Both the position numbers and the translations under genes were made by a program. From Fructobacillus papyrifericola (GTDB lineage Bacteria; Bacillota; Bacilli; Lactobacillales; Lactobacillaceae), in assembly GCF_018437235.1 (NCBI RefSeq), contig NZ_JAAMFJ010000003.1:20032-84031 (forward strand): 64,000 nucleotides of DNA, read 5' to 3'. The notes under the pieces were generated by a model. The model saw nothing but the letters and a program-made list of their open reading frames with translations. It was not told the origin of the DNA and did no database searches. This document shows positions 1 through 64,000 of the stretch, in pieces (the first letter of the stretch is position 1; every line of letters starts with the position of its first letter).

Positions 1-1591
1 CAACAACACCCTTCACGTTTGAACGAACCAGTGAGCTGGCCTTCCATGAGTAAAGTGGATTGATGTTAGCATCGTCCATCAAGGCCTTTTCAGCGTCCTT
101 GAAGTCGTCTTGACGAGCAGATGCGTTGGTTGCATCCGTCGTGTCTGCCTTCTTTACGGCTGCGAAGTAAGATTCGTTAGTGAACTTACCGTCGTTGTAG
201 CCGGCATCCTTGCTTGCGAACAGGTCGTAGAAAGTAGAACCGTCTTGGTAATCACCGTTCCAGTTCGTAACCACAACATCAAAGTCGCCAGATTGTGAAT
301 CCTTCAAACGTTGCTTGAATGGCACAACCTTTTCAGTCACTTCGATGTCAGATCCGAAGGTTGATTCCCAAGCCTGCTTGATGTAGTCAACCGTGTTCTT
401 TGAGATGACGGAATCGGCATCAGTTTCAAGGCTGATCTTCATCTTGCCTTGGTTCACTTCGGCCAAACCTTCCTTGAAGAGCTGTTGGGCCTTCTTCTTG
501 TCGTAAGTGTAGCCAGGCTTTACGTAGGCAGCCAAGTCTTCACCAGAAGTCGTCTTCGTCAATCCCTTTGAAACGAGGGAAACGGCGGCGTCACGAGTTC
601 CACCAGTTGCCTGTGAAGCCAATTCCGTACGGTTCGTTGCCAAGTTCAAGGCTTGACGAATCTTTTGGTTCTTCAAAAAGGCGTTGTTGGCCTGGTTGTA
701 TTCAAGGTAAGTAGCAGCGGCAACGGCCGCTGACTTAACATCCTTGTTGTTCTTGTTAGCTGAGTACATTTCAGGTGAGTTCGAGATTGAAACGCGGTCG
801 ATCTTACCTTGCTTGTAAAGCTTCAAAGCCGTGTCTGGGTTCTTAACAACTTGCCAGTTAACCGTCTTCGTCTTCACGTTCTTGGCATCCCAGTAGTTGT
901 CGTTTTTGACCATCTTGAACTTACCGTTGGTTCCGTTCCAACCTTCGAACTTGTAAGCACCAGAGTAGATTTGCTTGTCAGCAGTCGTTCCGTACTTGTC
1001 GCCTTCTTTGTTCACAACAGATTCTTTTTGTGGAGCGAAGTTCGCAAAGGCCAAGAGGTACTTGAACTGTGGCATTGCGTGGTCCAACTTGAAGGTAATC
1101 GTGTTACCAGAAGCTGAAACGCCCAATTCAGAAACGTCCTTCTTGCCTGCCATAATATCGTCAGCGTTCAAAACACCGGAAGCCAGGTATGAGTATTGTG
1201 AAGCTGTCTTAGGGTTAACCATTCGCTGCCATGAGTAAACAACATCTTTGGCAGTTAACTTTGAACCGTCTGACCACTTCAAACCTGAACGCAATTCAAC
1301 TGTATAAGTCAAACCGTCATCGGAAACCTTGTATGACTTTGCCAAGTCAGGCGCTGGTTCACCCTTTGAGTTCACACGCAACAAGTTTGATTCCGTGTTA
1401 CCCAAAACCAAGTTTGAATATTGGTCGGTTGCTTTTGACGTATCCAATGTCTGCACATCAGCAGACATCGCATAGTTCAACGTATTCTTATCGGAGCTGG
1501 GGTTACTGCCCCACCATCCGGCTGCTTTGGTTCCACCCGCCACAGCAGCGACAACAACAACGGCTGTTGTCCACTTCTGCCATTTCTTCAT
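1..1591 (-). CDS. Oligopeptide ABC transporter substrate-binding protein, OppA-type (3' part outside window)
   Basis: Extracytoplasmic peptide-binding protein (SBP_bac_5 family) that would deliver oligopeptides to an Opp-type ABC importer. About 530 codons are visible; the C-terminus lies beyond the left edge. After an N-terminal hydrophobic stretch (residues 8-20) come family features such as LNYAMSADVQTLD, LRSGLKWSDG, LTAKDVVYSWQR and IRQALNLATNR. The ATG at 1591 follows a GGGAGG ribosome site at 1600-1605. Oddity: the signal segment has no cysteine, so there is no lipobox; the protein must be secreted or held by an uncleaved helix. No permease or ATPase genes are in view; they may lie to the left. 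Confidence 0.9.
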   Translation of the reverse strand, partial: MKKWQKWTTAVVVVAAVAGGTKAAGWWGSNPSSDKNTLNYAMSADVQTLDTSKATDQYSNLVLGNTESNLLRVNSKGEPAPDLAKSYKVSDDGLTYTVELRSGLKWSDGSKLTAKDVVYSWQRMVNPKTASQYSYLASGVLNADDIMAGKKDVSELGVSASGNTITFKLDHAMPQFKYLLAFANFAPQKESVVNKEGDKYGTTADKQIYSGAYKFEGWNGTNGKFKMVKNDNYWDAKNVKTKTVNWQVVKNPDTALKLYKQGKIDRVSISNSPEMYSANKNNKDVKSAAVAAATYLEYNQANNAFLKNQKIRQALNLATNRTELASQATGGTRDAAVSLVSKGLTKTTSGEDLAAYVKPGYTYDKKKAQQLFKEGLAEVNQGKMKISLETDADSVISKNTVDYIKQAWESTFGSDIEVTEKVVPFKQRLKDSQSGDFDVVVTNWNGDYQDGSTFYDLFASKDAGYNDGKFTNESYFAAVKKADTTDATNASARQDDFKDAEKALMDDANINPLYSWKASSLVRSNVKGVV

Positions 1592-1626
1592 TTTCCTGAC
1601 CTCCCGGCGTTTTTAATGTTGAATTA

Positions 1627-1655
1627 ATAATATCAGATAAATATTTAACTTTCAA
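1627..1655 (-). promoter_or_regulatory. SigA-type promoter of the OppA-type gene
   Basis: On the minus strand TTGAAA (1650-1655) and TATTAT (1627-1632) are separated by 17 nt, in a very AT-rich stretch about 35 nt upstream of the start codon. Confidence 0.7.
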
Positions 1656-1754
1656 ATAATTTTCTAATAATTAACTAATAAAAATTCATTAAGGTCGATA
1701 AGAGCAGCTTAACGTCCGCTATCAAAGGGCTTTTTTACCGTTTTATTACAAAAT

Positions 1755-1780
1755 AAAAAAGGGGCTTTTAGCCCCTTTTT
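1755..1780 (-). terminator. Rho-independent terminator after the MFS gene
   Basis: GGGGC/GCCCC hairpin flanked by A and T runs, 8 nt beyond the MFS stop codon. It could also act on the plus strand. Confidence 0.8.
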
Positions 1781-1788
1781 ATCCTTTG

Positions 1789-3057
1789 TTACGCTTTTTG
1801 CTCCTTTAAACGGACAAAACGCACGTAAAAAATCAGCACAATCGTATAGGCTGCCATCAGGCCGAAGGATAGTTGGACCGACCAAAGATTGGCCACCGAC
1901 ATGAAAATTAATTGCCCGACCGGCAGTGTAAAAGTCGTCGCTGTCGAAATGATGCTCATCGAAAGGGCCAGGCGTTGGTCCTTGGTATTGTTCACCACCC
2001 AGGCCGACAGCTTGGGTTGCACCTGTCCCTGGCAAAAGGCGCAGATAAACATTAGCAAAAAAGTGATGTAGAAGGGACAAGTGTAGAAAAAGGCCAAAAC
2101 AACAGCTAGAATGCTCATCATCTGAAGGCTTAGTGCCTCTGCAATCGTCTTCTGTCTCATAAAGGGCAGAGGCAGCAGGGCACCAAGAATGGCGCCGACG
2201 GCAAAAACCGTTTCCATGGTCGCCACCGAAAAACCAAAGTTCACAATTTGCATGCTTGGTCGACGCAGGAAGGCCAAGACCGACACTTCGCCAATCGCAG
2301 CGCCAATAAAGCCCGACAGCGTGTAGATGGACACGTACCAGCCAAGCAACCGAACAGAAAAAACGTCTTTTAGGGCAGCCAGCAGAGCAACCAAGAACTT
2401 TGGTTTGGCTTCCTGATCGCTGACTTTTGCTGACTCAGCAGGATTGCTGGCTGGTAAAGCCTTCTTTATCCGAAACAAGAAGAGAGCACTCAAGACAAAG
2501 AGGAGGGCGTTCATGATGGCAAAGGATGCGTAGTTATAGGCCAGTAACACAATCACGGTCGACCCAAGGAACTGGCCGGCCAAAGAAGCGGTCTGCAGCA
2601 CGCCATTGGCAAAGCCGGTCATCCGTTCTCGGTCATCGTTTCGAATCGACTTTTGTAGAATGGGCATCAGTAGGGAGGTGCTGTAGTTGCCAATCGAATC
2701 CGAAAAGACGTTCACGAAAATGATGAGGGCAAAGAGCAACCAGCTAAAGGGCTGGTTAATGAAGAGCGCTAGGAAAAAGTAGGCCAGAGCCTGCACAAAC
2801 TTTAACCGGCGGGCCGAACGGACTTTTTCGGGCTTTTGATCAGCAAAGTAGCCGGTTAGCATTTGATAGAGGCCGGGGACGAAGTTGGCAATGCCAACAA
2901 TCGTTAGCGCCCAGCCCTGTTCTGCGTGACTGGGCATCATACCGGCGTAAATGACCATCGTAATGTTGAAGAGACTAGCCCCCAACGCTTCTGCAACGTT
3001 TGAAAACAGTAAAGACCGATAAGTCGGTTTTCTTAAGTAATCCTGGATAATTCCCAT
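1789..3057 (-). CDS. Major facilitator superfamily transporter
   Basis: Twelve-helix MFS permease of 422 residues; substrate unknown, probably an efflux-type carrier. Hydrophobic segments alternate with short polar loops throughout, with an MFS-like cytoplasmic loop around residues 70-85 (GYFADQKPEKVRSARR) and a long central loop rich in Ala/Lys/Glu near residue 205 that divides two six-helix halves. I place the start at the ATG at 3057 because the AGGGGGG ribosome site is then about 6 nt away; a TTG six bases upstream would abut that site. The gene stands alone between its own terminator and the ABC-F gene. No regulator is adjacent. Confidence 0.8.
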   Translation of the reverse strand: MGIIQDYLRKPTYRSLLFSNVAEALGASLFNITMVIYAGMMPSHAEQGWALTIVGIANFVPGLYQMLTGYFADQKPEKVRSARRLKFVQALAYFFLALFINQPFSWLLFALIIFVNVFSDSIGNYSTSLLMPILQKSIRNDDRERMTGFANGVLQTASLAGQFLGSTVIVLLAYNYASFAIMNALLFVLSALFLFRIKKALPASNPAESAKVSDQEAKPKFLVALLAALKDVFSVRLLGWYVSIYTLSGFIGAAIGEVSVLAFLRRPSMQIVNFGFSVATMETVFAVGAILGALLPLPFMRQKTIAEALSLQMMSILAVVLAFFYTCPFYITFLLMFICAFCQGQVQPKLSAWVVNNTKDQRLALSMSIISTATTFTLPVGQLIFMSVANLWSVQLSFGLMAAYTIVLIFYVRFVRLKEQKA

Positions 3058-3126
3058 TTTCAACCCCCCTCTTCATTTTTCTCTCATTTTAAGAAACATT
3101 ATACGGGTGCATTAAGAAAAGTCCAC

Positions 3127-3154
3127 AAAAAAAGCACACCTGCGTGTGCTTTTT
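3127..3154 (-). terminator. Terminator after the ABC-F gene
   Basis: AGCACAC/GTGTGCT hairpin followed on the minus strand by a run of T. Confidence 0.8.
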
Positions 3155-3155
3155 G

Positions 3156-4715
3156 CTATCCTTCCGGATTTTCCTTGTAAGACAAAGCGGCGACGTTCAA
3201 AGTCTGATCCGCCAAGTCCTTGGTAAAGGAAACTTCGTGGGAAACGATGATGGCGTTTCCTGGGAAGGCCTTGATGGCCTTGTACAAAGCATTCTTCGTT
3301 TCTTCGTCCAAGTGGTTGGTTGGCTCATCTAGAATCAAGAAGTTCGATGGCTTCATTTCCATAATGGCCAGCTTGACCTTCGTCTGCTCCCCTCCTGAAA
3401 GTTGGAAGAGTGGCTTTTGGGCGTTTTCGGAATTGATTCCAGCCCCGGCCAAACGCTGCCGGAGCTCCTTTGGCAAGATGGTTGGGAAAAGGTCCTGCAT
3501 GGCCTGCAAAGGCGTTTGCTGGTCATTGTCCCAATCCAGGTCCTGGTCAAAGTAGTTCACGACGGCGGATGGGGAGAACTCAACCGTTCCACCCAGCTTT
3601 GGAATGTCACCCAGAATTGATTTAATCAAAGTAGACTTACCCGCCCCGTTAAAGCCGGCAAAGACCAGCTTCTTTTCGGTAGTAATGGAGAAGGATACGG
3701 GTTCCAGGATTGGCTGATCGTAGCCAACCGAGAGCTTGGTCACCGTTAAGGCCGCGGCCGATTGCGTGTTGACGTATGGGAAGTTAAACTTGGCCTTCAG
3801 GTTTTCCTGAGGCGGTTCGAGTTTATCCATTCGAGCCAGCATCTTTTCGCGGGAACGGGCCTGCTTGGAAGTTGAGGCACGGGCCTTGTTTTTGGCAATA
3901 AACTTCTCAGCCTTGGCGATTTCTTCCTGCTGCTTTTCGTACTGGCGGATCTGTTGGTCCGTCCGCTCCGCCTTTTGCCGCATGGCCTTTTGGAAAGAAC
4001 CACGGTACTTGGTAATCTTCCCAAAGGAAACGTCAGCAATGGCGTTGGTGACTTTGTCCAAGAAGTCAAAGTCGTGGGAAATGATCATGGCAGCGCCTTC
4101 AAAGTTTTGCAAGAAGCCTTCCAGCCATTCAATGTGAGAAACATCGAGGTAGTTGGTTGGCTCATCCAAAATGATGACGTCATCGTTTTCAAGCAGAAGC
4201 TTGGCCAAAATCACCTTGGCACGCTGCCCACCGGACATGTGTTCCAGTTCGCGGTCGCGCCCAATTACTTCCAGACCAAGCCCGGAGATCACCCGCTCAA
4301 TTTCGGTATCGACGTCATAGAAGCCGGCGGCATCCAGCTCTTCTTGGATTCGCCCAGCCTTTTCGAGCAGCTTGTCATCTGCCGTCGCCGCGTACTTTTC
4401 GTAGAGCGCCGTCATCTTGTCCTGCTTGTCGTAGAGGTCCTGGTAGGCGGTGTGCAAAAAGTCCACCAGGGTCATCCCCGCAGGAATTTCGGCGTACTGA
4501 TCCAGGTAACCAATCTTCAGGTTCTTGGCCCACTCGATTTTTCCGGAAAGGGGCAAGACCTGACCGGTCAAAATCCTGATCAAGGTTGACTTGCCGGCCC
4601 CGTTTTGACCGACAATGCCCATGTGTTCACCGGCCTGGAGTTCCAGTTCCGCGTTTTCGTATAAGGTTTTTTCTGCGTAGGCCATTGACAGCCCACTTAC
4701 TTCTAATAATGCCAT
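3156..4715 (-). CDS. ABC-F family ATPase (ribosome-associated type)
   Basis: Soluble protein of 519 residues with two ABC ATPase domains and no membrane segment, the hallmark of ABC-F proteins, which act on ribosomes as translation factors or antibiotic-protection factors. Walker A sites are GQNGAGKST (36-44) and GFNGAGKST in the second half; signature motifs are MSGGQRAK and LSGGEQTK; Walker B sites are VIILDEPTNYLD and FLILDEPTNHLD. A charged, coiled linker rich in Arg/Lys/Gln lies between the domains. No PtIM-style resistance-specific feature can be assigned by eye, so a housekeeping YbiT/Uup-like role is the safer guess. Monocistronic with its own terminator. Confidence 0.88.
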   Translation of the reverse strand: MALLEVSGLSMAYAEKTLYENAELELQAGEHMGIVGQNGAGKSTLIRILTGQVLPLSGKIEWAKNLKIGYLDQYAEIPAGMTLVDFLHTAYQDLYDKQDKMTALYEKYAATADDKLLEKAGRIQEELDAAGFYDVDTEIERVISGLGLEVIGRDRELEHMSGGQRAKVILAKLLLENDDVIILDEPTNYLDVSHIEWLEGFLQNFEGAAMIISHDFDFLDKVTNAIADVSFGKITKYRGSFQKAMRQKAERTDQQIRQYEKQQEEIAKAEKFIAKNKARASTSKQARSREKMLARMDKLEPPQENLKAKFNFPYVNTQSAAALTVTKLSVGYDQPILEPVSFSITTEKKLVFAGFNGAGKSTLIKSILGDIPKLGGTVEFSPSAVVNYFDQDLDWDNDQQTPLQAMQDLFPTILPKELRQRLAGAGINSENAQKPLFQLSGGEQTKVKLAIMEMKPSNFLILDEPTNHLDEETKNALYKAIKAFPGNAIIVSHEVSFTKDLADQTLNVAALSYKENPEG

Positions 4716-4805
4716 AGCCCTAATTCTAGCACATTTTGGCCCATTTCCATAGCAAAGCCAAGACGCTTGGCCTATACTAGAAGAAAGATCCTCGAGGAGT
4801 TTTTT

Positions 4806-5138
4806 ATGAAAGTCCGTAAACTAAACCACAAAACCATCCCCGCCACCGATAAAAACCGGGCCTACCGCTTCTGGCGGGACGTTTTTGACCTGCCCCAAGT
4901 AGGCCAACAAGACGAGCGACGACTTGCGGTCGATCACGAAGAATTAACCTTTGTCGAAGGGCCAGTCGAAAAGGACTTTGAACTCCTGGTTCGCGACCAC
5001 GAAAGTTCCTTACAGCAGCATTTAAAGAACAACTTCGTGCCCGTTTTGGAGCGCGAGGAGCGCTTTTCCAACAAGGTCGCCCTGACGGTCGAAGATTCCG
5101 AAGGAAACCGGATCGTGATTGAAGGAAACTTGGACTAA
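4806..5138 (+). CDS. Small VOC (glyoxalase/bleomycin-resistance fold) protein
   Basis: A 110-residue single-module protein resembling vicinal-oxygen-chelate proteins: RAYRFWRDVFDLP near the N-terminus matches the typical opening helix, and ALTVEDSEGNRIVIEG at the C-terminus matches the terminal strand (D-x-x-G-N). Substrate and metal use cannot be inferred. The start is the ATG at 4806, preceded by GAGGAG six bases upstream; an in-frame ATG at 4767 lacks a ribosome site. It is divergent from the ABC-F gene and is followed by tRNA-Lys, which has its own promoter. Confidence 0.7.
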   Translation: MKVRKLNHKTIPATDKNRAYRFWRDVFDLPQVGQQDERRLAVDHEELTFVEGPVEKDFELLVRDHESSLQQHLKNNFVPVLEREERFSNKVALTVEDSEGNRIVIEGNLD

Positions 5139-5166
5139 TTTTTTTCGATTTTTTTCGCTAAAAACC

Positions 5167-5195
5167 TTGCCTGGCCCTAGCCGCCATGCTACAAT
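5167..5195 (+). promoter_or_regulatory. Promoter of tRNA-Lys
   Basis: TTGCCT (5167-5172), 17-nt spacer, TACAAT (5190-5195) with an extended -10 TG at 5187. The tRNA starts 24 nt downstream of the -10. Confidence 0.75.
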
Positions 5196-5219
5196 AATAT
5201 CTGTTGTTTGAAACAAACT

Positions 5220-5292
5220 GGTTAGTTAGCTCAGTTGGTAGAGCAACGGACTCTTAATCCGTGGGTCCAGGGTTCGAGCCCCTGACTGACCA
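5220..5292 (+). tRNA. tRNA-Lys (anticodon CTT)
   Basis: Complete cloverleaf: acceptor GGTTAGT with ACTGACC, D arm with AGCTCAGTTGGTAGAGC, anticodon stem ACGGA/TCCGT holding loop CTCTTAA (anticodon CTT, reads AAG), and T arm with GGTTCGAGCC. The CCA end is not encoded. It is flanked by a clear promoter and a terminator, so it is transcribed singly. Confidence 0.95.
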
Positions 5293-5300
5293 CTAAATGA

Positions 5301-5333
5301 AAAGACCAACACTACGGTGTTGGTCTTTTTTCT
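5301..5333. terminator. Bidirectional terminator between tRNA-Lys and the XRE pseudogene
   Basis: Twelve-base-pair hairpin (arms 5301-5312 and 5317-5328, loop TACG) flanked by A and T runs, suitable for both converging genes. Confidence 0.85.
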
Positions 5334-5334
5334 T

Positions 5335-5945
5335 TTACATTTTCTTTTTTAGCCATTCTGGTACTTGAGGAAGGAAGTAGGCTGAACTGGTCAAAATTAA
5401 GACATGCGTCACCTCACCCAGCCAATGGCCCATGTCAAAGGAACTCTTAATCGAGCCGGCCGTTGTCGTCAGTCCAATTGATAGGAAATAGAGGAAGGCG
5501 GCCAAGATGGCCAACATTGACCACTTGTTTTCATAAAGCACGACCGGTTGTTTAACCGCCAAATAAAGGGCGATCACTGCAGCCACAAGGACGAGGTTCA
5601 GTATCCCGGTCACCTTTGGTAAGAAGTTTAGGTAGTGGTTCAAGATAAGGACCGTTAAAGTCAATCCGTTGATAACATAGGCCAGGGCGTAGACTTTGTC
5701 CTGACGGTCTTCCTTGCGATCGGCCTCTTCAATCTTGTTGCGCATTTGCTGGTCCTCCTTGATTAGTTCGTCCAGTGAAATCCCATAGGAATCACTAATC
5801 GTCACCACGTCTTGAAGACTGGGTAGGCTTTTGCCCTGTTCCCAGTTGGAAACCGTTTGCCGCGTCAGGTGAAGAGCTTGCCCCAGGTCTTCCTGCGTTA
5901 AGCCCTGTTGCTTTCGGATTTCTTTAATTTTTCAGCAATTTGCAT
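5335..5945 (-). pseudogene. Frameshifted XRE-family regulator with C-terminal membrane domain
   Basis: The reading frame encodes a helix-turn-helix (RKQQGLTQEDLGQALHLTRQ, then TVSNWEQGKSLPSL) followed by a polar linker and about four membrane helices: a membrane-bound XRE regulator of the kind common in lactobacilli. The frame does not reach a proper start: an ATG at 5945 with AAGGAGG upstream encodes MQIAEKLK in another frame, and one missing base around 5918-5925 would join it to EIRKQQG. In the helix-turn-helix frame there is a TGA just upstream and no good start. Either a true one-base deletion or a sequencing error. A GTG at 5808 could still give a membrane-only fragment. Confidence 0.75.
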
Positions 5946-6040
5946 GTGATTCGTCCTCCTTGGCTTTTACCATAGCAAGATTTCAGGCTTTTTAGTAGCA
6001 AAGAATCTTAACATTGCCCCTCCTTGCCCTTTTTACAAAG

Positions 6041-6080
6041 AAAAAACAGCCCCCGTTCATATGAACGAAGCGCTGCTTTT
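6041..6080 (-). terminator. Terminator after the LysM hydrolase gene
   Basis: Long imperfect hairpin built on CGTTCATATGAACG, extended by CAGC/GCTG and ending in a T run on the minus strand. Confidence 0.7.
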
Positions 6081-6092
6081 GACTTTGTTTGA

Positions 6093-7484
6093 TTACTGAC
6101 GGTAAACGTAGTAGGCCAAGCTACCACCATTTGCCTTTTGGTTATAGTAGTAGGCGTTGTCGTAATTCCAAACGGAAACGGCCGCACCGGCTTGATCACC
6201 ATGAGCGTAGTTTACGGAGATGGCGTTTGTATCATCCGTCATGATTTGCACGTGACCGGCGGAACCACCAGAGGCCCCCTGCTGACCCCAGATGACGATG
6301 TCACCTCGTTCAGCATCCCAAGGTGTGTTGGTTGAAATCAAGTGGTAGCCATTGGCTTGCAGGTAGCTGTGCATGGAGTCCGTGTTGTACAGGTAAGCTG
6401 GCTTTGATGCACCGGCTTCGTACAAGGCTTCGACCATGGAGCCGGAACAGTCGGCGGTGCCATCGGTACCGTTTCGTGAACCAGACATGTCGTATGTCAG
6501 CTGGCCCATGTGGTTGTAGAACCAGTTGATGACGGCGTTTGAATCCACCCGGTTCGTCTGGGCTGGGGCCTGGTTAGCCGCCTGGCTGTTGTCAACGTTG
6601 TTGGCAGCTGGCGTGTAGGCGGTTGGTGCGACAGAACCCTGGGTATCCACGGCATAGTTGTTCGCCTGAGTATCCGCTTGCTCGTTATCGTCACCCATTC
6701 GCGTTGAGATGCCATTGTTTTCGTCATTAGCATCCGTCGCGTTGTTTGCCTCAGACGTTGCGCTTTGGCTGTTTGACGTTGCCTGACTTTGGCTAGCGGC
6801 TGGGGCCTGACTAGCTTGCGTCTGCAAGGCAGCTTGGGAAGCTGCTTGTGATGAAGCCTGGGAAGCCGCTTGGCTATCTGCAGCAGCCTGGGAAGCTTGC
6901 TGGTAGGCAGCTTCTGAACCTGACTGTGAGCCAGTCTGGTTGTTCACAACGGCTGCATCCTGGTTGGCTTGGGCAGCATCTTGGCTATCCAAAGTAGGCG
7001 TTCCCTGCTGCAAAACGATCAAGTTCTGATCGCCGTTACCCAAGTCGGCTTGCGTGGTCTTTTGACCCTCTTGCAAGTAGCCGGCATCCTTCAAGCCTTG
7101 GATGATTTCGGCTTGCTGGCCCATCTTTTGACCAGCCACCAAAAGGCCGTGATCAGCCAAGCCCAGTTGGTTGGCTGCATCATCAGTTGTCGTTCCAAAC
7201 GCATCGGCAATGGCAGACAAAGTGTCACCCCATTGGACGTGGTAGTCGGCCAGGTTCTTGGCCCCCTGCTTTTGGATTGCTGCTTGAACATGGTCAACTG
7301 AATTGGCTGACCATTGGTTCTGGTTTTCCGTCTGGCTTGTTTGCCCCGAAACATCGTTAGCGGAAACGGATTGTGCGTTTCCAATAACGTTAGCCCCCAG
7401 GACAGCGCCCGTGGCTGCCAAAGTCGTGGCTCCGGCAGTGACCATCAGGCGCTTGCTGAGTTGCTTCATTGTGTTATTTTCCAT
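6093..7484 (-). CDS. Secreted LysM peptidoglycan hydrolase (Cys-His amidase/endopeptidase type)
   Basis: A 463-residue exported wall hydrolase. An N-terminal signal sequence ends near QSVSAND; a LysM-like peptidoglycan-binding domain follows (HVQWGDTLSAIADAFGTT, about residues 80-125); then a long low-complexity linker dominated by Ser, Ala and Gln; and a C-terminal catalytic domain with TADCSGSM (Cys346) and AGHVQIM (His411). The domain resembles the phage-type Amidase_5 or NlpC/P60 families. The ATG at 7484 is chosen because GGAGG sits eight bases upstream; the earlier ATG at 7499 overlaps that site. Probably a cell-separation enzyme; such genes are often WalRK targets, but this is not shown here. 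Confidence 0.85.
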   Translation of the reverse strand: MENNTMKQLSKRLMVTAGATTLAATGAVLGANVIGNAQSVSANDVSGQTSQTENQNQWSANSVDHVQAAIQKQGAKNLADYHVQWGDTLSAIADAFGTTTDDAANQLGLADHGLLVAGQKMGQQAEIIQGLKDAGYLQEGQKTTQADLGNGDQNLIVLQQGTPTLDSQDAAQANQDAAVVNNQTGSQSGSEAAYQQASQAAADSQAASQASSQAASQAALQTQASQAPAASQSQATSNSQSATSEANNATDANDENNGISTRMGDDNEQADTQANNYAVDTQGSVAPTAYTPAANNVDNSQAANQAPAQTNRVDSNAVINWFYNHMGQLTYDMSGSRNGTDGTADCSGSMVEALYEAGASKPAYLYNTDSMHSYLQANGYHLISTNTPWDAERGDIVIWGQQGASGGSAGHVQIMTDDTNAISVNYAHGDQAGAAVSVWNYDNAYYYNQKANGGSLAYYVYRQ

Positions 7485-7634
7485 AACAATAACCTCCATT
7501 TCAATCTAGCGCTTCTCCACTATAGATTAGCAGAGAAGAGCCGAGAGAAAAGGGATTCGCGCCATGCTTAACCTTTGCTTAAGCATCTTTTACAAATCGA
7601 AAGAAGCCCGTGACTTTTGTATCAGCAGCCAACC

Positions 7635-7662
7635 AAAAAAGCAGTGCCATGGCACTGCTTTT
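7635..7662 (-). terminator. Terminator after the ferredoxin-NADP reductase gene
   Basis: GCAGTGCC AT GGCACTGC hairpin flanked by A and T runs, just before the stop codon of the upstream minus-strand gene's end. Confidence 0.8.
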
Positions 7663-7663
7663 C

Positions 7664-8680
7664 TTAAGGTTCGATCACTAATGATGAGGAATGACCGGGG
7701 CCGCCCTTTTCCGGAGCAACCAGGGCCAAAGCAGCATTCACCGCTGCCGGTGCCTGGCCAAAGCCCGTGGCAATCAAATCGACGTGTTCGGGGTAGGAAG
7801 TCAAATCACCAATGGCAAAGAGCCCTTCCTGCTTGGTCTTGACCTGCTCAGAAACCAGGAGGCCGGCCTTATCCCAGTCGACGTCGATCGACCACTGCCG
7901 CTCCGCCTGGCCCGCCGTCTTAAAGCCGTACTGGACGATCAGTTGATCAACCGTCAAACTTTCTTTCTGCTGTTCATCTTTTGGGTTGACCAAAGAAAGA
8001 GTGAGTTGTCCCCCTTTTTCATCGACCCGGGCGACTTTGTATGGGGTCTTTTTTATGACAGCAGAAGCCTGCAGCTCTTTGACCGACTGCTCCATGGCCC
8101 GAAAAGTCTCCCGGCGGTGAATCAGATAGGTCTGACTAGCCCTTTCCGCCAACTCATTGGCCAGGTCCACGGCCGAATCGCCACCACCGAGCACGGCGAC
8201 CTTCTGACCGGCGTAGTTAGCCAAATTATCCGCCACGTATGAAAGCCCCTTTTCAACTAAGGCCGCTTCGTTTTCAACCTGCAGGCGCCGAGGTTCAAAG
8301 GCCCCCTTCCCCGTGGCCAGGATGACGGTTTTAGCCGCTTTCTTTGCCGCACCATCATTAATCACAACGGTAAAAGTCCCGTCGGCCTCTTTTTGAAGGT
8401 CGGTCACCCGGGCACCGGTCTGCATTTCTAAATCAAAACGCTTGGCCTGTTCAACCAGCCCGTCAATCAGCTGTCGACCACTTTCACCGGCCAGACCGGC
8501 CACGTCCCAAATTTTCTTATCCGGGTAGAGCGTGGCCACTTGGCCGCCAAATGTTTCTTGGGCTTCCAACAATAAGACCTTAGCAGCCCGCAAGGAAGCA
8601 TAATAACCAGCAAAGAGGCCGACTGGTCCGGCACCAATCACTATAATATCGTACATTTCTTTATGTTTTGTATCATTCAT
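7664..8680 (-). CDS. Ferredoxin/flavodoxin-NADP+ reductase, thioredoxin-reductase-like
   Basis: FAD-dependent NAD(P)H oxidoreductase of 338 residues. It has the FAD site GAGPVGLFAG (16-25), the second dinucleotide site VLGGGDSAVDLA, and the closing FAD contact FAIGDLT. It lacks the CxxC redox pair of true thioredoxin reductase, which points to the type-2 ferredoxin-NADP reductase (YumC) class that reduces ferredoxin or flavodoxin. The ATG at 8680 has no clear Shine-Dalgarno sequence; a TGGTAAATT extended -10 lies only 4 nt upstream, so a leaderless start is possible. Divergent from the nucleoside hydrolase. Confidence 0.85.
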   Translation of the reverse strand: MNDTKHKEMYDIIVIGAGPVGLFAGYYASLRAAKVLLLEAQETFGGQVATLYPDKKIWDVAGLAGESGRQLIDGLVEQAKRFDLEMQTGARVTDLQKEADGTFTVVINDGAAKKAAKTVILATGKGAFEPRRLQVENEAALVEKGLSYVADNLANYAGQKVAVLGGGDSAVDLANELAERASQTYLIHRRETFRAMEQSVKELQASAVIKKTPYKVARVDEKGGQLTLSLVNPKDEQQKESLTVDQLIVQYGFKTAGQAERQWSIDVDWDKAGLLVSEQVKTKQEGLFAIGDLTSYPEHVDLIATGFGQAPAAVNAALALVAPEKGGPGHSSSLVIEP

Positions 8681-8732
8681 TCGGAATTTACCAAATCTTT
8701 CTCAGAATAAACGCCTTTTTTGCACGTTTTTT

Positions 8733-8741
8733 TGCTATACT
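8733..8741 (+). promoter_or_regulatory. Extended -10 element for the nucleoside hydrolase gene
   Basis: TGCTATACT 28 nt upstream of the start codon; no good -35 hexamer, as expected for an extended -10 promoter. Confidence 0.5.
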
Positions 8742-8769
8742 TATTGTACCGAAACAAAGGAGACTTTCA

Positions 8770-9726
8770 ATGCCACGCTACAAAATGATTTTAGATCTCG
8801 ATACCGGTATCGATGACGCTCTGGCCCTGGCTTATGCCGTTGGCCACGAAGACATCGACCTGATTGGGATCATTGCCTCATACGGAAACAATCTAACACC
8901 CGTGACTGCTCAGAACTCCCTTGATTTGCTCAATCTCTTGGGCGCATCTGACGTGCCTGTTTTCTACGGGGCCAGCCACTCAACGACGACGGACGACTTT
9001 ACCGTGATGGAAGTGTCCAAAACGATTCACGGTCAAAACGGCCTCGGGGACGTCACGGTGCCAAAATCCGAACGGTCCGTGTCTGACCAATCCGGCATCG
9101 ACTTCTTAATCGAGGCTGCTCACCAATACAAAGACGACTTAGTCTACCTGCCAACCGGTCCATTGACGAACCTGGCCTTGGCCTTGGAAAAGGATCCGGC
9201 GATTGCCAAGTTGATTGGTCAGACGACTTTGATGGGTGGGGCCTTGACGGTCCCTGGCAACGTGACCCCCTTTACGGAAGCCAACATTAACCAGGATCCC
9301 GAAGCAGCCAACACCGTCTTCCAAGAGCAGCAAAAGCTGACCATGGTGGGCTTGGACGTGACCCTTCGGACCCTTTTGACCAAGAAGGAAACCGCTGAGT
9401 GGCGGGCCCTTGGCACAAAGAAGGCCGAACTATACGCTGATATCATGGATTACTACATCGATGCCTACTACAACTTGGACATTGATAAGCGTGGTGCGGC
9501 TCTCCACGATCCCTTGGCCGTGGCCGTGGCTGTTCAACCCGACTACATTGATACCTTACCATTGAACATGAAGGTCACGACCGACCGCGTCAGTGGTGAT
9601 TACGGTCGGACCATCGGTGATACCGACAAGCTCTTAGATGAAACGACTTCTAAGGCGGCTGTTTTAGTTGACCAGGAACGCTTCGTTTCCGACTTCCAAA
9701 ACATGATGCTCAAGGTCCTTGGCTAA
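8770..9726 (+). CDS. Inosine-uridine preferring nucleoside hydrolase family protein
   Basis: A 318-residue enzyme that hydrolyses the N-glycosidic bond of ribonucleosides to free base and ribose. The calcium-binding signature is DLDTGIDDALAL at residues 8-19, and TLMGGAL plus EANINQDPEAA match the family's active-site segments. The start is the ATG at 8770 with AGGAG seven bases upstream; longer frames upstream lack a ribosome site. Free ribose produced here could be used by the ribokinase at 37.1-38.0 kb. Base specificity cannot be read from the sequence. Confidence 0.88.
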   Translation: MPRYKMILDLDTGIDDALALAYAVGHEDIDLIGIIASYGNNLTPVTAQNSLDLLNLLGASDVPVFYGASHSTTTDDFTVMEVSKTIHGQNGLGDVTVPKSERSVSDQSGIDFLIEAAHQYKDDLVYLPTGPLTNLALALEKDPAIAKLIGQTTLMGGALTVPGNVTPFTEANINQDPEAANTVFQEQQKLTMVGLDVTLRTLLTKKETAEWRALGTKKAELYADIMDYYIDAYYNLDIDKRGAALHDPLAVAVAVQPDYIDTLPLNMKVTTDRVSGDYGRTIGDTDKLLDETTSKAAVLVDQERFVSDFQNMMLKVLG

Positions 9727-9733
9727 TCTGAAT

Positions 9734-9765
9734 AAAAAAGCTTAACCCGACGGTTAAGCTTTTTT
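9734..9765. terminator. Bidirectional terminator between nucleoside hydrolase and deoxynucleoside kinase
   Basis: Fourteen-base-pair hairpin (9734-9747 with 9752-9765) with A and T runs as part of the arms. Confidence 0.85.
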
Positions 9766-9769
9766 ATTT

Positions 9770-10411
9770 TTAGCTTGCCTTCACTTCGGCCAGCTTATCA
9801 TCAATCATCTTCAAAACCGTTTCACGAGCCGCTGCATCTTCAACAAAGTTTAATTCATCGCCGTTGATAATCAACTTTGGTGAACGGTCATATTCTTCAA
9901 TCCAGTCTTCGTAACGCTGGTTCAAGTCCTTGTAGTACTGGTACAAGTCCGGATCCTGCTCCACTTGTTCGTAAGGACGGCCACGCTTGGCAATCCGTTC
10001 CAACATGGTATCCAAGGAAACGCGAACGTGAATCAACAGGTCTGGCGTCTTCAACTGGTGTTCTTCATCGACTTCTTGCAAGACGTTGTTCACGAGGTCC
10101 TGGTAAATATTCACTTCGGTCTGCGTTGCACGACCCAGGTCGGCATTTAGCTTAAAGAGCAGAGCATCTTCGAAGATGGAACGGTCAATAATGGCCTTTT
10201 CTTCTTTTTGAGCGGCCATAATTTGGTCCAATCGGCTGTTTAGGAAGTAAACCTGCAAGAGGAAGGCGTACTTTTTTGGATCCTTGTAAAAGAGGGGCAA
10301 AATAGGGTTGTTATCCACACTTTCGTAAAAGGCCTTCGCCTCCAAGTGCTCGGCCAGGATATCCGTCAACGACGTCTTTCCAGCCCCAATTGTTCCTGCC
10401 ATTACAATCAT
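9770..10411 (-). CDS. Deoxynucleoside kinase (deoxyadenosine/deoxyguanosine kinase family)
   Basis: A 213-residue kinase phosphorylating deoxynucleosides for salvage. P-loop GTIGAGKTS (6-14), the base-contact helix with ESVDNNP, the catalytic/Arg motif DRSIFEDALLF, and the lid motif RIAKRGRPYEQ are all visible and typical of the dNK/Dak-Dgk family. A single copy is seen here, whereas lactobacilli often carry a dak-dgk pair in tandem. AGGAG lies before the ATG at 10411, and an extended -10 (TGCTATACT at 10441-10449) provides the promoter. Confidence 0.87.
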   Translation of the reverse strand: MIVMAGTIGAGKTSLTDILAEHLEAKAFYESVDNNPILPLFYKDPKKYAFLLQVYFLNSRLDQIMAAQKEEKAIIDRSIFEDALLFKLNADLGRATQTEVNIYQDLVNNVLQEVDEEHQLKTPDLLIHVRVSLDTMLERIAKRGRPYEQVEQDPDLYQYYKDLNQRYEDWIEEYDRSPKLIINGDELNFVEDAAARETVLKMIDDKLAEVKAS

Positions 10412-10440
10412 GATTTTTCTCCTAAACTTTCGCTTTTTTT

Positions 10441-10449
10441 AGTATAGCA
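10441..10449 (-). promoter_or_regulatory. Extended -10 element for the deoxynucleoside kinase gene
   Basis: TGCTATACT on the minus strand, 29 nt upstream of the start codon. Confidence 0.5.
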
Positions 10450-10504
10450 AAATTCATATCGAACCAGTAGTCTTGACTTTTCAAAAGTCAGGCAAATCCG
10501 CACC

Positions 10505-10541
10505 AAAAAACAGCCCAAGCATTCAGCTTAGGCTGTTTTTA
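10505..10541 (-). terminator. Terminator after htrA
   Basis: CAGCC-C-AAGC / GCTT-A-GGCTG hairpin with a T run on the minus strand, 20 nt past the htrA stop. Confidence 0.8.
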
Positions 10542-10560
10542 ATTCGATATTACCGTTTCT

Positions 10561-11694
10561 TTACGATTGCAAAGTCTGGTTCAACTTGATAGTCACCGTC
10601 TTCTTATCGCTACCGCGGTAGTAGGTCAGCTTAATCTTATCGCCTACCTTGTGCTGGTAGAGCTTTTCGCGCAAGTCGGCCTGGTTGGAGACCGTCTTGC
10701 CATCGATTCCGACAATCAAGTCGTACTTCTTCAGGCCAGCCTTATCCGCCGGTGAATCATCGTTCACCTTGTAGACAACGACACCGCCCGACACATCGGT
10801 TGGCAGTTTCAAAGTTGACTTTTGCTCGTCTGCTGGCACCTGGGTCAGGTTGATCATCGAAATCCCAAGAGCGGGACGGGTGACCTTGCCGTACTTGACC
10901 AGCTTGTTGACGATGTTAACCACCTGATCGGAAGGAATGGCGAAGCCAATCCCTTCAACGGCCGTTCCCGATGAGGAAGAGGACAGCTTCATCGAGTTAA
11001 TTCCGACAATCTGACCAGCGAAGTTAATCAAGGGCCCACCGGAATTTCCGGGGTTGATGGCGGCGTCGGTCTGAATAACCGTCGAGCCACCGTAGTTGGC
11101 GTTTGACGTGTCATCAGAATTAACCAGGCGCTTGGTAGCCGAAATAATTCCCTCCGTCACAGACGAAGCGTATTCGGAGCCAAGTGGCGAACCAATGGCC
11201 AGCACCTTTTGTCCAACGGCAATCTTTTCGGAATCACCAAAGGAGGCGGCGGACAAATCGTCTGCATCGGTCACCTTCAAAACGGCCAAATCCGTCAGTG
11301 AATCCTTACCAACCAAATCAGCCACGACGGTTCGATTACTGTTGGTAATAATCTGAATCTTCGCCGCCCCGTCAATCACGTGGTTGTTGGTCACGATGAA
11401 GGCAGAGCCATCGGCCTTCTTGTAGACAACACCGGATCCTTCGGAGGACTCTTCAAAAGTCGACCCGGACTTTTTGAAGTTCACAACCGAAACGACGGCG
11501 TTGGCGACTTTGGAATAGGCCGTTGAGGCAGTGTCTGAGGAATTCAACTGTTTGGTGGTGTTTGCTTCGGTCAGGACCTTTGAATGGGTGACCTGATAGT
11601 TTTGGTAGATTTCCTGACCAGCTAGGACGGCCGATCCACCAATTAAGCCAGCAAAGGCACCAGCCAAAATTAATTTTGTGAGCTTACTTTCCAT
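10561..11694 (-). CDS. htrA: Membrane-anchored serine protease HtrA (DegP-like)
   Basis: Surface quality-control protease of 377 residues: an N-terminal transmembrane anchor (about 8-27), a trypsin-like domain with the catalytic triad His105 (TNNHVIDG), Asp135 (SLTDLAVL) and Ser218 (NPGNSGGPL), and one C-terminal PDZ domain (about 270-370). It degrades or refolds misfolded exported proteins. The ATG at 11694 with GGAG six bases upstream is preferred to an in-frame TTG at 11706. It follows walK by about 70 nt on the same strand, a position conserved in many Firmicutes, and is probably co-transcribed with walRK. Confidence 0.93.
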   Translation of the reverse strand: MESKLTKLILAGAFAGLIGGSAVLAGQEIYQNYQVTHSKVLTEANTTKQLNSSDTASTAYSKVANAVVSVVNFKKSGSTFEESSEGSGVVYKKADGSAFIVTNNHVIDGAAKIQIITNSNRTVVADLVGKDSLTDLAVLKVTDADDLSAASFGDSEKIAVGQKVLAIGSPLGSEYASSVTEGIISATKRLVNSDDTSNANYGGSTVIQTDAAINPGNSGGPLINFAGQIVGINSMKLSSSSSGTAVEGIGFAIPSDQVVNIVNKLVKYGKVTRPALGISMINLTQVPADEQKSTLKLPTDVSGGVVVYKVNDDSPADKAGLKKYDLIVGIDGKTVSNQADLREKLYQHKVGDKIKLTYYRGSDKKTVTIKLNQTLQS

Positions 11695-11763
11695 AATGCA
11701 CTCCAAGTTTTTGCTCTCATTAGCTTAGCCGACACGCATTAATCTAAGATTAACGCGGTCCTT

Positions 11764-13611
11764 CTACTCATCCCACAGTGTATCGTCGGACAACAAATCG
11801 TCATCAACATAGTTCAGTTCGAAACTGAAGACCGAGCCAACGCCCTCTTTCGAATCAACCCAAATCCGACCACCAAAGGTTTCAATGACTTCCTTTGAAA
11901 TGGCCAAACCAAGTCCGGTTCCGCCCATGGCTCTAGACCGGGACTTGTCAACACGGAAGAAACGGTTGAAGACTTGTTGCTGGTCTTTTACCGGAATTCC
12001 AAGTCCTTGGTCGGCCACACTAATGCGGGCCTTATCTCCGACTTTGTTAAGCGAAACCGTAATCGTTCCACCATCCGGTGAGTATTTAAAGGCGTTGTTC
12101 AACAGGTTATCCAAGACCTGCATGATCTTATCGTGATCGACGTCAGCCCAGAGCTCTTCATCAAGAATCTGTCGGTCAATCTTCAAGGGGTGTTTGGTCT
12201 CCTTAGTGTTGTCCGTTCGAATCATCATGTCGAAACGGTCCAAGACGAAGTTGACCATTTTATTCAAGTTAACCAGTTCAGTCTTCAGTTCCATGGTGCC
12301 CTGATCAATCCGCGAAAGTTCGAGCAAGTCGGCGACCATTCGAGACATTCGCTCCGTTTCGTTTTGAATAACGGACAAAAAGGCGTCCAGCGTTTCGGGA
12401 TTATCTTTGGCACCATCGACCAGTGCCTCAATGTAAGAGGTAACCGATGTTAAAGGCGTACGCAGTTCGTGGGAGACGTTTGAAACAAAGTTCTTCCGGT
12501 CCGATTCGGTCTTCAATTGCAAAGTCACATCGTGCAAAATCAAAATCAACGCGTTAATCATTCCCGATGGATCTTTGATCATTGAGATCCGGACTTCGAT
12601 GATTCGGTCGCCCAAGTCCATCGTAAAGGGCTTCTTCGTTTTAATTAGGTCACGAATGTTTTGGTACTCTGGCATGTCCAAAATATCAAAGACCGGTTGC
12701 CCAAGGGCCTCGTACTCATTGACTTTTAAGTAGTCCGAAGCGGCCTGGTTAATAATCGTTAAGCGGCCACGCGCGTCAGTCAACAGTACCCCATCGGTCA
12801 TGTGGTGCAAGACCGAGTAAAGTCGGTTCTTTTCATTCGAGATCATCTCGGTCGATGAGGCAATCTTTTGTGACATCACGTTGACCGACTGGGCCAGTGT
12901 CGCGATTTCATTCGAACCGGCAATCTTGTTGACCATGGCATAGTCACCAGCCGTAATGCGGGCCGTTTGCTTAGCAATCTGTTCGATTGGTTTCGTCACC
13001 GTCCGGGACAGAATATAGGCCAAGTAGATGGCAGCCACAACCGTCAGGACACCGGCCAAGATGAAGAGCCACATGACCCGGCGCGCATTTGAATAAACTT
13101 CATGCAGGTTGCCATAGACCACAACGGCCCCGACAACCTTCCCTTCGCTCTTCAAGGGGGTAGTCACAATCACTTCTTGCCCTACAGAACCGTCGTTTGT
13201 CCGGACTTTCCGGTAAGCCGAACTATTTTTTAGCGCTAACACGGTATTAGCATCAATGCCCCGATTACTAGCTGACCTCACCGTGGGGTGCTTTCTTTGA
13301 CTAACAATATTGCCAGCCGCATTATAGACCACAACGTTGTCAATCATCTTGTCATCAAAATTGCTGACTGATTGATTCATGGCCTTTTTCGCAGCGGCAT
13401 CATCTGGATTCTTTAATCCCTGCACAACGCCGTTTTGCATATAGGAAGGCATCGTCAACCGGCTACCGGAATTAATCAGGTCGGTTGATTCAATTTGGTG
13501 AACAAAGAAAATGCCGACCGATTCGAATAAGACAACAAAAAAGAGGACAAAGACGAGCGCCAGCCGGAATCGAATCGATTGTATCGTTTTAACAAGAAAA
13601 TTCATATTCAC
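11764..13611 (-). CDS. walK: Essential cell-wall sensor histidine kinase WalK (VicK)
   Basis: A 615-residue sensor kinase: transmembrane helix 1 (about 15-37), extracellular sensor domain, transmembrane helix 2 (about 180-200), HAMP, cytoplasmic PAS, HisKA with the phospho-acceptor motif FVSNVSHELRTPLTSV (about 385), and a HATPase domain with DNLLNNAFKYSP, ADQGLGIP and GGTGLGLAI. It phosphorylates WalR to control wall metabolism. The start is uncertain: a GTG at 13611 or the ATG two codons later; the AGGAGG upstream is about 19 nt away, unusually far. Order walR-walK-htrA; walH, walI and walJ are not between them. Confidence 0.93.
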   Translation of the reverse strand: MNMNFLVKTIQSIRFRLALVFVLFFVVLFESVGIFFVHQIESTDLINSGSRLTMPSYMQNGVVQGLKNPDDAAAKKAMNQSVSNFDDKMIDNVVVYNAAGNIVSQRKHPTVRSASNRGIDANTVLALKNSSAYRKVRTNDGSVGQEVIVTTPLKSEGKVVGAVVVYGNLHEVYSNARRVMWLFILAGVLTVVAAIYLAYILSRTVTKPIEQIAKQTARITAGDYAMVNKIAGSNEIATLAQSVNVMSQKIASSTEMISNEKNRLYSVLHHMTDGVLLTDARGRLTIINQAASDYLKVNEYEALGQPVFDILDMPEYQNIRDLIKTKKPFTMDLGDRIIEVRISMIKDPSGMINALILILHDVTLQLKTESDRKNFVSNVSHELRTPLTSVTSYIEALVDGAKDNPETLDAFLSVIQNETERMSRMVADLLELSRIDQGTMELKTELVNLNKMVNFVLDRFDMMIRTDNTKETKHPLKIDRQILDEELWADVDHDKIMQVLDNLLNNAFKYSPDGGTITVSLNKVGDKARISVADQGLGIPVKDQQQVFNRFFRVDKSRSRAMGGTGLGLAISKEVIETFGGRIWVDSKEGVGSVFSFELNYVDDDLLSDDTLWDE

Positions 13612-13646
13612 AGACGGGCGTTTGCCTTGTCCTCCTCAATTGTAAT

Positions 13647-14357
13647 TTATTGACCCTGCTTACCTGATGAAAGGAAGTAACCAACCCCACGACGGGTTCC
13701 CAACCAAACGGGGTGGGATGGCACGTCTTCAATCTTTTCACGAAGGCGGCGAACCGTTACATCAACGGCACGAACATCGCCAAAATAGTCGTAACCCCAA
13801 ACCTGTCGAAGCAAGTTTTCACGGTTCATGACTTGGCCAATGTGTTGGGCCATGTAGGCCAACAATTCAAATTCACGGTGTGTCAATTCAACATCAACAC
13901 CGTCCTTTGTCACCATGTAAGTCTTTGTGTGGATGACCAAATTACCCAACTGGATATCGTCTTGGTTCAATGCCGATTCATCGTTACGACCAGCGGAGTG
14001 ACGATTACGTAAGTTCGCCTTTACTCGAGCAACCATTTCACGATTTGAGAATGGCTTCGTAATGTAGTCATCAGCACCCATTTCGAGCCCAATCACCTTA
14101 TCGATTTCGGAGTCCTTAGCCGTCACCATGATGACCGGCGTCTTATCCTTGGCGCGGATCTGACGCAAAACTTCAATTCCTTCGATTTCAGGCAGCATTT
14201 GATCGAGTAGGACCAGGTCGGGTTTTTCGGACTGGTACATATCCAAAGCTTCCTGGCCATCACTTGCTGTTACAACTTCGTAACCTTCTTTGACCAAGTT
14301 GAATTTGATGATATCTGAAATTGGTTTTTCGTCATCAACGACTATGATTTTATACAT
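13647..14357 (-). CDS. walR: Response regulator WalR (VicR), OmpR/PhoB type
   Basis: A 236-residue DNA-binding response regulator: receiver domain with acidic pocket DDE (8-10) and phospho-acceptor Asp52 (LVLLDQMLP), and a C-terminal winged helix ([15 protein letters not shown], then [12 protein letters not shown]). Partner of WalK, controlling autolysin and wall genes. The ATG at 14357 is chosen because of the G-rich ribosome site upstream and because it gives the family's usual length; a start five codons earlier overlaps that site. The promoter at 14398-14425 drives the walRK-htrA unit. Confidence 0.95.
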
Positions 14358-14397
14358 GAACCCCATCTCCATATAAAAAAATTAATACATATGGCTT

Positions 14398-14425
14398 ATT
14401 GTAACATACTTGCGTCCCATGTGAA
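14398..14425 (-). promoter_or_regulatory. Promoter of walR-walK-htrA
   Basis: TTCACA (14420-14425), 16-nt spacer, TACAAT (14398-14403) preceded by TG (extended -10) on the minus strand. Confidence 0.6.
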
Positions 14426-14449
14426 CTCTTTTACTGATAAAGGAAATAG

Positions 14450-14493
14450 AAAAGCCGACCACTGTATTATATGAATACGGTGGTCGGGCTTTT
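14450..14493 (-). terminator. Terminator after prs
   Basis: Long hairpin with GACCACtGTATT / GAATACgGTGGTC arms, closed by AAAAGCC/GGGCTTTT, 64 nt past the prs stop and just before the walR promoter. Confidence 0.8.
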
Positions 14494-14556
14494 GACATAT
14501 CAAGATTTTTAAATGCTAGCGCACCACCGCTTTATTTCGTGCAAAGCCACACGAAA

Positions 14557-15537
14557 TTACTGGTTACGACGGCGGAAGCGGTGCTTGAACAATGGGCTAA
14601 TGGCTTCGTTCATCGATACACGACGAATGGCTTCACCAATCAATTCACCAACGGAAACGATTTCCAACTTATCGAATTTCTTTGAGTCCGGCAAGTTAAT
14701 CGAGTCGGTCACAATGACTTTGGTAAAGACGGAGTTTTGCAGGCGTTCCAAGGCAGGCCCGGAGAAGACGGCGTGGGAAGCAGCCACATAAACTTCCTTG
14801 GCCCCGTGTTCCAGAACCAATTGTGCTCCTTGCGTGATGGTTCCAGCCGTGTCGATCATGTCATCAACCATGATGGCCGTCTTACCAGCAACATCACCGA
14901 CAATTGAACCAACCTCGGCAACGTTTGGCTTTGGCCGACGCTTATCGATAACAGCAACCGGCGCATCCAAGCCAAGCATGTTGTTCAAGTTACGGGCACG
15001 AGTCATCCCACCGTGATCCGGTGAGACAACCACGGCGTTTTCCTTGTCCGCAATGCCCGTTTCAATCAGGTAGTCAGCCAAAAGTGGCGCCCCCTGCAAG
15101 TGATCCATTGGCAAATCGAAGAATCCTTGAATCTGTGCAGCGTGCAAGTCCAAAGCCATGACACGGGTTGCCCCGGCACGTTCAATCATGTTGGCAACCA
15201 ACTTAGCCGTGATTGGTTCGCGTGAGCGGGCCTTACGATCCTGTCGAGCATAGCCATAGTAAGGCAAAACCACGTTAATCTGTTCGGCAGATGCCCGCTT
15301 CAAGGCATCAATCATGATCAACAATTCCATCAAGTTATCGTTAACCGGCTGTGACGTTGACTGAATAACAAAAACGTTCGCACCACGAACAGATTCTTCA
15401 ATGTTAATCTGAACTTCCCCATCGGCAAAGCGCTTAACCGAAATATCGGAAAGGGGCACGCCAACTTCAGCCGCGACTTTTTCGGCTAAGGGGTGGTTGG
15501 ATGAGAGAGAAAAGAGCTTAATATTTGACTGTGACAT
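14557..15537 (-). CDS. prs: Ribose-phosphate pyrophosphokinase (PRPP synthetase)
   Basis: A 326-residue enzyme making PRPP from ribose 5-phosphate and ATP for nucleotide, His and Trp synthesis. Seen: the N-terminal [12 protein letters not shown], the flexible-loop motif [38 protein letters not shown], and the PRPP-binding loop [11 protein letters not shown]. The ATG at 15537 gives the family's usual N-terminus ([19 protein letters not shown]); GGAG lies 11 nt upstream. An extended -10 (TGTTATAAT) lies upstream. It draws on the ribose 5-phosphate made by ribokinase and RpiA encoded in this window. Confidence 0.96.
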
Positions 15538-15598
15538 AGATTCATTTACTCCAAGCATCATTTGCGAGATTACCCTTCTATTATAACAAAATTAGGCT

Positions 15599-15628
15599 AA
15601 AAAAGAGGACCGCTTTTCAGCAGTCCTC
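15599..15628 (-). terminator. Terminator after the Cof-type HAD gene
   Basis: GAGGACtGC / GCgGTCCTC hairpin followed by a T run on the minus strand. Confidence 0.75.
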
Positions 15629-15637
15629 CAATCATCA

Positions 15638-16459
15638 TCAATTGTCCGTCAGTGCGTATTTTTTAATGGCTTCTGCCACACCGTCATGGTTGTTATCCGT
15701 CGTTTGCACATCGGCGGCTTCTTGAATCATGGCAACGGCATTGCCCATGGCCACACCAATGCCGGCCTGGCGAATCATCGTAACGTCGTTTTCCTGATCG
15801 CCAATGGCCATGGTTTCGTCTTTTTCAATGCCCAATTCCTTGGCAAGGGCCAGCATAGCCGCCCCCTTCGAGGCATCGCGGTTCATAAATTCCAAATTAT
15901 TTGGCGTTGAGCGCACCACATTTGCCTTTTCGAGCAGATCTTCCGGAACCTTTTTCTGAACCCCATCGATAAAATCTTTCTCACCAATTAGCATGGCCTT
16001 TACAAAGGGCACCGCCTGCATGTCGGCAATGGAGTCAACGACTTTTAAAGGCAACTGAACAACATAGTTTTCTTGTGAAACGAAAACGTTTTGTTCACGA
16101 GCCATCGTATAGGCATATTCGTCTGATTCGATTTGGAGGTAAGCACCCTGTGTCATGGCAAAGGCTTCGGCTTCCTTAAAGAGCTCCCAGGGAAGCGACT
16201 CGTGGTAGACCATTTTTGAATGGTCCGTCGATTGCGCCATTCCCCCGTTGTGAGTAATCACGTACTGGTTTTCAGAAACCAGTCCAAGTTCCTCAATCAC
16301 TTTTTTGACACCAGTAGCCGGCCGCCCCGTCGTAATCACAACGTAGATTCCTTGTTCGCTTGCCAGTTGAACGGCTGCTTTAACAGCCGGCGTAATCTCA
16401 CGGTTATCGTTTAAAAGCGTACCATCAATGTCAATTGAAATTAATTTGATCTTTTTCAT
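15638..16459 (-). CDS. Cof-type HAD-superfamily phosphatase (HAD-IIB)
   Basis: A 273-residue sugar-phosphate-type phosphatase with the HAD motifs in order: DIDGTLLND (motif I with catalytic Asp), VVITTGRPATG (motif II), a C2b cap domain, a Lys in NRDASKGAAM (motif III) and AIGDQENDVTMI (motif IV). The Cof/YidA group acts on sugar phosphates, flavin or pyridoxal phosphates; the substrate cannot be inferred. The start at 16459 is preceded by GGAAAGGG; an in-frame TTG at 16477 would overlap it. TGCTATAAT at 16486-16494 gives an extended -10 promoter. Confidence 0.88.
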   Translation of the reverse strand: MKKIKLISIDIDGTLLNDNREITPAVKAAVQLASEQGIYVVITTGRPATGVKKVIEELGLVSENQYVITHNGGMAQSTDHSKMVYHESLPWELFKEAEAFAMTQGAYLQIESDEYAYTMAREQNVFVSQENYVVQLPLKVVDSIADMQAVPFVKAMLIGEKDFIDGVQKKVPEDLLEKANVVRSTPNNLEFMNRDASKGAAMLALAKELGIEKDETMAIGDQENDVTMIRQAGIGVAMGNAVAMIQEAADVQTTDNNHDGVAEAIKKYALTDN

Positions 16460-16485
16460 GAATGAGTCCCTTTCCAATTAGGGCT

Positions 16486-16494
16486 ATTATAGCA
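16486..16494 (-). promoter_or_regulatory. Extended -10 element for the Cof-type HAD gene
   Basis: TGCTATAAT on the minus strand, 26 nt upstream of the start codon. Confidence 0.5.
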
Positions 16495-16538
16495 AATTTC
16501 CTTAAAGTCGCCTGGACTTTTTCACTGCTTTTACCCAC

Positions 16539-16567
16539 AAAAAAAGAACGAGCGCAGGGCTCGTTCT
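16539..16567 (-). terminator. Terminator after xfp
   Basis: AGAACGAGC / GCTCGTTCT hairpin with a T run on the minus strand. Confidence 0.8.
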
Positions 16568-16585
16568 CTTTGAAGGGTGTTCAGC

Positions 16586-19039
16586 TTACTTCAAAGGTGA
16601 CCATTGCCACTTCGTGAATTCTTCGATGTCTCGACCTTCTTCACGGGTAACCTTCATGTGCTTTGCCAAGATGTCATCCATCTTTGAGATGAACGTATCA
16701 GCAGCAGCTTGATCGATTACGCCACGTCCTGAAAGGACTTCGACAGCTTCCTTCGCTTGGTGGAAGCGGTCAAGGTGTGAGTAGACACGCATGTCATAAG
16801 TCGTCGTGATGTCACCATCTTCACGGTATCCGTGAACGTATACATCACCGCGGAACTTGCGTTCGAAGAAGAATGATTCAACCAAGTTTTCGTAACCGTG
16901 GAATCCGAAGATAACAGGTGTGTCAGCTTGGAAGAACTTGTTGAATTCGTCAGCAGACAATTCACGTTCGTCGTTTCCGGCTGCTTCAGACTTCTTTTGC
17001 AAACGAAGCAATTCAACAACGTTAACGTAACGGAACTTAACGTCTGGGAATTCTTGGTTAACCAACCAGAGGGCAGCCAACGTTTCGATCGTAGGTTCAG
17101 TACCTGCAGATGCGAAGGTAATGTCAACCTTAGCAGAAGGTGCAGTAGAAGCCCAGTCGATTACGGCCAAACCTTCGTTAGCAAGAACTTCAGCTTCAGC
17201 AGCTGAGAACCATTGCTGACGTGGTTGCTTAGAGATAACCATGTGGTTAACCTTTGAGTGCTCTGAGAAGGCACGGTCCATCACGGCCAAAGTAGCGTTA
17301 CCATCGGCTGGCAAGTACTGGCGGATGAAGTTTGACTTCTTTTCGGCCAAGTGAGTCAACATACCAGGATCCTGGTGAGTGTAACCGTTGTGGTCCTGCT
17401 GGAAAGCAGTTGAAGTAGAAATCAAGTTCAATGATGGGTAGTCATTACGCCATGCTTGTTCTGAGGCGTGACGCAACCACTTGAAGTGCTGAGTGATCAT
17501 TGAGTCGACAACGCGGAGGAATGATTCGTATGAAGCGAAGATTCCAACACGACCAGTCAACGTGTAACCTTCCAACCAACCTTCAGCTTGGTGTTCTGAC
17601 AATTGAGCATCCAAGATACGGCCTTCTGGGGCTTCGTATTGGTCGTTTGGCGTCTTGACTTCTTCCATCCACTGACGGTTCGTCGTGTCAAACAATGACC
17701 AGAGACGGTTTGACATGGTTTCGTCAGGTCCGAAGAAACGGAATGACTTAGGGTTCATTTGCATTACCTTTTCAAGGTAAGTTGACAAAGTGAACATGTC
17801 CATGTTGTGGTTACCGTCTGGCAACAAAGTTCCACGGTTGTCGGCAGTAATGTTGTTCGTGTATTCGTGCCAGTCTGGCAAGTCAAGATCCTTAAGATCT
17901 TCACCGCGCTTACGTCCACCGTTCGTGATTGGGTTAGCAGACATACGCTTGTCGCCCTTAGGAGCGATTGCCTTCAATTCATCCTTCAATGAACCATCAG
18001 CGTTGAACAATTCTTCAGGCTTGTATGAGTTCATCCATTCTTCGAATTGTGGCAACGTTTCCAAGTTGTTTTGGCCAAGTGGCAATGGAACTTGGTGGGC
18101 ACGGAATGAATCTTCGATTGGCATTCCCTTTTGGTCGTGCGTTGGTCCACCCCATCCCTTAGGAAGGCGAGCAATAATTACAGGCCATGCAGGGATCGTA
18201 CCATCTTCATACTTACCGTCTTCACGGGCAGCCTTTTGGATGGCTTGGATATCTTCGATGGCTTGGTCAAAGATTGACGCAGCCTTTTCGTGATATGCCA
18301 TGTAGTCGTGGATGTCGTCGTTTTCGATGAAACGAGCTGAGTAGCCAAGACCCTTGAAGAAGTTTGTGATTTCTTCATCTGACATACGTGAGAAGATCGT
18401 TGGGTTTGAAATCTTAAATCCGTTCAAGTCCAAGATTGGCAAAACGGCACCGTCGTTCTTGGCGTTCAAGAACTTGATTGAGTGCCATGACGTCATTGAT
18501 GGACCAGTTTCGGCTTCACCATCACCAACAACCGCGAAAGCGATTTGGTCAGGGTTATCCAAAACAGCACCGAAGGCGTGGGACAATGAGTATCCCAATT
18601 CGCCACCTTCGTGCAAAGAACCTGGCGTCTGGGCCGTCATGTGCGAACCAATTCCACCTGGGAATGAGAAGCGCTTGAACAACGTTGACATACCCTTCAA
18701 GTCTTGCGTAACTTCTGGGTAATCTTCCGTATATTCACCATCAAGGTAGGCGTTGGTAACCATTACCTGGCCACCGTGTCCTGGTCCACCGATGTAGAAC
18801 ATGTTCAAGTCATACTTGTTGATCAGACGGTTTGCGTGAGCGTACAAGAAAGTTTGACCAGAGATCGTACCCCAGTGCCCGATAGGCTTAACCTTCACGT
18901 CTTCAGCTTGAATTGGCGTCTTAGTTACTGAGAACAATGGGTTTGACTTCAAAAAAATCATCCCAGCTGACAGATAGTTGGTAGCACGCCACCACTTGTC
19001 AACGAGTTCCAAGTACTCTTTTGAGTTGTAATCAACCAT
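16586..19039 (-). CDS. xfp: Xylulose-5-phosphate (fructose-6-phosphate) phosphoketolase
   Basis: Thiamine-diphosphate enzyme of 817 residues, the key step of heterolactic fermentation: xylulose 5-phosphate plus phosphate gives acetyl phosphate and glyceraldehyde 3-phosphate. Seen: [40 protein letters not shown] motif region, the ThDP motif GDGEAETGP, and [10 protein letters not shown] in the second half. The ATG at 19039 has AGGAG upstream; longer frames are excluded because they run through the promoter. Its codon choice is strongly biased, as for a highly expressed gene. It has its own promoter and terminator and a palindrome further upstream that resembles the GntR operators. Confidence 0.96.
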
Positions 19040-19110
19040 GTAAATAGTACTCCTTTTTCTTTCCACGAAGGGTGCTTATGCACACCTCCGGTTAAATATT
19101 TACAAGTATT

Positions 19111-19139
19111 ATTATATCTGCAGATTAAATGGGTTTCAA
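19111..19139 (-). promoter_or_regulatory. Strong promoter of xfp
   Basis: TTGAAA (19134-19139), 17-nt spacer, TATAAT (19111-19116) on the minus strand: consensus at nearly every position. The roughly 65-nt leader contains a small GGTGC/GCAC hairpin (19070-19086). Confidence 0.85.
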
Positions 19140-19189
19140 GGTAATTGGGTCGATGGGACGAACTTTCTCGATTTTGGTTACACCTGTTT

Positions 19190-19215
19190 TTATAATTGGA
19201 GCGGTCCAATTATAA
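19190..19215. promoter_or_regulatory. Palindrome upstream of xfp, candidate GntR site
   Basis: A 26-bp near-perfect inverted repeat with arms TTATAATTGGA and TCCAATTATAA. The TTGG/CCAA cores match the operators in front of the GntR gene. It lies about 50 nt upstream of the xfp -35 and directly after the GntR terminator, so it may instead be a passive part of that terminator region. Confidence 0.45.
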
Positions 19216-19257
19216 AAAGGACGACTTTTCCATTTTAATCTGAAAAAGTCGCCCTTC
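19213..19257 (-). terminator. Terminator after the GntR gene
   Basis: AAGGgCGACTTTT / AAAAGTCGtCCTT hairpin ending in a T run on the minus strand. Confidence 0.7.
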
Positions 19258-19266
19258 TTGCTCTTT

Positions 19267-19995
19267 TTATTCCGATGAAATCGACACAAAGGCGTTATAG
19301 CGAAGGTACTGATAATGCAGGCGCATGTTGGCGTATTCCAAGGGCGTGCCGTCGTCCATGAAGAAGATTCCTTCCATGATCCCAACCGGTTCCGTTTTCT
19401 TGAGCTTCAACAGCTGCTGCTCCTCTTCGTTTGACGGGGCCGCCATAATCGTCATGAAAGACCGGGTCACCTTCTTTTGCTTTTCTTTTTCCACGTAGCC
19501 GTATATCGATTGCGTCACGTTTTCTTTTTTCAGACCGGGTAAAAGCGAAATCGGCACGTAACCGTACTCGATCATGAAGGGCACGCCGTCTAACTTCCTC
19601 AAGCGCTTAATCTCGTAGACAAAGTCCCCGTCGTTTAAGAAAAGGGCCGACTGCTGTTCGGGATTGGCCTGAATCACGCGAAAGTCAAGCAGCTCAATCG
19701 ACGGCGCCTGCCCGTTAATCCGAAAGGAGTCCGAAACCCCCAAGTTCGATCCCTCGTGCTGAAAAATGGCCTGGTTTTTCAAGTAAAGCGGGTTCACAAA
19801 AGTCCCGGAACCACGCTTCTTAAAAATAATCCCCTGCTGGACTAAGACACTCAAGGCCCGTTTGATGGATGAACGAGAAACCCCGTAGTCTTCTGCCATC
19901 GACCGTTCATCCGGCAGCTTCAAATCGGGGTAGGCCCCCTGGTAGATTTTTGATTTAATGTCGGCTTGCACCGTTACGTATTTTGATTCTGTCAT
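19267..19995 (-). CDS. GntR-family transcriptional regulator with UTRA ligand domain (HutC type)
   Basis: A 242-residue regulator: winged helix at the N-terminus (LPDERSMAEDYGVSRSSIKRAL, then LVQQGIIFKKRGSGTFV) and a UTRA effector domain (about 90-235), which in this family senses small sugar phosphates or related ligands. It lies upstream of xfp and divergent from the ybaK-like gene. No Shine-Dalgarno precedes the ATG at 19995; a TAAAAT -10 box ends 6 nt before it, so the mRNA may be leaderless. Two TTGG/CCAA palindromes overlap the intergenic promoters, suggesting self-control. Ligand unknown; sugar-phosphate control of xfp is an attractive guess. Confidence 0.9.
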   Translation of the reverse strand: MTESKYVTVQADIKSKIYQGAYPDLKLPDERSMAEDYGVSRSSIKRALSVLVQQGIIFKKRGSGTFVNPLYLKNQAIFQHEGSNLGVSDSFRINGQAPSIELLDFRVIQANPEQQSALFLNDGDFVYEIKRLRKLDGVPFMIEYGYVPISLLPGLKKENVTQSIYGYVEKEKQKKVTRSFMTIMAAPSNEEEQQLLKLKKTEPVGIMEGIFFMDDGTPLEYANMRLHYQYLRYNAFVSISSE

Positions 19996-20001
19996 AGGCT
20001 G

Positions 20002-20007
20002 ATTTTA
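20002..20007 (-). promoter_or_regulatory. -10 box of the GntR gene, leaderless start
   Basis: TAAAAT on the minus strand with exactly 6 nt (CAGCCT) before the ATG, which places the expected transcription start at or next to the A of the ATG. Confidence 0.5.
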
Positions 20008-20012
20008 CCACA

Positions 20013-20029
20013 AATTGGTCCGACCAGTT
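20013..20029. promoter_or_regulatory. GntR/HutC-type operator O1
   Basis: AATTGGTCCGACCAGTT is a 17-bp palindrome with one mismatched arm pair. It matches the TTGGTC-GACCA(A/G)T pattern of NagR/DasR-like UTRA regulators and covers the spacer of the GntR promoter. Confidence 0.65.
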
Positions 20030-20035
20030 TTACCA

Positions 20036-20044
20036 TTGGACCAA
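20036..20044. promoter_or_regulatory. GntR-type operator O2 (half-spaced)
   Basis: TTGGACCAA, a 9-bp palindrome with the same TTGG/CCAA cores as O1, located over the expected -35 region of the divergent ybaK-like gene. Confidence 0.45.
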
Positions 20045-20063
20045 CTCAGCTCCTTGACGGCTA

Positions 20064-20072
20064 TGCTAGAAT
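20064..20072 (+). promoter_or_regulatory. Extended -10 of the ybaK-like gene, leaderless start
   Basis: TGCTAGAAT followed by 6 nt (AAAACT) and the ATG at 20079. There is no ribosome site in the 20 nt upstream. Confidence 0.55.
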
Positions 20073-20078
20073 AAAACT

Positions 20079-20576
20079 ATGGCAAAGAAGAAAAAAGATA
20101 AAAAAACGTTACCAGAACAAGTCTTGGATAAGCACGGCCTTTCGTATGAGTCCCTGGCCATCAACGCCCTTGATTTAACCGAAGAAGAAAAACAGGCCAA
20201 GTTTGCAGAACTCCGAATTAAGGAATCCGACATCTACAAAACACTGGCAGCAAAGGGCGACAAGACCGGCCCAGTGGTTGCCGTTGTCCCACTGACCGAG
20301 CGCTTGGACATGAAAAAACTGGCGGCCGTGTCCGGCAACAAAAAGGCGCACATGTTGCCGATGAAAGAACTCGAAAAGACCACCGGCTACATTCATGGGG
20401 CCAATAACCCGGTTGGCATTTGGCAAAACAAGCACTTCCCCATCTACATCGACAAACATGCGGAAAATGCCGACTTTATTTTGGTATCAGCGGGCGAACT
20501 TGGGCGCTCGGATAAACTAAATCCAGTTGAACTGGCCGAAATGATTGGCGCTTCCTTTGAAGAATTAACCGAATAA
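20079..20576 (+). CDS. YbaK/EbsC-family aminoacyl-tRNA deacylase
   Basis: A 165-residue protein of the YbaK family, which hydrolyses Cys-tRNA(Pro) made in error by prolyl-tRNA synthetase. The core has VVAVVPLTERLDMKKLAAVSGNKKAHML, with the conserved Lys of the active site, and TGYIHGANNPVGI, the family's glycine-rich segment. A lysine-rich head (AKKKKDKK) precedes the fold. It is divergent from the GntR gene, shares its intergenic operators, and appears to be read from a leaderless mRNA. Cysteine versus other mis-charged substrates cannot be separated by eye. Confidence 0.87.
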   Translation: MAKKKKDKKTLPEQVLDKHGLSYESLAINALDLTEEEKQAKFAELRIKESDIYKTLAAKGDKTGPVVAVVPLTERLDMKKLAAVSGNKKAHMLPMKELEKTTGYIHGANNPVGIWQNKHFPIYIDKHAENADFILVSAGELGRSDKLNPVELAEMIGASFEELTE

Positions 20577-20609
20577 AAAACGACCTGTGTTTTCACAGGT
20601 CGTTTTTCT
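20575..20609. terminator. Bidirectional terminator between ybaK-like gene and dnaB
   Basis: CGACCTGTG / CACAGGTCG hairpin (20581-20589 with 20594-20602) flanked by A and T runs; it serves both converging genes. Confidence 0.85.
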
Positions 20610-22097
20610 TTACCATGAATTATTAAGGTTAGCCGGTGGGATCGGGCCGTTTTCGGGACCACCCGCTCGGTATTCCGGCGCACGGTCAGCAAACTTGAAG
20701 GTTGGCTTATTAAACATCAAGGTCGCCGTACCACGGGCTCCTGCACGGTTCTTTTCCAAAATGACATCAATTGGAACGGAATCCTGCTCCGGCTCGGCCG
20801 GTCCAGGTGCCCCGTCTTCGCCATCGTCGTTTCGGTAGTAATCGTCACGGTAGAGGAAGGCCACGATATCGGCATCCTGTTCGATCGAACCAGATTCACG
20901 CAAGTCCGAAAGAACCGGCCGCTTGTCCGTTCGCTGTTCCACACCACGGGAAAGCTGGGCCAGGGCAATGATTGGCGTGTGCAATTCCTTGGCCAACTTC
21001 TTGATGGAACGAGAAACTTCAGAAACCGCCTGCTGACGACTTTCCGTGTTCCCAGATTCAATCAAACCAAGGTAGTCAATCATGACCATCCCCAGGGGAT
21101 GGGGATTCTCATCACGTTCTTCTTCTGACATGTTGGCCAGCAAATCCTTTTCCAGTTGCCGCAGCTTTGAAGCAATCTGGTTAATTCGGATACCCGGCGT
21201 GTCGTCCATGTAGATTTTCATGTTAGAAAGGGACTGCGTCGCCACCGTCAGCGATGCCCAGTCCTCATCATCCATCTGACCGGTCGTCAGGTGGTTGGAA
21301 TCAATCGATCCCTCGGCAGCCACCAGACGGGTCACCAGATCGACCGCCCCCATTTCAAGGGAGAAGATAACCACGGGGACTTTTTCGGACTTGGCGGCGT
21401 TTTTCGCCACGTTCAAGACAAAGGCCGTCTTTCCAACGGCTGGACGGGCACCAATGACAATCATCTGATCTTCGCGAAAGCCGTGCGTTAACTTGTCCAA
21501 CTCGGGATAGCCCGTTGCCAGGCCAACGATGTCAGAATCGTTTTCGGAAGCCGCTTCCAAATTGTCCTGGAATTCGTGAATGACGTCTTGGATGCGCCGA
21601 AGGTCATCGTTCCCCCGATTTTGTGCTAACTGATCGACTTCGTGGGAAACTTCTTCCAGCAATTCCGTCGAGTCCGTTGCCCCATCGTAGGCCAAAGACA
21701 TGTTCTTCGTCAGCGTTTCGATCAAGCGTCGAAGGACGGCTTTTTCGTGAACGATGTTAGCATAGTGCTTCAGGTTAGCGGCCGATGCCGTTGATTCGGC
21801 CAATTCAGCCAAATAAGCAATGCCACCGACGTTTTCCAACTGTTGGTTGGCATTCAACTTGTCTTGTAAAGTCAACACATCAATTGGTCGACCATCGTTA
21901 ACCAAGGCCTGCATGGCCTTGAAAATTTCCTGGTGGGCCGTTCGGTAAAAGTCTTTCGGTTCCAGGATGGCTTGGGCCGATACCATGGCAGTGTCTGACT
22001 TAACATCAAAGAAAATCGCCCCGAAGACGGCTTTTTCAGCTTCGATGTCTTGGGGCGCCTGCCGGTATTCATTGGCCATGAGTAAAACGTCGGCCAT
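20610..22097 (-). CDS. dnaB: Replicative DNA helicase DnaB
   Basis: Hexameric replication-fork helicase of 495 residues. The N-terminal primase-interaction domain begins with PQDIEAEKAVFGAIF; a linker follows; the RecA-like motor has Walker A GARPAVGKTAF (Lys223), EMGAVDLVTRL, Walker B VMIDYLGLI and the QLSRGVEQR motif. A G/E/D/P-rich tail lies near the C-terminus. AGAGGGG precedes the ATG. It starts 2 nt after the rplI stop, so the two are probably translationally coupled, the last gene of a cluster running from gdpP or rpsF. Confidence 0.97.
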   Translation of the reverse strand: MADVLLMANEYRQAPQDIEAEKAVFGAIFFDVKSDTAMVSAQAILEPKDFYRTAHQEIFKAMQALVNDGRPIDVLTLQDKLNANQQLENVGGIAYLAELAESTASAANLKHYANIVHEKAVLRRLIETLTKNMSLAYDGATDSTELLEEVSHEVDQLAQNRGNDDLRRIQDVIHEFQDNLEAASENDSDIVGLATGYPELDKLTHGFREDQMIVIGARPAVGKTAFVLNVAKNAAKSEKVPVVIFSLEMGAVDLVTRLVAAEGSIDSNHLTTGQMDDEDWASLTVATQSLSNMKIYMDDTPGIRINQIASKLRQLEKDLLANMSEEERDENPHPLGMVMIDYLGLIESGNTESRQQAVSEVSRSIKKLAKELHTPIIALAQLSRGVEQRTDKRPVLSDLRESGSIEQDADIVAFLYRDDYYRNDDGEDGAPGPAEPEQDSVPIDVILEKNRAGARGTATLMFNKPTFKFADRAPEYRAGGPENGPIPPANLNNSW

Positions 22098-22099
22098 GA

Positions 22100-22552
22100 T
22101 TACCCCTCTTTTACGTGAACGCGCAGGTCAGCTTGGACTTGCTTGTGCAGCTTAACTGGAATGGTTGAAAAGCCCATGGCGTGAATTGGCTGGTTCATCA
22201 GCAACTTACGCTTGTCCAACTTCACTTGGTACTGCTTTTCCAAAGCCGCCACCACTTGCTTAGATGAAACGGCACCGAACAAACGGCCGTCCGTTCCGGC
22301 TTTTCCAGGAATCGCGACAATCGTTTTTTCGTCTTCGAGAAAGGCCTTTAAATCGTTTGCGGCGGCCAGTTCAGCAGCGGCCTGCTTTTCTTCGGCCTTC
22401 TGACGGCCCTTGACAGCACCCAGGTTCTTACCAGTTGCTGGTTCGGCCTTCTTGTTCTTGATTAAGAAGTTGTTGGCGTAGCCATCGGGCACTTCCTTCA
22501 CTTCACCCTTCTTACCGCGACCCTTTACATCTTCCAAAAATACAACTTTCAT
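22100..22552 (-). CDS. rplI: Ribosomal protein bL9
   Basis: Large-subunit protein of 150 residues. The N-terminal domain shows [29 protein letters not shown], followed by the long connecting helix ([21 protein letters not shown] region) and the C-terminal rRNA-binding domain with [17 protein letters not shown]. It lies between gdpP and dnaB, an order conserved in Firmicutes, and directly abuts dnaB. Confidence 0.97.
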
Positions 22553-22601
22553 TTCTGCCTCCTTTTGGGGACGAGGTCCCGAGTCTTTCCTTTATTATAA
22601 C

Positions 22602-24626
22602 TTAAATAGACGCTTCTTCAGCTTCTTGTCCTTCAATTGCTTGTACCAATTGATCGTAAGCATCATTTGTTGTGACATCTGCCATCTGTGTGGCGGCGTT
22701 TGACAAGTGGCCACCCCCACCGAGGTCTTCCATCACCGTCTGGACGTTAAAGTCGCCGTTGGAACGGGCCGAAATCCCGACCCGGCCATCTTGGCGCTTA
22801 GTCAAGACAAAGGAAGCCTTGACCCCCTTGATTTGCAAGAGTTCATCGGCGGCCTGGGCAGTGATAACACCAGGGTAAACCGTGTCGTTATCGCCAACCG
22901 AAATGGCGGCATCATCGCGAATTTCCGCCTGGGAAATCAATTCAGCCCGGGCCTTAAAATCTCCGAACTTCTCCTTCAGGAAGGATTGAATCAATTCGTT
23001 ATCAGCCCCGTTCGCCCGTAAGTAAGAGGCCGCATCGAAGGTTCGCGATCCCGTCCGCAAGACAAAGTTTTTCGTATCAACTTGGATACCACCCAACATG
23101 GCGGTCGCTTCCAATCGGGTAATCGGTGCCCCCTTCTGGTTTTGGTACTGGAGCAATTCCGTGACCAGTTCAGAAGTCGAGGAGGCGTATGGTTCAATGT
23201 AAGTCAACATTGGCTTTTCAGACAAACCATCCTCTGCCAAACGGTGGTGGTCAATGACAACCAAACGGTTGCCTAAGGCGTCCAATAGTTCTGGCGCACC
23301 CGTCAACTGTTCCTTGGCGTGATCCACCAAAATCAAGAGTGACTGATCCGTCATGCGTTCCAGAGCGTCTTTTTCAGAGACAATGGATGCGCCCAAGTTC
23401 ACCCCTGGTTCGGCATCTTCAGGGTCCGTGTTGCGAACCGCCTGCAAAAGTGACTGAATGTCTGAGAAAATATGCTCTTCATCAACGACGACAAAGGCTT
23501 TCTTTTCCCGGGTCTGAGCAAAGCGCCAAAGACCCATGGCAGAACCAACGGCATCCAGATCAGGCATCTTGTGCCCGACCACAAAAATCTGATCCGATTG
23601 GTCCATCAATTCGGCAATGGTCTGAGAAATCACACGTGCCCGAACGCGGGTCCGCTTTTCCATCGGGTTGGTTGTTCCACCATAGAAACGAGCTGGTGCG
23701 TCTTCTGATTTCACCACCACCTGGTCACCACCACGACCCAGGGCCAAGTCCAAGTTGGTCTGGGCCAACTGAACCAAGGAGGCGATGTTCTTTTCGCCAT
23801 AGGCGATTCCCATCGACAAAGTCAGCGGCGAATTCTGCTGCGCCGTTGCTTCGCGAATGGCTTTCACAACGGAAAACTTATCGTCTTCGGCCCGCTTCAA
23901 ATCTTGCTGGTAGCCCATTAACAGGTAGGAAACCGGCGACAAACGACGAACGTACAAATCGTAGTTCTTTGCCCAGTCGGTTAATTGACCGGTCACTTCC
24001 GTTCGTAACTTCGACGTTTCGGAATCCGGCATACCTTCAGTCACTTCTTCATAGTTATCGACCGAAACAATCCCCGTTACCAAACGGTGATCGGCCAGGT
24101 TCTTTTCCAAGGCCACGTTTTCCGTTGCGTCCAATAGGTACAAAGCACCCAAGTCTTCTTGGTAGTCGACCGTAAAGGAGCGATCAAGCCATTGAATGGT
24201 TGATTCCCCCTCGTCTTCCAATGCAGATTTGATTTCCGCCTCATCATCCAAAAGATTGCTGCCGATAATGTCTCGTTCACCCAGCAGCTCTTGCAGATAG
24301 GGGTTCACCCAAACAACACGCTTGTCGTCGAAGAGAACGATACCGACTGGCATCTGCAAAACGGCCTCTTGCTGCCCCGTTTTGACCCGGTAAGTCAGTT
24401 CTTCCAAGTAGGATTCCGAATCCTGGCTCGACAAAATCAACTGGCGAACTAAGCCGGCCGCCATGACAACGAGCACTAACAGCCAAACAAGTCCAAAGAC
24501 CCAATTGACATAAATGGCCAGCACCAAAGAAAGCACGGTCACAACAGCCGCCATGACCGTCGACATGACAAAAGTCTTATTTTGTTGGTAGCGGGACAGG
24601 GCCCCGATGTTCAAAAACGTTTTCAT
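22602..24626 (-). CDS. gdpP: Cyclic-di-AMP phosphodiesterase GdpP
   Basis: Membrane-bound enzyme of 674 residues that degrades c-di-AMP to pApA and so tunes osmotic and wall homeostasis. Two N-terminal transmembrane helices (about 20-63), a degenerate PAS domain (about 80-170), a degenerate GGDEF domain (about 175-305), then DHH with GHKMPDLDAVGSA (His352, Asp356, Asp358) and VVIDHHRLAE, and DHHA1 with GGGGHLSNAA. GAGG precedes the ATG at 24626. It is followed by rplI and dnaB on the same strand. Confidence 0.95.
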   Translation of the reverse strand: MKTFLNIGALSRYQQNKTFVMSTVMAAVVTVLSLVLAIYVNWVFGLVWLLVLVVMAAGLVRQLILSSQDSESYLEELTYRVKTGQQEAVLQMPVGIVLFDDKRVVWVNPYLQELLGERDIIGSNLLDDEAEIKSALEDEGESTIQWLDRSFTVDYQEDLGALYLLDATENVALEKNLADHRLVTGIVSVDNYEEVTEGMPDSETSKLRTEVTGQLTDWAKNYDLYVRRLSPVSYLLMGYQQDLKRAEDDKFSVVKAIREATAQQNSPLTLSMGIAYGEKNIASLVQLAQTNLDLALGRGGDQVVVKSEDAPARFYGGTTNPMEKRTRVRARVISQTIAELMDQSDQIFVVGHKMPDLDAVGSAMGLWRFAQTREKKAFVVVDEEHIFSDIQSLLQAVRNTDPEDAEPGVNLGASIVSEKDALERMTDQSLLILVDHAKEQLTGAPELLDALGNRLVVIDHHRLAEDGLSEKPMLTYIEPYASSTSELVTELLQYQNQKGAPITRLEATAMLGGIQVDTKNFVLRTGSRTFDAASYLRANGADNELIQSFLKEKFGDFKARAELISQAEIRDDAAISVGDNDTVYPGVITAQAADELLQIKGVKASFVLTKRQDGRVGISARSNGDFNVQTVMEDLGGGGHLSNAATQMADVTTNDAYDQLVQAIEGQEAEEASI

Positions 24627-24726
24627 GTTTTCCTCAACAATCTATATATCCTTAGGGCTATTTTACCATAACTTGCCCCATTAAAATCGGCACCCAAATC
24701 GGCGCACAACCGAAAAAAGGATAAAG

Positions 24727-24753
24727 AAAAAGCAGGACCGAAGTCCTGCTTTA
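24727..24753 (-). terminator. Terminator after rpsR
   Basis: AGCAGGAC / GTCCTGCT hairpin with a tetraloop, ending in a T-rich stretch on the minus strand. Confidence 0.75.
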
Positions 24754-24759
24754 AAACCA

Positions 24760-25023
24760 TTAGTCTTCAGTGACGAATGGCAACAACGCCATGATACGGG
24801 CGCGCTTGATAGCGGCCGTAACCTTACGTTGGTTCTTTGCTGACGTTCCAGTCACACGACGTGGCAAAATCTTACCACGTTCTGAGATGAAGCGTTCCAA
24901 CAATTCCGTGTCCTTGTAGTCAACGTTTTCGATGTGGTTGGCTGCAATGTAGTCAACCTTACGGCGACGACGTGGGCCGCCTTGTGGGCGACGACGTTGT
25001 GGACGTGCGTTTTGTTCTGACAT
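24760..25023 (-). CDS. rpsR: Ribosomal protein bS18
   Basis: Small-subunit protein of 87 residues with an Arg-rich head ([16 protein letters not shown]) and the conserved core [21 protein letters not shown] and [25 protein letters not shown]. Third gene of the rpsF-ssb-rpsR unit, followed by a terminator. The basic extension is slightly longer than in Bacillus. Confidence 0.97.
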
Positions 25024-25050
25024 GAAGATGCTCCTTTCTGAAAAGAATTT

Positions 25051-25581
25051 TTAGAATGGCAAATCGTCATCTGAGATGTCGATTTCCGAATTCGTGTTGG
25101 CGGCAAATGGGTTAGCACTTTGGCTGCCAGCTTGATTGTTGTTTTGGTTGTTGCTTGCAAATGGGTCAGCTGCGGCAGAACCGTAGTTGTTGTTCCCACC
25201 AAACGAAGCGCCCTGACTCTGGTCAGATGAACCGTTTTGTGCACGGCGACGTTCTGAATCAGCCTTTGACTCCAACAATGAGAAGTTATCGACTGAAACT
25301 TCGGTCACGTAGACACGTTGGCCGGCGTTGTTTTCGTAGTTACGGGTTTGCAAACGACCTTCGATGGCAACCAGGGCACCCTTACCAGTAAAGTTGGCAA
25401 AGTTTTCCGCTGCCTTCCGCCAGATAACGGCGTTGATAAAGTCAGCTTCCCGGTCGCCATTGGCGTTGGTGAAGTTCCGGTTTACGGCAAGCGTAAAGGA
25501 ACCAACCGCCACCCCAGACTGGGTATAGCGCAATTCCACATCACGGGTCAACCGTCCAATTAAAACTACTCGATTAATCAT
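25051..25581 (-). CDS. ssb: Single-stranded DNA-binding protein
   Basis: A 176-residue SSB: OB fold at the N-terminus ([46 protein letters not shown] segments), a disordered linker rich in Asn, Gln, Ser and Gly, and the acidic C-terminal tip ISDDDLPF that recruits partner proteins. Located between rpsF and rpsR, the standard order in Firmicutes. Confidence 0.97.
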
Positions 25582-25611
25582 CTATTAGGTCCCTCCCGGT
25601 GGAATTTCGTT

Positions 25612-25911
25612 TTACTTTTCGTCTGCTTTAACGATCATGTGACGCAAGATGTCGGCTGAGATCTTTGCCAAACGGTCGAATTCGTTTGCTGCTTCGTTAG
25701 AATCGGCAGTAAATTCAACAACGTGGTAAGTACCTTCGCGGTAACCAGCGATTTCGTAAGCGAAACGGCGGTTAGCGGCCCAGTCAGCTGACTTCGTCAG
25801 GTTCGCACCGTTGTCAGACAAGATACCGTCGAAGCGTTCTACGAGCGCCTTCTTAGCATCGGCTTCCATGTCGGGGCGAATAATGTAAGTTAATTCGTAT
25901 GCTGTGGTCAT
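25612..25911 (-). CDS. rpsF: Ribosomal protein bS6
   Basis: Small-subunit protein of 99 residues starting at [15 protein letters not shown] use the ATG at 25911 because AAAGGAGG lies just upstream and this is the family's normal N-terminus; the frame stays open further upstream but runs through the leader hairpins. First gene of rpsF-ssb-rpsR. Binds bS18 in the ribosome. Confidence 0.96.
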
Positions 25912-25936
25912 CGATTTTTCCTCCTTTTGGTCTCTG

Positions 25937-25980
25937 GCAACCAGCTGGTTGCAAGGAGTGCGTGCAATGTCTGCACTCAC
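25937..25980 (-). promoter_or_regulatory. Structured leader of rpsF, candidate S6:S18 autoregulatory RNA
   Basis: Two hairpins lie between promoter and ribosome site: the palindrome GCAACCAGCTGGTTGC (25937-25952) and GTGAGTGCA / TGCACGCAC (25958-25980). Leaders upstream of rpsF in Firmicutes often bind the S6-S18 complex; I cannot confirm the consensus motif by eye. Confidence 0.4.
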
Positions 25981-25988
25981 GTCTATTA

Positions 25989-26017
25989 AATATACTAAAT
26001 TTCACGGCATTTCGCAA
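25989..26017 (-). promoter_or_regulatory. Promoter of rpsF-ssb-rpsR
   Basis: TTGCGA (26012-26017), 17-nt spacer, TATATT (25989-25994) on the minus strand. Confidence 0.65.
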
Positions 26018-26067
26018 GGGGAATCCAAACCTCCACCGTAGCTTCTTCCCCTACACCTAATCATACG

Positions 26068-26097
26068 AAAAAAGTCGGTGAAATACACCGACTTTTT
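26068..26097 (-). terminator. Terminator after the nhaC gene
   Basis: AAAAAGTCGGTG / CACCGACTTTTT hairpin, loop of 5 nt, 13 nt past the stop codon. Confidence 0.85.
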
Positions 26098-26109
26098 GAT
26101 GACAATTAT

Positions 26110-27480
26110 TTATTTTTGGTCGGCGTCTTCTTTTGCCTGTCGCAAACCAATTCCGGTCAAGGCTGACAAGAGTGAAAAGACTGGCGAAAAGAGGGCCAAG
26201 AAGGTGAAGGGAACGAAGGCCAAGACCGAGACGTGCAAGGTCTGGCTGGCAAAGGCCCCGGCAACACCCCAGGGAACCAAGTAATTGGCAATCGCTCCAG
26301 AATCTTCCATCGCCCGGGACAAGGCCAGTGGCGAAAGACCGAAACGCTTGTAGTCTTCTTTGAAGAGCTGGCCCGGCAACATCGTTGACAGGTACTGTTC
26401 GCCAACCAAGAAGTTCGTGGCAATTCCGGTAACCAAAGTGGCAAAGACCAAGGAACGTTGAGACTTTAGCTTGGAAACCAAGGGGTTCATCACCGCCCGC
26501 AAAATGCCTAAGTTGGAAAGCAGCCCACCCAGTCCAAGGGCCAACATGATCAACATGATAGTATCCATCATCGCCACCATGCCGCCCCGGTTTAACAGTG
26601 CCATCAAAGTAGCGTTGTGCGAAGTCGTCTTGAACCCGTTAACCACCAGGTTCGACCAAGTCGTTAAGGAGTGGCCGGAGAAAAGGAAGTACAGGGAGGT
26701 CACGGAAACGTTGATTAAGAGGGAAGGAATGGCGGGGACTTTTTTCAAGGCCGTCACGAAGATTAAGGCAATCGGTACAATGGCCCACCAAGTTGGCTGA
26801 ATCAAATTCGTTAAGCTAGCCCCTTCAGCGGCTAAGTTTCCGCTGTGCCCACCGGTCAATCCGAAGACAAAGGCCAGCAAAAGGCTGACCAAAAGGGCCG
26901 GGATGGTCGTCCACATCAAATTCTTCAAATGTGAAAAGAGGTCGACCTCGGCCACGGCCGCCGCCAAGTTGGTTGAATCGGACAAGGGCGAGCTCTTATC
27001 ACCAAAGATGGCACCGGAAATGATAAAGCCGGCCACCATGGCTGGGTGAAAGCCAATCGTCGTTCCAATGCCCATCAAGGCCACCCCGACGGTTGACATC
27101 GTTGTAAAGGCCGAGCCAATCATCATCCCCACCAAGGCACAGGTCAACAGCGCGGTTGGCAAGAACCACTGCGGATTAATCAGCTTAAAGCCGACCCAGA
27201 TCATGGTTGGGATGACCCCCGTTCCAATCCAGAGGGCAATCATCGCCCCAATCAAGAGGAACAAGAAAAGCGGCGCAATGCCCGCTTCAATCCCCTTAAT
27301 CAATGCCGCCTGGGCATCTTTAAAGGAAACCCCGGTCAGGCGCATGCACATCACCACCCAGGCAATGGCCACAAGCAGCGGGGCAATGGGCGCCAGACCC
27401 AGGCCGATAATGCCGCCAGCCAAAATAAAGACGACCCCCAAAAGGAGAATCGTTGCAAAAGTTCGATTTAACGTTTTCAT
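26110..27480 (-). CDS. Na+/H+ antiporter, NhaC family
   Basis: A 456-residue polytopic antiporter of the NhaC group, exchanging sodium (or malate/lactate in some relatives) for protons. Seen: repeated hydrophobic segments and the NhaC core FGDKSSPLSDSTNLAAAV together with the equivalent LVPWGVAGAFASQTL in the second half. No good ribosome site precedes the ATG at 27480; the gene begins 42 nt after the stop of the upstream MFS gene on the same strand, with a 14-bp palindrome between them, so translation may depend on coupling. Substrate (sodium versus malate-lactate) is unresolved. Confidence 0.87.
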   Translation of the reverse strand: MKTLNRTFATILLLGVVFILAGGIIGLGLAPIAPLLVAIAWVVMCMRLTGVSFKDAQAALIKGIEAGIAPLFLFLLIGAMIALWIGTGVIPTMIWVGFKLINPQWFLPTALLTCALVGMMIGSAFTTMSTVGVALMGIGTTIGFHPAMVAGFIISGAIFGDKSSPLSDSTNLAAAVAEVDLFSHLKNLMWTTIPALLVSLLLAFVFGLTGGHSGNLAAEGASLTNLIQPTWWAIVPIALIFVTALKKVPAIPSLLINVSVTSLYFLFSGHSLTTWSNLVVNGFKTTSHNATLMALLNRGGMVAMMDTIMLIMLALGLGGLLSNLGILRAVMNPLVSKLKSQRSLVFATLVTGIATNFLVGEQYLSTMLPGQLFKEDYKRFGLSPLALSRAMEDSGAIANYLVPWGVAGAFASQTLHVSVLAFVPFTFLALFSPVFSLLSALTGIGLRQAKEDADQK

Positions 27481-27499
27481 TTTCTATTCACACCAATCA

Positions 27500-27513
27500 G
27501 CGATTCGAATCGC
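27500..27513. repeat. 14-bp perfect palindrome between the MFS gene and nhaC
   Basis: GCGATTCGAATCGC, 20 nt upstream of the nhaC start, in the 42-nt gap between two co-directional transporter genes. Without a T run it is not a terminator. Confidence 0.5.
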
Positions 27514-27522
27514 CATTCATTT

Positions 27523-28755
27523 TTACGCGTTTTTCTTCGACTGCCTAGCCGCAATCAAATAGAGGCCGAGGTTGACCAAGACCATGCCGAAAAAGACCGA
27601 AAAGAAGAGGCCGGCAAACCAGCCATGGTCCAACATGATACCACCGTAAACCGGTCCGAGCATTCGGCCAAGGGAAATCATCATCCCAACAAAGCCCTGG
27701 GCTTGGCCGGAAACTTCTCTTGGCGTCATCTGTGCCACCCAGGCGGGAACCTGGGGTGAGGCCAGCATCTCGCCCACTGTCAACAATTCGAAAACCAGGA
27801 CAATTTGCCAGAATTGGTTCACAAAGAGCATGAGCAAAAAGGAGGTCGCAAAGATCAGCCCACCGGCGATGACCGAAATCGCATAGTTACGCTTGTTGGC
27901 CCAGTTTGAGATCATCTTCTGAAAGACGATAATCGTCAGCCCATTTAAGACCCAGAGGTTGGCGTAGTGAGCCGTCGAAATCCCAATGCGGTGCAGGTAG
28001 GTCGCCATGACCGTTTCCCAAAGCATGTAGGACAGATACATTAATAGAAGAAAGGCGGCAATCCAAACGAGCAGAACCGTGATTTTTAACTTTGGTCGAC
28101 CGCCTTGCGAAGCGACTTTGTCATCGGCTACTTCTGCCAGGGCCGTCTTGTTTTCTGTTTCTTCAAGAACAGGTTCGGCAGTTGTCACGGGATTGGTGTC
28201 AACGTTGAAGAAGATGGCCACCACAATCCCCAGAGTTAAGTAGAGCAAGGCGGCAATCAGCATCAGCCAGGAAAAACCGTAGTCAAAGAGGTAGCCGACG
28301 ACCAGCGTCCCGAGAACCACCCCGATGTTCAAAACGATGTACATGTTGTTAAAGATGACCCGGGTGTTCTTGCCAGTCACCGTCGTGGCAAAGGCGTTTA
28401 GCAAAGTCGTGATCGACCCAAGCCCAAGCGAGGTCAGCCAAATCAAAAAGGCAAAGACTGGCCAACCATTATAAAAGAAAAGGGTTGAAACAGCGAAAAA
28501 GGCGATGGCCGAAGCAATCAATAAAGCTGGGTAAGGTCGCCATCGATCAAAGAGCTGACCGGCAACAAAGGACCCCAGAACGTTCATTAAAGCCGCAACC
28601 AAAAGCACTAGCCCAGAAGTCGTCAGCGTCTGTCCCAGTGACAGGGTCATGTGCAGGGTCGTGACCGGCCAAATCATGGCGTGACCGGTGTTGGCCGCCA
28701 AATTAGCCAACAGGAGCCATTTTTCATTCAGTTTTTTTGCTGGATTAATCGCCAT
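27523..28755 (-). CDS. Major facilitator superfamily transporter (drug-efflux-like)
   Basis: A 410-residue, 12-helix MFS protein with two six-helix halves divided by a polar loop (about residues 190-220, rich in Glu, Thr and Ala). The first cytoplasmic loop has GQLFDRWRPYP and the fifth helix region has GSITTLLNAFATTVTGKNTR, as in MdtG/YttB-like exporters. GGGGG precedes the ATG at 28755. It forms a likely two-gene unit with nhaC. Substrate unknown. Confidence 0.8.
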   Translation of the reverse strand: MAINPAKKLNEKWLLLANLAANTGHAMIWPVTTLHMTLSLGQTLTTSGLVLLVAALMNVLGSFVAGQLFDRWRPYPALLIASAIAFFAVSTLFFYNGWPVFAFLIWLTSLGLGSITTLLNAFATTVTGKNTRVIFNNMYIVLNIGVVLGTLVVGYLFDYGFSWLMLIAALLYLTLGIVVAIFFNVDTNPVTTAEPVLEETENKTALAEVADDKVASQGGRPKLKITVLLVWIAAFLLLMYLSYMLWETVMATYLHRIGISTAHYANLWVLNGLTIIVFQKMISNWANKRNYAISVIAGGLIFATSFLLMLFVNQFWQIVLVFELLTVGEMLASPQVPAWVAQMTPREVSGQAQGFVGMMISLGRMLGPVYGGIMLDHGWFAGLFFSVFFGMVLVNLGLYLIAARQSKKNA

Positions 28756-28781
28756 TTCACGCCCCCTAACCGTTTTTCATT

Positions 28782-28790
28782 AGTATAGCA
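28782..28790 (-). promoter_or_regulatory. Extended -10 element for the MFS-nhaC unit
   Basis: TGCTATACT on the minus strand, 26 nt upstream of the MFS start codon. Confidence 0.5.
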
Positions 28791-28896
28791 CAGCTTTTTC
28801 TCATTTTTTGAAATCGTTAAAAGTCTATAAAGACCATTCTAACAGGCTTGTCCCCCTCCCGTCTCGGATTTTCGAAAAAAGCCGGCCCATAAATAA

Positions 28897-28910
28897 AGTA
28901 AACGGTTTCA
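28897..28910 (+). promoter_or_regulatory. Candidate cre (CcpA) site upstream of zwf
   Basis: AGTAAACGGTTTCA matches the catabolite-response consensus TGWAARCGYTWNCW at 12 of 14 positions. It lies about 50 nt upstream of the likely zwf -10 (TATAAT, 28961-28966), a position where CcpA can activate. Confidence 0.4.
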
Positions 28911-29003
28911 TTTTCTGATTTTTTTGGGATTCACCCCTGTTTTTTTAGCCCCGTATCGTTTATAATGTAGTGGATAGAGAAAAAGAGAAAAAAGGGGAAT
29001 CTT

Positions 29004-30464
29004 ATGGTGAATGAATTACAAACCTTAGTTACGTTCTTCGGTGCCACGGGTGATCTTGCCAAGCGCCTGCTGTACCCATCCGTCTTTAACTTGTACAAGA
29101 AGGGTTACCTGAAGGAACACTTCGCCATCGTTGGTACTTCCCGTCAGAAATTGTCTGACGCCGAATACCAAGACATGGTCCGCACATCGATTTCAGAAGG
29201 CCAGGACAAGGACCAGGTTGAAGGATTCTTGAAGCACTTCTCCTACATCGCTTCCGATGTAACCGACGCTGCTGGCTACGCTGGTCTGCACGACCAAATC
29301 GAAGCCGCTTCTGATAAGTTTGGCGTGGAAGGCAACCGGATCTTCTACTTGGCCGTTGCCCCACGCTTCTTCGGAACAATCGCGCAATACCTCAAGTCCG
29401 AAGGCCTGATGGCCGACAAGGGCTACAACCGCATCATGATTGAAAAGCCTTTCGGAACGTCATACGAAACGGCCGAACAATTGCAAAACGAATTAACGAC
29501 GGCCTTTAACGAAGACCAGGTTTACCGTATCGACCACTTCATGGGTAAGGAAATGGTCATGAACATTGCCCCACTTCGTTTCGGCAACCCAATGTTGAAC
29601 ACGGCCTGGAACAAGGATTACATCAAGAACGTCCAAGTGACTTTGGCCGAAACACTCGGTGTTGAAGAACGAGCTGGCTACTACGACACGGCCGGTGCCC
29701 TTTTGGACATGATCCAAAACCACACGATGCAAATCATCGGTTGGTTGGCCATGGAAGAACCAAAGGACTTCTCCGACGTTGCCATTCGCGATGCCAAAAA
29801 CGCGGCCTTCTCATCTTTGGAAATCTACGATGAAAAGGGTGCTAACCGCTACTTTGTTCGCGGACAGTACGAAGCAAGCAAGACGGTTGCTGGTCACGTG
29901 GCCTACACGGACGAACCCGATGTGCCAAAGGATTCCAAGACCAACACCTACATCGCCGGCGAGTTGCACTTCAACACGCCACGTTGGGAAGGCGTTCCCT
30001 TCTACATTCGTTCCGGTAAGCGCATGGCCGCTAAGACGACCCGTATTGACGTTGTCTTCAAGGCCGGTGCCTTCAAGTTCGGTGGCCAACAGGAACCACA
30101 AGAAACAGTGCTTTCAATCGTAGTTTCACCAGACGCCCACATCACCATGTCAATGAACGCCAAGGAAGTTTCCGACAACTTCTCAACGCAGCTGATTGAT
30201 TTGAACTGGGCCCCAACGGACAAGCAAAAGGCGGAAACGCCAGCGCCATACGAACGGATGTTGCACGATGCCATGGACGGTAACGGTTCAAACTTTGCCG
30301 ACTGGCACGGTGTGGCAACGGCCTGGAAGTTTGTTGACGCTCTGTCTGATGTTTATGCCGAAGACAAAGCCCCACTCTTCCCTTACGATTCCGACACGAT
30401 GGGACCAAAGGAAGCCGACGACTTGCTCGCCCAAAACGGCGATGCCTGGGTTTTCAAGGGTTAA
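29004..30464 (+). CDS. zwf: Glucose-6-phosphate 1-dehydrogenase
   Basis: A 486-residue dehydrogenase oxidising glucose 6-phosphate to 6-phosphogluconolactone, the entry to the phosphoketolase pathway. Seen: nucleotide-binding head FFGATGDLAKRLLYPS, IEKPFGTS, and the active-site signature RIDHFMGKE near residue 175. An AAGGGG ribosome site precedes the ATG. The Leuconostoc enzyme is known for dual NAD/NADP use; that cannot be judged here. Monocistronic with a clear terminator. Confidence 0.96.
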   Translation: MVNELQTLVTFFGATGDLAKRLLYPSVFNLYKKGYLKEHFAIVGTSRQKLSDAEYQDMVRTSISEGQDKDQVEGFLKHFSYIASDVTDAAGYAGLHDQIEAASDKFGVEGNRIFYLAVAPRFFGTIAQYLKSEGLMADKGYNRIMIEKPFGTSYETAEQLQNELTTAFNEDQVYRIDHFMGKEMVMNIAPLRFGNPMLNTAWNKDYIKNVQVTLAETLGVEERAGYYDTAGALLDMIQNHTMQIIGWLAMEEPKDFSDVAIRDAKNAAFSSLEIYDEKGANRYFVRGQYEASKTVAGHVAYTDEPDVPKDSKTNTYIAGELHFNTPRWEGVPFYIRSGKRMAAKTTRIDVVFKAGAFKFGGQQEPQETVLSIVVSPDAHITMSMNAKEVSDNFSTQLIDLNWAPTDKQKAETPAPYERMLHDAMDGNGSNFADWHGVATAWKFVDALSDVYAEDKAPLFPYDSDTMGPKEADDLLAQNGDAWVFKG

Positions 30465-30477
30465 TTTCAAACAAAAT

Positions 30478-30510
30478 AAAAAAGCGGTTCACAATGTGAA
30501 TCGCTTTTTT
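30478..30510. terminator. Bidirectional terminator between zwf and the cadD-like gene
   Basis: AAGCGgTTCACA / TGTGAAtCGCTT hairpin flanked by A and T runs. Confidence 0.85.
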
Positions 30511-30516
30511 GCTGTC

Positions 30517-31092
30517 TTAAAGAACTTTTACGATGATTTTGTATAGGTGTGCCAGAAAGCCGGAATCAATCAGTACGTAAAGTCCGATTAAAATGTAGCA
30601 AAGCTTCATGAGCTTTTCACCGAAACGATCAATCAAAGCTGTCACGACTTTGTGATTGGCAATGGCCCACAGGATGAAAACAATGATGACCGTCAGCATG
30701 CCAATGTAGAGGAGCGTTTCACCAAAAATGAGCCAACTTTCACTAAGCAATACCGGTAAGAAAATAGCGAGGTTGCAGCCAGCACAAACCGACAGGTAAG
30801 TAAAAAGAACCAAGCTGAAGGGCGACTTTCCCTTAACCTTCCCTTCCTCCTCGTCATCATCGAAAAGGGCCAAGTAAATCGGAATGAAGCCAAGCAGGCC
30901 AAGCAACCATTCCGGAAAGAAAGCCTGTAAAAGCTGCCCGGCCAGGAAGCTGACCAGCATTAAGAGAAGGTTTCCCGCCAGATAGGCCGATAGGACGGCA
31001 GCGAAGGGGTACTTTTTTAGTAGGAAAAGCAGCATGATAAAGAAATCGAGGTTAACTGCTAAAAAGGTCAGTGTCAGGAGTGAAATGTTCAT
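30517..31092 (-). CDS. CadD-family cadmium resistance transporter
   Basis: A 191-residue membrane protein with about five helices, matching the CadD family by the opening VNLDFFIMLLFLL, the acidic loop (DDDEEEGKVKGK, about 77-88) and the CAGCNLAIFLP segment. The cysteine pair in CAGC could bind metal. CadD exports or sequesters cadmium. GAGG precedes the ATG at 31092. A palindrome of the ArsR/SmtB type lies between promoter and start, but no CadC-like regulator gene is adjacent. Confidence 0.75.
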   Translation of the reverse strand: MNISLLTLTFLAVNLDFFIMLLFLLKKYPFAAVLSAYLAGNLLLMLVSFLAGQLLQAFFPEWLLGLLGFIPIYLALFDDDEEEGKVKGKSPFSLVLFTYLSVCAGCNLAIFLPVLLSESWLIFGETLLYIGMLTVIIVFILWAIANHKVVTALIDRFGEKLMKLCYILIGLYVLIDSGFLAHLYKIIVKVL

Positions 31093-31114
31093 TTAGTCCT
31101 CTTGCATCCAATTC

Positions 31115-31130
31115 ATGAATTTAAATTCAT
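31115..31130. promoter_or_regulatory. ArsR/SmtB-type operator of the cadD-like gene
   Basis: ATGAATTTAAATTCAT is a perfect 16-bp palindrome containing TGAA-N6-TTCA, the core recognised by ArsR/SmtB metal sensors. It lies downstream of the -10, suited to repression. Confidence 0.55.
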
Positions 31131-31147
31131 CTGTTTATTGCATGAAT

Positions 31148-31175
31148 ATTTTATCATATATTGCTCAGCTGTCAA
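31148..31175 (-). promoter_or_regulatory. Promoter of the cadD-like gene
   Basis: TTGACA (31170-31175), 16-nt spacer, TAAAAT (31148-31153) on the minus strand. Confidence 0.7.
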
Positions 31176-31185
31176 TTTCTCAAAA

Positions 31186-31210
31186 TAAAAAAGACCTTTC
31201 GGTCCTTTTT
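31186..31210 (-). terminator. Terminator after the HD hydrolase gene
   Basis: AAGGACC / GGTCTT-type hairpin with A and T runs, 15 nt past the stop. Confidence 0.75.
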
Positions 31211-31224
31211 CAACAAAGTATTTT

Positions 31225-31911
31225 TTAGACTTTATCCAAATCAAAAGCCGGGTCGGCCAAGAGGCCGGTTTCAGCATTCAAGGTCTTCAAGAAGTCCTTC
31301 ATGAATTCCTTGCGCTTTTCACCCTCAACACGGGCGGCCGGCGTGTTCAGCTGGGCAGGCAATTTGAAAATCTTCTCGTAAAAGTGATTGACAGACGGAT
31401 TCTCGTTCTTTCGGTAGGTTGCCTTGTCTTTCAGGTCCTTGACTGGGAGGACTTTGGGGTCGGCCAAGACTCGGCCCTTGGCACCACCATAGGCAAAAGT
31501 CCGGGCAATGGCAATGGCACCAAGCGATTCAATCCGGTCGGCATCCTGCACGTACTGGCCCAATTTCGAAAGTTCATAATGCTGCACCAAGTTAGCCGAA
31601 TAGGACATGTGCTGAATCGTATCCATGACGTCGGCCGCTTCTTCTTTGGAAAAGTCGTTTTCAATCAACAGCTTTTCCACCTTTTCAATCTGCCCAGGCA
31701 CGTCATCGACCACCTTATCGTCAATAGTGTCATGCAAGAGACCACCGGCCCGAATAACCGCCTCTTCTTCTGCCGTGATTTTTCCATGGTCTTCTAAGAA
31801 GAATTTCACGCCCCAGTCCGCCACGCGCTGCGCGTGGTAAAAGTCATGGCCGGAGGCATCCCCGCCCAAAGTCGCCTCTGAAAATGCTACGATACGATCC
31901 AAATTTGCCAT
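31225..31911 (-). CDS. HD-domain phosphohydrolase
   Basis: A 228-residue metal-dependent phosphohydrolase of the HD family: GHDFYHAQRV (His26), GGLLHDTIDD (His60-Asp61, the HD pair) and VQDADRIESLGAIAIAR (third-site Asp). These proteins act on nucleotides or related phosphates; the substrate is unknown. The ATG at 31911 gives the normal N-terminus; the GAGAGAAG upstream is a weak ribosome site. Longer in-frame starts up to 32019 would add an unlikely leader. Stands alone. Confidence 0.85.
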   Translation of the reverse strand: MANLDRIVAFSEATLGGDASGHDFYHAQRVADWGVKFFLEDHGKITAEEEAVIRAGGLLHDTIDDKVVDDVPGQIEKVEKLLIENDFSKEEAADVMDTIQHMSYSANLVQHYELSKLGQYVQDADRIESLGAIAIARTFAYGGAKGRVLADPKVLPVKDLKDKATYRKNENPSVNHFYEKIFKLPAQLNTPAARVEGEKRKEFMKDFLKTLNAETGLLADPAFDLDKV

Positions 31912-32144
31912 TTTGCTTCTCTCTCCATTTTCTCTGCCAAAACGTTTTTCTAATTTTAGTACGAGAAAGGCTAAGATACAAGAGACTTTCTTTAAATCGT
32001 ATTGAAAAAAGGCAAACAATTAACTAGACACCATTTTGTCGTTCGGATTTTTGCGATGTTTGGATTTCTTGCGCCCAAACCAGCCCTTCTTCTTGTAAAA
32101 TTTGTTACACTGTTAGGGAATTTGAAGAAAGAAAAGGAAAAAGC

Positions 32145-34112
32145 ATGGCATTTTTAGAACTGAAAAACATTCATAAGTCCTACTTCTTGGGCAGCCAAGA
32201 ATTTCCGGTCTTAAAGGGAATCGACCTCGACTTTGATTTGGGCGACTTCGTTTCCATTCTCGGGGAATCCGGTGGTGGTAAGTCGACGTTGATGAACATC
32301 ATCGGCGGCCTTGATCGCAACTTCGATGGTGAAGTGCTTGTTGATGGCAAGAAGCTCGACCACAAGCAGGAAAAAGCCCTGGATAAGTACCGTCGGGAAA
32401 CGATTGGTTACATTTACCAGTCTTACAACCTGATTGCCCACCTGTCCGTCTTGGACAACGTCTTGGTTTCACTTGACATGACGACTTTGTCAAAGAAGGA
32501 ACGAGAACAACGGGCCAAGGACCTCTTGACCAAGGTTGGCTTAGACGGCCAGATGAAAAAGTACCCGAACCAGCTCTCTGGTGGCCAGAAACAGCGTGTC
32601 GCCATCGCCCGCGCCTTGGCTTCCGACCCCAAAGTCATCATCGCCGATGAACCGACCGGTGCCCTGGATGCCCAAAACACCAAGGAAGTCCTCGCGCTCT
32701 TGAACGAAATCGCTTCCGAAGGTCGCCTGGTCATTACGGTTACCCACTCGCAGGCCGTTGCTGATGCTGGTACGCGAATCGTTCGCTTAGCCGATGGCCA
32801 AATTGAGTCAGACGACCGCATCAAGCCAGCCTATGAAAAGCAGGATAAGGAAATGATTCCTTCCCGTGCCCTGCCACGTCGTGCTTCCATCAAGACGGCC
32901 TTCAAGCACTTCCGCCATAACTTGGGTACCAACTCCCTGATTATCTTGGGAACCTCGATTGGCCTCTTTGCCGTCATCCTCTTCTCCGGATTGGGTAACG
33001 GGATTTCTGGCTACATGTCTAGCCAAATCACGAAGTTGGCCAACCCACAGGTCATGTCGGTTAGCCGCTACGTCAAATCCGATGATGACGATTCCGCAAC
33101 TGCATTCGGTTCTAGCACCGATACGCCAGCCTTCACAACGGCTCAGCTAAACCAAATTAAGAAACAAAAGCACGTTTCAAAGGTGGAAGCCTCTTACACA
33201 GCGGCAAACGTTAACGTTTCCTATAACAACCAAAACGTGAAGATGCGCTCCCTTTCCAACTGGAACGACTCCTTCTCCAAGGACTCAATCAAGGCTGGTC
33301 ACGCCCCTACTAAGGACGGCGAGATTCTGTTGGATCAGTCAGCAGTCGCTGAAAAGTTCAACAAGAACAATTACAAGGACCTCATTGGTAAGCAGGTAAC
33401 GCTGTCTTATCAGACACAAAATGCTCAGGGTGCTGCAGTCACTGTTAACATCACGGCCACTGTTTCCGGTATTGGTCACTCAGATGGCAAGGCTGCTCAA
33501 ATTAATGCAATCAACACGCAAACCCTTCAAAAGGCCCTCCAGGCTGCTGGTGTTAGCGCTGATCCGACGGAAATCGATGTCAAGGTTGACGACTTGAACA
33601 ATGTCGAAGAAACGGCCAAGGCCATCGATAAAATCAAGGATGGTTCAACCCGACTTTACAAGACATCAACCATTCAAAGCTTGATTAGCCAAATTCAAAC
33701 CTACGTCAACCTGGCCACGTCCATTCTTTCAACGATTGCCGGCATCTCCTTGATTGTTTCGGCACTGATGATTATCGTGACCATGTTCATGTCCGTTGCC
33801 GCCCGTACCAAGGAAATTGGTATCCTGCGTGCCTTGGGTGAATCCAAGCGTGACATCCGCTGGCTCTTCATCTCTGAATCATTGATTACCGGATTGCTTT
33901 CGGCAACCTTGGCAACCATCATTGCCTATCTGGCACAGGCCGGTATCAACGGCCTGCTCAAGGGCACAGCCGATTACGCCTTCGTTCAGATTACGTCAGG
34001 CAACATCATCAACGCCTTCGTCATCGCCCTGATCATTTCCCTCCTGGCTGCTTTGCTTCCCGCACGACGCGCCGCAAAGCTCAACCCAATTGACGCTCTG
34101 GCTGCGGAATAA
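32145..34112 (+). CDS. MacB/FtsX-type ABC exporter, fused ATPase and permease
   Basis: A 655-residue single-chain half-transporter. The ATPase (1-225) has Walker A GESGGGKST (40-48), signature LSGGQKQRVAIARAL and Walker B VIIADEPTGALD. The permease follows: one helix near 275, a large extracytoplasmic MacB-type domain (about 300-520) and three helices at 540-650. Such proteins export peptides or move substrates out of the outer membrane face; in Firmicutes they often act in peptide-antibiotic resistance. AAGGAAAAAGC is the ribosome site. No two-component system is next to it, and the substrate is unknown. Confidence 0.88.
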   Translation: MAFLELKNIHKSYFLGSQEFPVLKGIDLDFDLGDFVSILGESGGGKSTLMNIIGGLDRNFDGEVLVDGKKLDHKQEKALDKYRRETIGYIYQSYNLIAHLSVLDNVLVSLDMTTLSKKEREQRAKDLLTKVGLDGQMKKYPNQLSGGQKQRVAIARALASDPKVIIADEPTGALDAQNTKEVLALLNEIASEGRLVITVTHSQAVADAGTRIVRLADGQIESDDRIKPAYEKQDKEMIPSRALPRRASIKTAFKHFRHNLGTNSLIILGTSIGLFAVILFSGLGNGISGYMSSQITKLANPQVMSVSRYVKSDDDDSATAFGSSTDTPAFTTAQLNQIKKQKHVSKVEASYTAANVNVSYNNQNVKMRSLSNWNDSFSKDSIKAGHAPTKDGEILLDQSAVAEKFNKNNYKDLIGKQVTLSYQTQNAQGAAVTVNITATVSGIGHSDGKAAQINAINTQTLQKALQAAGVSADPTEIDVKVDDLNNVEETAKAIDKIKDGSTRLYKTSTIQSLISQIQTYVNLATSILSTIAGISLIVSALMIIVTMFMSVAARTKEIGILRALGESKRDIRWLFISESLITGLLSATLATIIAYLAQAGINGLLKGTADYAFVQITSGNIINAFVIALIISLLAALLPARRAAKLNPIDALAAE

Positions 34113-34131
34113 AGCTTTTAGTAAACAAATG

Positions 34132-34171
34132 AAAAAGTCGTCACCGTTTCATCACCGGTGACGACTTTTTT
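34132..34171. terminator. Bidirectional terminator after the ABC exporter gene
   Basis: AAAAAGTCGTCACCG / CGGTGACGACTTTTT hairpin between two converging genes. Confidence 0.85.
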
Positions 34172-34176
34172 ACTGC

Positions 34177-34494
34177 TTAAATTTCCGTGGGTGGCAAATC
34201 CTCTAAGTAGGTCCGAAAGAAGGGGCAGTCAAAGAAGGCAGCCAATTCGTTGCCATAGAGATGGCAGAAAGTCAGCAAGACCAACAGGTCTGGCATCACC
34301 TGCCCCGACTCGTACTTAGAGATGGCCGATTGGGATAAGTGCAGGCTATTGGCCACCTCGGTTTGCGAATAACCGCGTATCAGGCGGGCCTTCTTTAGTC
34401 GATTCGCCACCTCTTCTTGGATTTCTTGGCGGAAGGAAAGTTCCATCCATTTGTGATCAAACTGTTCAATTGCTGCGGGATGTACAAGAACCAT
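34177..34494 (-). CDS. XRE-family transcriptional regulator
   Basis: A 105-residue cytosolic regulator with a central helix-turn-helix (ARLIRGYSQTEVANSLHLSQ, then SAISKYESGQVMPDL, about residues 33-70) and a short C-terminal helix region with a PFFRTYLEDLPP tail. The ATG at 34494 is chosen for the GGAGG six bases upstream; an upstream in-frame ATG at 34530 is poorly spaced. Converges on the ABC exporter gene; no target can be assigned. Confidence 0.82.
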   Translation of the reverse strand: MVLVHPAAIEQFDHKWMELSFRQEIQEEVANRLKKARLIRGYSQTEVANSLHLSQSAISKYESGQVMPDLLVLLTFCHLYGNELAAFFDCPFFRTYLEDLPPTEI

Positions 34495-34653
34495 TTCTCT
34501 CCTCCTATCATGGTACTTGTTTGATTCCATTTCCTAATCACTGTCTCGGCCCTATTATAACCAGGCATACCCGCTTTGCAAAGAAAAAGCACGAACAAGC
34601 GTTCGTTTTATTCAAAACATTCATAAGTTTGAACAAAGCGACTTTTTCCGTAT

Positions 34654-34680
34654 AAAAAAAAGTCGACCGGTGGGTCGACT
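34654..34680 (-). terminator. Terminator after the 144-residue membrane protein gene
   Basis: AGTCGACC / GGTCGACT hairpin with a long T run on the minus strand. Confidence 0.8.
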
Positions 34681-34691
34681 GCTGTTTAAAT

Positions 34692-35126
34692 TTAAAAGTA
34701 AACGCCTGAAATGGGCAATCCAATCGCTACCAAGTACATAGTCCAGCCCCAGAGCAAGAAACCGATGATTTCGACAACGGTCTGTTGCCATGGCAGGTGC
34801 CAGAAGAAGGGCTTTTGCTTTGTAACGACCTTGTAATTCTGGTCAATGACAATCCAAACAATCAAGCCAAAGAGCGTCCCCGATCCTTGCGTAATGCTGG
34901 AATCATAGTTAGCCCAGATGATGAAGACGATGATTAAAACAATCGACATGAGCAAGAAAAGCCCCCGACTAAAGTCGATAAAGACACCGCCCCCAATCGA
35001 GAGCGCCTCCGTTTTTGTGGCTTCTTCCGTGCGGAAGAGTTGCTGCCAGCCCGCACGAACAAGGGAGGCTAAGACGCCACCCAGAAAACCAACCCAGAGG
35101 GCGTTAAAAATAATGGTTGCCAACAT
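34692..35126 (-). CDS. Uncharacterised four-helix membrane protein
   Basis: I do not recognise this 144-residue protein. It has about four hydrophobic segments (residues 4-25, 52-72, 84-96 and 115-140), with a short charged loop after the first (RTEEATKTEALS). Gly-rich packing motifs (GFLGGVLA, IGGGVF) occur in the first half. AAGGAG precedes the ATG at 35126. It is flanked by a terminator and diverges from the coiled-coil gene at 35326. No function is proposed. Confidence 0.7.
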   Translation of the reverse strand: MLATIIFNALWVGFLGGVLASLVRAGWQQLFRTEEATKTEALSIGGGVFIDFSRGLFLLMSIVLIIVFIIWANYDSSITQGSGTLFGLIVWIVIDQNYKVVTKQKPFFWHLPWQQTVVEIIGFLLWGWTMYLVAIGLPISGVYF

Positions 35127-35217
35127 AGAAAATCTCCTTTAATCACTTCCCTAATCTTAACACTTCTCCGTTCTAATGAAAACGGCTAGTCAAGGGACCC
35201 TTCAGACGGGACTTTTT

Positions 35218-35325
35218 GGTATAATAGGGAACTGAGGAGTTCAGCAACGAGGCGCTTTTCTCGCCTTTTAAGACTTCTCCGACTAGCGCCGGAAGATTTT
35301 TCGGATTCAAACGGAGGTTTTTCTT
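35218..35325 (+). promoter_or_regulatory. Promoter and structured leader of the coiled-coil gene
   Basis: TGGTATAAT (extended -10) at 35218-35226 is followed by a leader of about 90 nt with several possible pairings: GAGGCG with CGCC followed by TTTTA (terminator-like), GGCGCT with AGCGCC (competing), and GAGGAGT with ACTTCTC (enclosing). The overlap of competing helices looks like an attenuator but is unproven. Confidence 0.4.
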
Positions 35326-35817
35326 TTGAAAGTCAAACGCGAAAACATGATTGATTATTACACCTTCGGCTCAACCGCCGAACTTTTACTATACCTGGGC
35401 ATTGAACGAGAAACACTCTTTCACCGGGCCAAGTTACGTGGCATCGATTTAAACGGGACTTATACGGAAGCCGATTTAGCGGCTTTAAAGCCCCAAAAGG
35501 ACGCTTATCTCGGTTCATTAAACGCCGAAACGGAAGCCGAAATCGAAGTGCTCAAGATGAAGCTGCAGATGCTCGAATCCCAACTGGGCTTTAAGGATCA
35601 GCAACTCGAAGATCGCCAAGATCACATCGACACCCTGCGTTCTTCTCTCGAACAGGCCGAACGCAACCTGGAAAAGACCCAAACAACGGTCGACCAGCAG
35701 CAACACCTGCAGATGGCTACCCTCTCCCAGCTGGACAAAGTCACATCCCGCGTCCAACGTATCGAAATGGAAGAAGACCAAAAGAAGCACTGGTGGTCGA
35801 GAAAGAAAAAAGATTAA
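35326..35817 (+). CDS. Small helix-turn-helix plus coiled-coil protein (DUF536-like)
   Basis: A 163-residue protein: an N-terminal winged-helix-like segment (FGSTAELLLYLGIERETLFHRAKLRG region, about 10-60) followed by a long coiled coil (about 65-140) and a basic C-terminus ending KKHWWSRKKKD. The layout resembles DUF536/plasmid replication-associated proteins of lactobacilli, yet nothing else here suggests a plasmid. The start is TTG at 35326, with GGAGG eight bases upstream. It has a structured leader and its own terminator. Confidence 0.65.
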   Translation: MKVKRENMIDYYTFGSTAELLLYLGIERETLFHRAKLRGIDLNGTYTEADLAALKPQKDAYLGSLNAETEAEIEVLKMKLQMLESQLGFKDQQLEDRQDHIDTLRSSLEQAERNLEKTQTTVDQQQHLQMATLSQLDKVTSRVQRIEMEEDQKKHWWSRKKKD

Positions 35818-35819
35818 AC

Positions 35820-35853
35820 GAAAAAGAGCGATGAATACTCATCGCTCTTTTTA
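35820..35853 (+). terminator. Terminator after the coiled-coil gene
   Basis: AAAAAGAGCGATGA / TCATCGCTCTTTTT hairpin directly after the stop. Confidence 0.85.
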
Positions 35854-35945
35854 ATTGTCATCGATTTGTCCGCTACAGAATGTACAGTCAATGGTAGCAC
35901 CGAGATAACACTGAACTCTAGGCGCTTATCAATTATTTAGCGACA

Positions 35946-35980
35946 CAAAACCAGCCATTCGAAACGAATGGCTGGTTTTA
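35946..35980 (-). terminator. Terminator after the signal peptidase gene
   Basis: AAAACCAGCCATTCG / CGAATGGCTGGTTTT hairpin with a 3-nt loop. Confidence 0.85.
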
Positions 35981-35999
35981 TTTTATGACATTTGTCATC

Positions 36000-36623
36000 C
36001 TAAGCAAAGTAATGTTGATCTTGCTTTGAGATGTTGTTCTTTACGGTTGTTGAGTACCAGAATGGGACGTGAATCTTTCCGATGACGTGCTTCTTTGAAA
36101 CGAAACCGAAGTAACGGGAATCGTTTGAAACCGAACGGTGATCACCCAAAACGAAGTAGCTATCCTTTGGCACGACCGACTTGTTCTGGTCGCTCTTCTC
36201 CCAGAGGCCGGTTGAAGACAAAGTCTTCAATGACCAGGAAGAACCAAATGAGGAAGCCGTTCCGGCGTTTTGCTCTTCTGTACTAATGTAGGATTCGTCC
36301 ACCTTCTTATTATTGACGTAGAGGGTGCCGTCCTTGTATTCAACCGTGTCGCCGGCAACGGCAATCACACGCTTGACGTAGTCCTTGTTACCAGCCTTGA
36401 TGCGGGGGTCTTCTTGCCGGGCATCAAAGACGACGACATCCCCACGCTTCAAATTCTGTGTTTTTTGCACCACGACTTTTTGCTGGTCGAGCAGGTTGGG
36501 ATCCATCGAATCACCATTAATGGTCACCACGTTCACCCAGAAAGTCGTAATCGCCAGGTAGGCGAGAATGCCAATGGCAATCGGCACCACCCAGTTCCAA
36601 ATAAATAAGAATAGTTTCTTCAT
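36000..36623 (-). CDS. lepB: Signal peptidase I
   Basis: A 207-residue type I signal peptidase, anchored by one N-terminal helix (about 10-30). Catalytic Ser39 lies in INGDSMDPNL and the general base Lys84 in KDYVKRVIAVAGDTVEY; the GDHRSVSNDSR box (domain E) is near residue 165. It cleaves signal peptides of exported proteins such as the LysM hydrolase. GAGG precedes the ATG at 36623. Monocistronic. Confidence 0.95.
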   Translation of the reverse strand: MKKLFLFIWNWVVPIAIGILAYLAITTFWVNVVTINGDSMDPNLLDQQKVVVQKTQNLKRGDVVVFDARQEDPRIKAGNKDYVKRVIAVAGDTVEYKDGTLYVNNKKVDESYISTEEQNAGTASSFGSSWSLKTLSSTGLWEKSDQNKSVVPKDSYFVLGDHRSVSNDSRYFGFVSKKHVIGKIHVPFWYSTTVKNNISKQDQHYFA

Positions 36624-36714
36624 AGTCTTAACCTCAATCCCTAGCTTACTCGTCTAAACGCCTATGTCAAGCGTTCAAAACAAATGAGCCCTGGAAAAAT
36701 TACATTAGATTACC

Positions 36715-37059
36715 TTAGGAACGAACCGTGTTAATCCTTACCCGATAGGTAGCCCGATCACGAACGCCCGGCGTTTCAAAGGAGATGATGCCATGGGACT
36801 TGGTCAGATTGGTCAAGTCGGCATTTTGCAGGCGCGACCCAATCAAGTTCAGCGGGTTTGGCCCAGGATAAGTCTTGGTCCAATCAATTACCAAGTAATC
36901 CTCGTATGAAAAGCAAAGCACGCGGTAATCGAGCACGGCTTCCTCTTCTGATTCGGCATCGTCGTCGCCCCTTGCCCAAGTCTCATCATCTGCTCGATCA
37001 ATTGCTTGCAGTGACAGCCAGTATTCCTTGCGTCTCAGTTGTAGCTCTTCAATCTTCAT
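36715..37059 (-). CDS. Uncharacterised small acidic protein downstream of ribokinase
   Basis: I do not recognise this 114-residue soluble protein. It has an acidic middle segment (RGDDDAESEEEAV, about 30-42) and a WTKTYPGPNPLN segment; no membrane helix or known motif is visible. GGAGG four bases before the ATG at 37059 is a strong ribosome site, and it begins 15 nt after the ribokinase stop, so it is surely co-transcribed with rbsK. A role linked to ribose or nucleoside use is only a guess from position. Confidence 0.7.
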   Translation of the reverse strand: MKIEELQLRRKEYWLSLQAIDRADDETWARGDDDAESEEEAVLDYRVLCFSYEDYLVIDWTKTYPGPNPLNLIGSRLQNADLTNLTKSHGIISFETPGVRDRATYRVRINTVRS

Positions 37060-37074
37060 GAACCCTCCGACCGC

Positions 37075-38010
37075 TTAGTTTGTCTTTGGCAGTTGCGACA
37101 GCACCGCTTCTTCCTTTGGAATTGAAGGCAAGGCGCCGGCCGAGGCCACCGTGATGGAGGAGGCAGCCACCGCATAGCGAATGGCCCCTTCGATGTTATC
37201 AAAGGAAGGGGACAAGCGGGAGAGCAAGGCGCCGATGAAGGTGTCGCCCGCCGCGGTCGTGTCAATGGCCGTCGTCTTAATTGCCGACACCATCACTTCT
37301 TTGCCGTCCTTAGCCTTGTAAAAGGCCCCCTTGTCACCCAGAGTAATCAGCACGTGCTTGAGCCCCAGCCCAAAGAAAAAGTCGGCGTTGGCAATCAACG
37401 AAGCCCGGTCCGTTACCGGAATATCGGTAATCAAAGCCGCCTCGTGTTCATTTGGAATGATCAGGTCAGTTTGTTCCAATAGGGACGTTGGTAAGTCCTC
37501 CTGGTCCGGTACCGGTGCTGGATTCAAAACGGTGGTCACCCCAGCCTTCTTCGCTTCCTTAAAAGCCGTCAAGGCCGTCTCCAAGGAAATCTCCAGTTGG
37601 GTCAGGCAAAAGTCTGACCCTTGCAAGGCCGCCTGCTGATCCCAGATATCCTTGGCGGACAGGTCACCATTGGCCCCTTCATAGACGTAAATGATGTTAT
37701 CACCGGTCGCCTTTGACACCGTGATGTAGGCCTGCCCAGTCTGAAACTTTTCTGAGTGCAAGACATAGTCCAGGTTGAGGTTTTCTTCTTGAACTTGTGC
37801 ACCCAAGTCAAAGTCCCTGCCGACTTTGGTAATAAAGTTGGCCTTGGCTCCGGAACGGGCGATGGCAACGGCCTGGTTCAAGCCCTTGCCACCCATCACT
37901 TCTTCTTGGTGCTGTCCAATCGACAGCGTCTCTCCCGACTGTGCCAAACGGGGCACGCGGGTTACCCGGTCCAAGTTCGTTGAACCGACAATCGTTACTT
38001 GCTTTTTCAT
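37075..38010 (-). CDS. rbsK: Ribokinase (PfkB family)
   Basis: A 311-residue PfkB-family kinase making ribose 5-phosphate. Seen: the sugar-site GSTNLD and GGKGLNQAVAIARSGA, the NPAP segment and the anion-hole/catalytic motif DTTAAGDTFIGALL (catalytic Asp near 250). The ATG at 38010 is favoured by AAGGG six bases upstream. It is the first gene of a two-gene unit and diverges from rpiA, so both entry steps into the pentose phosphate pool sit back to back. Confidence 0.9.
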   Translation of the reverse strand: MKKQVTIVGSTNLDRVTRVPRLAQSGETLSIGQHQEEVMGGKGLNQAVAIARSGAKANFITKVGRDFDLGAQVQEENLNLDYVLHSEKFQTGQAYITVSKATGDNIIYVYEGANGDLSAKDIWDQQAALQGSDFCLTQLEISLETALTAFKEAKKAGVTTVLNPAPVPDQEDLPTSLLEQTDLIIPNEHEAALITDIPVTDRASLIANADFFFGLGLKHVLITLGDKGAFYKAKDGKEVMVSAIKTTAIDTTAAGDTFIGALLSRLSPSFDNIEGAIRYAVAASSITVASAGALPSIPKEEAVLSQLPKTN

Positions 38011-38120
38011 AGTCATCCCTTTTTCGTCTGACAACGTTTTTCTTCTCTCCCTATTTTACTAGAAAGTACCGACTTTGACAGTAAAAATGGTCAAAGTCGT
38101 CGAAGGACGGACCGTCCGTC

Positions 38121-38129
38121 TGCTATAAT
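38121..38129 (+). promoter_or_regulatory. Extended -10 element for rpiA
   Basis: TGCTATAAT, 37 nt upstream of the GTG start codon. Confidence 0.55.
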
Positions 38130-38166
38130 AGATGGTAGATTACGTGACTTTAATGGAGGATTTGCT

Positions 38167-38841
38167 GTGAATGACCATAAAGTAAAAGCTGCTCAAATGG
38201 CCGTTGACCTGATTCCGAACCAGGCCATCGTCGGCCTTGGATCCGGTTCGACCGCTTCCATTTTCATCGATTTGCTGGCCAAAAAGGCCCACGAGGAGAG
38301 CATGGACATTACCTGCGTGGCTACTTCGGGTCAAACGCAGCAGTTGGCCCTTGGCTTTGGCTTAAAAGTCGTCGACATCGACGCGGTTGACCGCATCGAC
38401 GTGACTGTGGACGGGGCCGATGAAGTCGACCCTAACCTAAACGGCATCAAGGGTGGCGGTGCTGCCCTACTCTTTGAGAAGATCGTGGCCATGAATTCCC
38501 AGAAAAACATCTGGGTGGTTGATTCTTCCAAGCGTCATCCACGGCTCGGTTCCTACAAATTACCCGTTGAGGTTGTCAAGTTTGGTGTCCATCACGTCTA
38601 CAACCACTTGAAGGAACTTGACCTAAAGCCCGTCTACCGCCAGCAAGAAGACGGCAACTACCTAACGACTGACTCCGGCAACTACATCATCGACATCGAT
38701 ATTTCCCGTGTCGATGACTTGGCCAAGTTAGCCAATGACTTGAAGGCCCTGACTGGCGTCGTCGAGCACGGCCTCTTCATTAACGTCTGCGACGTCCTGC
38801 TCGTCGGCAACACCGGTGAAGCGATTTACCGAAAAGGGTAA
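38167..38841 (+). CDS. rpiA: Ribose-5-phosphate isomerase A
   Basis: A 224-residue isomerase interconverting ribose 5-phosphate and ribulose 5-phosphate. Motifs: GLGSGSTA (23-30, phosphate loop), DGADEVDP (82-89, catalytic Asp) and KGGGAALLFEKI (95-106, with the catalytic Glu in the following helix). The start is GTG at 38167, five bases after GGAGG plus a short spacer. It links ribose salvage to xylulose 5-phosphate, the substrate of the phosphoketolase. Confidence 0.95.
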   Translation: MNDHKVKAAQMAVDLIPNQAIVGLGSGSTASIFIDLLAKKAHEESMDITCVATSGQTQQLALGFGLKVVDIDAVDRIDVTVDGADEVDPNLNGIKGGGAALLFEKIVAMNSQKNIWVVDSSKRHPRLGSYKLPVEVVKFGVHHVYNHLKELDLKPVYRQQEDGNYLTTDSGNYIIDIDISRVDDLAKLANDLKALTGVVEHGLFINVCDVLLVGNTGEAIYRKG

Positions 38842-38934
38842 GGGTTCAGTAAATTTTAAGCACTTCAACTGATGATAAAAATGATGTTATCATATGGATA
38901 CAGTATGAAGAATTAGCGTTTTCACTCTTATTCC

Positions 38935-38964
38935 AAACCACCACCAGCCAGCGGTGGTTTTTTT
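38935..38964 (+). terminator. Terminator downstream of rpiA
   Basis: AACCACC / GGTGGTT hairpin followed by eight T. It lies about 95 nt past the rpiA stop, after a promoter-like element, so it may end a separate small transcript. Confidence 0.7.
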
Positions 38965-38998
38965 TGATCGAATTACCGCTACCAACGCCCTTTCCTCC

Positions 38999-39027
38999 TT
39001 GAAAATCACCCTCGAGAAGCCTATCAT
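38999..39027 (+). promoter_or_regulatory. Promoter of the ThrE-family gene
   Basis: TTGAAA (38999-39004), 17-nt spacer, TATCAT (39022-39027), about 50 nt upstream of the ATG. Confidence 0.6.
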
Positions 39028-39076
39028 AAAGCTATATCCTTCTACTTTAGAAAGAAGAGGAATTGGGGTTTCAAGC

Positions 39077-40438
39077 ATGCATTCGACAACAACACAGTCG
39101 GCCTTAAACGACACGGCCCATCCTGAACGTTTGCACCAGCACATGGCGGTTCGCTGGGAAAAAGTCATCGAAAAGGAAGACCATCCTGCTCGAGAAGCGG
39201 CACTGCCAGTCCGAGCATCGATTGTTGGTCGTGTCGGCATTCAATTATTATCGACCGGAACCGGGGCCTGGCGCGTCCGCTCGGCCATGAACAAGGTGGC
39301 GCGCGCCCTAGAATTAACCATTTCGGCTGATATCGGTTTTACAGCCATCACCGTCACCTGCTTCGACGGGGCCGATTCCTTTACCGAGTCGCTTTCCTTA
39401 GCGGCGACCGGCGTGAACACACACAAAATGACCTTGATCGAAGACTTTGTCGAACAATTTGCCGTGAAGTACGCCGACCAAAAGCCACAAGTTGCTCACA
39501 AAGAACTGGATAAAATTCAAAAGCGCCCCGGTAACTACGGGCCCGTTCGCGCAGGCCTCGCAGCGGGTCTTGCCTGCTGCGGCTTTATCTTTTTACTCGG
39601 TGGTGGACCAGTCGAGATGCTCGGTTGTTTCATCGGTGCCTTTTTCGGACAATTCACGAGAAAACGTCTTGGACAAAAGCATTGGAACGCGGTTGCCACA
39701 ACGGTAATTGGCGTTGCCGCGGCCTGCCTGGCCTATGTGCTGACTTTCTTCTTGTTGCGGTCACTCTTTCCACTGTCTTCTGCTCACGAAGCCGGCTACA
39801 TCGGTGCCATGCTCTTCGTGATTCCAGGATTTCCCTTCATCACCTCCATCTTGGACTTGTCTAAAAACGATATGCGTTCCGGTCTGGAACGATTGGCCTT
39901 TGCTCTGATGATCATCTTCTCAGCAACCCTTGTCGGCTGGCTCTTGGCCATGCTCTTTGGGCTGCGGCCGCAGAACTTTTTGCCACAGGGACTGAGTTTG
40001 TATCCACTGATTGCCTGCCGCCTCTTGGCCTCCTTTGCCGGGGTCTTCGGCTTCTCCTTGATGTTTAACTCCAAGCTCAAAATGGCCGCGACGGCCGGTT
40101 TAATCGGAGCGGTGGCTAACACCACCCGACTCGAATTGGTTGACCTGTCCCAGCTACCACCCGCAGCCGCTGCCTTCATCGGCGCCTTGATCGCTGGTCT
40201 GGCCGCTTCTTACATCAACCGTTACACCGTCTTCCCACGCATTTCCTTGACGGTGCCGGCCATCGTCATCATGGTGCCCGGCCTTTACATCTACCGCGGT
40301 ATTTACAACCTTGGCCTGAACGCCATCGGGGTTGGTGCCACCTGGTTGATCAAGGCAGCCCTAATCATGATTTTCCTACCATTTGGCCTCTACGTGGCCC
40401 GCTTCATCATGGATAAGGATTGGCGCAAGGTGGATTAA
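39077..40438 (+). CDS. Threonine/serine exporter family protein (ThrE fused form)
   Basis: A 453-residue protein with both ThrE halves (DUF1212/YjjP-like plus DUF3815/YjjB-like) in one chain. A soluble N-terminal part (to about residue 160) holds the family's ISADIGFTAITVTCF region; about ten helices follow in two groups. Family members export threonine, serine or, in E. coli YjjPB, succinate. The ATG at 39077 has only a weak GGGG ribosome site; upstream frames run through the promoter. Confidence 0.85.
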   Translation: MHSTTTQSALNDTAHPERLHQHMAVRWEKVIEKEDHPAREAALPVRASIVGRVGIQLLSTGTGAWRVRSAMNKVARALELTISADIGFTAITVTCFDGADSFTESLSLAATGVNTHKMTLIEDFVEQFAVKYADQKPQVAHKELDKIQKRPGNYGPVRAGLAAGLACCGFIFLLGGGPVEMLGCFIGAFFGQFTRKRLGQKHWNAVATTVIGVAAACLAYVLTFFLLRSLFPLSSAHEAGYIGAMLFVIPGFPFITSILDLSKNDMRSGLERLAFALMIIFSATLVGWLLAMLFGLRPQNFLPQGLSLYPLIACRLLASFAGVFGFSLMFNSKLKMAATAGLIGAVANTTRLELVDLSQLPPAAAAFIGALIAGLAASYINRYTVFPRISLTVPAIVIMVPGLYIYRGIYNLGLNAIGVGATWLIKAALIMIFLPFGLYVARFIMDKDWRKVD

Positions 40439-40446
40439 GTATTCCA

Positions 40447-40493
40447 AAACAAAAGTCGTTCGAACGGAATTAACCGTTCGAACGACTTTTTTA
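40447..40493. terminator. Bidirectional terminator between ThrE-family and malolactic genes
   Basis: AAAAGTCGTTCGAACGG / CCGTTCGAACGACTTTT hairpin, 17 bp. Confidence 0.85.
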
Positions 40494-40507
40494 TTTAACC
40501 AAAGACA

Positions 40508-40541
40508 CAAAAAAAGAACCGCCGCAAGGCGATTCCTTTTT
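40508..40541 (-). terminator. Terminator after mle
   Basis: Imperfect AAAAAGgAATCGCC / GGCGgTTCtTTTTT hairpin 20 nt past the stop codon. Confidence 0.65.
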
Positions 40542-40560
40542 GTAAACGAAGAGCGAACTC

Positions 40561-42186
40561 TTAGTACTTAGGTTCCCACTTCAAAGCTTCGATAGCAGCC
40601 TTGACGTCAGAAATCTTTTCCTTCGTGATGCCTTGGTCAACGGCTGATTGTGCAACCGCGATGGCAACGTCTTCAGAGAACTTCGTCAACTGTGAAACTG
40701 GAGGCAAAACAGCAGCACCTGGCTTTGATGCATCAACCAAACCACCCAATGAGTGAGCAGCAGCTGAGATCATTTCGTCGTTCAAGACCGTAGCCGTTGA
40801 AGCGATCGTTCCGAGTCCAAGACCTGGGTAAACCAACGCGTTGTTAGCTTGTCCGATGTTGTACGTTACACCCTTGTATTCGATTGGGTCAACAGGGATA
40901 CCGTTGGCAACCAATGCCTTACCATCAGTCCATTCAAGCAAGTCCTTAGCCGTTGCTTCAACCAACTTCGTTGGGTTAGACAATGGGAAGATGATTGGGC
41001 GTTCTACGTGAGAAGCCATTTCTTGAACGATTTCCTTAGTGAAGGCACCAGGAACAGTTGAAGTACCAACCAAGATCGTTGGGTGGATTTCCTTAACAAC
41101 TGACATCAAGTCAGTCAATTGGTCGTTGTTAGCAAACTCTGAACGCTTGCGAGCAAATGGTGCTTGTTCTGGCGTCAAGTCGTCCATGTCGTCGAAGAGC
41201 AAACCTTGCTTGTCAACCAAGTAGATGTGTGACTTGGCTTCTTCTTCTGACAAACCTTCTTGCAACATTTCGTCGAAGATACGAGCAGCGATACCACATC
41301 CGGCTGATCCGGCACCAAATGACAAGTATGTCTGGTCTGACAACTTTTCACCAGTGATGTTCATGGCACCCAATGCAGCGGCCAACGTGATGATTCCAGT
41401 TCCTTGGATGTCATCGTTGAACGTCGTGATGTCGTTCTTGTACTTGTTCAAGATCTTAGCACCGTTTTGACGGGCAAAGTCTTCCCAGTGCAAGTACAAG
41501 TTAGGGAATGTCTTTTCAGCAGCTTGTACGAAGTCGTCAACAAACTTGTCGTACTTTTCGCCGCGAACACGTTCGTGACGGTTACCCAAGTAGTTAGGGT
41601 TTTCCAACAATTCCTTGTTGTTCGTTCCGTTGTCCAAGACAACTGGCAAAACGTCGGCTGGGTTAACACCTGCGGCTGCAGTATAAACCATCAACTTACC
41701 AACGGCGATGTCAACACCGTTGACACCCCAGTCACCAATACCCAAGATACCTTCGGCATCCGTTACAACGATCAACTTGATGTCGCGACCGTTAGCGGCG
41801 TTCTTCAAGCTCGTTTCGAAGTCTTCGTCGTTGTCGATTGAGAAGTAAACGGCGTTTTGTGGGTCAACGAACAAATCTGAGTAGTTTTCGATCGTGTCAG
41901 CGATAACTGGATCGTAAACGATTGGCATAAATTCAACCACGTGTTGTGAGAACATGTAGTAGAACAATGTGTGGTTCGTGTTAAAGATTTCCATCAAGAA
42001 CAAGCGCTTTTCCAAGTCAGAAGGCTTTGATTGGAATTGTGCGTAAGTTTGTGCTTCTTGTTCTTCCAGAGTTTGCACGCGTGGAGGCAAGAGCCCGGCT
42101 ACGCCGAGTTCCTTACGTTCTTCCATCGTGAACCCTGTCCCCTTGTTCAAGAAGGGGTTGTTCAAAATCTCGATTGGTGTCGTCAT
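40561..42186 (-). CDS. mleA: Malolactic enzyme (NAD- and Mn-dependent)
   Basis: A 541-residue member of the malic-enzyme family that decarboxylates L-malate directly to L-lactate. Seen: the first-third motif [21 protein letters not shown], the metal-site stretch [19 protein letters not shown]-binding [14 protein letters not shown], and IFPLSNPTK. Length and overall sequence fit malolactic rather than malic enzymes, but the split rests on overall likeness and on the divergent LysR regulator. AAGGAG precedes the ATG. No malate permease (mleP) follows; a terminator ends the unit. Confidence 0.9.
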
Positions 42187-42244
42187 GTGAGATGAACTCC
42201 TTTTTCTGTCTACTTTAGGCCACCTTGACAGTGTGTTTTTATGC

Positions 42245-42288
42245 CTAAGTTATGGCCTTAGTTTACGCTTTTCAGGCCTTTTCGTCAA
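42245..42288 (-). promoter_or_regulatory. mleA promoter with LysR-type dyad
   Basis: TTGACG (42283-42288), 17-nt spacer, TAAACT (42260-42265) on the minus strand. The dyad CTAAG-N7-CTTAG (42245-42261) begins at the last bases of the -10 and covers the transcription start, a repressor-like position for the divergent LysR protein. Confidence 0.6.
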
Positions 42289-42350
42289 ATAGAATGACTC
42301 TCTTTTCCCGGACATTTTCCTTGATATGTCGCTTTTTCGCCCCTTTTTTC

Positions 42351-42359
42351 TGCTATACT
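42351..42359 (+). promoter_or_regulatory. Extended -10 element for the LysR gene
   Basis: TGCTATACT, 48 nt upstream of the start codon. Confidence 0.55.
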
Positions 42360-42407
42360 TTAAGTACTTTTTTCACTAGTGAACGGATTTCCCTTTGAAA
42401 GGATAAA

Positions 42408-43079
42408 ATGATGCGGATTCAAGACTTACAGTATTATCTAGCACTGGCCGAACTCGGTTCCTTTTCGAAGGTCTCCAAGCAATTTAAGGTTTCCCAGCCA
42501 ACCGTTTCATTGGCCATGCAACGCCTGGAAAAGGAATTGGGCACGGAATTAATCTGGCGTGATCCCGGCCACCAACAATTAGCCCTAACCCACCCTGGTC
42601 GAATCCTGCAGCAGCATGCCGAGCAGATGGTCAACCACTACTTCTTAGCCGAAGAAGAAATCAAGAAGGAGGCCGAGCAAAAACTGGTTCTGCTGCTCTC
42701 GGAATTGGCCGAACTCGCCTATTTCCCAGCCATTCAAGAACACCTTTCCGACCACTTCTTCACCCACTTACAGCAGCGCCAGGCCAGTACCGAAGAAGCC
42801 CTGCAAGCGCTAAAAGTCGGCCAGGCCGACGCCGCCATCCTCACCAGCTCCTTTCCTATAGAAGAAAAGCTTGTCGCAGAAGAAATTCCCCACCCAGATC
42901 TGCAGCTGTCAGAAGACAAAGTTCTCCCGGCCTTCCCGCTGACCTTTGTCTACCGAGAGGACCGGCTGCAAGGCCCCGACCTGACCCGTATCTTGGCCGA
43001 ATTAAAGGCGGCGATTGCCACTGCTTCGGCCCGCGACTTTACCCTTATAAGCAAAGGCAATAAGCCCTCCGGTGTTTGA
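42408..43079 (+). CDS. Short LysR-family regulator, likely regulator of mleA
   Basis: A 223-residue LysR-type regulator divergent from the malolactic gene, the position of mleR in other lactic acid bacteria. The helix-turn-helix is clear (YYLALAELGSFSKVSKQFKV, then SQPTVSLAMQRLEKELG, residues 9-45). Normal LysR proteins have about 290-300 residues; here the effector domain is some 70 residues short, and no frameshift is visible. It may therefore not sense malate in the usual way. AAAGG precedes the ATG. Confidence 0.82.
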   Translation: MMRIQDLQYYLALAELGSFSKVSKQFKVSQPTVSLAMQRLEKELGTELIWRDPGHQQLALTHPGRILQQHAEQMVNHYFLAEEEIKKEAEQKLVLLLSELAELAYFPAIQEHLSDHFFTHLQQRQASTEEALQALKVGQADAAILTSSFPIEEKLVAEEIPHPDLQLSEDKVLPAFPLTFVYREDRLQGPDLTRILAELKAAIATASARDFTLISKGNKPSGV

Positions 43080-43148
43080 CTATAAGTTTTTCGGTTCGCT
43101 ATGCTTAGCTCGTTGTTAAAAAACGCTTTTTGCGAAAGGAAATCCACC

Positions 43149-44048
43149 ATGAAAAAAACTGGTCTACTAATCGGGGGAATGTCCGTCATTCTCCTTGTGG
43201 TTTTTGTCATTGTACTCTGGCCAAAGTCGGCCCACAAAGATGACAGCAGCCATTCCGATGGCAAGCTAACCATCGTCGCCTCAACCAACGTATACGTCGA
43301 AGTCGCCAAAACGGTGGCCGGCGACAAGGCCAACGTTTCGGCCATCATCTCTAAGCAATCCGTCTCACCGGAAGACTACGAGCCCACCAACGATGTGGCT
43401 AAAAAAGTCGCCCACGCCAACATCGCCTTGGGCAACGGGCTTGGCTACGACGCCTGGTTGAACAAACTGTCCAAGTCATCCAAGTCGACCAAGCTCCTTT
43501 TGGCATCCGACATGCTCAACAAGGATAGCAAGGCCAACCCCCACCTCTGGAACGATCCGGACAACATGATCCAGGTTGCCCAGAAGTTGGCCGACGAATT
43601 GTCCAAGAAGGACCCGGACAACAAGGCTTACTACCAGCAAAATGCGCAAGCCTACCAAGAAAAGCTCAAGCCCGTCACGGACAAGGTAGCCGAACTGAAG
43701 GAAAAGACCCAAAACAAGAGCGTCTTTGAAACTGAGTCTGTCTACGAATACATGCTGAAGAATCTGGGGCTGAACATCGTCGGTGACGACTTTGCCGAAG
43801 CAGTGGCAGAAGACACCGACCCAACCCCTGCCGTGCTAAAGGAAGTCCAAAACGCCCTGAAGGCGCACAAGGTGGACTTCGTCGTCCAAAACACCCAAAC
43901 GACCGGTGGTGACGTCTCCAAGTTGGTCAAGTTGGCCAAGCAGGAGAGCATCCCCGTTGTCAACGTGACCGAAACCTCGCCAGACAAGACCTCCTATGTC
44001 GACTGGAAGCTGTCCGAATTGAATCAAATTGAAAAGGCCCTGTCCTAA
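43149..44048 (+). CDS. Orphan metal-ABC-type substrate-binding protein (TroA/ZnuA fold)
   Basis: A 299-residue protein of the cluster-9 metal-binding family, which serves Zn or Mn importers. Typical features: YVEVAKTVAGDKANV, the long central helix, NPHLWNDPDNM (His132), TESVYEY (Glu196) and SPDKTSYVDW (Asp279). The usual first metal ligand, His in DPHxYEP, is replaced by Glu75 in SPEDYEP. The N-terminal helix (about 5-25) has no cysteine, so there is no lipobox. No permease or ATPase lies beside it. The ATG at 43149 has AAAGGA upstream. Confidence 0.82.
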   Translation: MKKTGLLIGGMSVILLVVFVIVLWPKSAHKDDSSHSDGKLTIVASTNVYVEVAKTVAGDKANVSAIISKQSVSPEDYEPTNDVAKKVAHANIALGNGLGYDAWLNKLSKSSKSTKLLLASDMLNKDSKANPHLWNDPDNMIQVAQKLADELSKKDPDNKAYYQQNAQAYQEKLKPVTDKVAELKEKTQNKSVFETESVYEYMLKNLGLNIVGDDFAEAVAEDTDPTPAVLKEVQNALKAHKVDFVVQNTQTTGGDVSKLVKLAKQESIPVVNVTETSPDKTSYVDWKLSELNQIEKALS

Positions 44049-44058
44049 GGAGGGCATT

Positions 44059-44094
44059 TAAAAAGTCGCTTGCCAAGAAGGCAAGCGACTTTTC
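44059..44094. terminator. Bidirectional terminator between metal-binding and CPBP genes
   Basis: AAAGTCGCTTGCC / GGCAAGCGACTTT hairpin with A and T runs. Confidence 0.85.
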
Positions 44095-44096
44095 AT

Positions 44097-44861
44097 TTAA
44101 TCATTCTTTTGACGAATCCGCCGGGCCAGTTCTGGTTCGTGCTTCTTCCAGTAAAGGAAAAGCGCAATGACCAGAACAATCTTAAAATAAGAAAAGGCCA
44201 TGTTGGCATACAAGGACCAGTCCCCCATGGCACCGTTTGCCGTCAAGACAAAGTCATCGACAAAGTGCAGGCCCACGGCCGACCAGATGTTCCCAGTCTG
44301 CACGTAGATGGCCGAATAGGCCAAGCCAGCGACAAAGGCCAAAACGGATTGAACAATGACGTAGGACAGCGGCGCGTGGCTCAAGTTGGTAAAGTGCATC
44401 AGAGCGAAGGCCAGGTCCGCATACAAGATACCCTTAACCAGATTGTGCCGGCTATAGCCTGTCCGCAGCACGTAGGTCAAGAAGAGGCCCATCAAGACGG
44501 CCCGGGCGAAGAATTCTTCTGGGAAACCACCCATCAAGCCAGTTCCAAGCGATTCCAGCAGGTTGTCGGCCGACAGGAAGGGAATCACAACGGCCACCAT
44601 GAAGAGCCAGTAGGCGCCCTCCCACCAGGTGAAGCGGGGCTTCATGTAAATCTTTTGCTTGGTGACCAGAGCGTTGATGCCCAAGACGACCAGCAATTCA
44701 GTCATTTTCGAAATGAATTGCGCGGTGAATTGATCCAAACCGAATTGGTAGAAGGCCCAGTTAACGGCCTGGTAGACCAGCACGTGTTGGACCAGCAGGT
44801 CTAAGGCCAAAAAGCTAAGGGTCAGGATAGCCATTTTTTTAAAAGTCATCGTTTGTTGCAT
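44097..44861 (-). CDS. CPBP-family intramembrane metalloprotease
   Basis: A 254-residue membrane protein with about seven helices and the CPBP/Abi active-site motifs: FPEEFFARAVLMG (EExxxR, 115-120) and ALMHFTNL (His near 158). In lactic acid bacteria such proteins are linked with bacteriocin self-immunity or protein processing; no bacteriocin gene is nearby, so a general role is as likely. AAGGA precedes the ATG at 44861, and TGCTATACT (44898-44906) gives the promoter. Confidence 0.87.
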   Translation of the reverse strand: MQQTMTFKKMAILTLSFLALDLLVQHVLVYQAVNWAFYQFGLDQFTAQFISKMTELLVVLGINALVTKQKIYMKPRFTWWEGAYWLFMVAVVIPFLSADNLLESLGTGLMGGFPEEFFARAVLMGLFLTYVLRTGYSRHNLVKGILYADLAFALMHFTNLSHAPLSYVIVQSVLAFVAGLAYSAIYVQTGNIWSAVGLHFVDDFVLTANGAMGDWSLYANMAFSYFKIVLVIALFLYWKKHEPELARRIRQKND

Positions 44862-44897
44862 GGAATGCTTCCTTTTTTCGTATTTCTAACAGTTGGC

Positions 44898-44906
44898 AGT
44901 ATAGCA
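44898..44906 (-). promoter_or_regulatory. Extended -10 element for the CPBP gene
   Basis: TGCTATACT on the minus strand, 36 nt upstream of the start codon. Confidence 0.5.
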
Positions 44907-44971
44907 TACCAAGCCCTTTTCTCGCTAAAGGCAAGCAAAAGGCGCCCTCTTTCAAAGCCGCCTGCTTGTTT

Positions 44972-45652
44972 TTATTCGCCCTTTTCCAGACTGATCTTTC
45001 CGTCGACCAACTGGTAGATTCGATCGGCCTTATCCTTCAAACGCAGATCGTGGGTAACCACGACCACGGCCTTGTTGGCCTTTTCAGCAATGTCTTTAAA
45101 GAGCTGGCCAACTTCTTGGACGCGCTTTGAATCCAAGGCCGCCGTCGGCTCGTCAGCTAGCAAAAAGTCAGGGTTTCCGTAGAGTGCTCTGGCAATGGCC
45201 ACTCGCTGACTTTGCCCACCGGAGAGTTCTCCTGGGAACTTCTGCAGGAGTTGCTCAATGCCCAAGCGTTCCGCGTACCCTTGAAAAGTCTTCTTGGACA
45301 AGTTATTCGACTTTTTCACCTTATCAACCAGCCGGAACTGATCGGCCACCGTCAAATAGGGCACCAGGCTGTAGGACTGTAAAACAAAGCCAATGTGGTT
45401 TAGTCGAAAGGCATCGGCGGCCTTCCCGTGTTGATTATCAAAGCGCTGACCATTGACGAGCACTTGTCCGTCGGTCGGCTGCTGCAGGCCACCCAAAATG
45501 GTCAGCAAGGTCGACTTTCCTGAACCAGAGGGCCCTAAGATGAGGGTTAGTTCGCCAGCCTTTGCTTCAAAGTTGACGTCAGAAAGCGCTTGGACGCGGT
45601 TGCTACCAGCGCCAAAGACTTTGTTGACTGCCTTTAATTCAAGCTTTTCCAT
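44972..45652 (-). CDS. ABC transporter ATP-binding protein (MacB/LolD type)
   Basis: A 226-residue ATPase with Walker A GPSGSGKST, signature LSGGQSQRVAIARAL and Walker B FLLADEPTAALD, of the group that pairs with FtsX-type permeases. It starts 2 nt after the permease stop, so the two are translated together; the unit is TetR-permease-ATPase. Likely function: export of a toxic compound or lipid-like molecule sensed by the TetR protein. Substrate unknown. Confidence 0.9.
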   Translation of the reverse strand: MEKLELKAVNKVFGAGSNRVQALSDVNFEAKAGELTLILGPSGSGKSTLLTILGGLQQPTDGQVLVNGQRFDNQHGKAADAFRLNHIGFVLQSYSLVPYLTVADQFRLVDKVKKSNNLSKKTFQGYAERLGIEQLLQKFPGELSGGQSQRVAIARALYGNPDFLLADEPTAALDSKRVQEVGQLFKDIAEKANKAVVVVTHDLRLKDKADRIYQLVDGKISLEKGE

Positions 45653-45654
45653 AG

Positions 45655-46707
45655 TTAACCTCCAATGACCGAAACAGGGTCGATTTTTGCAATGATGCGC
45701 ATGGGAATAATGGCACCGATGAGTCCCGTGATGATGAGGAGGATGGCCGTTCCCGTCATCAAGAGCGGATCAAAGGTCATCGGCACGGCCTTTGGAATGG
45801 CCAGTCCGGTCAAAGCAGCCAGCGCCGTTCCCACTCCGACAGCCAAAAGCAAAATCAGAATCGTCTGCGTGAGGGTGTTTAGCACGAGATAGCTAGTTGG
45901 AATTCCCTGAGCCTTCAACACTGCTAGGTTTTCGAGCTTTTGCATGGTCAAGATGTAGAGGAAGATGGCCACGATAACAATCGAAATCACGACCAGAAAG
46001 GCGATCATGAAGAGGAAGGTCTGGTTCTGGGCCGAATAACCGGGCATCTTGTTAAAGAGGGCCGTTTTTGTCAAAATTTCCGTGTTCTTCGTCTTTTCCG
46101 TCAGTTTTTGTTGACTAATCAAACCAGAACCGACAAAGTCGCTGCTAACCCCCTTGACCGAAGGCCAATCCTTCAAGGAGCCATAAACGACCGGTGCCAT
46201 GTTATAAAGGCCGTCCTTGGCAAAGCCAACGACCGTGTATTGGTCTTGTGAAAGACCCATTTGCACTTTTTGGTGCAGCTTAAAGCCGGACTGCTTCAAG
46301 CTATCACCTAAGACGACTTCCTGGTCATTTTGGTTCAAACGGCCTGAGCTTAGTTTAATCGTTTGACGAATGGCGGCCTCTTTTTCAAGACCAACGTAAG
46401 TGGCGGATTGGCGGGCATCCCCGGCCTTCAAAATGCCTTGGGCTAGGCCAACCCGGTCCGTCTTTGCCGGCTGACTGCTAGGTAAATCAGCCTTGGTCAG
46501 CATGGACTGGGCCAAATTGCCGTTGGCGTCCTTTGATAGCAAGACGCTTTGACTTTGCCAGCTATCGACTCCGGCCGTGTTTTGGCTAGCCAATCCCTGG
46601 GCCAACGCGGAGAGAATAAAAATCAGGTAGGCGATGAGTAGAATAACGCCAATCACTAAACCGTAACGTAACTTTTCTTTTTTAATTTCCTGCCAGGCTA
46701 AAAACAT
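45655..46707 (-). CDS. FtsX-type ABC transporter permease
   Basis: A 350-residue permease with the FtsX layout: one N-terminal helix (about 13-38), a large extracytoplasmic domain (about 40-225) and three C-terminal helices (about 230-345) ending near MRIIAKIDPVSVIGG. The opening FLAWQEIKKEKLRYGLV is typical. It begins 11 nt after the TetR stop. Partner of the ATPase at 44972-45652. Confidence 0.88.
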   Translation of the reverse strand: MFLAWQEIKKEKLRYGLVIGVILLIAYLIFILSALAQGLASQNTAGVDSWQSQSVLLSKDANGNLAQSMLTKADLPSSQPAKTDRVGLAQGILKAGDARQSATYVGLEKEAAIRQTIKLSSGRLNQNDQEVVLGDSLKQSGFKLHQKVQMGLSQDQYTVVGFAKDGLYNMAPVVYGSLKDWPSVKGVSSDFVGSGLISQQKLTEKTKNTEILTKTALFNKMPGYSAQNQTFLFMIAFLVVISIVIVAIFLYILTMQKLENLAVLKAQGIPTSYLVLNTLTQTILILLLAVGVGTALAALTGLAIPKAVPMTFDPLLMTGTAILLIITGLIGAIIPMRIIAKIDPVSVIGG

Positions 46708-46718
46708 ATGTCACTCCT

Positions 46719-47213
46719 TTACAACCAGTCTTCCAAGGCGGATAAGCGATCCAAAATGGCGACTTTATCCCCAGGGTTCAAGAAAAAGCGGCGGATCAAA
46801 TGGTGAACGGCCACAGAAGCTAACCAGTTTTGCAGGTTTCCATCGCCTGCTTCTGGTTCCGTTTCATCCTTTTGGGCTTCCAAGATCGCCTCGTTAATCA
46901 CGTAGTAATGGCTGAGAAAGTCCTTGTCCGGGTTTTCATCAATGCCTTCAATAAAGTCCTTGGTTGCCTGAAAGGGATTTTGCCCCTTCATCGATTCGTG
47001 GACCCGCTTCAACACAATGGCCAAGACGTATGAATAGGCGTCGATTTGATCATCAAAGTAGGTGTAGAAAGACCCCCGGGGAATCTTAGCTTCCTCCACG
47101 ATTTCTTTGACCGAAACCGAGAGGAGGTTGCTTTTCGAAAAGACCGTCAGGAGGGCGCTTTCGATTTGCTGCTTCTTTTCTTCTTTCAAATTATCAAACA
47201 TTGCTTTGGGCAT
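46719..47213 (-). CDS. TetR-family transcriptional repressor
   Basis: A 164-residue TetR regulator: helix-turn-helix in the first 50 residues (SVKEIVEEAKIPRGSFYTYFDD), then a helical ligand domain. AAGGAG precedes the ATG at 47213. Two palindromes bracket its promoter, so it most likely represses its own operon, with the ABC exporter genes as targets and the exported compound as inducer. Confidence 0.9.
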   Translation of the reverse strand: MPKAMFDNLKEEKKQQIESALLTVFSKSNLLSVSVKEIVEEAKIPRGSFYTYFDDQIDAYSYVLAIVLKRVHESMKGQNPFQATKDFIEGIDENPDKDFLSHYYVINEAILEAQKDETEPEAGDGNLQNWLASVAVHHLIRRFFLNPGDKVAILDRLSALEDWL

Positions 47214-47227
47214 TGTCTTCTCCTTTT

Positions 47228-47240
47228 TGACACGGTGTCA
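47228..47240. promoter_or_regulatory. TetR operator 2
   Basis: TGACACGGTGTCA, perfect palindrome around the central base, between promoter and ribosome site. Confidence 0.75.
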
Positions 47241-47264
47241 TTCCGCTGACTAGCATACAATATA

Positions 47265-47279
47265 TTGACACAGTGTCAA
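47265..47279. promoter_or_regulatory. TetR operator 1 overlapping the -35 box
   Basis: TTGACACAGTGTCAA, 15-bp palindrome. On the minus strand its TTGACA is also the -35 box, with TATGCT 16 nt further as -10, so binding would block RNA polymerase. Confidence 0.8.
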
Positions 47280-47290
47280 CATTTTTGAAT

Positions 47291-47318
47291 AAAAAAAGAG
47301 AACCGGGCTGGTTCTCTG
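47291..47318 (-). terminator. Terminator of the amino-acid ABC transporter operon
   Basis: AGAGAACC / GGTTCTCT hairpin (47297-47304 with 47310-47317) with a T run on the minus strand. Confidence 0.8.
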
Positions 47319-47346
47319 GTGAAACAACGGTAACAGGATGGATAGG

Positions 47347-48090
47347 CTAGTCAAAGACAACCTGCTCAATAAAGCGTTTTGTGAGGCTTTCTTTTGGATT
47401 CGTAAAAATCGTTTGCGGATCCCCTTCTTCAATGACTTTGCCATTGTCCATGAGCCAGATTTTATCCGAAATTTTCTTGGCAAAATTCATTTCATGGGTG
47501 ACGACCACCATCGTCATCTTTTCGGCCGCCAATTTCTGGATAACTTTCAAGACTTCCTTGACGTTTTCGGGATCCAGTGCCGAAGTCGGTTCGTCAAAAA
47601 AGAGGACCTTTGGCTGCATGGCCAGGGCTCTGGCAATGGCCACCCGTTGCTTTTGACCGCCCGAGAGCGAATTTGGATAGGCAGCGGCCTTGTCGGCCAT
47701 TCCGACTTGCTTCAGATAGAACATTGCCTCTTGGTTCGCCTGCTCTAGGGATAACTTTTTGACTCGAATTGGCCCGAGGGTCACGTTTTGCAAAACCGTT
47801 TGATTGGGAAAAAGGTTAAAGTTTTGAAAGACCATGCCGATTTTTTCGCCAAGGTGGGACAAGTCTTTTTTGGTCGACTTGGTCAAATCCTCCCCCTCAA
47901 AGATGACCGTCCCCGAACTGGGGGCATCCAGTTGGCTCATCGCCCGTAGTAAAGTCGACTTGCCAGAGCCCGAGGGACCGATGATCGTCAGCACCTGACT
48001 TTCAGCAACTTCGCCAGTAATCCCCTTCAATACTTCGTTGCCCTTAAATTCTTTCTTTACGTTTTTTACTGTTATTGCGGCTTTAGTCAT
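47347..48090 (-). CDS. Polar amino-acid ABC transporter ATP-binding protein (GlnQ type)
   Basis: A 247-residue ATPase with Walker A GPSGSGKST, the FQNFNLFPNQTVLQNVTLGPI stretch typical of polar amino-acid uptake systems, signature LSGGQKQRVAIARAL and Walker B VLFFDEPTSALDPE. It overlaps the end of the binding-protein/permease gene by 8 nt, so the two are coupled. The operon is under the T-box at 49.6-49.8 kb. Confidence 0.92.
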   Translation of the reverse strand: MTKAAITVKNVKKEFKGNEVLKGITGEVAESQVLTIIGPSGSGKSTLLRAMSQLDAPSSGTVIFEGEDLTKSTKKDLSHLGEKIGMVFQNFNLFPNQTVLQNVTLGPIRVKKLSLEQANQEAMFYLKQVGMADKAAAYPNSLSGGQKQRVAIARALAMQPKVLFFDEPTSALDPENVKEVLKVIQKLAAEKMTMVVVTHEMNFAKKISDKIWLMDNGKVIEEGDPQTIFTNPKESLTKRFIEQVVFD

Positions 48091-49543
48091 GGTTCATTTT
48101 CCTTTCAAAATGGTTTAACAAGCGGGTCAATGTAAAGGTCATCAAGAAGTAAATCACCATCACGACCACAATTGGCGCAACGGCCCGATAGGTGTCGGCC
48201 CGAACCACGTTCAATTGATAGATCAAATCAGAGACACCAATAATGGACACAATGGAACTTTCCTTCAAAACGGAAATGAATTCGTTTCCAAGCGATGGCC
48301 AGATGTTTTTAAAGGCTTGGGGAAGAATAACGAAGCGCATGGTGTCGACTTTTGAAAAGCCGATACTCTGAGCCGCTTCCGTCTGCCCCTTATCCAAACT
48401 GTTGATCCCACCACGAATAATTTCAGCGACATAGGCGCCAGAATTCAAGGCAACGGCAATAATACCAGCCGTTAATGCGGGTAGGTTGATCAGCGTGCCC
48501 AGGCCAAAGTAAACAAGCAAGACCTGCACCATCATTGGCGTTCCACGAACAATTTCGATGTAGGCGGTCGCTGGCCAAGAAAGAACCTTCCAAGCCGACA
48601 ACTTCATCATGACCAAAAGCAAGCCAAGTAAAATCCCAAAGAAAACGGCCAGAACGGCAATCAAGCTGGTGTTCAAAAAGCCGTTGTAGAAGTAGTGCCA
48701 GTAGCGCAGCATGGACGTATCCTCGGCGTTGTCATCAACGTACTTCCCAGCTTCTTTCAAATACTTATCCGTCCAGTGGTTCTTTTGAATCTTGTCGATC
48801 GATTGGTTAACGGCGTTAATCAAGCTCGTTGATCCTTTGGCTGCTGCCACTGCCTTACCACTCTCAACCGAATCGTTTGGATAACCGGCATCAATCATGG
48901 CCAGCTTTTTGTTGTGGGCAACGTAGGCTTGAGCAACGGGCTTTTCAATTCCGACCGCATCGACTTTTCCATTTTCGAGGGCAAAAATCAGGTCGGCCGT
49001 CTTGTCCATGTTCGACACCGTGCTGTCGTCAAAGTACTTTTGGGCTAAGTTGTTTTGCAAAGAGCCCGTTTGCGTCCCAATTTTTTGCCCATGCAACTTC
49101 TTGGCTGTCGGATACTTCTGAAGGTCTTTTTTGTTGATTAAGAAGGTTTGGCCACCCGTGTAATAGTTCTTCGAAAAATCAACTGACTGCTTCCGCTCGT
49201 CGGTAACCGACAGACCGGCAATGGCAATGTCGGCTTTTCCGGTTTGGATGGCTGCCAAGACCGAGCCAAAGTCCATGTTTAAGATCTTCAACTTAACCCC
49301 CAGGTCCTTGGCGATTTGCTTGGCCACTTCAATATCCAAACCAACGTCTTCAGTTTTCCCATTAACTGTCGTTTGTGACTCAAAGGGCGGGTAGTCCGGG
49401 GAAGTCGCGACTTTTAAAACACCGGTCTCCTTTACCTTTTGCAAGCTGTTATCGTCTGCCGAAGCGCTCAGTGCACCCGGTCCAATCATCATGAAGCTGG
49501 CTATGGCAATGGCCAACCAAGCTCCGATCTTCTTCATCATCAT
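48083..49543 (-). CDS. Amino-acid ABC transporter: substrate-binding protein fused to permease
   Basis: A 486-residue fusion: signal peptide (1-27, MMMKKIGAWLAI... ASA), a type-3 periplasmic-binding domain (about 30-260; ATSPDYPPFE, GLDIEVAKQIA, GLSVTDERK), then a permease of several helices (about 275-480) with TPMMVQVLLVYFGLG and the EAAQSIGFSKVDTM EAA loop. The fusion replaces the usual lipoprotein anchor. The first of three consecutive ATGs (49543) follows GAGGAG; the frame open up to 49846 is the T-box leader and is not translated. Substrate: asparagine, arginine or another polar amino acid, see the T-box. Confidence 0.92.
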   Translation of the reverse strand: MMMKKIGAWLAIAIASFMMIGPGALSASADDNSLQKVKETGVLKVATSPDYPPFESQTTVNGKTEDVGLDIEVAKQIAKDLGVKLKILNMDFGSVLAAIQTGKADIAIAGLSVTDERKQSVDFSKNYYTGGQTFLINKKDLQKYPTAKKLHGQKIGTQTGSLQNNLAQKYFDDSTVSNMDKTADLIFALENGKVDAVGIEKPVAQAYVAHNKKLAMIDAGYPNDSVESGKAVAAAKGSTSLINAVNQSIDKIQKNHWTDKYLKEAGKYVDDNAEDTSMLRYWHYFYNGFLNTSLIAVLAVFFGILLGLLLVMMKLSAWKVLSWPATAYIEIVRGTPMMVQVLLVYFGLGTLINLPALTAGIIAVALNSGAYVAEIIRGGINSLDKGQTEAAQSIGFSKVDTMRFVILPQAFKNIWPSLGNEFISVLKESSIVSIIGVSDLIYQLNVVRADTYRAVAPIVVVMVIYFLMTFTLTRLLNHFERKMNHD

Positions 49544-49579
49544 CTTTCTTCTCCTCTTTTTTCGTTGGGCGTAAACAAT

Positions 49580-49828
49580 AAAAAAACGCCCTTTAGTCAT
49601 TTGACTAAAGGACGTTTGCACGCGGTACCACCTTGATTGTGCTAAAAAAGCACCTCTCATTATTCGATCAAAACTACTAATCGTCAGCTCTTTAATGGGA
49701 GCACCCAGCATGGTTTTCATCGCATGCACCATGAGGCGACGTTCGCCTAATCCTACCCTGTGTTTCACACTAACCAACACTTCACTGCGCGGTAAGAAGA
49801 AGACTACTACTTCCTCAGCAACGTTTTT
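49580..49828 (-). promoter_or_regulatory. T-box riboswitch controlling the amino-acid ABC operon
   Basis: On the minus strand the leader carries the T-box sequence AAGGTGGTACCGCG (49621-49634) followed by a terminator with 14-bp arms (49586-49599, 49602-49615) and a T run. Stem I closes by TGAGG/CCTCA (49813-49817 with 49732-49736), with the AGTA motif on the 5' side. The specifier strand reads GGCGAACGTCG: AAC (Asn, 49741-49743) or, if GAA belongs to the loop-E motif, CGT (Arg, 49739-49741). Uncharged cognate tRNA would switch on transport. Confidence 0.88.
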
Positions 49829-49918
49829 TATTATTAACTTGTCCATAACTATAACAGGTTATTTTCATAATGCAACACTTTTATGAGAGAAATTTTAATA
49901 TATCATCAAAAAGTCCGA

Positions 49919-51097
49919 TTAGATCATGTCCAGGTGCGTCTGGTTGGCTTTAATCCAGCCCATCTTCCGCATTGCCCAGTAGGTAAAGAAGGAGATGACA
50001 ACTGGAATGGCGACGGCCACGCCCATGTAGGCAGCAAAGATGCCAACCCCCTTACCAAAGAGGGCCAGTGGGACGATGAAGGAGTTAAAGCCGATACCCG
50101 CCATGGTAAAGGGCACCGAAATGTGGAAGACCATCGTGGCAATCGGTGCGGCAATGGCCGCCCCAATCATTGGTGGAATCAGAATCATGGGGTTCTTAAT
50201 CACGTTTGGAAACTGAATCTTTGGTGTCACAATTCCTTGGGCGATGGTCGCCCCAATCTTGTTTTCATGCCATGACATGGCTGGGTAGGAAACAAAGACG
50301 GCGGTCGTTCCAACCAGGATGGCACCGGCCGCATCGGCAGAGGTAATGCCAGTGGCCCCGATGGCAACGGCCAGGGCAGCGGCGGAAGCCGGTGTCATCG
50401 TCATTGCACCGAAGGCCATGGCGACGATGGCCGTTCCAATAATTGGGTTAACGGCAACCATGGACGCAATGCTATGACCCAGCCAAACCAGGAAGGGCGT
50501 GGTGACGATGGCCAGATAATATCCGGCAATCGTTCCAACAATGGTGGTGGAAGCTGGCACAATGATCATGTCCAGCGGCGTCTTACCAGACAGCCACTTG
50601 CCAAAGAGAACGGCAATCAGCCCAGCTAAGACGGCCGAAATCGGTTGCCCCGTGGTCATCACGGCAGAACCGGCGACTTGGGCAGATGAGAAGCCCGTCA
50701 TCGTCTTTAAGACCATTGGCGTTGTGGTGAAGAAAACCGCGTTGGCGCCAACCGTGGAAGCGGCCATAGCGGAGAACATGACCATTGTGTTCGTCTTCAT
50801 TTGCGAAGCAATGGCTGCACCAAAGGCGGCTGGCAGGATGACTTTGGTCACCGCCCCCATCTGCACCATTGGTCCCCAGTGGATGAAACCAGCAATCGTT
50901 TGCAGTAAAAGACCCATCCCAAGCGTCACCAAGATGGCGTTTGAAACGGCGGCCGACACGTTGTAAACGTATTCTTTTACCGTTGATTGTCCCTTTTCCT
51001 GCTTTTCCATTGCCTGTTCAGACTGTTCAAAGTCCTTAATGTTTTCTTCTTTTTTCCCGTTAGCGGCCATCGCCGCCTGATTTCCTGACATATCCAT
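49919..51097 (-). CDS. PTS EIIC-like membrane protein of the PfoR group
   Basis: A 392-residue membrane protein of the PTS_EIIC_2/PfoR family: a charged cytoplasmic head (about 1-40, KEENIKDFEQSEQAMEKQEKGQ region) and about ten hydrophobic, glycine-rich helices. It stands alone with no EIIA or EIIB partner, so PTS transport is doubtful; the family's role is unknown. AAGGA precedes the ATG at 51097. Expression is predicted to be governed by a leader-peptide attenuator (51122-51309) that reads leucine codons, which argues for a link with branched-chain amino-acid supply. Confidence 0.8.
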   Translation of the reverse strand: MDMSGNQAAMAANGKKEENIKDFEQSEQAMEKQEKGQSTVKEYVYNVSAAVSNAILVTLGMGLLLQTIAGFIHWGPMVQMGAVTKVILPAAFGAAIASQMKTNTMVMFSAMAASTVGANAVFFTTTPMVLKTMTGFSSAQVAGSAVMTTGQPISAVLAGLIAVLFGKWLSGKTPLDMIIVPASTTIVGTIAGYYLAIVTTPFLVWLGHSIASMVAVNPIIGTAIVAMAFGAMTMTPASAAALAVAIGATGITSADAAGAILVGTTAVFVSYPAMSWHENKIGATIAQGIVTPKIQFPNVIKNPMILIPPMIGAAIAAPIATMVFHISVPFTMAGIGFNSFIVPLALFGKGVGIFAAYMGVAVAIPVVISFFTYWAMRKMGWIKANQTHLDMI

Positions 51098-51121
51098 CTT
51101 TCTCTTCCTTTCAAATCAAAC

Positions 51122-51204
51122 AAAAAAGTCCCGGTAGTACGTAAACGTAACTACCGGGACCATCATTGGTGAGCAGTTACTAGGCGTCGACACCCTAGTA
51201 ACTG
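51122..51204 (-). promoter_or_regulatory. Attenuator: antiterminator and terminator hairpins before the PfoR-like gene
   Basis: Minus strand: stem 2:3 CAGTTACTAGG / CCTAGTAACTG (51194-51204 with 51174-51184) and the terminator GTCCCGGTAG / CTACCGGGAC (51151-51160 with 51128-51137) with a T run. Two alternatives compete: CCTAGT at the peptide's stop codon (51225-51230) with ACTAGG (51194-51199), and GTAACT (51175-51180) with AGTTAC (51147-51152). That is the classical 1:2, 2:3, 3:4, 4:5 layout. Confidence 0.75.
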
Positions 51205-51225
51205 ATCCATACAAAAATCAACTCA

Positions 51226-51309
51226 CTAGGATGTCCATAGCAAGCTCAACAACAAGGCAAATTCAGATGACTTAAATGAAGCGGTATTCTTTGATTGAGA
51301 GATAAACAT
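51226..51309 (-). CDS. 27-residue leucine-rich leader peptide
   Basis: A short open frame too small for usual gene calling. It begins with ATG at 51309, eight bases after GGGAGG (51318-51323), and ends with TAG at 51226. The last third reads FALLLSLLW followed by TS, that is five leucines in six residues except one Ser, four of them TTG codons. The stop codon lies inside the first arm of the attenuator, so ribosome position would decide which hairpin forms. Three Phe codons occur upstream of the Leu run. Confidence 0.75.
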   Translation of the reverse strand: MFISQSKNTASFKSSEFALLLSLLWTS

Positions 51310-51347
51310 AGCGTCATCCTCCCTTCCTGATGTTTTATGATAAATTT

Positions 51348-51375
51348 ATTATAACATGAGATTTCGATTAAACAA
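51348..51375 (-). promoter_or_regulatory. Promoter of the leader peptide and PfoR-like gene
   Basis: TTGTTT (51370-51375), 16-nt spacer, TATAAT (51348-51353) with a TG extension on the minus strand, about 25 nt before the leader's ribosome site. Confidence 0.65.
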
Positions 51376-51384
51376 GAGGAAAAC

Positions 51385-51412
51385 AAAAAAAGTTGGTCAA
51401 AGCCAACTTTTT
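51385..51412 (-). terminator. Terminator after fhs
   Basis: AAAGTTGG / CCAACTTT hairpin with a T run on the minus strand, directly after the stop. Confidence 0.8.
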
Positions 51413-51415
51413 TCT

Positions 51416-53083
51416 TTAAAAGAGCCCTTTTATGCGACCCTTTTCATCGATATCAATGTCCATGGCTGCCGGATGCTTTGGCAAACCAGGCATCGTCAAC
51501 ACGTTGCCCGTCAAAGCAACCAGGAAACCAGCCCCCAACTTCGGCACAAATTCCCGCACGTGCACGGTAAAGTCCTTTGGCGCTCCCAGTTTCTTAGCAT
51601 CGTCAGAAAGTGAGTACTGGGTCTTGGCCATGACAATTGGCAACTTATCCCAACCAAGGGCTTCAAAGTTCTTCAATTGCTTTTGCGCCTTGTCAGACAG
51701 TTCAACACCGTCACCACCATAGATATTTTGAACAATTTTGTTCATCTTTTCCACGGCAGAATCAGCCGCTGCATAGAGTGGGGAAAACTTTGATTCTTCC
51801 TCGGCCTTTTCCACGACTAAGGCAGCCAAGTCCTTGGCCCCATCCCCACCATGGGCCCAGACATCCGCCGTAACGGCTTCTGCTCCAACGGCCGCAGCGG
51901 CTTCTTTCACCATGGCAAGCTCAGCGTCCGTATCGGCCGTAAAGCGGTTTACCGCCACCACAACGGGTGCGCCATAGCGCTTCATCGCTTTGATGTTCTG
52001 CTGGAGGTTTTCTACACCATCTGAAAGAGCCTGCAAATCCTCTTGATTCAAATCGGCCAAAGCCTGACCCCCGTGGTGTTTCAAGGCTCGAACCGTGGCG
52101 ACAACCACCACAACGTCCGGTGCCTTGCCCAACTTTGGCACCTTAATGTCCATGAACTTCTCACCACCGAGATCAGCCCCGAAGCCCGCTTCCGTCACGG
52201 CATAGTCGGCTAAAGTCAAAGCCGCCCGCGTGGCCTGAACCGAATTGGTTCCCTGGGCAATGTTGGCAAAGGGTCCGCCGTGAATAATGGCCGGCGTGTG
52301 GGCCAGGGTCTGCACCAGGTTTGGCTTAATGGCGTCCTTCAAAAGCACTGTCAAGGCACCCGCCACGCCCAAGTCCTTAACCGTCACCGGCTTCTTATCA
52401 AAGTCGTAGGCGACCACAATTTTTTCAATGCGGCCCTTCAAATCCATCAAGTCCGTCGACAAAGTCAAAATCGCCATCATTTCAGAGGCCACCGTGATGT
52501 CAAAGCCGTCCTCCCGCGGTACCCCGGAGGTAGGGCCACCCAGGCCAATCGTCGTGTGACGGAGGGCCCGGTCGTTAATGTCTAGAACTCGCTTCCAGAT
52601 CACTCGGCGCTGATCAATGTGCAAAGGATTGCCCTGGTAAATGCTGTTATCTAAAGCAGCCGACAGCATGTTGTGAGCGGCCGTTAAGGCGTGAAAGTCA
52701 CCAGTAAAGTGCAGATTAATGTCGGCCATTGGAATGACTTGGGAATAACCGCCACCGGTGGCCCCACCCTTCAGGCCCATGACTGGACCAAGGGATGGTT
52801 CACGCAGAGCAATCATCGTTTTCTTGCCGGCTGCTTGCAAGGCATCGGCCAGTCCGACCGTCACCGTTGACTTGCCTTCCCCTGCCGGGGTTGGGTTAAT
52901 GGACGTCACCAGAATCAGTTTCCCTTCGTGCTTTCGTTGCACGCTTTTATCTAGGTTGATTTTCGCCTTATCGTAACCGTAGGGTTCGATTTCACTTGGC
53001 AGCAAGCCAGCTTTTTCAGCAATTTCACTGATTGGCAACAATTCCGCTTCTTGAGCAATTTCAATATCGGTCTTCATGGGCAT
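51416..53083 (-). CDS. fhs: Formate-tetrahydrofolate ligase
   Basis: A 555-residue enzyme making 10-formyl-THF from formate, THF and ATP for purine and one-carbon metabolism. Seen: the P-loop-like [57 protein letters not shown], and [17 protein letters not shown]. The start is ATG at 53083 (GGGAGG four bases away) or the next ATG two codons on. A likely -10 (GGTATACT) lies upstream. Monocistronic. Confidence 0.97.
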
Positions 53084-53136
53084 CTTCCCTCCCTGTTTCT
53101 TCTTAATCAGTATACCCGATTTTTACTTTTGCCATT

Positions 53137-53164
53137 AAAAAAGCGACCGAAACGGTCGCTTTTG
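53137..53164 (-). terminator. Terminator after the ClC gene
   Basis: AAAAGCGACCG / CGGTCGCTTTT hairpin with a 3-nt loop and a T run on the minus strand. Confidence 0.85.
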
Positions 53165-53181
53165 ACTTTAAATTGTTTACC

Positions 53182-54483
53182 TTATTCTTTCAGAGCCGCC
53201 CGGCGTTCTTGAATTTGCAAGTAGAACTTAGCGGTCGCAGAAGACAAAGCCACCGCCACTGCAAAAATAATCAGCGCTGAAGAATGCAGGTGGGCGATTT
53301 CAAAGACCATGAACATGGCCATCAACGGCGCCTGCTGGGAGGCGGCCAAGAGAGCAACCGCCCCAATCAAAGCGAAGTGCCAGGGCTGAATGCCAGGCAA
53401 AACACCGGCAAAGAGAACCGAGACAACCAAGCCTAAGACCGCTCCTAAGGCAATCGAAGGCGTCAAGGTACCACCGGTTCCCCCACCGTAAAGGGTGAGA
53501 AAAGTCAGTCCGAACTTCACTAGGCCAAGCACAATAAAGAAGAAAATCAGCTGCTCGTTTTCCTGGTGAAAGGCCAATTGGGCAACGGCCCGACCATTCC
53601 CCATCACTTCGGGCATGATCCAGGCAACCAAACCAGTCAGCAAACCAACTAAAGGCATCGTCAACAAGAGAATCCTGCCAGACGCCTGCTTCTTTTGCGC
53701 CCAGGCAAAGCCCTGCTTAGCCAAAGCACCCGCAAGGCCAGCCAGGGGCCCAATCACCAAGGCGGCCAAAAGCAACCAGCGGGAAAAGTCGGCCGAAGCC
53801 ACCCAGTAGTAAGGGGTGAAGCCTTTAGCTAAGGAACCAATCAGACAGGCGATGGTCGACATCATCAAAGAAATGGCAATGTTTTTAATCGAATTCTTCT
53901 TTAATAGAAGTTCGACGGAAAAGAGCATCCCCGTGATGGGGGCAATGTAGACACCGGCAAAGCCTGCACCAGCCGCAGCGGCTAGGAGGAGTTTTCGATC
54001 CTCTTCGGTCAACTTCAAGAAGCCCTTCTTTTGACCAAAGTCCTGAACCTGTTGCGAAATCATCACACCCAATTGACGGGGAGCCAATTCGCGTCCAACC
54101 GATCCACCGGTTCCAACGTAGAAAATCTGGGCCAAAACATTGAGGACTGTCTTCCAAGCGGGCATTTGCTGCCCCTTCAAAGCACCGTTAATCCCAACGA
54201 TTTTTGGTTCCTTGCGCCGAATAGCGTACCAGACAAGACCGGCAATCACGCCACCAACGGTAACGGACAAGAGCCGTCGCCAGGCTGGCACGGCCTTGGG
54301 ACTAGCCGTGTGGTAGGACTCGTGAAAGTGCATGAAGCTGTCGGCAACAATGTCCAAAAAATAGGAAAGCAACATAGCCGAAATACCAATCACAACGGCC
54401 AAAAACAGAGCGGTTAGCAAGAGCGAAAAGACGTGTCGCCAGTCAACGACCGCCTCTTCTTGTTTGCTTTGTGGATAATCCAT
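53182..54483 (-). CDS. ClC-family chloride channel or H+/Cl- antiporter
   Basis: A 433-residue ClC protein. Conserved segments: GTGGSVGRELAPRQ (equivalent to the GREGP motif, with the gating Glu), AGFAGVYIAPITGMLFSVE, and GGTGGTLTPSIALGAVLG (GxFxP region). The GSGIP motif is not obvious; the second selectivity segment differs from the textbook one. Bacterial ClC proteins support acid resistance, fitting malolactic metabolism. The ribosome site (AGG nine bases from the ATG) is weak. Confidence 0.87.
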   Translation of the reverse strand: MDYPQSKQEEAVVDWRHVFSLLLTALFLAVVIGISAMLLSYFLDIVADSFMHFHESYHTASPKAVPAWRRLLSVTVGGVIAGLVWYAIRRKEPKIVGINGALKGQQMPAWKTVLNVLAQIFYVGTGGSVGRELAPRQLGVMISQQVQDFGQKKGFLKLTEEDRKLLLAAAAGAGFAGVYIAPITGMLFSVELLLKKNSIKNIAISLMMSTIACLIGSLAKGFTPYYWVASADFSRWLLLAALVIGPLAGLAGALAKQGFAWAQKKQASGRILLLTMPLVGLLTGLVAWIMPEVMGNGRAVAQLAFHQENEQLIFFFIVLGLVKFGLTFLTLYGGGTGGTLTPSIALGAVLGLVVSVLFAGVLPGIQPWHFALIGAVALLAASQQAPLMAMFMVFEIAHLHSSALIIFAVAVALSSATAKFYLQIQERRAALKE

Positions 54484-54778
54484 TCTCCAATACCTGATTT
54501 CTTTTAAAAGTTAAAAGGGCGCTAAAAGGCGCTTTCTTACGCTATTTAATGTACAAAAGTCCCTTCTAAATTGCAAGGTGAACGGCCCTCCAAATAGATA
54601 GACCAATTTTATTTGTTTTTTAAAATTTCTTTGATGACAGTAAAGATTTTCGATGAGCCGTTCCAATATTAGACAGTTTAAACAAATTTATACTTAGAGT
54701 TATTCAAAACACTTGCGACTTTTTTATACTTGATTTAAACTAGACCAGTAGAAACATTATCTTCGAAAGGAGCTGCGT

Positions 54779-57154
54779 ATGTCAGAGGATAAAGAGAAGC
54801 AGTCCATGGACAACATGGACATGTCTCACATGGATCACAACAAGATGAACCACGGGGACATGGACCATTCGAAAATGGACCACAGCAACATGGATCATTC
54901 AAAGATGGATATGTCCAACATGGACCACTCAAAAATGAACATGGGTGACATGGACCATGAAAAAAAAGATCAACAAGACGATCAAAGCCAATCAAAGATG
55001 GGCGGCATGGACATGTCCCACATGGATCACTCGAAGATGAACCATGGTGACATGGATCATTCGAAAATGGACATGGGCAAGATGAACATGTCCGGAGGTG
55101 ACCACTCCAAGATGAACATGGACCATGACATGGGCAACATGAACATGTCTGGCATGGACCACATGCACATGGGTCACGATATGGGCGGCATGGACATGGG
55201 CGGTATGATGAACATGCCAGGCATGATGCACATGGGCATGGACCACGGGGACATGAAGAAACGTCTCTGGATTAGCATCATTTTGCTCGTTCCACTCGTT
55301 TTTATCACGCCATTCATGGGTGTGGAACTGCCATTCACGCTGACTTTCCCAGGTTCTAACTGGTTGACGGTCATCTTGGCGGCTGCCATGTACGTGGTTG
55401 GAACAAAGCCCTTCTTCACGGGTGCCAAGTCCGAATTAAAGGATAAGAAGCCGGCCATGATGTCCCTGATTTCAATGGGCCTGATTGTAACCTTCTGGGT
55501 TTCCATCTATTCCTTTATCGCCAACACCTTCTTCCACCAAATGATGATGGATTACTTCTTTGAATTTGCCAGCCTGGTGGTCATCATGCTGCTGGGCCAC
55601 GTCATTGAAATGGAAGCGACGATGAAGGCTGGAAACGCCACGTCCGAACTTTCAAAGTTGACACCACAAACGGCCCACGTCAAGCACGGGGATTCCTTCA
55701 TGGACATGCCGGTTTCTTCATTGAAGCCCGACATGGAAGTACAGGTCCAGGCCGGTGAATCCTTCCCAGCCGACGGGGTTGTCTTAGAAGGCTCCTCCCG
55801 TGTTGATGAATCCCTCATGACCGGTGAATCAAAGCCCGTTAAGAAGGAAGAAAATTCCAAGGTCATCGGTGGAACCATCAACGATGACGGGACTCTCTTA
55901 GTTAAGGTTCAGGCCGTTGGGAACGATTCCTTCATTGGTCACTTGAAAGACACCTTGAACCAGACGGAACAGTCTTCTTCAAAGGCTGAATCACTGGCTA
56001 ACAAAGTCGCCGGCTGGCTCTTCTGGGTTGGTTTGACCGCCGCTCTCTTGGCCTTAATCGTTTGGACCTTCATTTCCGGTCCTGCCGAAGCCTTCAACAC
56101 AGCCGTCACGACCTTGATCATTGCCTGCCCTCACGCACTGGGCCTTGCCATTCCATTGGTTATCCAACGGACCAAGGCGATTGCCGCTAAAGATGGTATC
56201 TTAATCAAGAAGCACGGGGCTGTTTTGCAGGCCAAGCACTTGGACTACGCCTTAATGGATAAGACCGGAACGCTGACGAACGGCCACTTTGCCGTACAAA
56301 AGTTGGAAGCCGATCACATTGATGAAAAAGAGGCCCTGGCCATTATGGCTGGACTCGAAAGTTCATCTTCCCACCCATTGGCCAAGGCCATTGTGCAAAA
56401 GGCTTCTGACGAAAAGGTTGCTGCAAAGGATGCTAAGAACGTCCAAACCATCAAGGGTGCCGGTATTCAAGGTGACATCGATGGTAAGCGCTACTTGGTC
56501 GTCAACAGCCGCTACTTGAACCAGGAAAAGATTGACTTTACGCCAATGGATTCCGATGGTTCCGTTTCATACCTGGTCGAAGACAAGCAGGTCTTGGCCG
56601 CCATTTCATTGGGCGATTCCTTGAAGCCATCCGCAAAGGACTTCGTGAAGTCCCTCTTGGACCTTGGCATCACTCCTGTCATGGTTACCGGTGACGGTCA
56701 GCAAACCGCTGAAAAAGTCGCCCAAGAACTCGGCATTAAAGAAATCAAGTCCCAGGTTTCACCTGAAGATAAGATCGACTTGGTTAAGCAGTACCAGCAA
56801 AAGGGTAAGACCTTGATGATTGGTGATGGAATCAATGATGCCCCAGCTTTGGCTCAGGCCGACTTGTCCGTTGCCATCGGTGCTGGAACCGACGTTGCCC
56901 AGGCTTCGGCCGATGCCGTGTTGATTTCCACTTCCCTGCCTAAGATCATCGACTTAATTAAGTTGGCCCACAATGCCAACAGCAAGGAATTGCAGAACCT
57001 CTGGTGGGGTGCTGGTTACAACATCATCGCCATTCCAACGGCCGCTGGCGTCTTCGCCTTTGCCGGCATTGTTTTGAACCCAATGATTGGTGCCATTGTC
57101 ATGTCACTTTCAACACTGATTGTTGCTGGAAACGCGATGTTGCTCCACAAATAA
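54779..57154 (+). CDS. copB: Copper-exporting P1B-type ATPase, CopB group, with long Met/His/Asp head
   Basis: A 791-residue copper ATPase. The first 160 residues are almost only Met, Asp, His, Ser, Lys, Asn and Gly, with the motif DHSKM repeated six times: a copper-binding tail in place of a CxxC metal domain. Then eight membrane helices with the CopB signature CPH (450-452), the phosphorylation site DKTGTLT (Asp494), the SSSHPLA motif and GDGINDAPALAQADLS. AAAGGAG precedes the ATG. No CopY-type cop box (TACAnnTGTA), copZ or copY is seen nearby. No terminator separates it from the aquaporin. Confidence 0.92.
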   Translation: MSEDKEKQSMDNMDMSHMDHNKMNHGDMDHSKMDHSNMDHSKMDMSNMDHSKMNMGDMDHEKKDQQDDQSQSKMGGMDMSHMDHSKMNHGDMDHSKMDMGKMNMSGGDHSKMNMDHDMGNMNMSGMDHMHMGHDMGGMDMGGMMNMPGMMHMGMDHGDMKKRLWISIILLVPLVFITPFMGVELPFTLTFPGSNWLTVILAAAMYVVGTKPFFTGAKSELKDKKPAMMSLISMGLIVTFWVSIYSFIANTFFHQMMMDYFFEFASLVVIMLLGHVIEMEATMKAGNATSELSKLTPQTAHVKHGDSFMDMPVSSLKPDMEVQVQAGESFPADGVVLEGSSRVDESLMTGESKPVKKEENSKVIGGTINDDGTLLVKVQAVGNDSFIGHLKDTLNQTEQSSSKAESLANKVAGWLFWVGLTAALLALIVWTFISGPAEAFNTAVTTLIIACPHALGLAIPLVIQRTKAIAAKDGILIKKHGAVLQAKHLDYALMDKTGTLTNGHFAVQKLEADHIDEKEALAIMAGLESSSSHPLAKAIVQKASDEKVAAKDAKNVQTIKGAGIQGDIDGKRYLVVNSRYLNQEKIDFTPMDSDGSVSYLVEDKQVLAAISLGDSLKPSAKDFVKSLLDLGITPVMVTGDGQQTAEKVAQELGIKEIKSQVSPEDKIDLVKQYQQKGKTLMIGDGINDAPALAQADLSVAIGAGTDVAQASADAVLISTSLPKIIDLIKLAHNANSKELQNLWWGAGYNIIAIPTAAGVFAFAGIVLNPMIGAIVMSLSTLIVAGNAMLLHK

Positions 57155-57190
57155 AGTAAAAATTTTATTAAGAGCTTAAATTTTAAAGTT

Positions 57191-57239
57191 CCTTTATTCT
57201 AAGAAGGGTACAATAGAGAATTGTACAGAAGAATAAAGG
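57191..57239 (+). promoter_or_regulatory. Nested inverted repeats covering the aquaporin ribosome site
   Basis: Outer arms CCTTTATTCT (57191-57200) and AGAATAAAGG (57230-57239), inner arms GTACAAT (57208-57214) and ATTGTAC (57220-57226). The 3' outer arm contains most of the Shine-Dalgarno AAAGGAG. TACAAT (57209-57214) could also be a -10 box, making the inner repeat an operator. Confidence 0.6.
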
Positions 57240-57249
57240 AGCTTTTTTT

Positions 57250-57969
57250 ATGCGCAAGTATCTCTCAGAATCATTTGGAACGGCTTTCTTGGTCATCTTT
57301 TCAACGGTGGCCTTGGTCTACGTTTCAACTTTCCAAGTTGGTCAAATGTTTGATCAAGTCGCCATCTTGGCATTGAGCCTGGTCTTGATGATGTTTGTTT
57401 TCGGACCATACGCAAACGGCGGTCACTTTAACCCAGCCGTTTCATTGGCAGCCGCTTTGAACAAGCAAATCACTTGGAAGACTTTTGGCTTTTACCTCTT
57501 GTCACAGGTTATCGGTGCTGTTGTTGGTCTTTTCTTGGCCGTTTCAACGCTGATCCCCGTGATTAACACGCAAATGTCATCATCTTCTACGGGCTCAACC
57601 TCAACGGTTTCCGCTTCAAAGATTTACGAAACCTTGCAACCAGCAACGACGGCCACTTCATTGCCAATCGCTTTGACAATTGAAGCCGTCTTCACCTTCT
57701 TCCTCGTCTTCGTAACGGTTTTGGCCTTCCAAAAGATGCCAAAGCAAGCACCCGTTATCGCTGGTTTGGGATTGGCTGTTTCAACCTTCGTTGCCTACCC
57801 ATTGACGGGTGGTTTGTTGAACCCTGCCCGCGTCTTGGCACCAGCCATCATGAACGGTTTGGGTGGTTCTGCACACCTTTGGTTCTTCTTGATTATTGAA
57901 GTTCTTGCTGCAGCCTTGGCTGGTTTGGCAGTAAAGTACTACGCAAAGGATGAAGAAGCTGCTGCATAA
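57250..57969 (+). CDS. Aquaporin / MIP-family channel
   Basis: A 239-residue six-helix channel with both NPA boxes: HFNPAV (Asn61) and LLNPARVLAP (Asn191). The length and lack of the Asp after the second box fit a water channel or small-solute facilitator rather than a typical glycerol facilitator. A Ser/Thr-rich loop (SSSSTGSTSTVSAS) sits in the extracellular half. AAAGGAG precedes the ATG but would be hidden by the upstream dyad. It lies 95 nt after copB with no terminator between. Confidence 0.9.
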   Translation: MRKYLSESFGTAFLVIFSTVALVYVSTFQVGQMFDQVAILALSLVLMMFVFGPYANGGHFNPAVSLAAALNKQITWKTFGFYLLSQVIGAVVGLFLAVSTLIPVINTQMSSSSTGSTSTVSASKIYETLQPATTATSLPIALTIEAVFTFFLVFVTVLAFQKMPKQAPVIAGLGLAVSTFVAYPLTGGLLNPARVLAPAIMNGLGGSAHLWFFLIIEVLAAALAGLAVKYYAKDEEAAA

Positions 57970-57985
57970 GCACTTCCTCCAATAT

Positions 57986-58015
57986 AAAAAAGCACCCGGA
58001 TGGGTGCTTTTTTTA
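57986..58015 (+). terminator. Terminator after the aquaporin gene
   Basis: AAAGCACCC / GGGTGCTTT hairpin with a tetraloop and long T run. Confidence 0.85.
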
Positions 58016-58133
58016 TTTCCTTTACTTAAATAACGACATGTGTCTGTCCGGACAATATGACATGCTCCTTTATTCAATGAAAATAGTATACTAGTGACAA
58101 TCAAAATATTTAATTTATGCGAAAGGACTCGCT

Positions 58134-58625
58134 TTGAAGAAGTTATTAATTATTATTCGCGGTAATTCTGGTTCCGGAAAAACAAGATTAGCCAAGTACA
58201 TCCAGGATATCGTTGGCGAAAAAAACTGTTTTATTGTTCATCAAGACATTGTTCGACGCGAAATCCTTCATACAAACGATAGTAAAAACAACCCATCGAT
58301 CAACTTAATGAAAGAGTTAGCAGATTTTGGTTTCGAGCATTATCCAATTTCAATCATTGAAGGAATATTGCGAAAAGACGTCTATGGCGAAATGTTAACA
58401 CAACTTTCAAGTGATCAACGGATTCAGTCAATGGTCCTCTACTTAGACTATCCCTTTAACATCACCATTGAAAATGATCAAAAGAAAAAGCAGCCCTTTG
58501 GAAAGGTAACCTTACAAAAATGGTGGCGAGAAAACGATGTCTTAACAGCAGATGACATTCGTATTAAAGATGAAAAAACCTTACAAGGAGCAGTTAGTAA
58601 AATAACGAAATTGCTCGACATGTAA
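58134..58625 (+). CDS. Small P-loop kinase-like protein (AAA_33/zeta-like)
   Basis: A 163-residue protein with Walker A GNSGSGKTR (10-18) at the N-terminus, an Asp-containing strand (HQDIVRREILH) after it, and YLDYPF later, an arrangement like small nucleoside or zeta-toxin-type kinases. The start is TTG at 58134 with AAAGG upstream. Its composition is clearly more AT-rich than its neighbours, as are its codons (many ATT, TTA, AAA), suggesting recent transfer. No antitoxin or partner gene is beside it. Function unknown. Confidence 0.65.
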   Translation: MKKLLIIIRGNSGSGKTRLAKYIQDIVGEKNCFIVHQDIVRREILHTNDSKNNPSINLMKELADFGFEHYPISIIEGILRKDVYGEMLTQLSSDQRIQSMVLYLDYPFNITIENDQKKKQPFGKVTLQKWWRENDVLTADDIRIKDEKTLQGAVSKITKLLDM

Positions 58626-58651
58626 CCAGTCAACCTGACTATTGTTTGTGA

Positions 58652-59548
58652 CTACCACAGCCGCTCTAGTTCAAAGACTCTTTCCTCCATCGTCCAAGGC
58701 ATCTTCAATGATAGCCTGGTCGATTGCAGGTAAAGTCGGTCGGCCGGGCGACCACCATACCAGTCATCACCAACAATGGGGTGACCCGCTGCCGAAAGAT
58801 GAACGCGTAACTGGTGCATACGACCGGTTTCGAGACTTAGTTGCACCAGACTTTCTTCTTTTTCTCGATCGTCAGCCAGCACCTGATAATGCGTCAGCGC
58901 GGCCAAACCACCGTCATCGATGGCTCGCAAGCTTTGTAGTCGCGGATTCGTCTTTGATTGGCCAATCGCTTTTGAAAAAGTTCCTACCCGTTCTTCAAAA
59001 TGGCCAGCGACTTTAGCCAAATAGGTTTTTTTAGCAATCTTCTCCTTAATTTGCCGATTTAAAATAGGCACAACGAGCGGGTTTTTACCAATCAAGACAA
59101 GGCCGGAAGTCCCCCGATCCAAGCGATGAATCATGTAAGCCATGGCCGGCTTTCCTAGGGATTTGGCTCCAGTTTCTTCCAAATAGGCTTGGACACCGTT
59201 TAAGAGCGTGTCATCCTCTGTTGGAGAGTGCGGGTGCATCTTTTGTCCCGCCCCCTTATTCACCAGCAAAAAGTCTTCGTTTTCAAAAACAACCTGGACA
59301 GGTACTTTGGCATTGGCCGGATATGGGCCCTGACCGCTTTCTTCTAGCTCCAGGGTTAAGGCCAAAACATCGCCTGCTGCTAGCACATGGGCCGTCGAAA
59401 CAAGCCTGCCGTTAACGGCAATTCCCCGCTGCTGTCGAAGCTTTCCCCGCAGTTGTTTGGAAAGGAAAACCTGTTTGAGGTATTCTTTTACGGTCAAGTC
59501 CGCCATCCAGCCTTCAATTTGAATTGTCTTAACGTATCTTTTGATCAT
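58652..59548 (-). CDS. RluA-family rRNA/tRNA pseudouridine synthase
   Basis: A 298-residue pseudouridine synthase. The catalytic motif is HRLDRGTSGL (Asp144); KTYLAKVAGHF, ETGRMHQLRVHL and HPIVGDDWYGG match the conserved RluA/RluD segments. An S4-like head covers about residues 15-65. The ATG at 59548 has no Shine-Dalgarno and lies only 4 nt after a TATACG element, so it may also be leaderless. It follows the LtaS-type gene after a terminator. Confidence 0.9.
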   Translation of the reverse strand: MIKRYVKTIQIEGWMADLTVKEYLKQVFLSKQLRGKLRQQRGIAVNGRLVSTAHVLAAGDVLALTLELEESGQGPYPANAKVPVQVVFENEDFLLVNKGAGQKMHPHSPTEDDTLLNGVQAYLEETGAKSLGKPAMAYMIHRLDRGTSGLVLIGKNPLVVPILNRQIKEKIAKKTYLAKVAGHFEERVGTFSKAIGQSKTNPRLQSLRAIDDGGLAALTHYQVLADDREKEESLVQLSLETGRMHQLRVHLSAAGHPIVGDDWYGGRPADRLYLQSTRLSLKMPWTMEERVFELERLW

Positions 59549-59558
59549 CTAACGTATA

Positions 59559-59588
59559 GAAAAAGCAGGTATCCACCTGCTTTTTTCA
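59559..59588 (-). terminator. Terminator after the LtaS-type gene
   Basis: AAAAAGCAGGT / ACCTGCTTTTT hairpin (stem interrupted by the ATCC loop) on the minus strand. Confidence 0.8.
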
Positions 59589-59596
59589 TTCCTTAA

Positions 59597-61753
59597 TTAC
59601 TTATTGCTTTGCGAAACGCTCGCATTATCCGTTGCGTTTTGTTCTGGTGCATTTGTCTGATAGAGCCCAGCCGTTGTTTGTCCCCCGTTCTTTGAGAAAA
59701 CAGAAGTCGAATTGCTGATCTGTGACGCTTTCTTCAGACGAGCCAGCGTGTCCTTCTTTGAATAGTCATAGCTGGCAGCGTTCACATCCTTAAAGCCTTC
59801 TGGATGATAGAAGCGTAGCAGGTTCTTTTGGTTTAAGGAATCCGAAACGGATAACTTTTCCGTTGCCTCTGCCTGCAATTTCTTAAAGAGCTTTTGCTGG
59901 GCTTCCGTTGGTTTTTCAACGACGGTGTTGGTCTTCACATTCCAAATCGTTCCCGAAATCGAGGCGTAGTTCGGCGTAATCCAATCCTTGTTGCGCATCA
60001 CAACCAACTGTGAGCAGTTCTTTGACAGGAGGTCCTGACCTAGTTGGATGTAGCGCTTGCTTGACAGTCCCAGAAGATGTTCAATCGTTGGCGCAACATC
60101 GATTTCACCACCATAGGTGTGCTGAATGCCGCCGTTTTGAAAACCTGGAATATGAATGATCAGCGGCGTTCGCTGCAAGTTCTCCGTATCCAAGTCGGTC
60201 CACTGGTTCGGATCCTTGCCCAGCAGTGGCGCTAATTCCTTATTTTCGGAATTGTTAATGCCGTAGTGGTCACCGTAGAGAACCACCATGGTGTTATCGT
60301 ACAAGCCGGACTTTTTCAGGTAAGTAAAGAACTCCTGAATCGATTGGTCCAGGTAGTGGTTGGTCACAAAGTAATTATCGATGTACTTTGAACCGGAATT
60401 ACTGGTCTGGAAGTTTGGATCCTGATCCTCTTTGTCTAGTTCAAAGGGCGTGTGGTTGGTAACCGTTAGGTACTTGGCGTAGAAGGGATGCTGTAACTGT
60501 TCCAAGTAAGGAATTGAATCCTTAAAGAGCAGCTTATCTTTCAAGCCCCAGGCCGTTGCCCGTTTACCCGTCGAATCGAAATACTCCCCAGAAATCCAGT
60601 TCTGGTAACCCATGTTCTTGTAGACGTTGGTACGGTTCCAGAAGGAGCCGTTGTTACCGTGGAAAACGGCGGATGAATAGCCGGCTCGCTGATTCAAAAT
60701 GGCTGGCATGGCCTGGAAAGTCTGGTCGTTACCCAGCTTTGCAAAGAGTGACCCCTGGGGCAGGCCGAAGGTCGACGTTTCCAGCATGTTTTCGGCATCC
60801 GAGGTCTTTCCCTGACCGACTTCGTGGAAGAAATTGTCAAAGGACAATGAGTCCTTGCTGTGGTAGAGCGAATTCAGGAAGGGCGTGACTTCCTGGCCGT
60901 TAACCTTACGGTCAATGGAGAACTGCTGGAAGGATTCGAGGTGAATCACGATGACATTCTTCCCCTTGGCCTTGCCCGCGTAAGTACTGTTCATGCCCGC
61001 ATAATGCTCATTGACGTACTTTTGGACGGTGGCTAACTCATCTGGCTTGGCGGCCTTCCGCACTTGAGAGGTTGTGAAGGTATTGTAGGCATCAAGGCCC
61101 ATAAAGGGCCCCAAGCCCAAATACTTAACTAGGTAGACACGGTCGAATTGTCGGGTTAGCAACTGGGGACGATCGATGTCGGCCAGTACCAAGTTCCCCA
61201 TCATAAAGGTGAAGGCAGCCATTAAGTAGAGCGCGACCCGCCCCTTCTTTGTTTTTTGGCCATCCATCTTAATTTTCTTGCGAAAAAGCAAGTAAAGAAT
61301 GACAATCAGGTCGACCCAGAAAAAGATGTCAGTGTAGTCAAAGGCGACCGCGCCCCCGGCTTTGGCCCCCTGGTTCACTGAAGAATAGGTCAGAATCGTG
61401 TTGACCGACATAAAATCCGTGAACTCACGATAGTAGACGACGTTTAGGTAGAGAAAAGTCGTCAACAGAGCGTTTAAAGTCAGCATGGCCCCGTAAAAAA
61501 GTGGCCGCTTTTTGAAAAAGAGCGGCAGCGCCATCACAAAGAAGGTAAAGCCTAGCGGGTTGATTAAAACTAAAAAGAATTGATAGGGATTAGCGGCGTG
61601 CATCCAGTGAAAGTCAACACCATAGGCAAAGATGGTTTTTGCCCAAAGCAAAAAGACCATCCAGCAGTAAAAGCCAAGGCGCGTTTGCGACTTTTGCATC
61701 GACCAGGTTAGTCCGTTTTGAATCCGTTTTCTTTGTTTTTGTAGCCATTCCAT
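59597..61753 (-). CDS. Lipoteichoic acid synthase family protein (LtaS)
   Basis: A 718-residue membrane enzyme polymerising glycerol phosphate from phosphatidylglycerol. Five N-terminal helices (about 27-185), then an extracellular sulfatase-fold domain with VIVIHLESFQQ (Glu273, metal ligand), the catalytic Thr317 in GQGKTSDAEN, HGNNGSFWNR and YGDHYGIN. The C-terminal 100 residues are polar and Ser/Asn/Gln-rich. AGAG is the modest ribosome site. It could be LtaS or the LTA primase LtaP; only one copy is visible. Confidence 0.92.
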   Translation of the reverse strand: MEWLQKQRKRIQNGLTWSMQKSQTRLGFYCWMVFLLWAKTIFAYGVDFHWMHAANPYQFFLVLINPLGFTFFVMALPLFFKKRPLFYGAMLTLNALLTTFLYLNVVYYREFTDFMSVNTILTYSSVNQGAKAGGAVAFDYTDIFFWVDLIVILYLLFRKKIKMDGQKTKKGRVALYLMAAFTFMMGNLVLADIDRPQLLTRQFDRVYLVKYLGLGPFMGLDAYNTFTTSQVRKAAKPDELATVQKYVNEHYAGMNSTYAGKAKGKNVIVIHLESFQQFSIDRKVNGQEVTPFLNSLYHSKDSLSFDNFFHEVGQGKTSDAENMLETSTFGLPQGSLFAKLGNDQTFQAMPAILNQRAGYSSAVFHGNNGSFWNRTNVYKNMGYQNWISGEYFDSTGKRATAWGLKDKLLFKDSIPYLEQLQHPFYAKYLTVTNHTPFELDKEDQDPNFQTSNSGSKYIDNYFVTNHYLDQSIQEFFTYLKKSGLYDNTMVVLYGDHYGINNSENKELAPLLGKDPNQWTDLDTENLQRTPLIIHIPGFQNGGIQHTYGGEIDVAPTIEHLLGLSSKRYIQLGQDLLSKNCSQLVVMRNKDWITPNYASISGTIWNVKTNTVVEKPTEAQQKLFKKLQAEATEKLSVSDSLNQKNLLRFYHPEGFKDVNAASYDYSKKDTLARLKKASQISNSTSVFSKNGGQTTAGLYQTNAPEQNATDNASVSQSNK

Positions 61754-61877
61754 AATAGCTCTATTATACCGTTAAAGCCGGTGACTTTCAGAAAAACAAG
61801 GGACTTTTTAAAATCGCTTGAAAGAGCCCTTTAAATAGTGGACAATGGTCTCAAGTGTTTCTTTACAGGAGGACCCC

Positions 61878-62654
61878 ATGGCAAATTACGATGCATATTT
61901 AATCGATCTTGACGGTACCATCTATCACGGTAAGAACAAAATCCCAGAGGCCAAACGCTTCATTGACCGCTTAAAAGCTGCCGGGATTCCCTACCTCTTT
62001 GTGACCAACAACTCGACTAAGACGGCGGAAGCTTTCGCTGACGACTTGACCACTTTGCACGACATCAAGACTAGTCCAAAGCAGGTTTACACCTCCGCCA
62101 TGGCAACGGCCGATTACGTTGCATCTGACACGGCGGGGCCAAAGGAAAAGAAGGTCTACTTGATTGGTGAGGCCGGTTTAAAAGAAGCCTTTGCCCGTCC
62201 CGATATCAAAGTCGTTCCCGCAGACGAGGCCAATTACGTGGTCATGGGACTTGATCGCACATTCAATTATGAGAAGCTAACGGAAGCGACTTTTGCCATT
62301 CAACGCGGGGCCCGCTTCATCGCGACAAATGCTGACACCAACCTGCCATCGGAAAAGGGCATGCTCCCTGGTGCAGGATCGCTCGTCGCAGCCATTGAAA
62401 CGGCTTCTGGCGTTAAAGCCACCATTATCGCAAAGCCCGAGGCGCCCATCATGGAAGGAGCCTTAAAGCGCCTTAAACAGCCAAAAAAGCCCATCATGGT
62501 TGGCGATAACTACCAAACTGACATTTTGGCCGGAATTCAAAACGGCTTAGCCACTCTTTTGGTCTACACCGGTGTATCGACAAAGGAACAGGTGGCCGCA
62601 AAAGACATCCAGCCGACTCACGTAATCGAAAACTTCGATCAGTGGTCCTTATAA
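61878..62654 (+). CDS. HAD-IIA (NagD-like) sugar phosphatase
   Basis: A 258-residue HAD hydrolase of the NagD/AraL subgroup (TIGR01457-like): motif I DLDGTIYHG, motif II FVTNNSTKTAEAF, a C2a cap domain, Lys in IIAKPEAPIMEGAL, and motif IV VGDNYQTDILAGIQNG. The start is ATG at 61878 with AGGAGG upstream; an earlier GTG/ATG lacks one. Substrate unknown; relatives act on sugar or nucleotide phosphates. Monocistronic with its own terminator. Confidence 0.9.
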   Translation: MANYDAYLIDLDGTIYHGKNKIPEAKRFIDRLKAAGIPYLFVTNNSTKTAEAFADDLTTLHDIKTSPKQVYTSAMATADYVASDTAGPKEKKVYLIGEAGLKEAFARPDIKVVPADEANYVVMGLDRTFNYEKLTEATFAIQRGARFIATNADTNLPSEKGMLPGAGSLVAAIETASGVKATIIAKPEAPIMEGALKRLKQPKKPIMVGDNYQTDILAGIQNGLATLLVYTGVSTKEQVAAKDIQPTHVIENFDQWSL

Positions 62655-62684
62655 AAAAAGACGCCGATTGAGGCGTCTTTTTTA
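62653..62684. terminator. Bidirectional terminator between HAD-IIA and DUF2075 genes
   Basis: AAAGACGCC / GGCGTCTTT hairpin flanked by A and T runs. Confidence 0.85.
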
Positions 62685-63893
62685 TTTTGCTAACTCTTGC
62701 AAGCGCTTGCTTAAGGCTGGGTCAGCGGCAGCAATGTAAAGGCCGTAGCGACCACGTTTGGCCAGAATGTTTAAGGCGTTTAACATGAAATCCTGCTTAG
62801 CCTTTGCAATTGCTTTCTCGTCTGTTAGGTGTGGCGACTTTTTATAGATTTCTCGGTGAATGACTTTTTTCGGATTAACCCAAATGCGATCCTTTTTTGA
62901 ATCGTATTCAAAGGCTGGACTCAGTAAGAGGCCAACCAGGTTCAGATCAAAGCCCTGAACCGTGTAAATCGAACCGACTTCGTTAATCGACTCCGGTCGC
63001 TTGGCCCAGGTCAACTCTTGGGGGTCGTATTCATCCCAGGGCAGGTCAAAGTCATCCATGACAACATGGTGCTTACCATCTTCATCGTGGTGGAAACCGG
63101 TGGTTGATACCACACGGGCCATCCCGATTTTTTGATCGACCTGTTTCAGTTTCTTAAAGAGATCCGCTGCCCGAGCAAAGATTTCTAAATCATAACCCTG
63201 CAGTTTCTCTTTTGAAGGCAGCTTTTCTAAATCACCCTTGGCAAAGGCATCGATCCACTCCTTCACGGCCGGACTAGCCTGCATTCGGTACTGAAAATCA
63301 AGTGGAAAGACCCGGTGCGGCACGTCAGAAACGACTCGATCAAGAAGTTGCTGGTCCCAGTACATCTTACTCTGAATGACCTGAGCAAAATCGAAGACAA
63401 CGACGACGACTTTGGCTAGGCGAATCAGTTCGGTTAACTGATTTTGCTGGCGAAATTTTACGTAGGGCTCGGACTTTGTCAGAAGTAAGTGGCCTTCGTC
63501 GATAAACAAGACGTCGAGCTCTTCGCCCTTTTTATCTAAGCCATTAATAATGGACGTTGGACGCTGGTAGTCTTTTTTGTAGATGTTTTGGTACTTAGAA
63601 CCCATGTCCTGATAGACTTTTAAAAGTTCTGGATGGTTGACTGTAAAAGCCGTTTTCAAACCGTAATATGGACTTGTTGGGTCGGGTTTCCCATCGCGAA
63701 TTTCTTTAAATAGCTTGGTCAAGATAACCGATTTACCGGTCCCTGCAGCCCCTTCGATAATCGCCACGTGATGTCGATCGGACTGCAGCCCTGCTTGAAT
63801 GTATTCCTTTAATTGGCCAATGACTCGAACTTGTTCAGTCGATAAATCGTTTCGGTCGTAGGCGTCTAAATTTTGATGAATGTTTTCTTCCAT
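62682..63893 (-). CDS. DUF2075-domain P-loop ATPase
   Basis: A 403-residue ATPase of the DUF2075 family, related to superfamily 1 helicases and Schlafen-like ATPases. Walker A IEGAAGTGKSVI (47-58), Walker B LFIDEGHLLL, the DFQYRMQASPAV segment (motif-IV-like) and VYTVQGFDLNLVGL (motif V-VI region). Some relatives are linked to phage defence or fused to nucleases; none of that is present. The ATG at 63893 has no ribosome site; TATACT lies exactly 6 nt upstream, so the mRNA is probably leaderless. An in-frame GTG at 63908 is the alternative. Confidence 0.82.
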   Translation of the reverse strand: MEENIHQNLDAYDRNDLSTEQVRVIGQLKEYIQAGLQSDRHHVAIIEGAAGTGKSVILTKLFKEIRDGKPDPTSPYYGLKTAFTVNHPELLKVYQDMGSKYQNIYKKDYQRPTSIINGLDKKGEELDVLFIDEGHLLLTKSEPYVKFRQQNQLTELIRLAKVVVVVFDFAQVIQSKMYWDQQLLDRVVSDVPHRVFPLDFQYRMQASPAVKEWIDAFAKGDLEKLPSKEKLQGYDLEIFARAADLFKKLKQVDQKIGMARVVSTTGFHHDEDGKHHVVMDDFDLPWDEYDPQELTWAKRPESINEVGSIYTVQGFDLNLVGLLLSPAFEYDSKKDRIWVNPKKVIHREIYKKSPHLTDEKAIAKAKQDFMLNALNILAKRGRYGLYIAAADPALSKRLQELAK

Positions 63894-63899
63894 ACTTTT

Positions 63900-63905
63900 A
63901 GTATA
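63900..63905 (-). promoter_or_regulatory. -10 box of the DUF2075 gene, leaderless start
   Basis: TATACT on the minus strand with 6 nt (AAAAGT) before the ATG. Confidence 0.5.
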
Positions 63906-63920
63906 CACCGTTCTTTAAGC

Positions 63921-63947
63921 ACAAAAAAAGTCGACCTAAGTCGACTG
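63921..63947 (-). terminator. Terminator after tRNA-Ile
   Basis: AGTCGAC / GTCGACT hairpin with a T run on the minus strand, a few bases after the tRNA 3' end. Confidence 0.75.
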
Positions 63948-63950
63948 TTA

Positions 63951-64000
63951 TGGGCCATCCTGGATTCGAACCAGGGACCTCTGCGTTATCAACACAGCGC
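63951..64000 (-). tRNA. tRNA-Ile (anticodon GAT), 5' part cut by the window edge
   Basis: On the minus strand: anticodon stem CTGTG/CGCAG with loop TTGATAA (anticodon GAT, reads ATC/ATT), T arm CCTGG-TTCGAAT-CCAGG, and the 3' acceptor ATGGCCC with discriminator A. The CCA is not encoded. The first third lies beyond the right edge. Other tRNA or rRNA genes may follow there. Confidence 0.9.

Follow-up and report, generated by a model that had tools for sequence, protein, structure and literature searches.

The leader in front of the PfoR-type gene of Fructobacillus papyrifericola is very probably a ribosome-mediated attenuator, by which transcription of the gene would depend on a shortage of charged leucyl-tRNA, and from which we infer that the gene product imports leucine or a leucine-related compound. 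The leader lies between fhs (51416-53083) and the PF13303 gene (49919-51097), all on the minus strand of the window, which denotes the whole 64,000-nucleotide stretch of DNA analysed. A predicted fhs terminator at 51385-51414 would make the leader a separate transcription unit. The features of the locus are the following.

51385 to 51414, minus strand: predicted fhs terminator (terminator scan).
51348 to 51353, minus strand: -10 element TATAAT of the predicted promoter (from sequence).
51318 to 51323, minus strand: Shine-Dalgarno sequence GGGAGG of the leader ORF (from sequence).
51226 to 51309, minus strand: leader ORF MFISQSKNTASFKSSEFALLLSLLWTS, 27 codons and a TAG stop, ending ALLLSLLWTS (ORF translation).
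51238 to 51255, minus strand: Leu codon run TTG TTG TTG AGC TTG CTA (from sequence).
51239 to 51246, minus strand: arm 1, AGCTTGCT, consisting of Leu codons; predicted partner arm 2 (covariation, 33 leaders).
51217 to 51235, minus strand: arm 2, containing the stop codon; predicted partner arm 1 or arm 3 (repeat search and covariation).
51189 to 51207, minus strand: arm 3; predicted partner arm 2 (antitermination) or arm 4 (termination) (repeat search and covariation).
51174 to 51184, minus strand: arm 4; predicted partner arm 3, or arm 5 through GTAACT (repeat search, relatives).
51147 to 51160, minus strand: arm 5, 5' side of the terminator, in which AGTTAC can pair with arm 4 (repeat search, relatives).
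51122 to 51138, minus strand: arm 6, 3' side of the terminator with the T run (sequence, repeat search).
49919 to 51097, minus strand: regulated gene, encoding a PF13303 PTS_EIIC_2 (PfoR-type) membrane protein of 392 aa (Pfam; EIIC fold).

The original prediction had placed a promoter, a strong ribosome site and a 27-codon leucine-rich peptide in this gap. The ribosome site, 8 nt ahead of the ATG, and the peptide, read from 51309 to 51226, were both found. The promoter held up in part: the TATAAT at 51353-51348 was there, but its -35 element in the window was poor and a consensus scan detected no sigma-70 promoter. TTGACT was seen by eye ahead of TATAAT in several relatives. An ORF led by a Shine-Dalgarno sequence and with at least five Leu among its last 11 residues occurred in 33 of 20,000 dinucleotide shuffles of the gap; a Leu-rich ORF of this kind is uncommon by chance.

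Within the Leu codons, AGCTTGCT (51246-51239) pairs with AGTGAGTT directly after the stop (51227-51220). Downstream, the repeat search recovered a series of competing pairings, in which CCTAGT/ACTAGG proved to be part of an 11-nt pair between 51225-51235 and 51189-51199. A 14-nt pair joins 51194-51207 to 51171-51184, GTAACT/AGTTAC pairs 51175-51180 with 51147-51152, and the terminator arms (51150-51160 and 51128-51138) are followed by six T. The pairings CCTAGT/ACTAGG and GTAACT/AGTTAC, the terminator with its T run and the long second stem (the 14-nt pair) of the earlier scheme were all located on the minus strand; what that scheme lacked was its first arm, the Leu codons themselves. With this arm added, the leader is predicted to work as a six-arm relay, in which 1:2, 3:4 and 5:6 would be mutually exclusive with 2:3 and 4:5. 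The leader RNA (51100-51330) folded at -80.4 kcal/mol, whereas its shuffles averaged -56.8 (z -5.1) and none of the 200 was as low. The leader terminator was absent from the output of the same scan that gave the fhs terminator; its bulge and its loop are the probable reason.

To follow the leader among relatives, we used a genus set of 13 Fructobacillus genomes, including the window's own (G000), and a family search of 397 Lactobacillaceae genomes drawn from a larger group. A leader ORF with a Leu run was present upstream of all 37 orthologues with at least 73% protein identity, comprising 12 from Fructobacillus and 25 from other genera (L045-L062, 18 of 18; L083-L088 and L101, 7 of 7). The nearest orthologues with a species name came from Fructobacillus. 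The thirteenth Fructobacillus genome, G002, had no orthologue of the PfoR gene in the family search. The orthologues came from six genera: Fructobacillus (g1), g6, g7, g16, g19 and g39. Because their leader peptides are identical to those of the named loci L039, L042 and L043, g6, g7 and g16 are taken as Convivina, the genus of Leuconostoc fallax, and Leuconostoc; g19 is probably Periweissella, from the name of protein P0085. The N-terminal half of the leader peptide varies freely among relatives, and most share the core ALL[L/R/S][S/N]LL, with variants such as NLLLSLL and TLLLNLL.

The arms were also conserved and covaried in an alignment of 33 distinct Leu leaders. Loss of the frame or of the arms in relatives, which the original prediction had named as grounds for rejecting it, was therefore not observed. 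Two leaders with N runs (L038, L041), one too divergent (L063) and six near-copies (L045, L046, L048, L049, L055, L101) stood outside this alignment. For 1:2 plus 3:4, 89.5% of the cells were paired, eight pairs had both sides changed and the covariation score was reached by none of 500 shuffles; the pair types were unremarkable (192 of 500). For 2:3, 94.2% were paired, including a 6-bp core paired in all 33 leaders, and shuffles reached the covariation in 0, the both-side changes in 8 and the pair types in 488 of 500 cases. When the pairings were slid along the alignment, only 18-59% of cells were paired; these controls weigh more, because kinship alone can beat such shuffles without structure. 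The 4:5 pairing changes from GTAACT/AGTTAC in the window to GGTTAGG/CCTAACC in Leuconostoc and Convivina. Its duplex energy was below the shuffled-arm mean in every leader examined, with single leaders not always significant (in L037, 14 of 100 shuffles were as good). An intrinsic terminator was found between ORF and gene in 32 of the 34 PfoR Leu leaders free of N runs, the exceptions being L084 and L087. Several strong hairpins within a short stretch could also form a constitutive terminator array or a source of small RNA, with the small ORF incidental. This explanation is highly improbable, since the frame, its start, the Leu run and the stop position are kept while the remaining sequence changes, and since the competing 2:3 pairing, unneeded by a simple terminator, covaries.

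In 24 of 40 more distant PF13303 homologues, no branched-chain-rich leader ORF was found. The leader-like ORFs of L067, L068, L075, L080 and L092 (46-54% identity) were judged by eye to be chance, because no relative was seen sharing them. Five homologues of about 50-54% identity without the leader ORF (L064-L066, L069, L074) have an AT-rich stretch between promoter and gene, in which repeated TCTCA/TAATCAT-like words were seen by eye; these repeats are perhaps a protein binding site.

The preferred attenuator reading predicts the following course of events. If leucyl-tRNA is scarce, the ribosome would stall on the Leu run and cover arm 1, so that 2:3 would pair and arm 4 would be left for arm 5; with 4:5 formed, terminator 5:6 would be blocked and RNA polymerase would read on. 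If leucyl-tRNA is plentiful, the ribosome would proceed to the stop codon and cover arm 2, and 3:4 and then 5:6 would form, ending transcription. We computed equilibrium folds of the leader RNA, ending at arm 5, in which a mask the size of a ribosome covered either the Leu run or the stop. For the window, the mask on the Leu run gave 15.7 expected pairs for 2:3, 12.8 for 4:5 and 0 for 3:4; with the mask at the stop, 3:4 had 14.4, 2:3 had 0.1 and 4:5 had 3.3. Comparing the stalled with the stop position, 2:3 rose in 24, 3:4 fell in 25 and 4:5 rose in 22 and fell in 2 of the 32 PfoR Leu leaders folded. The corresponding counts were 5, 5, 4 and 0 among six leuA leaders, 5, 5, 5 and 3 among 11 other PfoR leaders, and 5, 4, 5 and 1 among eight BrnQ leaders; the set was limited to leaders with a terminator found and no N runs, which left out L041, L084, L087, L020 and L021. 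The folds thus support the switch in most leaders, with a minority moving the wrong way or not at all. They are support rather than proof, because the numbers describe equilibrium and attenuation is a race during transcription.

Stalling and termination as first proposed agree with these folds in most leaders; a correction concerns the leader start codon, the removal of which had been expected to affect read-through. Without a ribosome, the window RNA prefers 2:3 to 1:2 plus 3:4, so that the removal of the start codon need not cause termination, and the gene would probably stay on without translation. The ribosome-free fold favours 1:2 and 3:4 in the majority of Leuconostoc leaders, and there the gene would be expected to stay off; L043 and L050 are two examples of leaders with 1:2 prevailing.

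The same kind of leader was found with other branched-chain codons. Tandem second copies of PF13303 in five Fructobacillus genomes (L014-L018) have leaders with RIIIVSVL, QIIIISLQ, QVIIIVSLL and QVIIIISLL, dispersed copies in four Fructobacillus genomes (L019-L022) have IIVAIIII, VIVISIIII and AIVISIIII, and second copies in eight Leuconostoc genomes (L161-L163, L165-L169) have INVVIII, INAVIIM and similar. A tandem copy in g39 (L170) has a weaker leader, QAVIISSPS. The branched-chain scores of L014-L022 were reached by 0 to 11 of 100 shuffles (11 for L015); one such leader alone is weak evidence, and it is therefore the recurrence that carries the case. On a 47-protein tree, in which the P rows are labelled by genus, the Ile/Val label has to change twice. 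BrnQ, a known branched-chain carrier, is also preceded by such leaders: of its three genes in the window's genome, two have one (AIIISIIIP and AVVVSVVIR) and the third has none. Among BrnQ regions of six other genomes, both kinds were found in G002 and G004 and the Ile type in G005 and G011 (L183); the regions L181 and L182 (both G011), L184 and L186 had no such leader.

Codon choice was compared between leaders and other ORFs. Of the 111 Leu codons that 19 leaders contain (18 from Leuconostoc, one from g19), 81 are CTC; at four Leuconostoc loci, two of which are probably from one species, this codon makes up 1.5% of the 340 Leu codons of 14 other ORFs. In 11 Fructobacillus-type leaders, TTG accounts for 40 and CTA for 10 of 54 Leu codons, compared with 39.5% and 4.7% in 42 ORFs of the window. 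Rare regulatory codons would fit sensing by decoding; TTG, the one mostly used by Fructobacillus, is a common codon. Alternatively, the peptide could act as a nascent-chain arrest peptide of the type represented by TnaC and the Erm leaders, responding to free leucine or a drug, with tRNA charging irrelevant. The spaced motif A-x-x-x-S/N-x-x, conserved across many leaders, would be expected of such a peptide; its S/N position, however, is accounted for by RNA pairing, since the AGC or AAC codon pairs with GTT in arm 2. We consider an arrest peptide very unlikely, given that Leu, Ile and Val all appear in the same frame, that some leaders replace the third Leu by R, S or G, that the N-terminal half is unconserved and that the rare CTC codons of Leuconostoc indicate decoding.

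To trace the leader genome-wide, we built a covariance model, R1, from 21 PfoR and BrnQ leaders. In the 13 Fructobacillus genomes it returned 43 rows at E<=0.5. All 37 rows at E<=0.0031 lie directly before PF13303 or BrnQ genes, 19 of them in the training set and 18 outside it. The six rows above this threshold comprised one before BrnQ (G005:C23, L243), one whose Ile leader belongs to a hydratase-like gene (G010:C24, L244), three antisense to PfoR leaders and one outside the inspected loci (G010:C22:49835, E 0.34). At E<=0.01, 47 of the 397 Lactobacillaceae genomes had a match. Fifteen inspected loci comprised three PfoR, two BrnQ and ten hydratase-like genes, and eight further loci (L235-L242) comprised six leuA-led operons, one BrnQ (L238) and one regulator-like gene (L235). 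Further matches with E from 7.7e-5 to 0.0095 were in g13, g14, g18, g29, g30, g33 and g37, outside the inspected loci, as were the Leuconostoc rows beyond those named here.

The leuA-led operons (L236, L237, L239-L242) belong to genera outside Fructobacillus and carry ALL(L)[S/N]LL leaders: ..TALLLNLLRLP, ..SALLLSLLRLS, ..SSALLSLLRYS, ..NNALLLNLLDHLT and, twice, ..AALLLNLLRLP. The four of six leuA proteins checked had 2-isopropylmalate synthase as best match (E 6e-161 or lower), below the curated cut-offs because they are 388-391 aa long and the models about 500. The following ORFs were leuB-like and leuC-like by eye, both seemingly shortened in L237. No leuA leader was used in training R1, and the leucine operon is therefore an independent finding. 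By this comparison, the motif before the PfoR gene is close to the motif before leucine genes. A point against this is that the two Fructobacillus genomes having leuB showed no R1 match beside it. One leader family, with Leu codons at leuA-led operons and Ile or Val codons at BrnQ genes, provides independent support for the leucine specificity read from the peptide in the original prediction.

Two other gene types were associated with the leader family in Leuconostoc. In L222-L225, L227, L228, L230, L231, L233 and L234, a hydratase-like gene follows a leader of the Ile type (QIIISIIII or a variant of it). This gene matched HpaH/DmpE-type models below their cut-offs in L222, and in nine of the ten loci it is followed by a BrnQ-like ORF (recognised by NCBIfam in L222 and by N-termini in the others); it appears to be an unexplained partner of branched-chain uptake. 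In L235, from position 352, a leader ..SIIINLLLR precedes a gene that resembles, by eye, regulators of the Rgg/XRE type and has no NCBIfam match, a possible case of a regulator under branched-chain attenuation.

Long Ile/Val/Leu-rich leader ORFs, with peptides such as MAPSAIVLTIIILVLVIIIVRAVRS.. and MLVIIIIGLLLDLVLIITTG.., were observed before PF13303 homologues of genera g5 and g22 (L072, L073, L094, L143, L145-L148). They look real, and this gene family perhaps has a second branched-chain attenuator, unrelated to the first; the 47 genomes matched by R1 include none of the six concerned (G016, G137, G160, G218, G225, G313).

The 392-aa protein matched PF13303 PTS_EIIC_2 with 234.2 bits (gathering cut-off 28.9), and database names for the family are sugar PTS subunit or membrane regulatory protein PfoR. 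A sequence search for solved structures gave none at E<=1. One explanation is that the attenuator senses leucine while the protein carries none: it would simply be induced by leucine shortage, and act as an EIIC of the sugar type, as an exporter or as a regulator in the membrane. We regard this as unlikely, though less so than the alternatives above: the protein has an EIIC domain only, no EIIA or EIIB was found in it or in the four neighbours scanned, the leaders of PF13303 paralogues use codons for the other branched-chain amino acids, and BrnQ carriers, BrnQ operons and leuA-led operons make up most of the remaining genes inspected in the leader family. Such targets fit uptake of the amino acid that the leader counts, and the PF13303 protein is likely an importer of leucine or of a closely related compound. 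In the window's genome, no match to ilvC or leuB was found, and the host cell is likely unable to make its own leucine. Since three BrnQ carriers are also encoded in this genome, branched-chain import does not need to rely on the PfoR protein alone.

Scans against Rfam release 15 gave no match at gathering score over the leaders of the window and its relatives, and sub-threshold rows over the window leader were taken as chance. T-boxes read tRNA directly. A T-box (RF00230) was sought before the PfoR gene and rejected, with none at E<=10 in 51050-51430 of the window and none in the relatives scanned. The T-boxes seen were all downstream of the PfoR gene. In the window, one lies at 49605-49830 (minus strand), between the PfoR gene and an amino-acid ABC transporter gene, with 91.2 bits, just below the gathering score of 93 (E 1.1e-20); an ORF starting at 49846, as listed for the transporter, would read through the T-box, and translation probably begins near 49530 instead. 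In Convivina (L047), a T-box is likewise downstream of the PfoR gene (100.3 bits).

In enteric bacteria, attenuation of the his and leu operons follows a six-segment scheme. Likened by scheme, the Fructobacillus leader shares with them a run of regulatory codons, the competition of 1:2, 3:4 and 5:6 with 2:3 and 4:5, and an intrinsic terminator; it differs in its bacterial group, its transporter-like target and the codons swapped across paralogues. Among Firmicutes, the ilv-leu attenuator of S. aureus also has a Leu-rich leader peptide (26 aa, Leu/Ile-rich) followed by a terminator and responds to leucine, but its antiterminator pairs with the poly-U tail, leaving the terminator stem intact, it controls a biosynthetic operon, and the portion of the report consulted describes neither a six-arm relay nor a transporter target (PMC5794164). 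The same portion mentions predicted branched-chain leader-peptide attenuators in L. lactis and Streptococcus (PMC5794164). A Leu T-box before B. subtilis yvbW served, according to the accessible sections of that paper, to predict a leucine carrier (PMC2494555); it is likewise a leucine-specific RNA element before a transporter, whereas the Fructobacillus leader contains an ORF and does not match the T-box model. The histidine leaders of Firmicutes, in the excerpts available, are also leader-peptide attenuators of Gram-positive bacteria, though for another amino acid and other genes (PMC2965389, PMC9413887), and His T-boxes are reported there for Lactobacillales (PMC9413887). Searches on PfoR and leucine, PF13303, Leuconostoc leader peptides, BrnQ attenuators and leuABCD leaders, in literature that mostly excluded subscription papers, found no description of the leader. 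The kind of device is already known, and the new part is thus the leader family, its transporter targets and its codon swaps. On the best reading, the attenuator belongs to a leader family without an Rfam match, whose specificity would change by codon swap.

A wider proposal, to which we give about even chances, is that the PF13303 (PfoR) EIIC-fold proteins of this clade are phosphotransfer-free branched-chain carriers whose preference is written in their leaders, and that one ancestral cassette was copied to leuA operons, BrnQ genes and PfoR paralogues and recoded from Leu to Ile to Val within a kept relay. The orphan PF13303 membrane family gains a testable substrate class, and leader-peptide attenuation is suggested as a branched-chain control device across a whole group of lactic acid bacteria. 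The natural series of Leu, Ile and Val codon exchanges makes codon-specific sensing testable with parts that evolution has already made.
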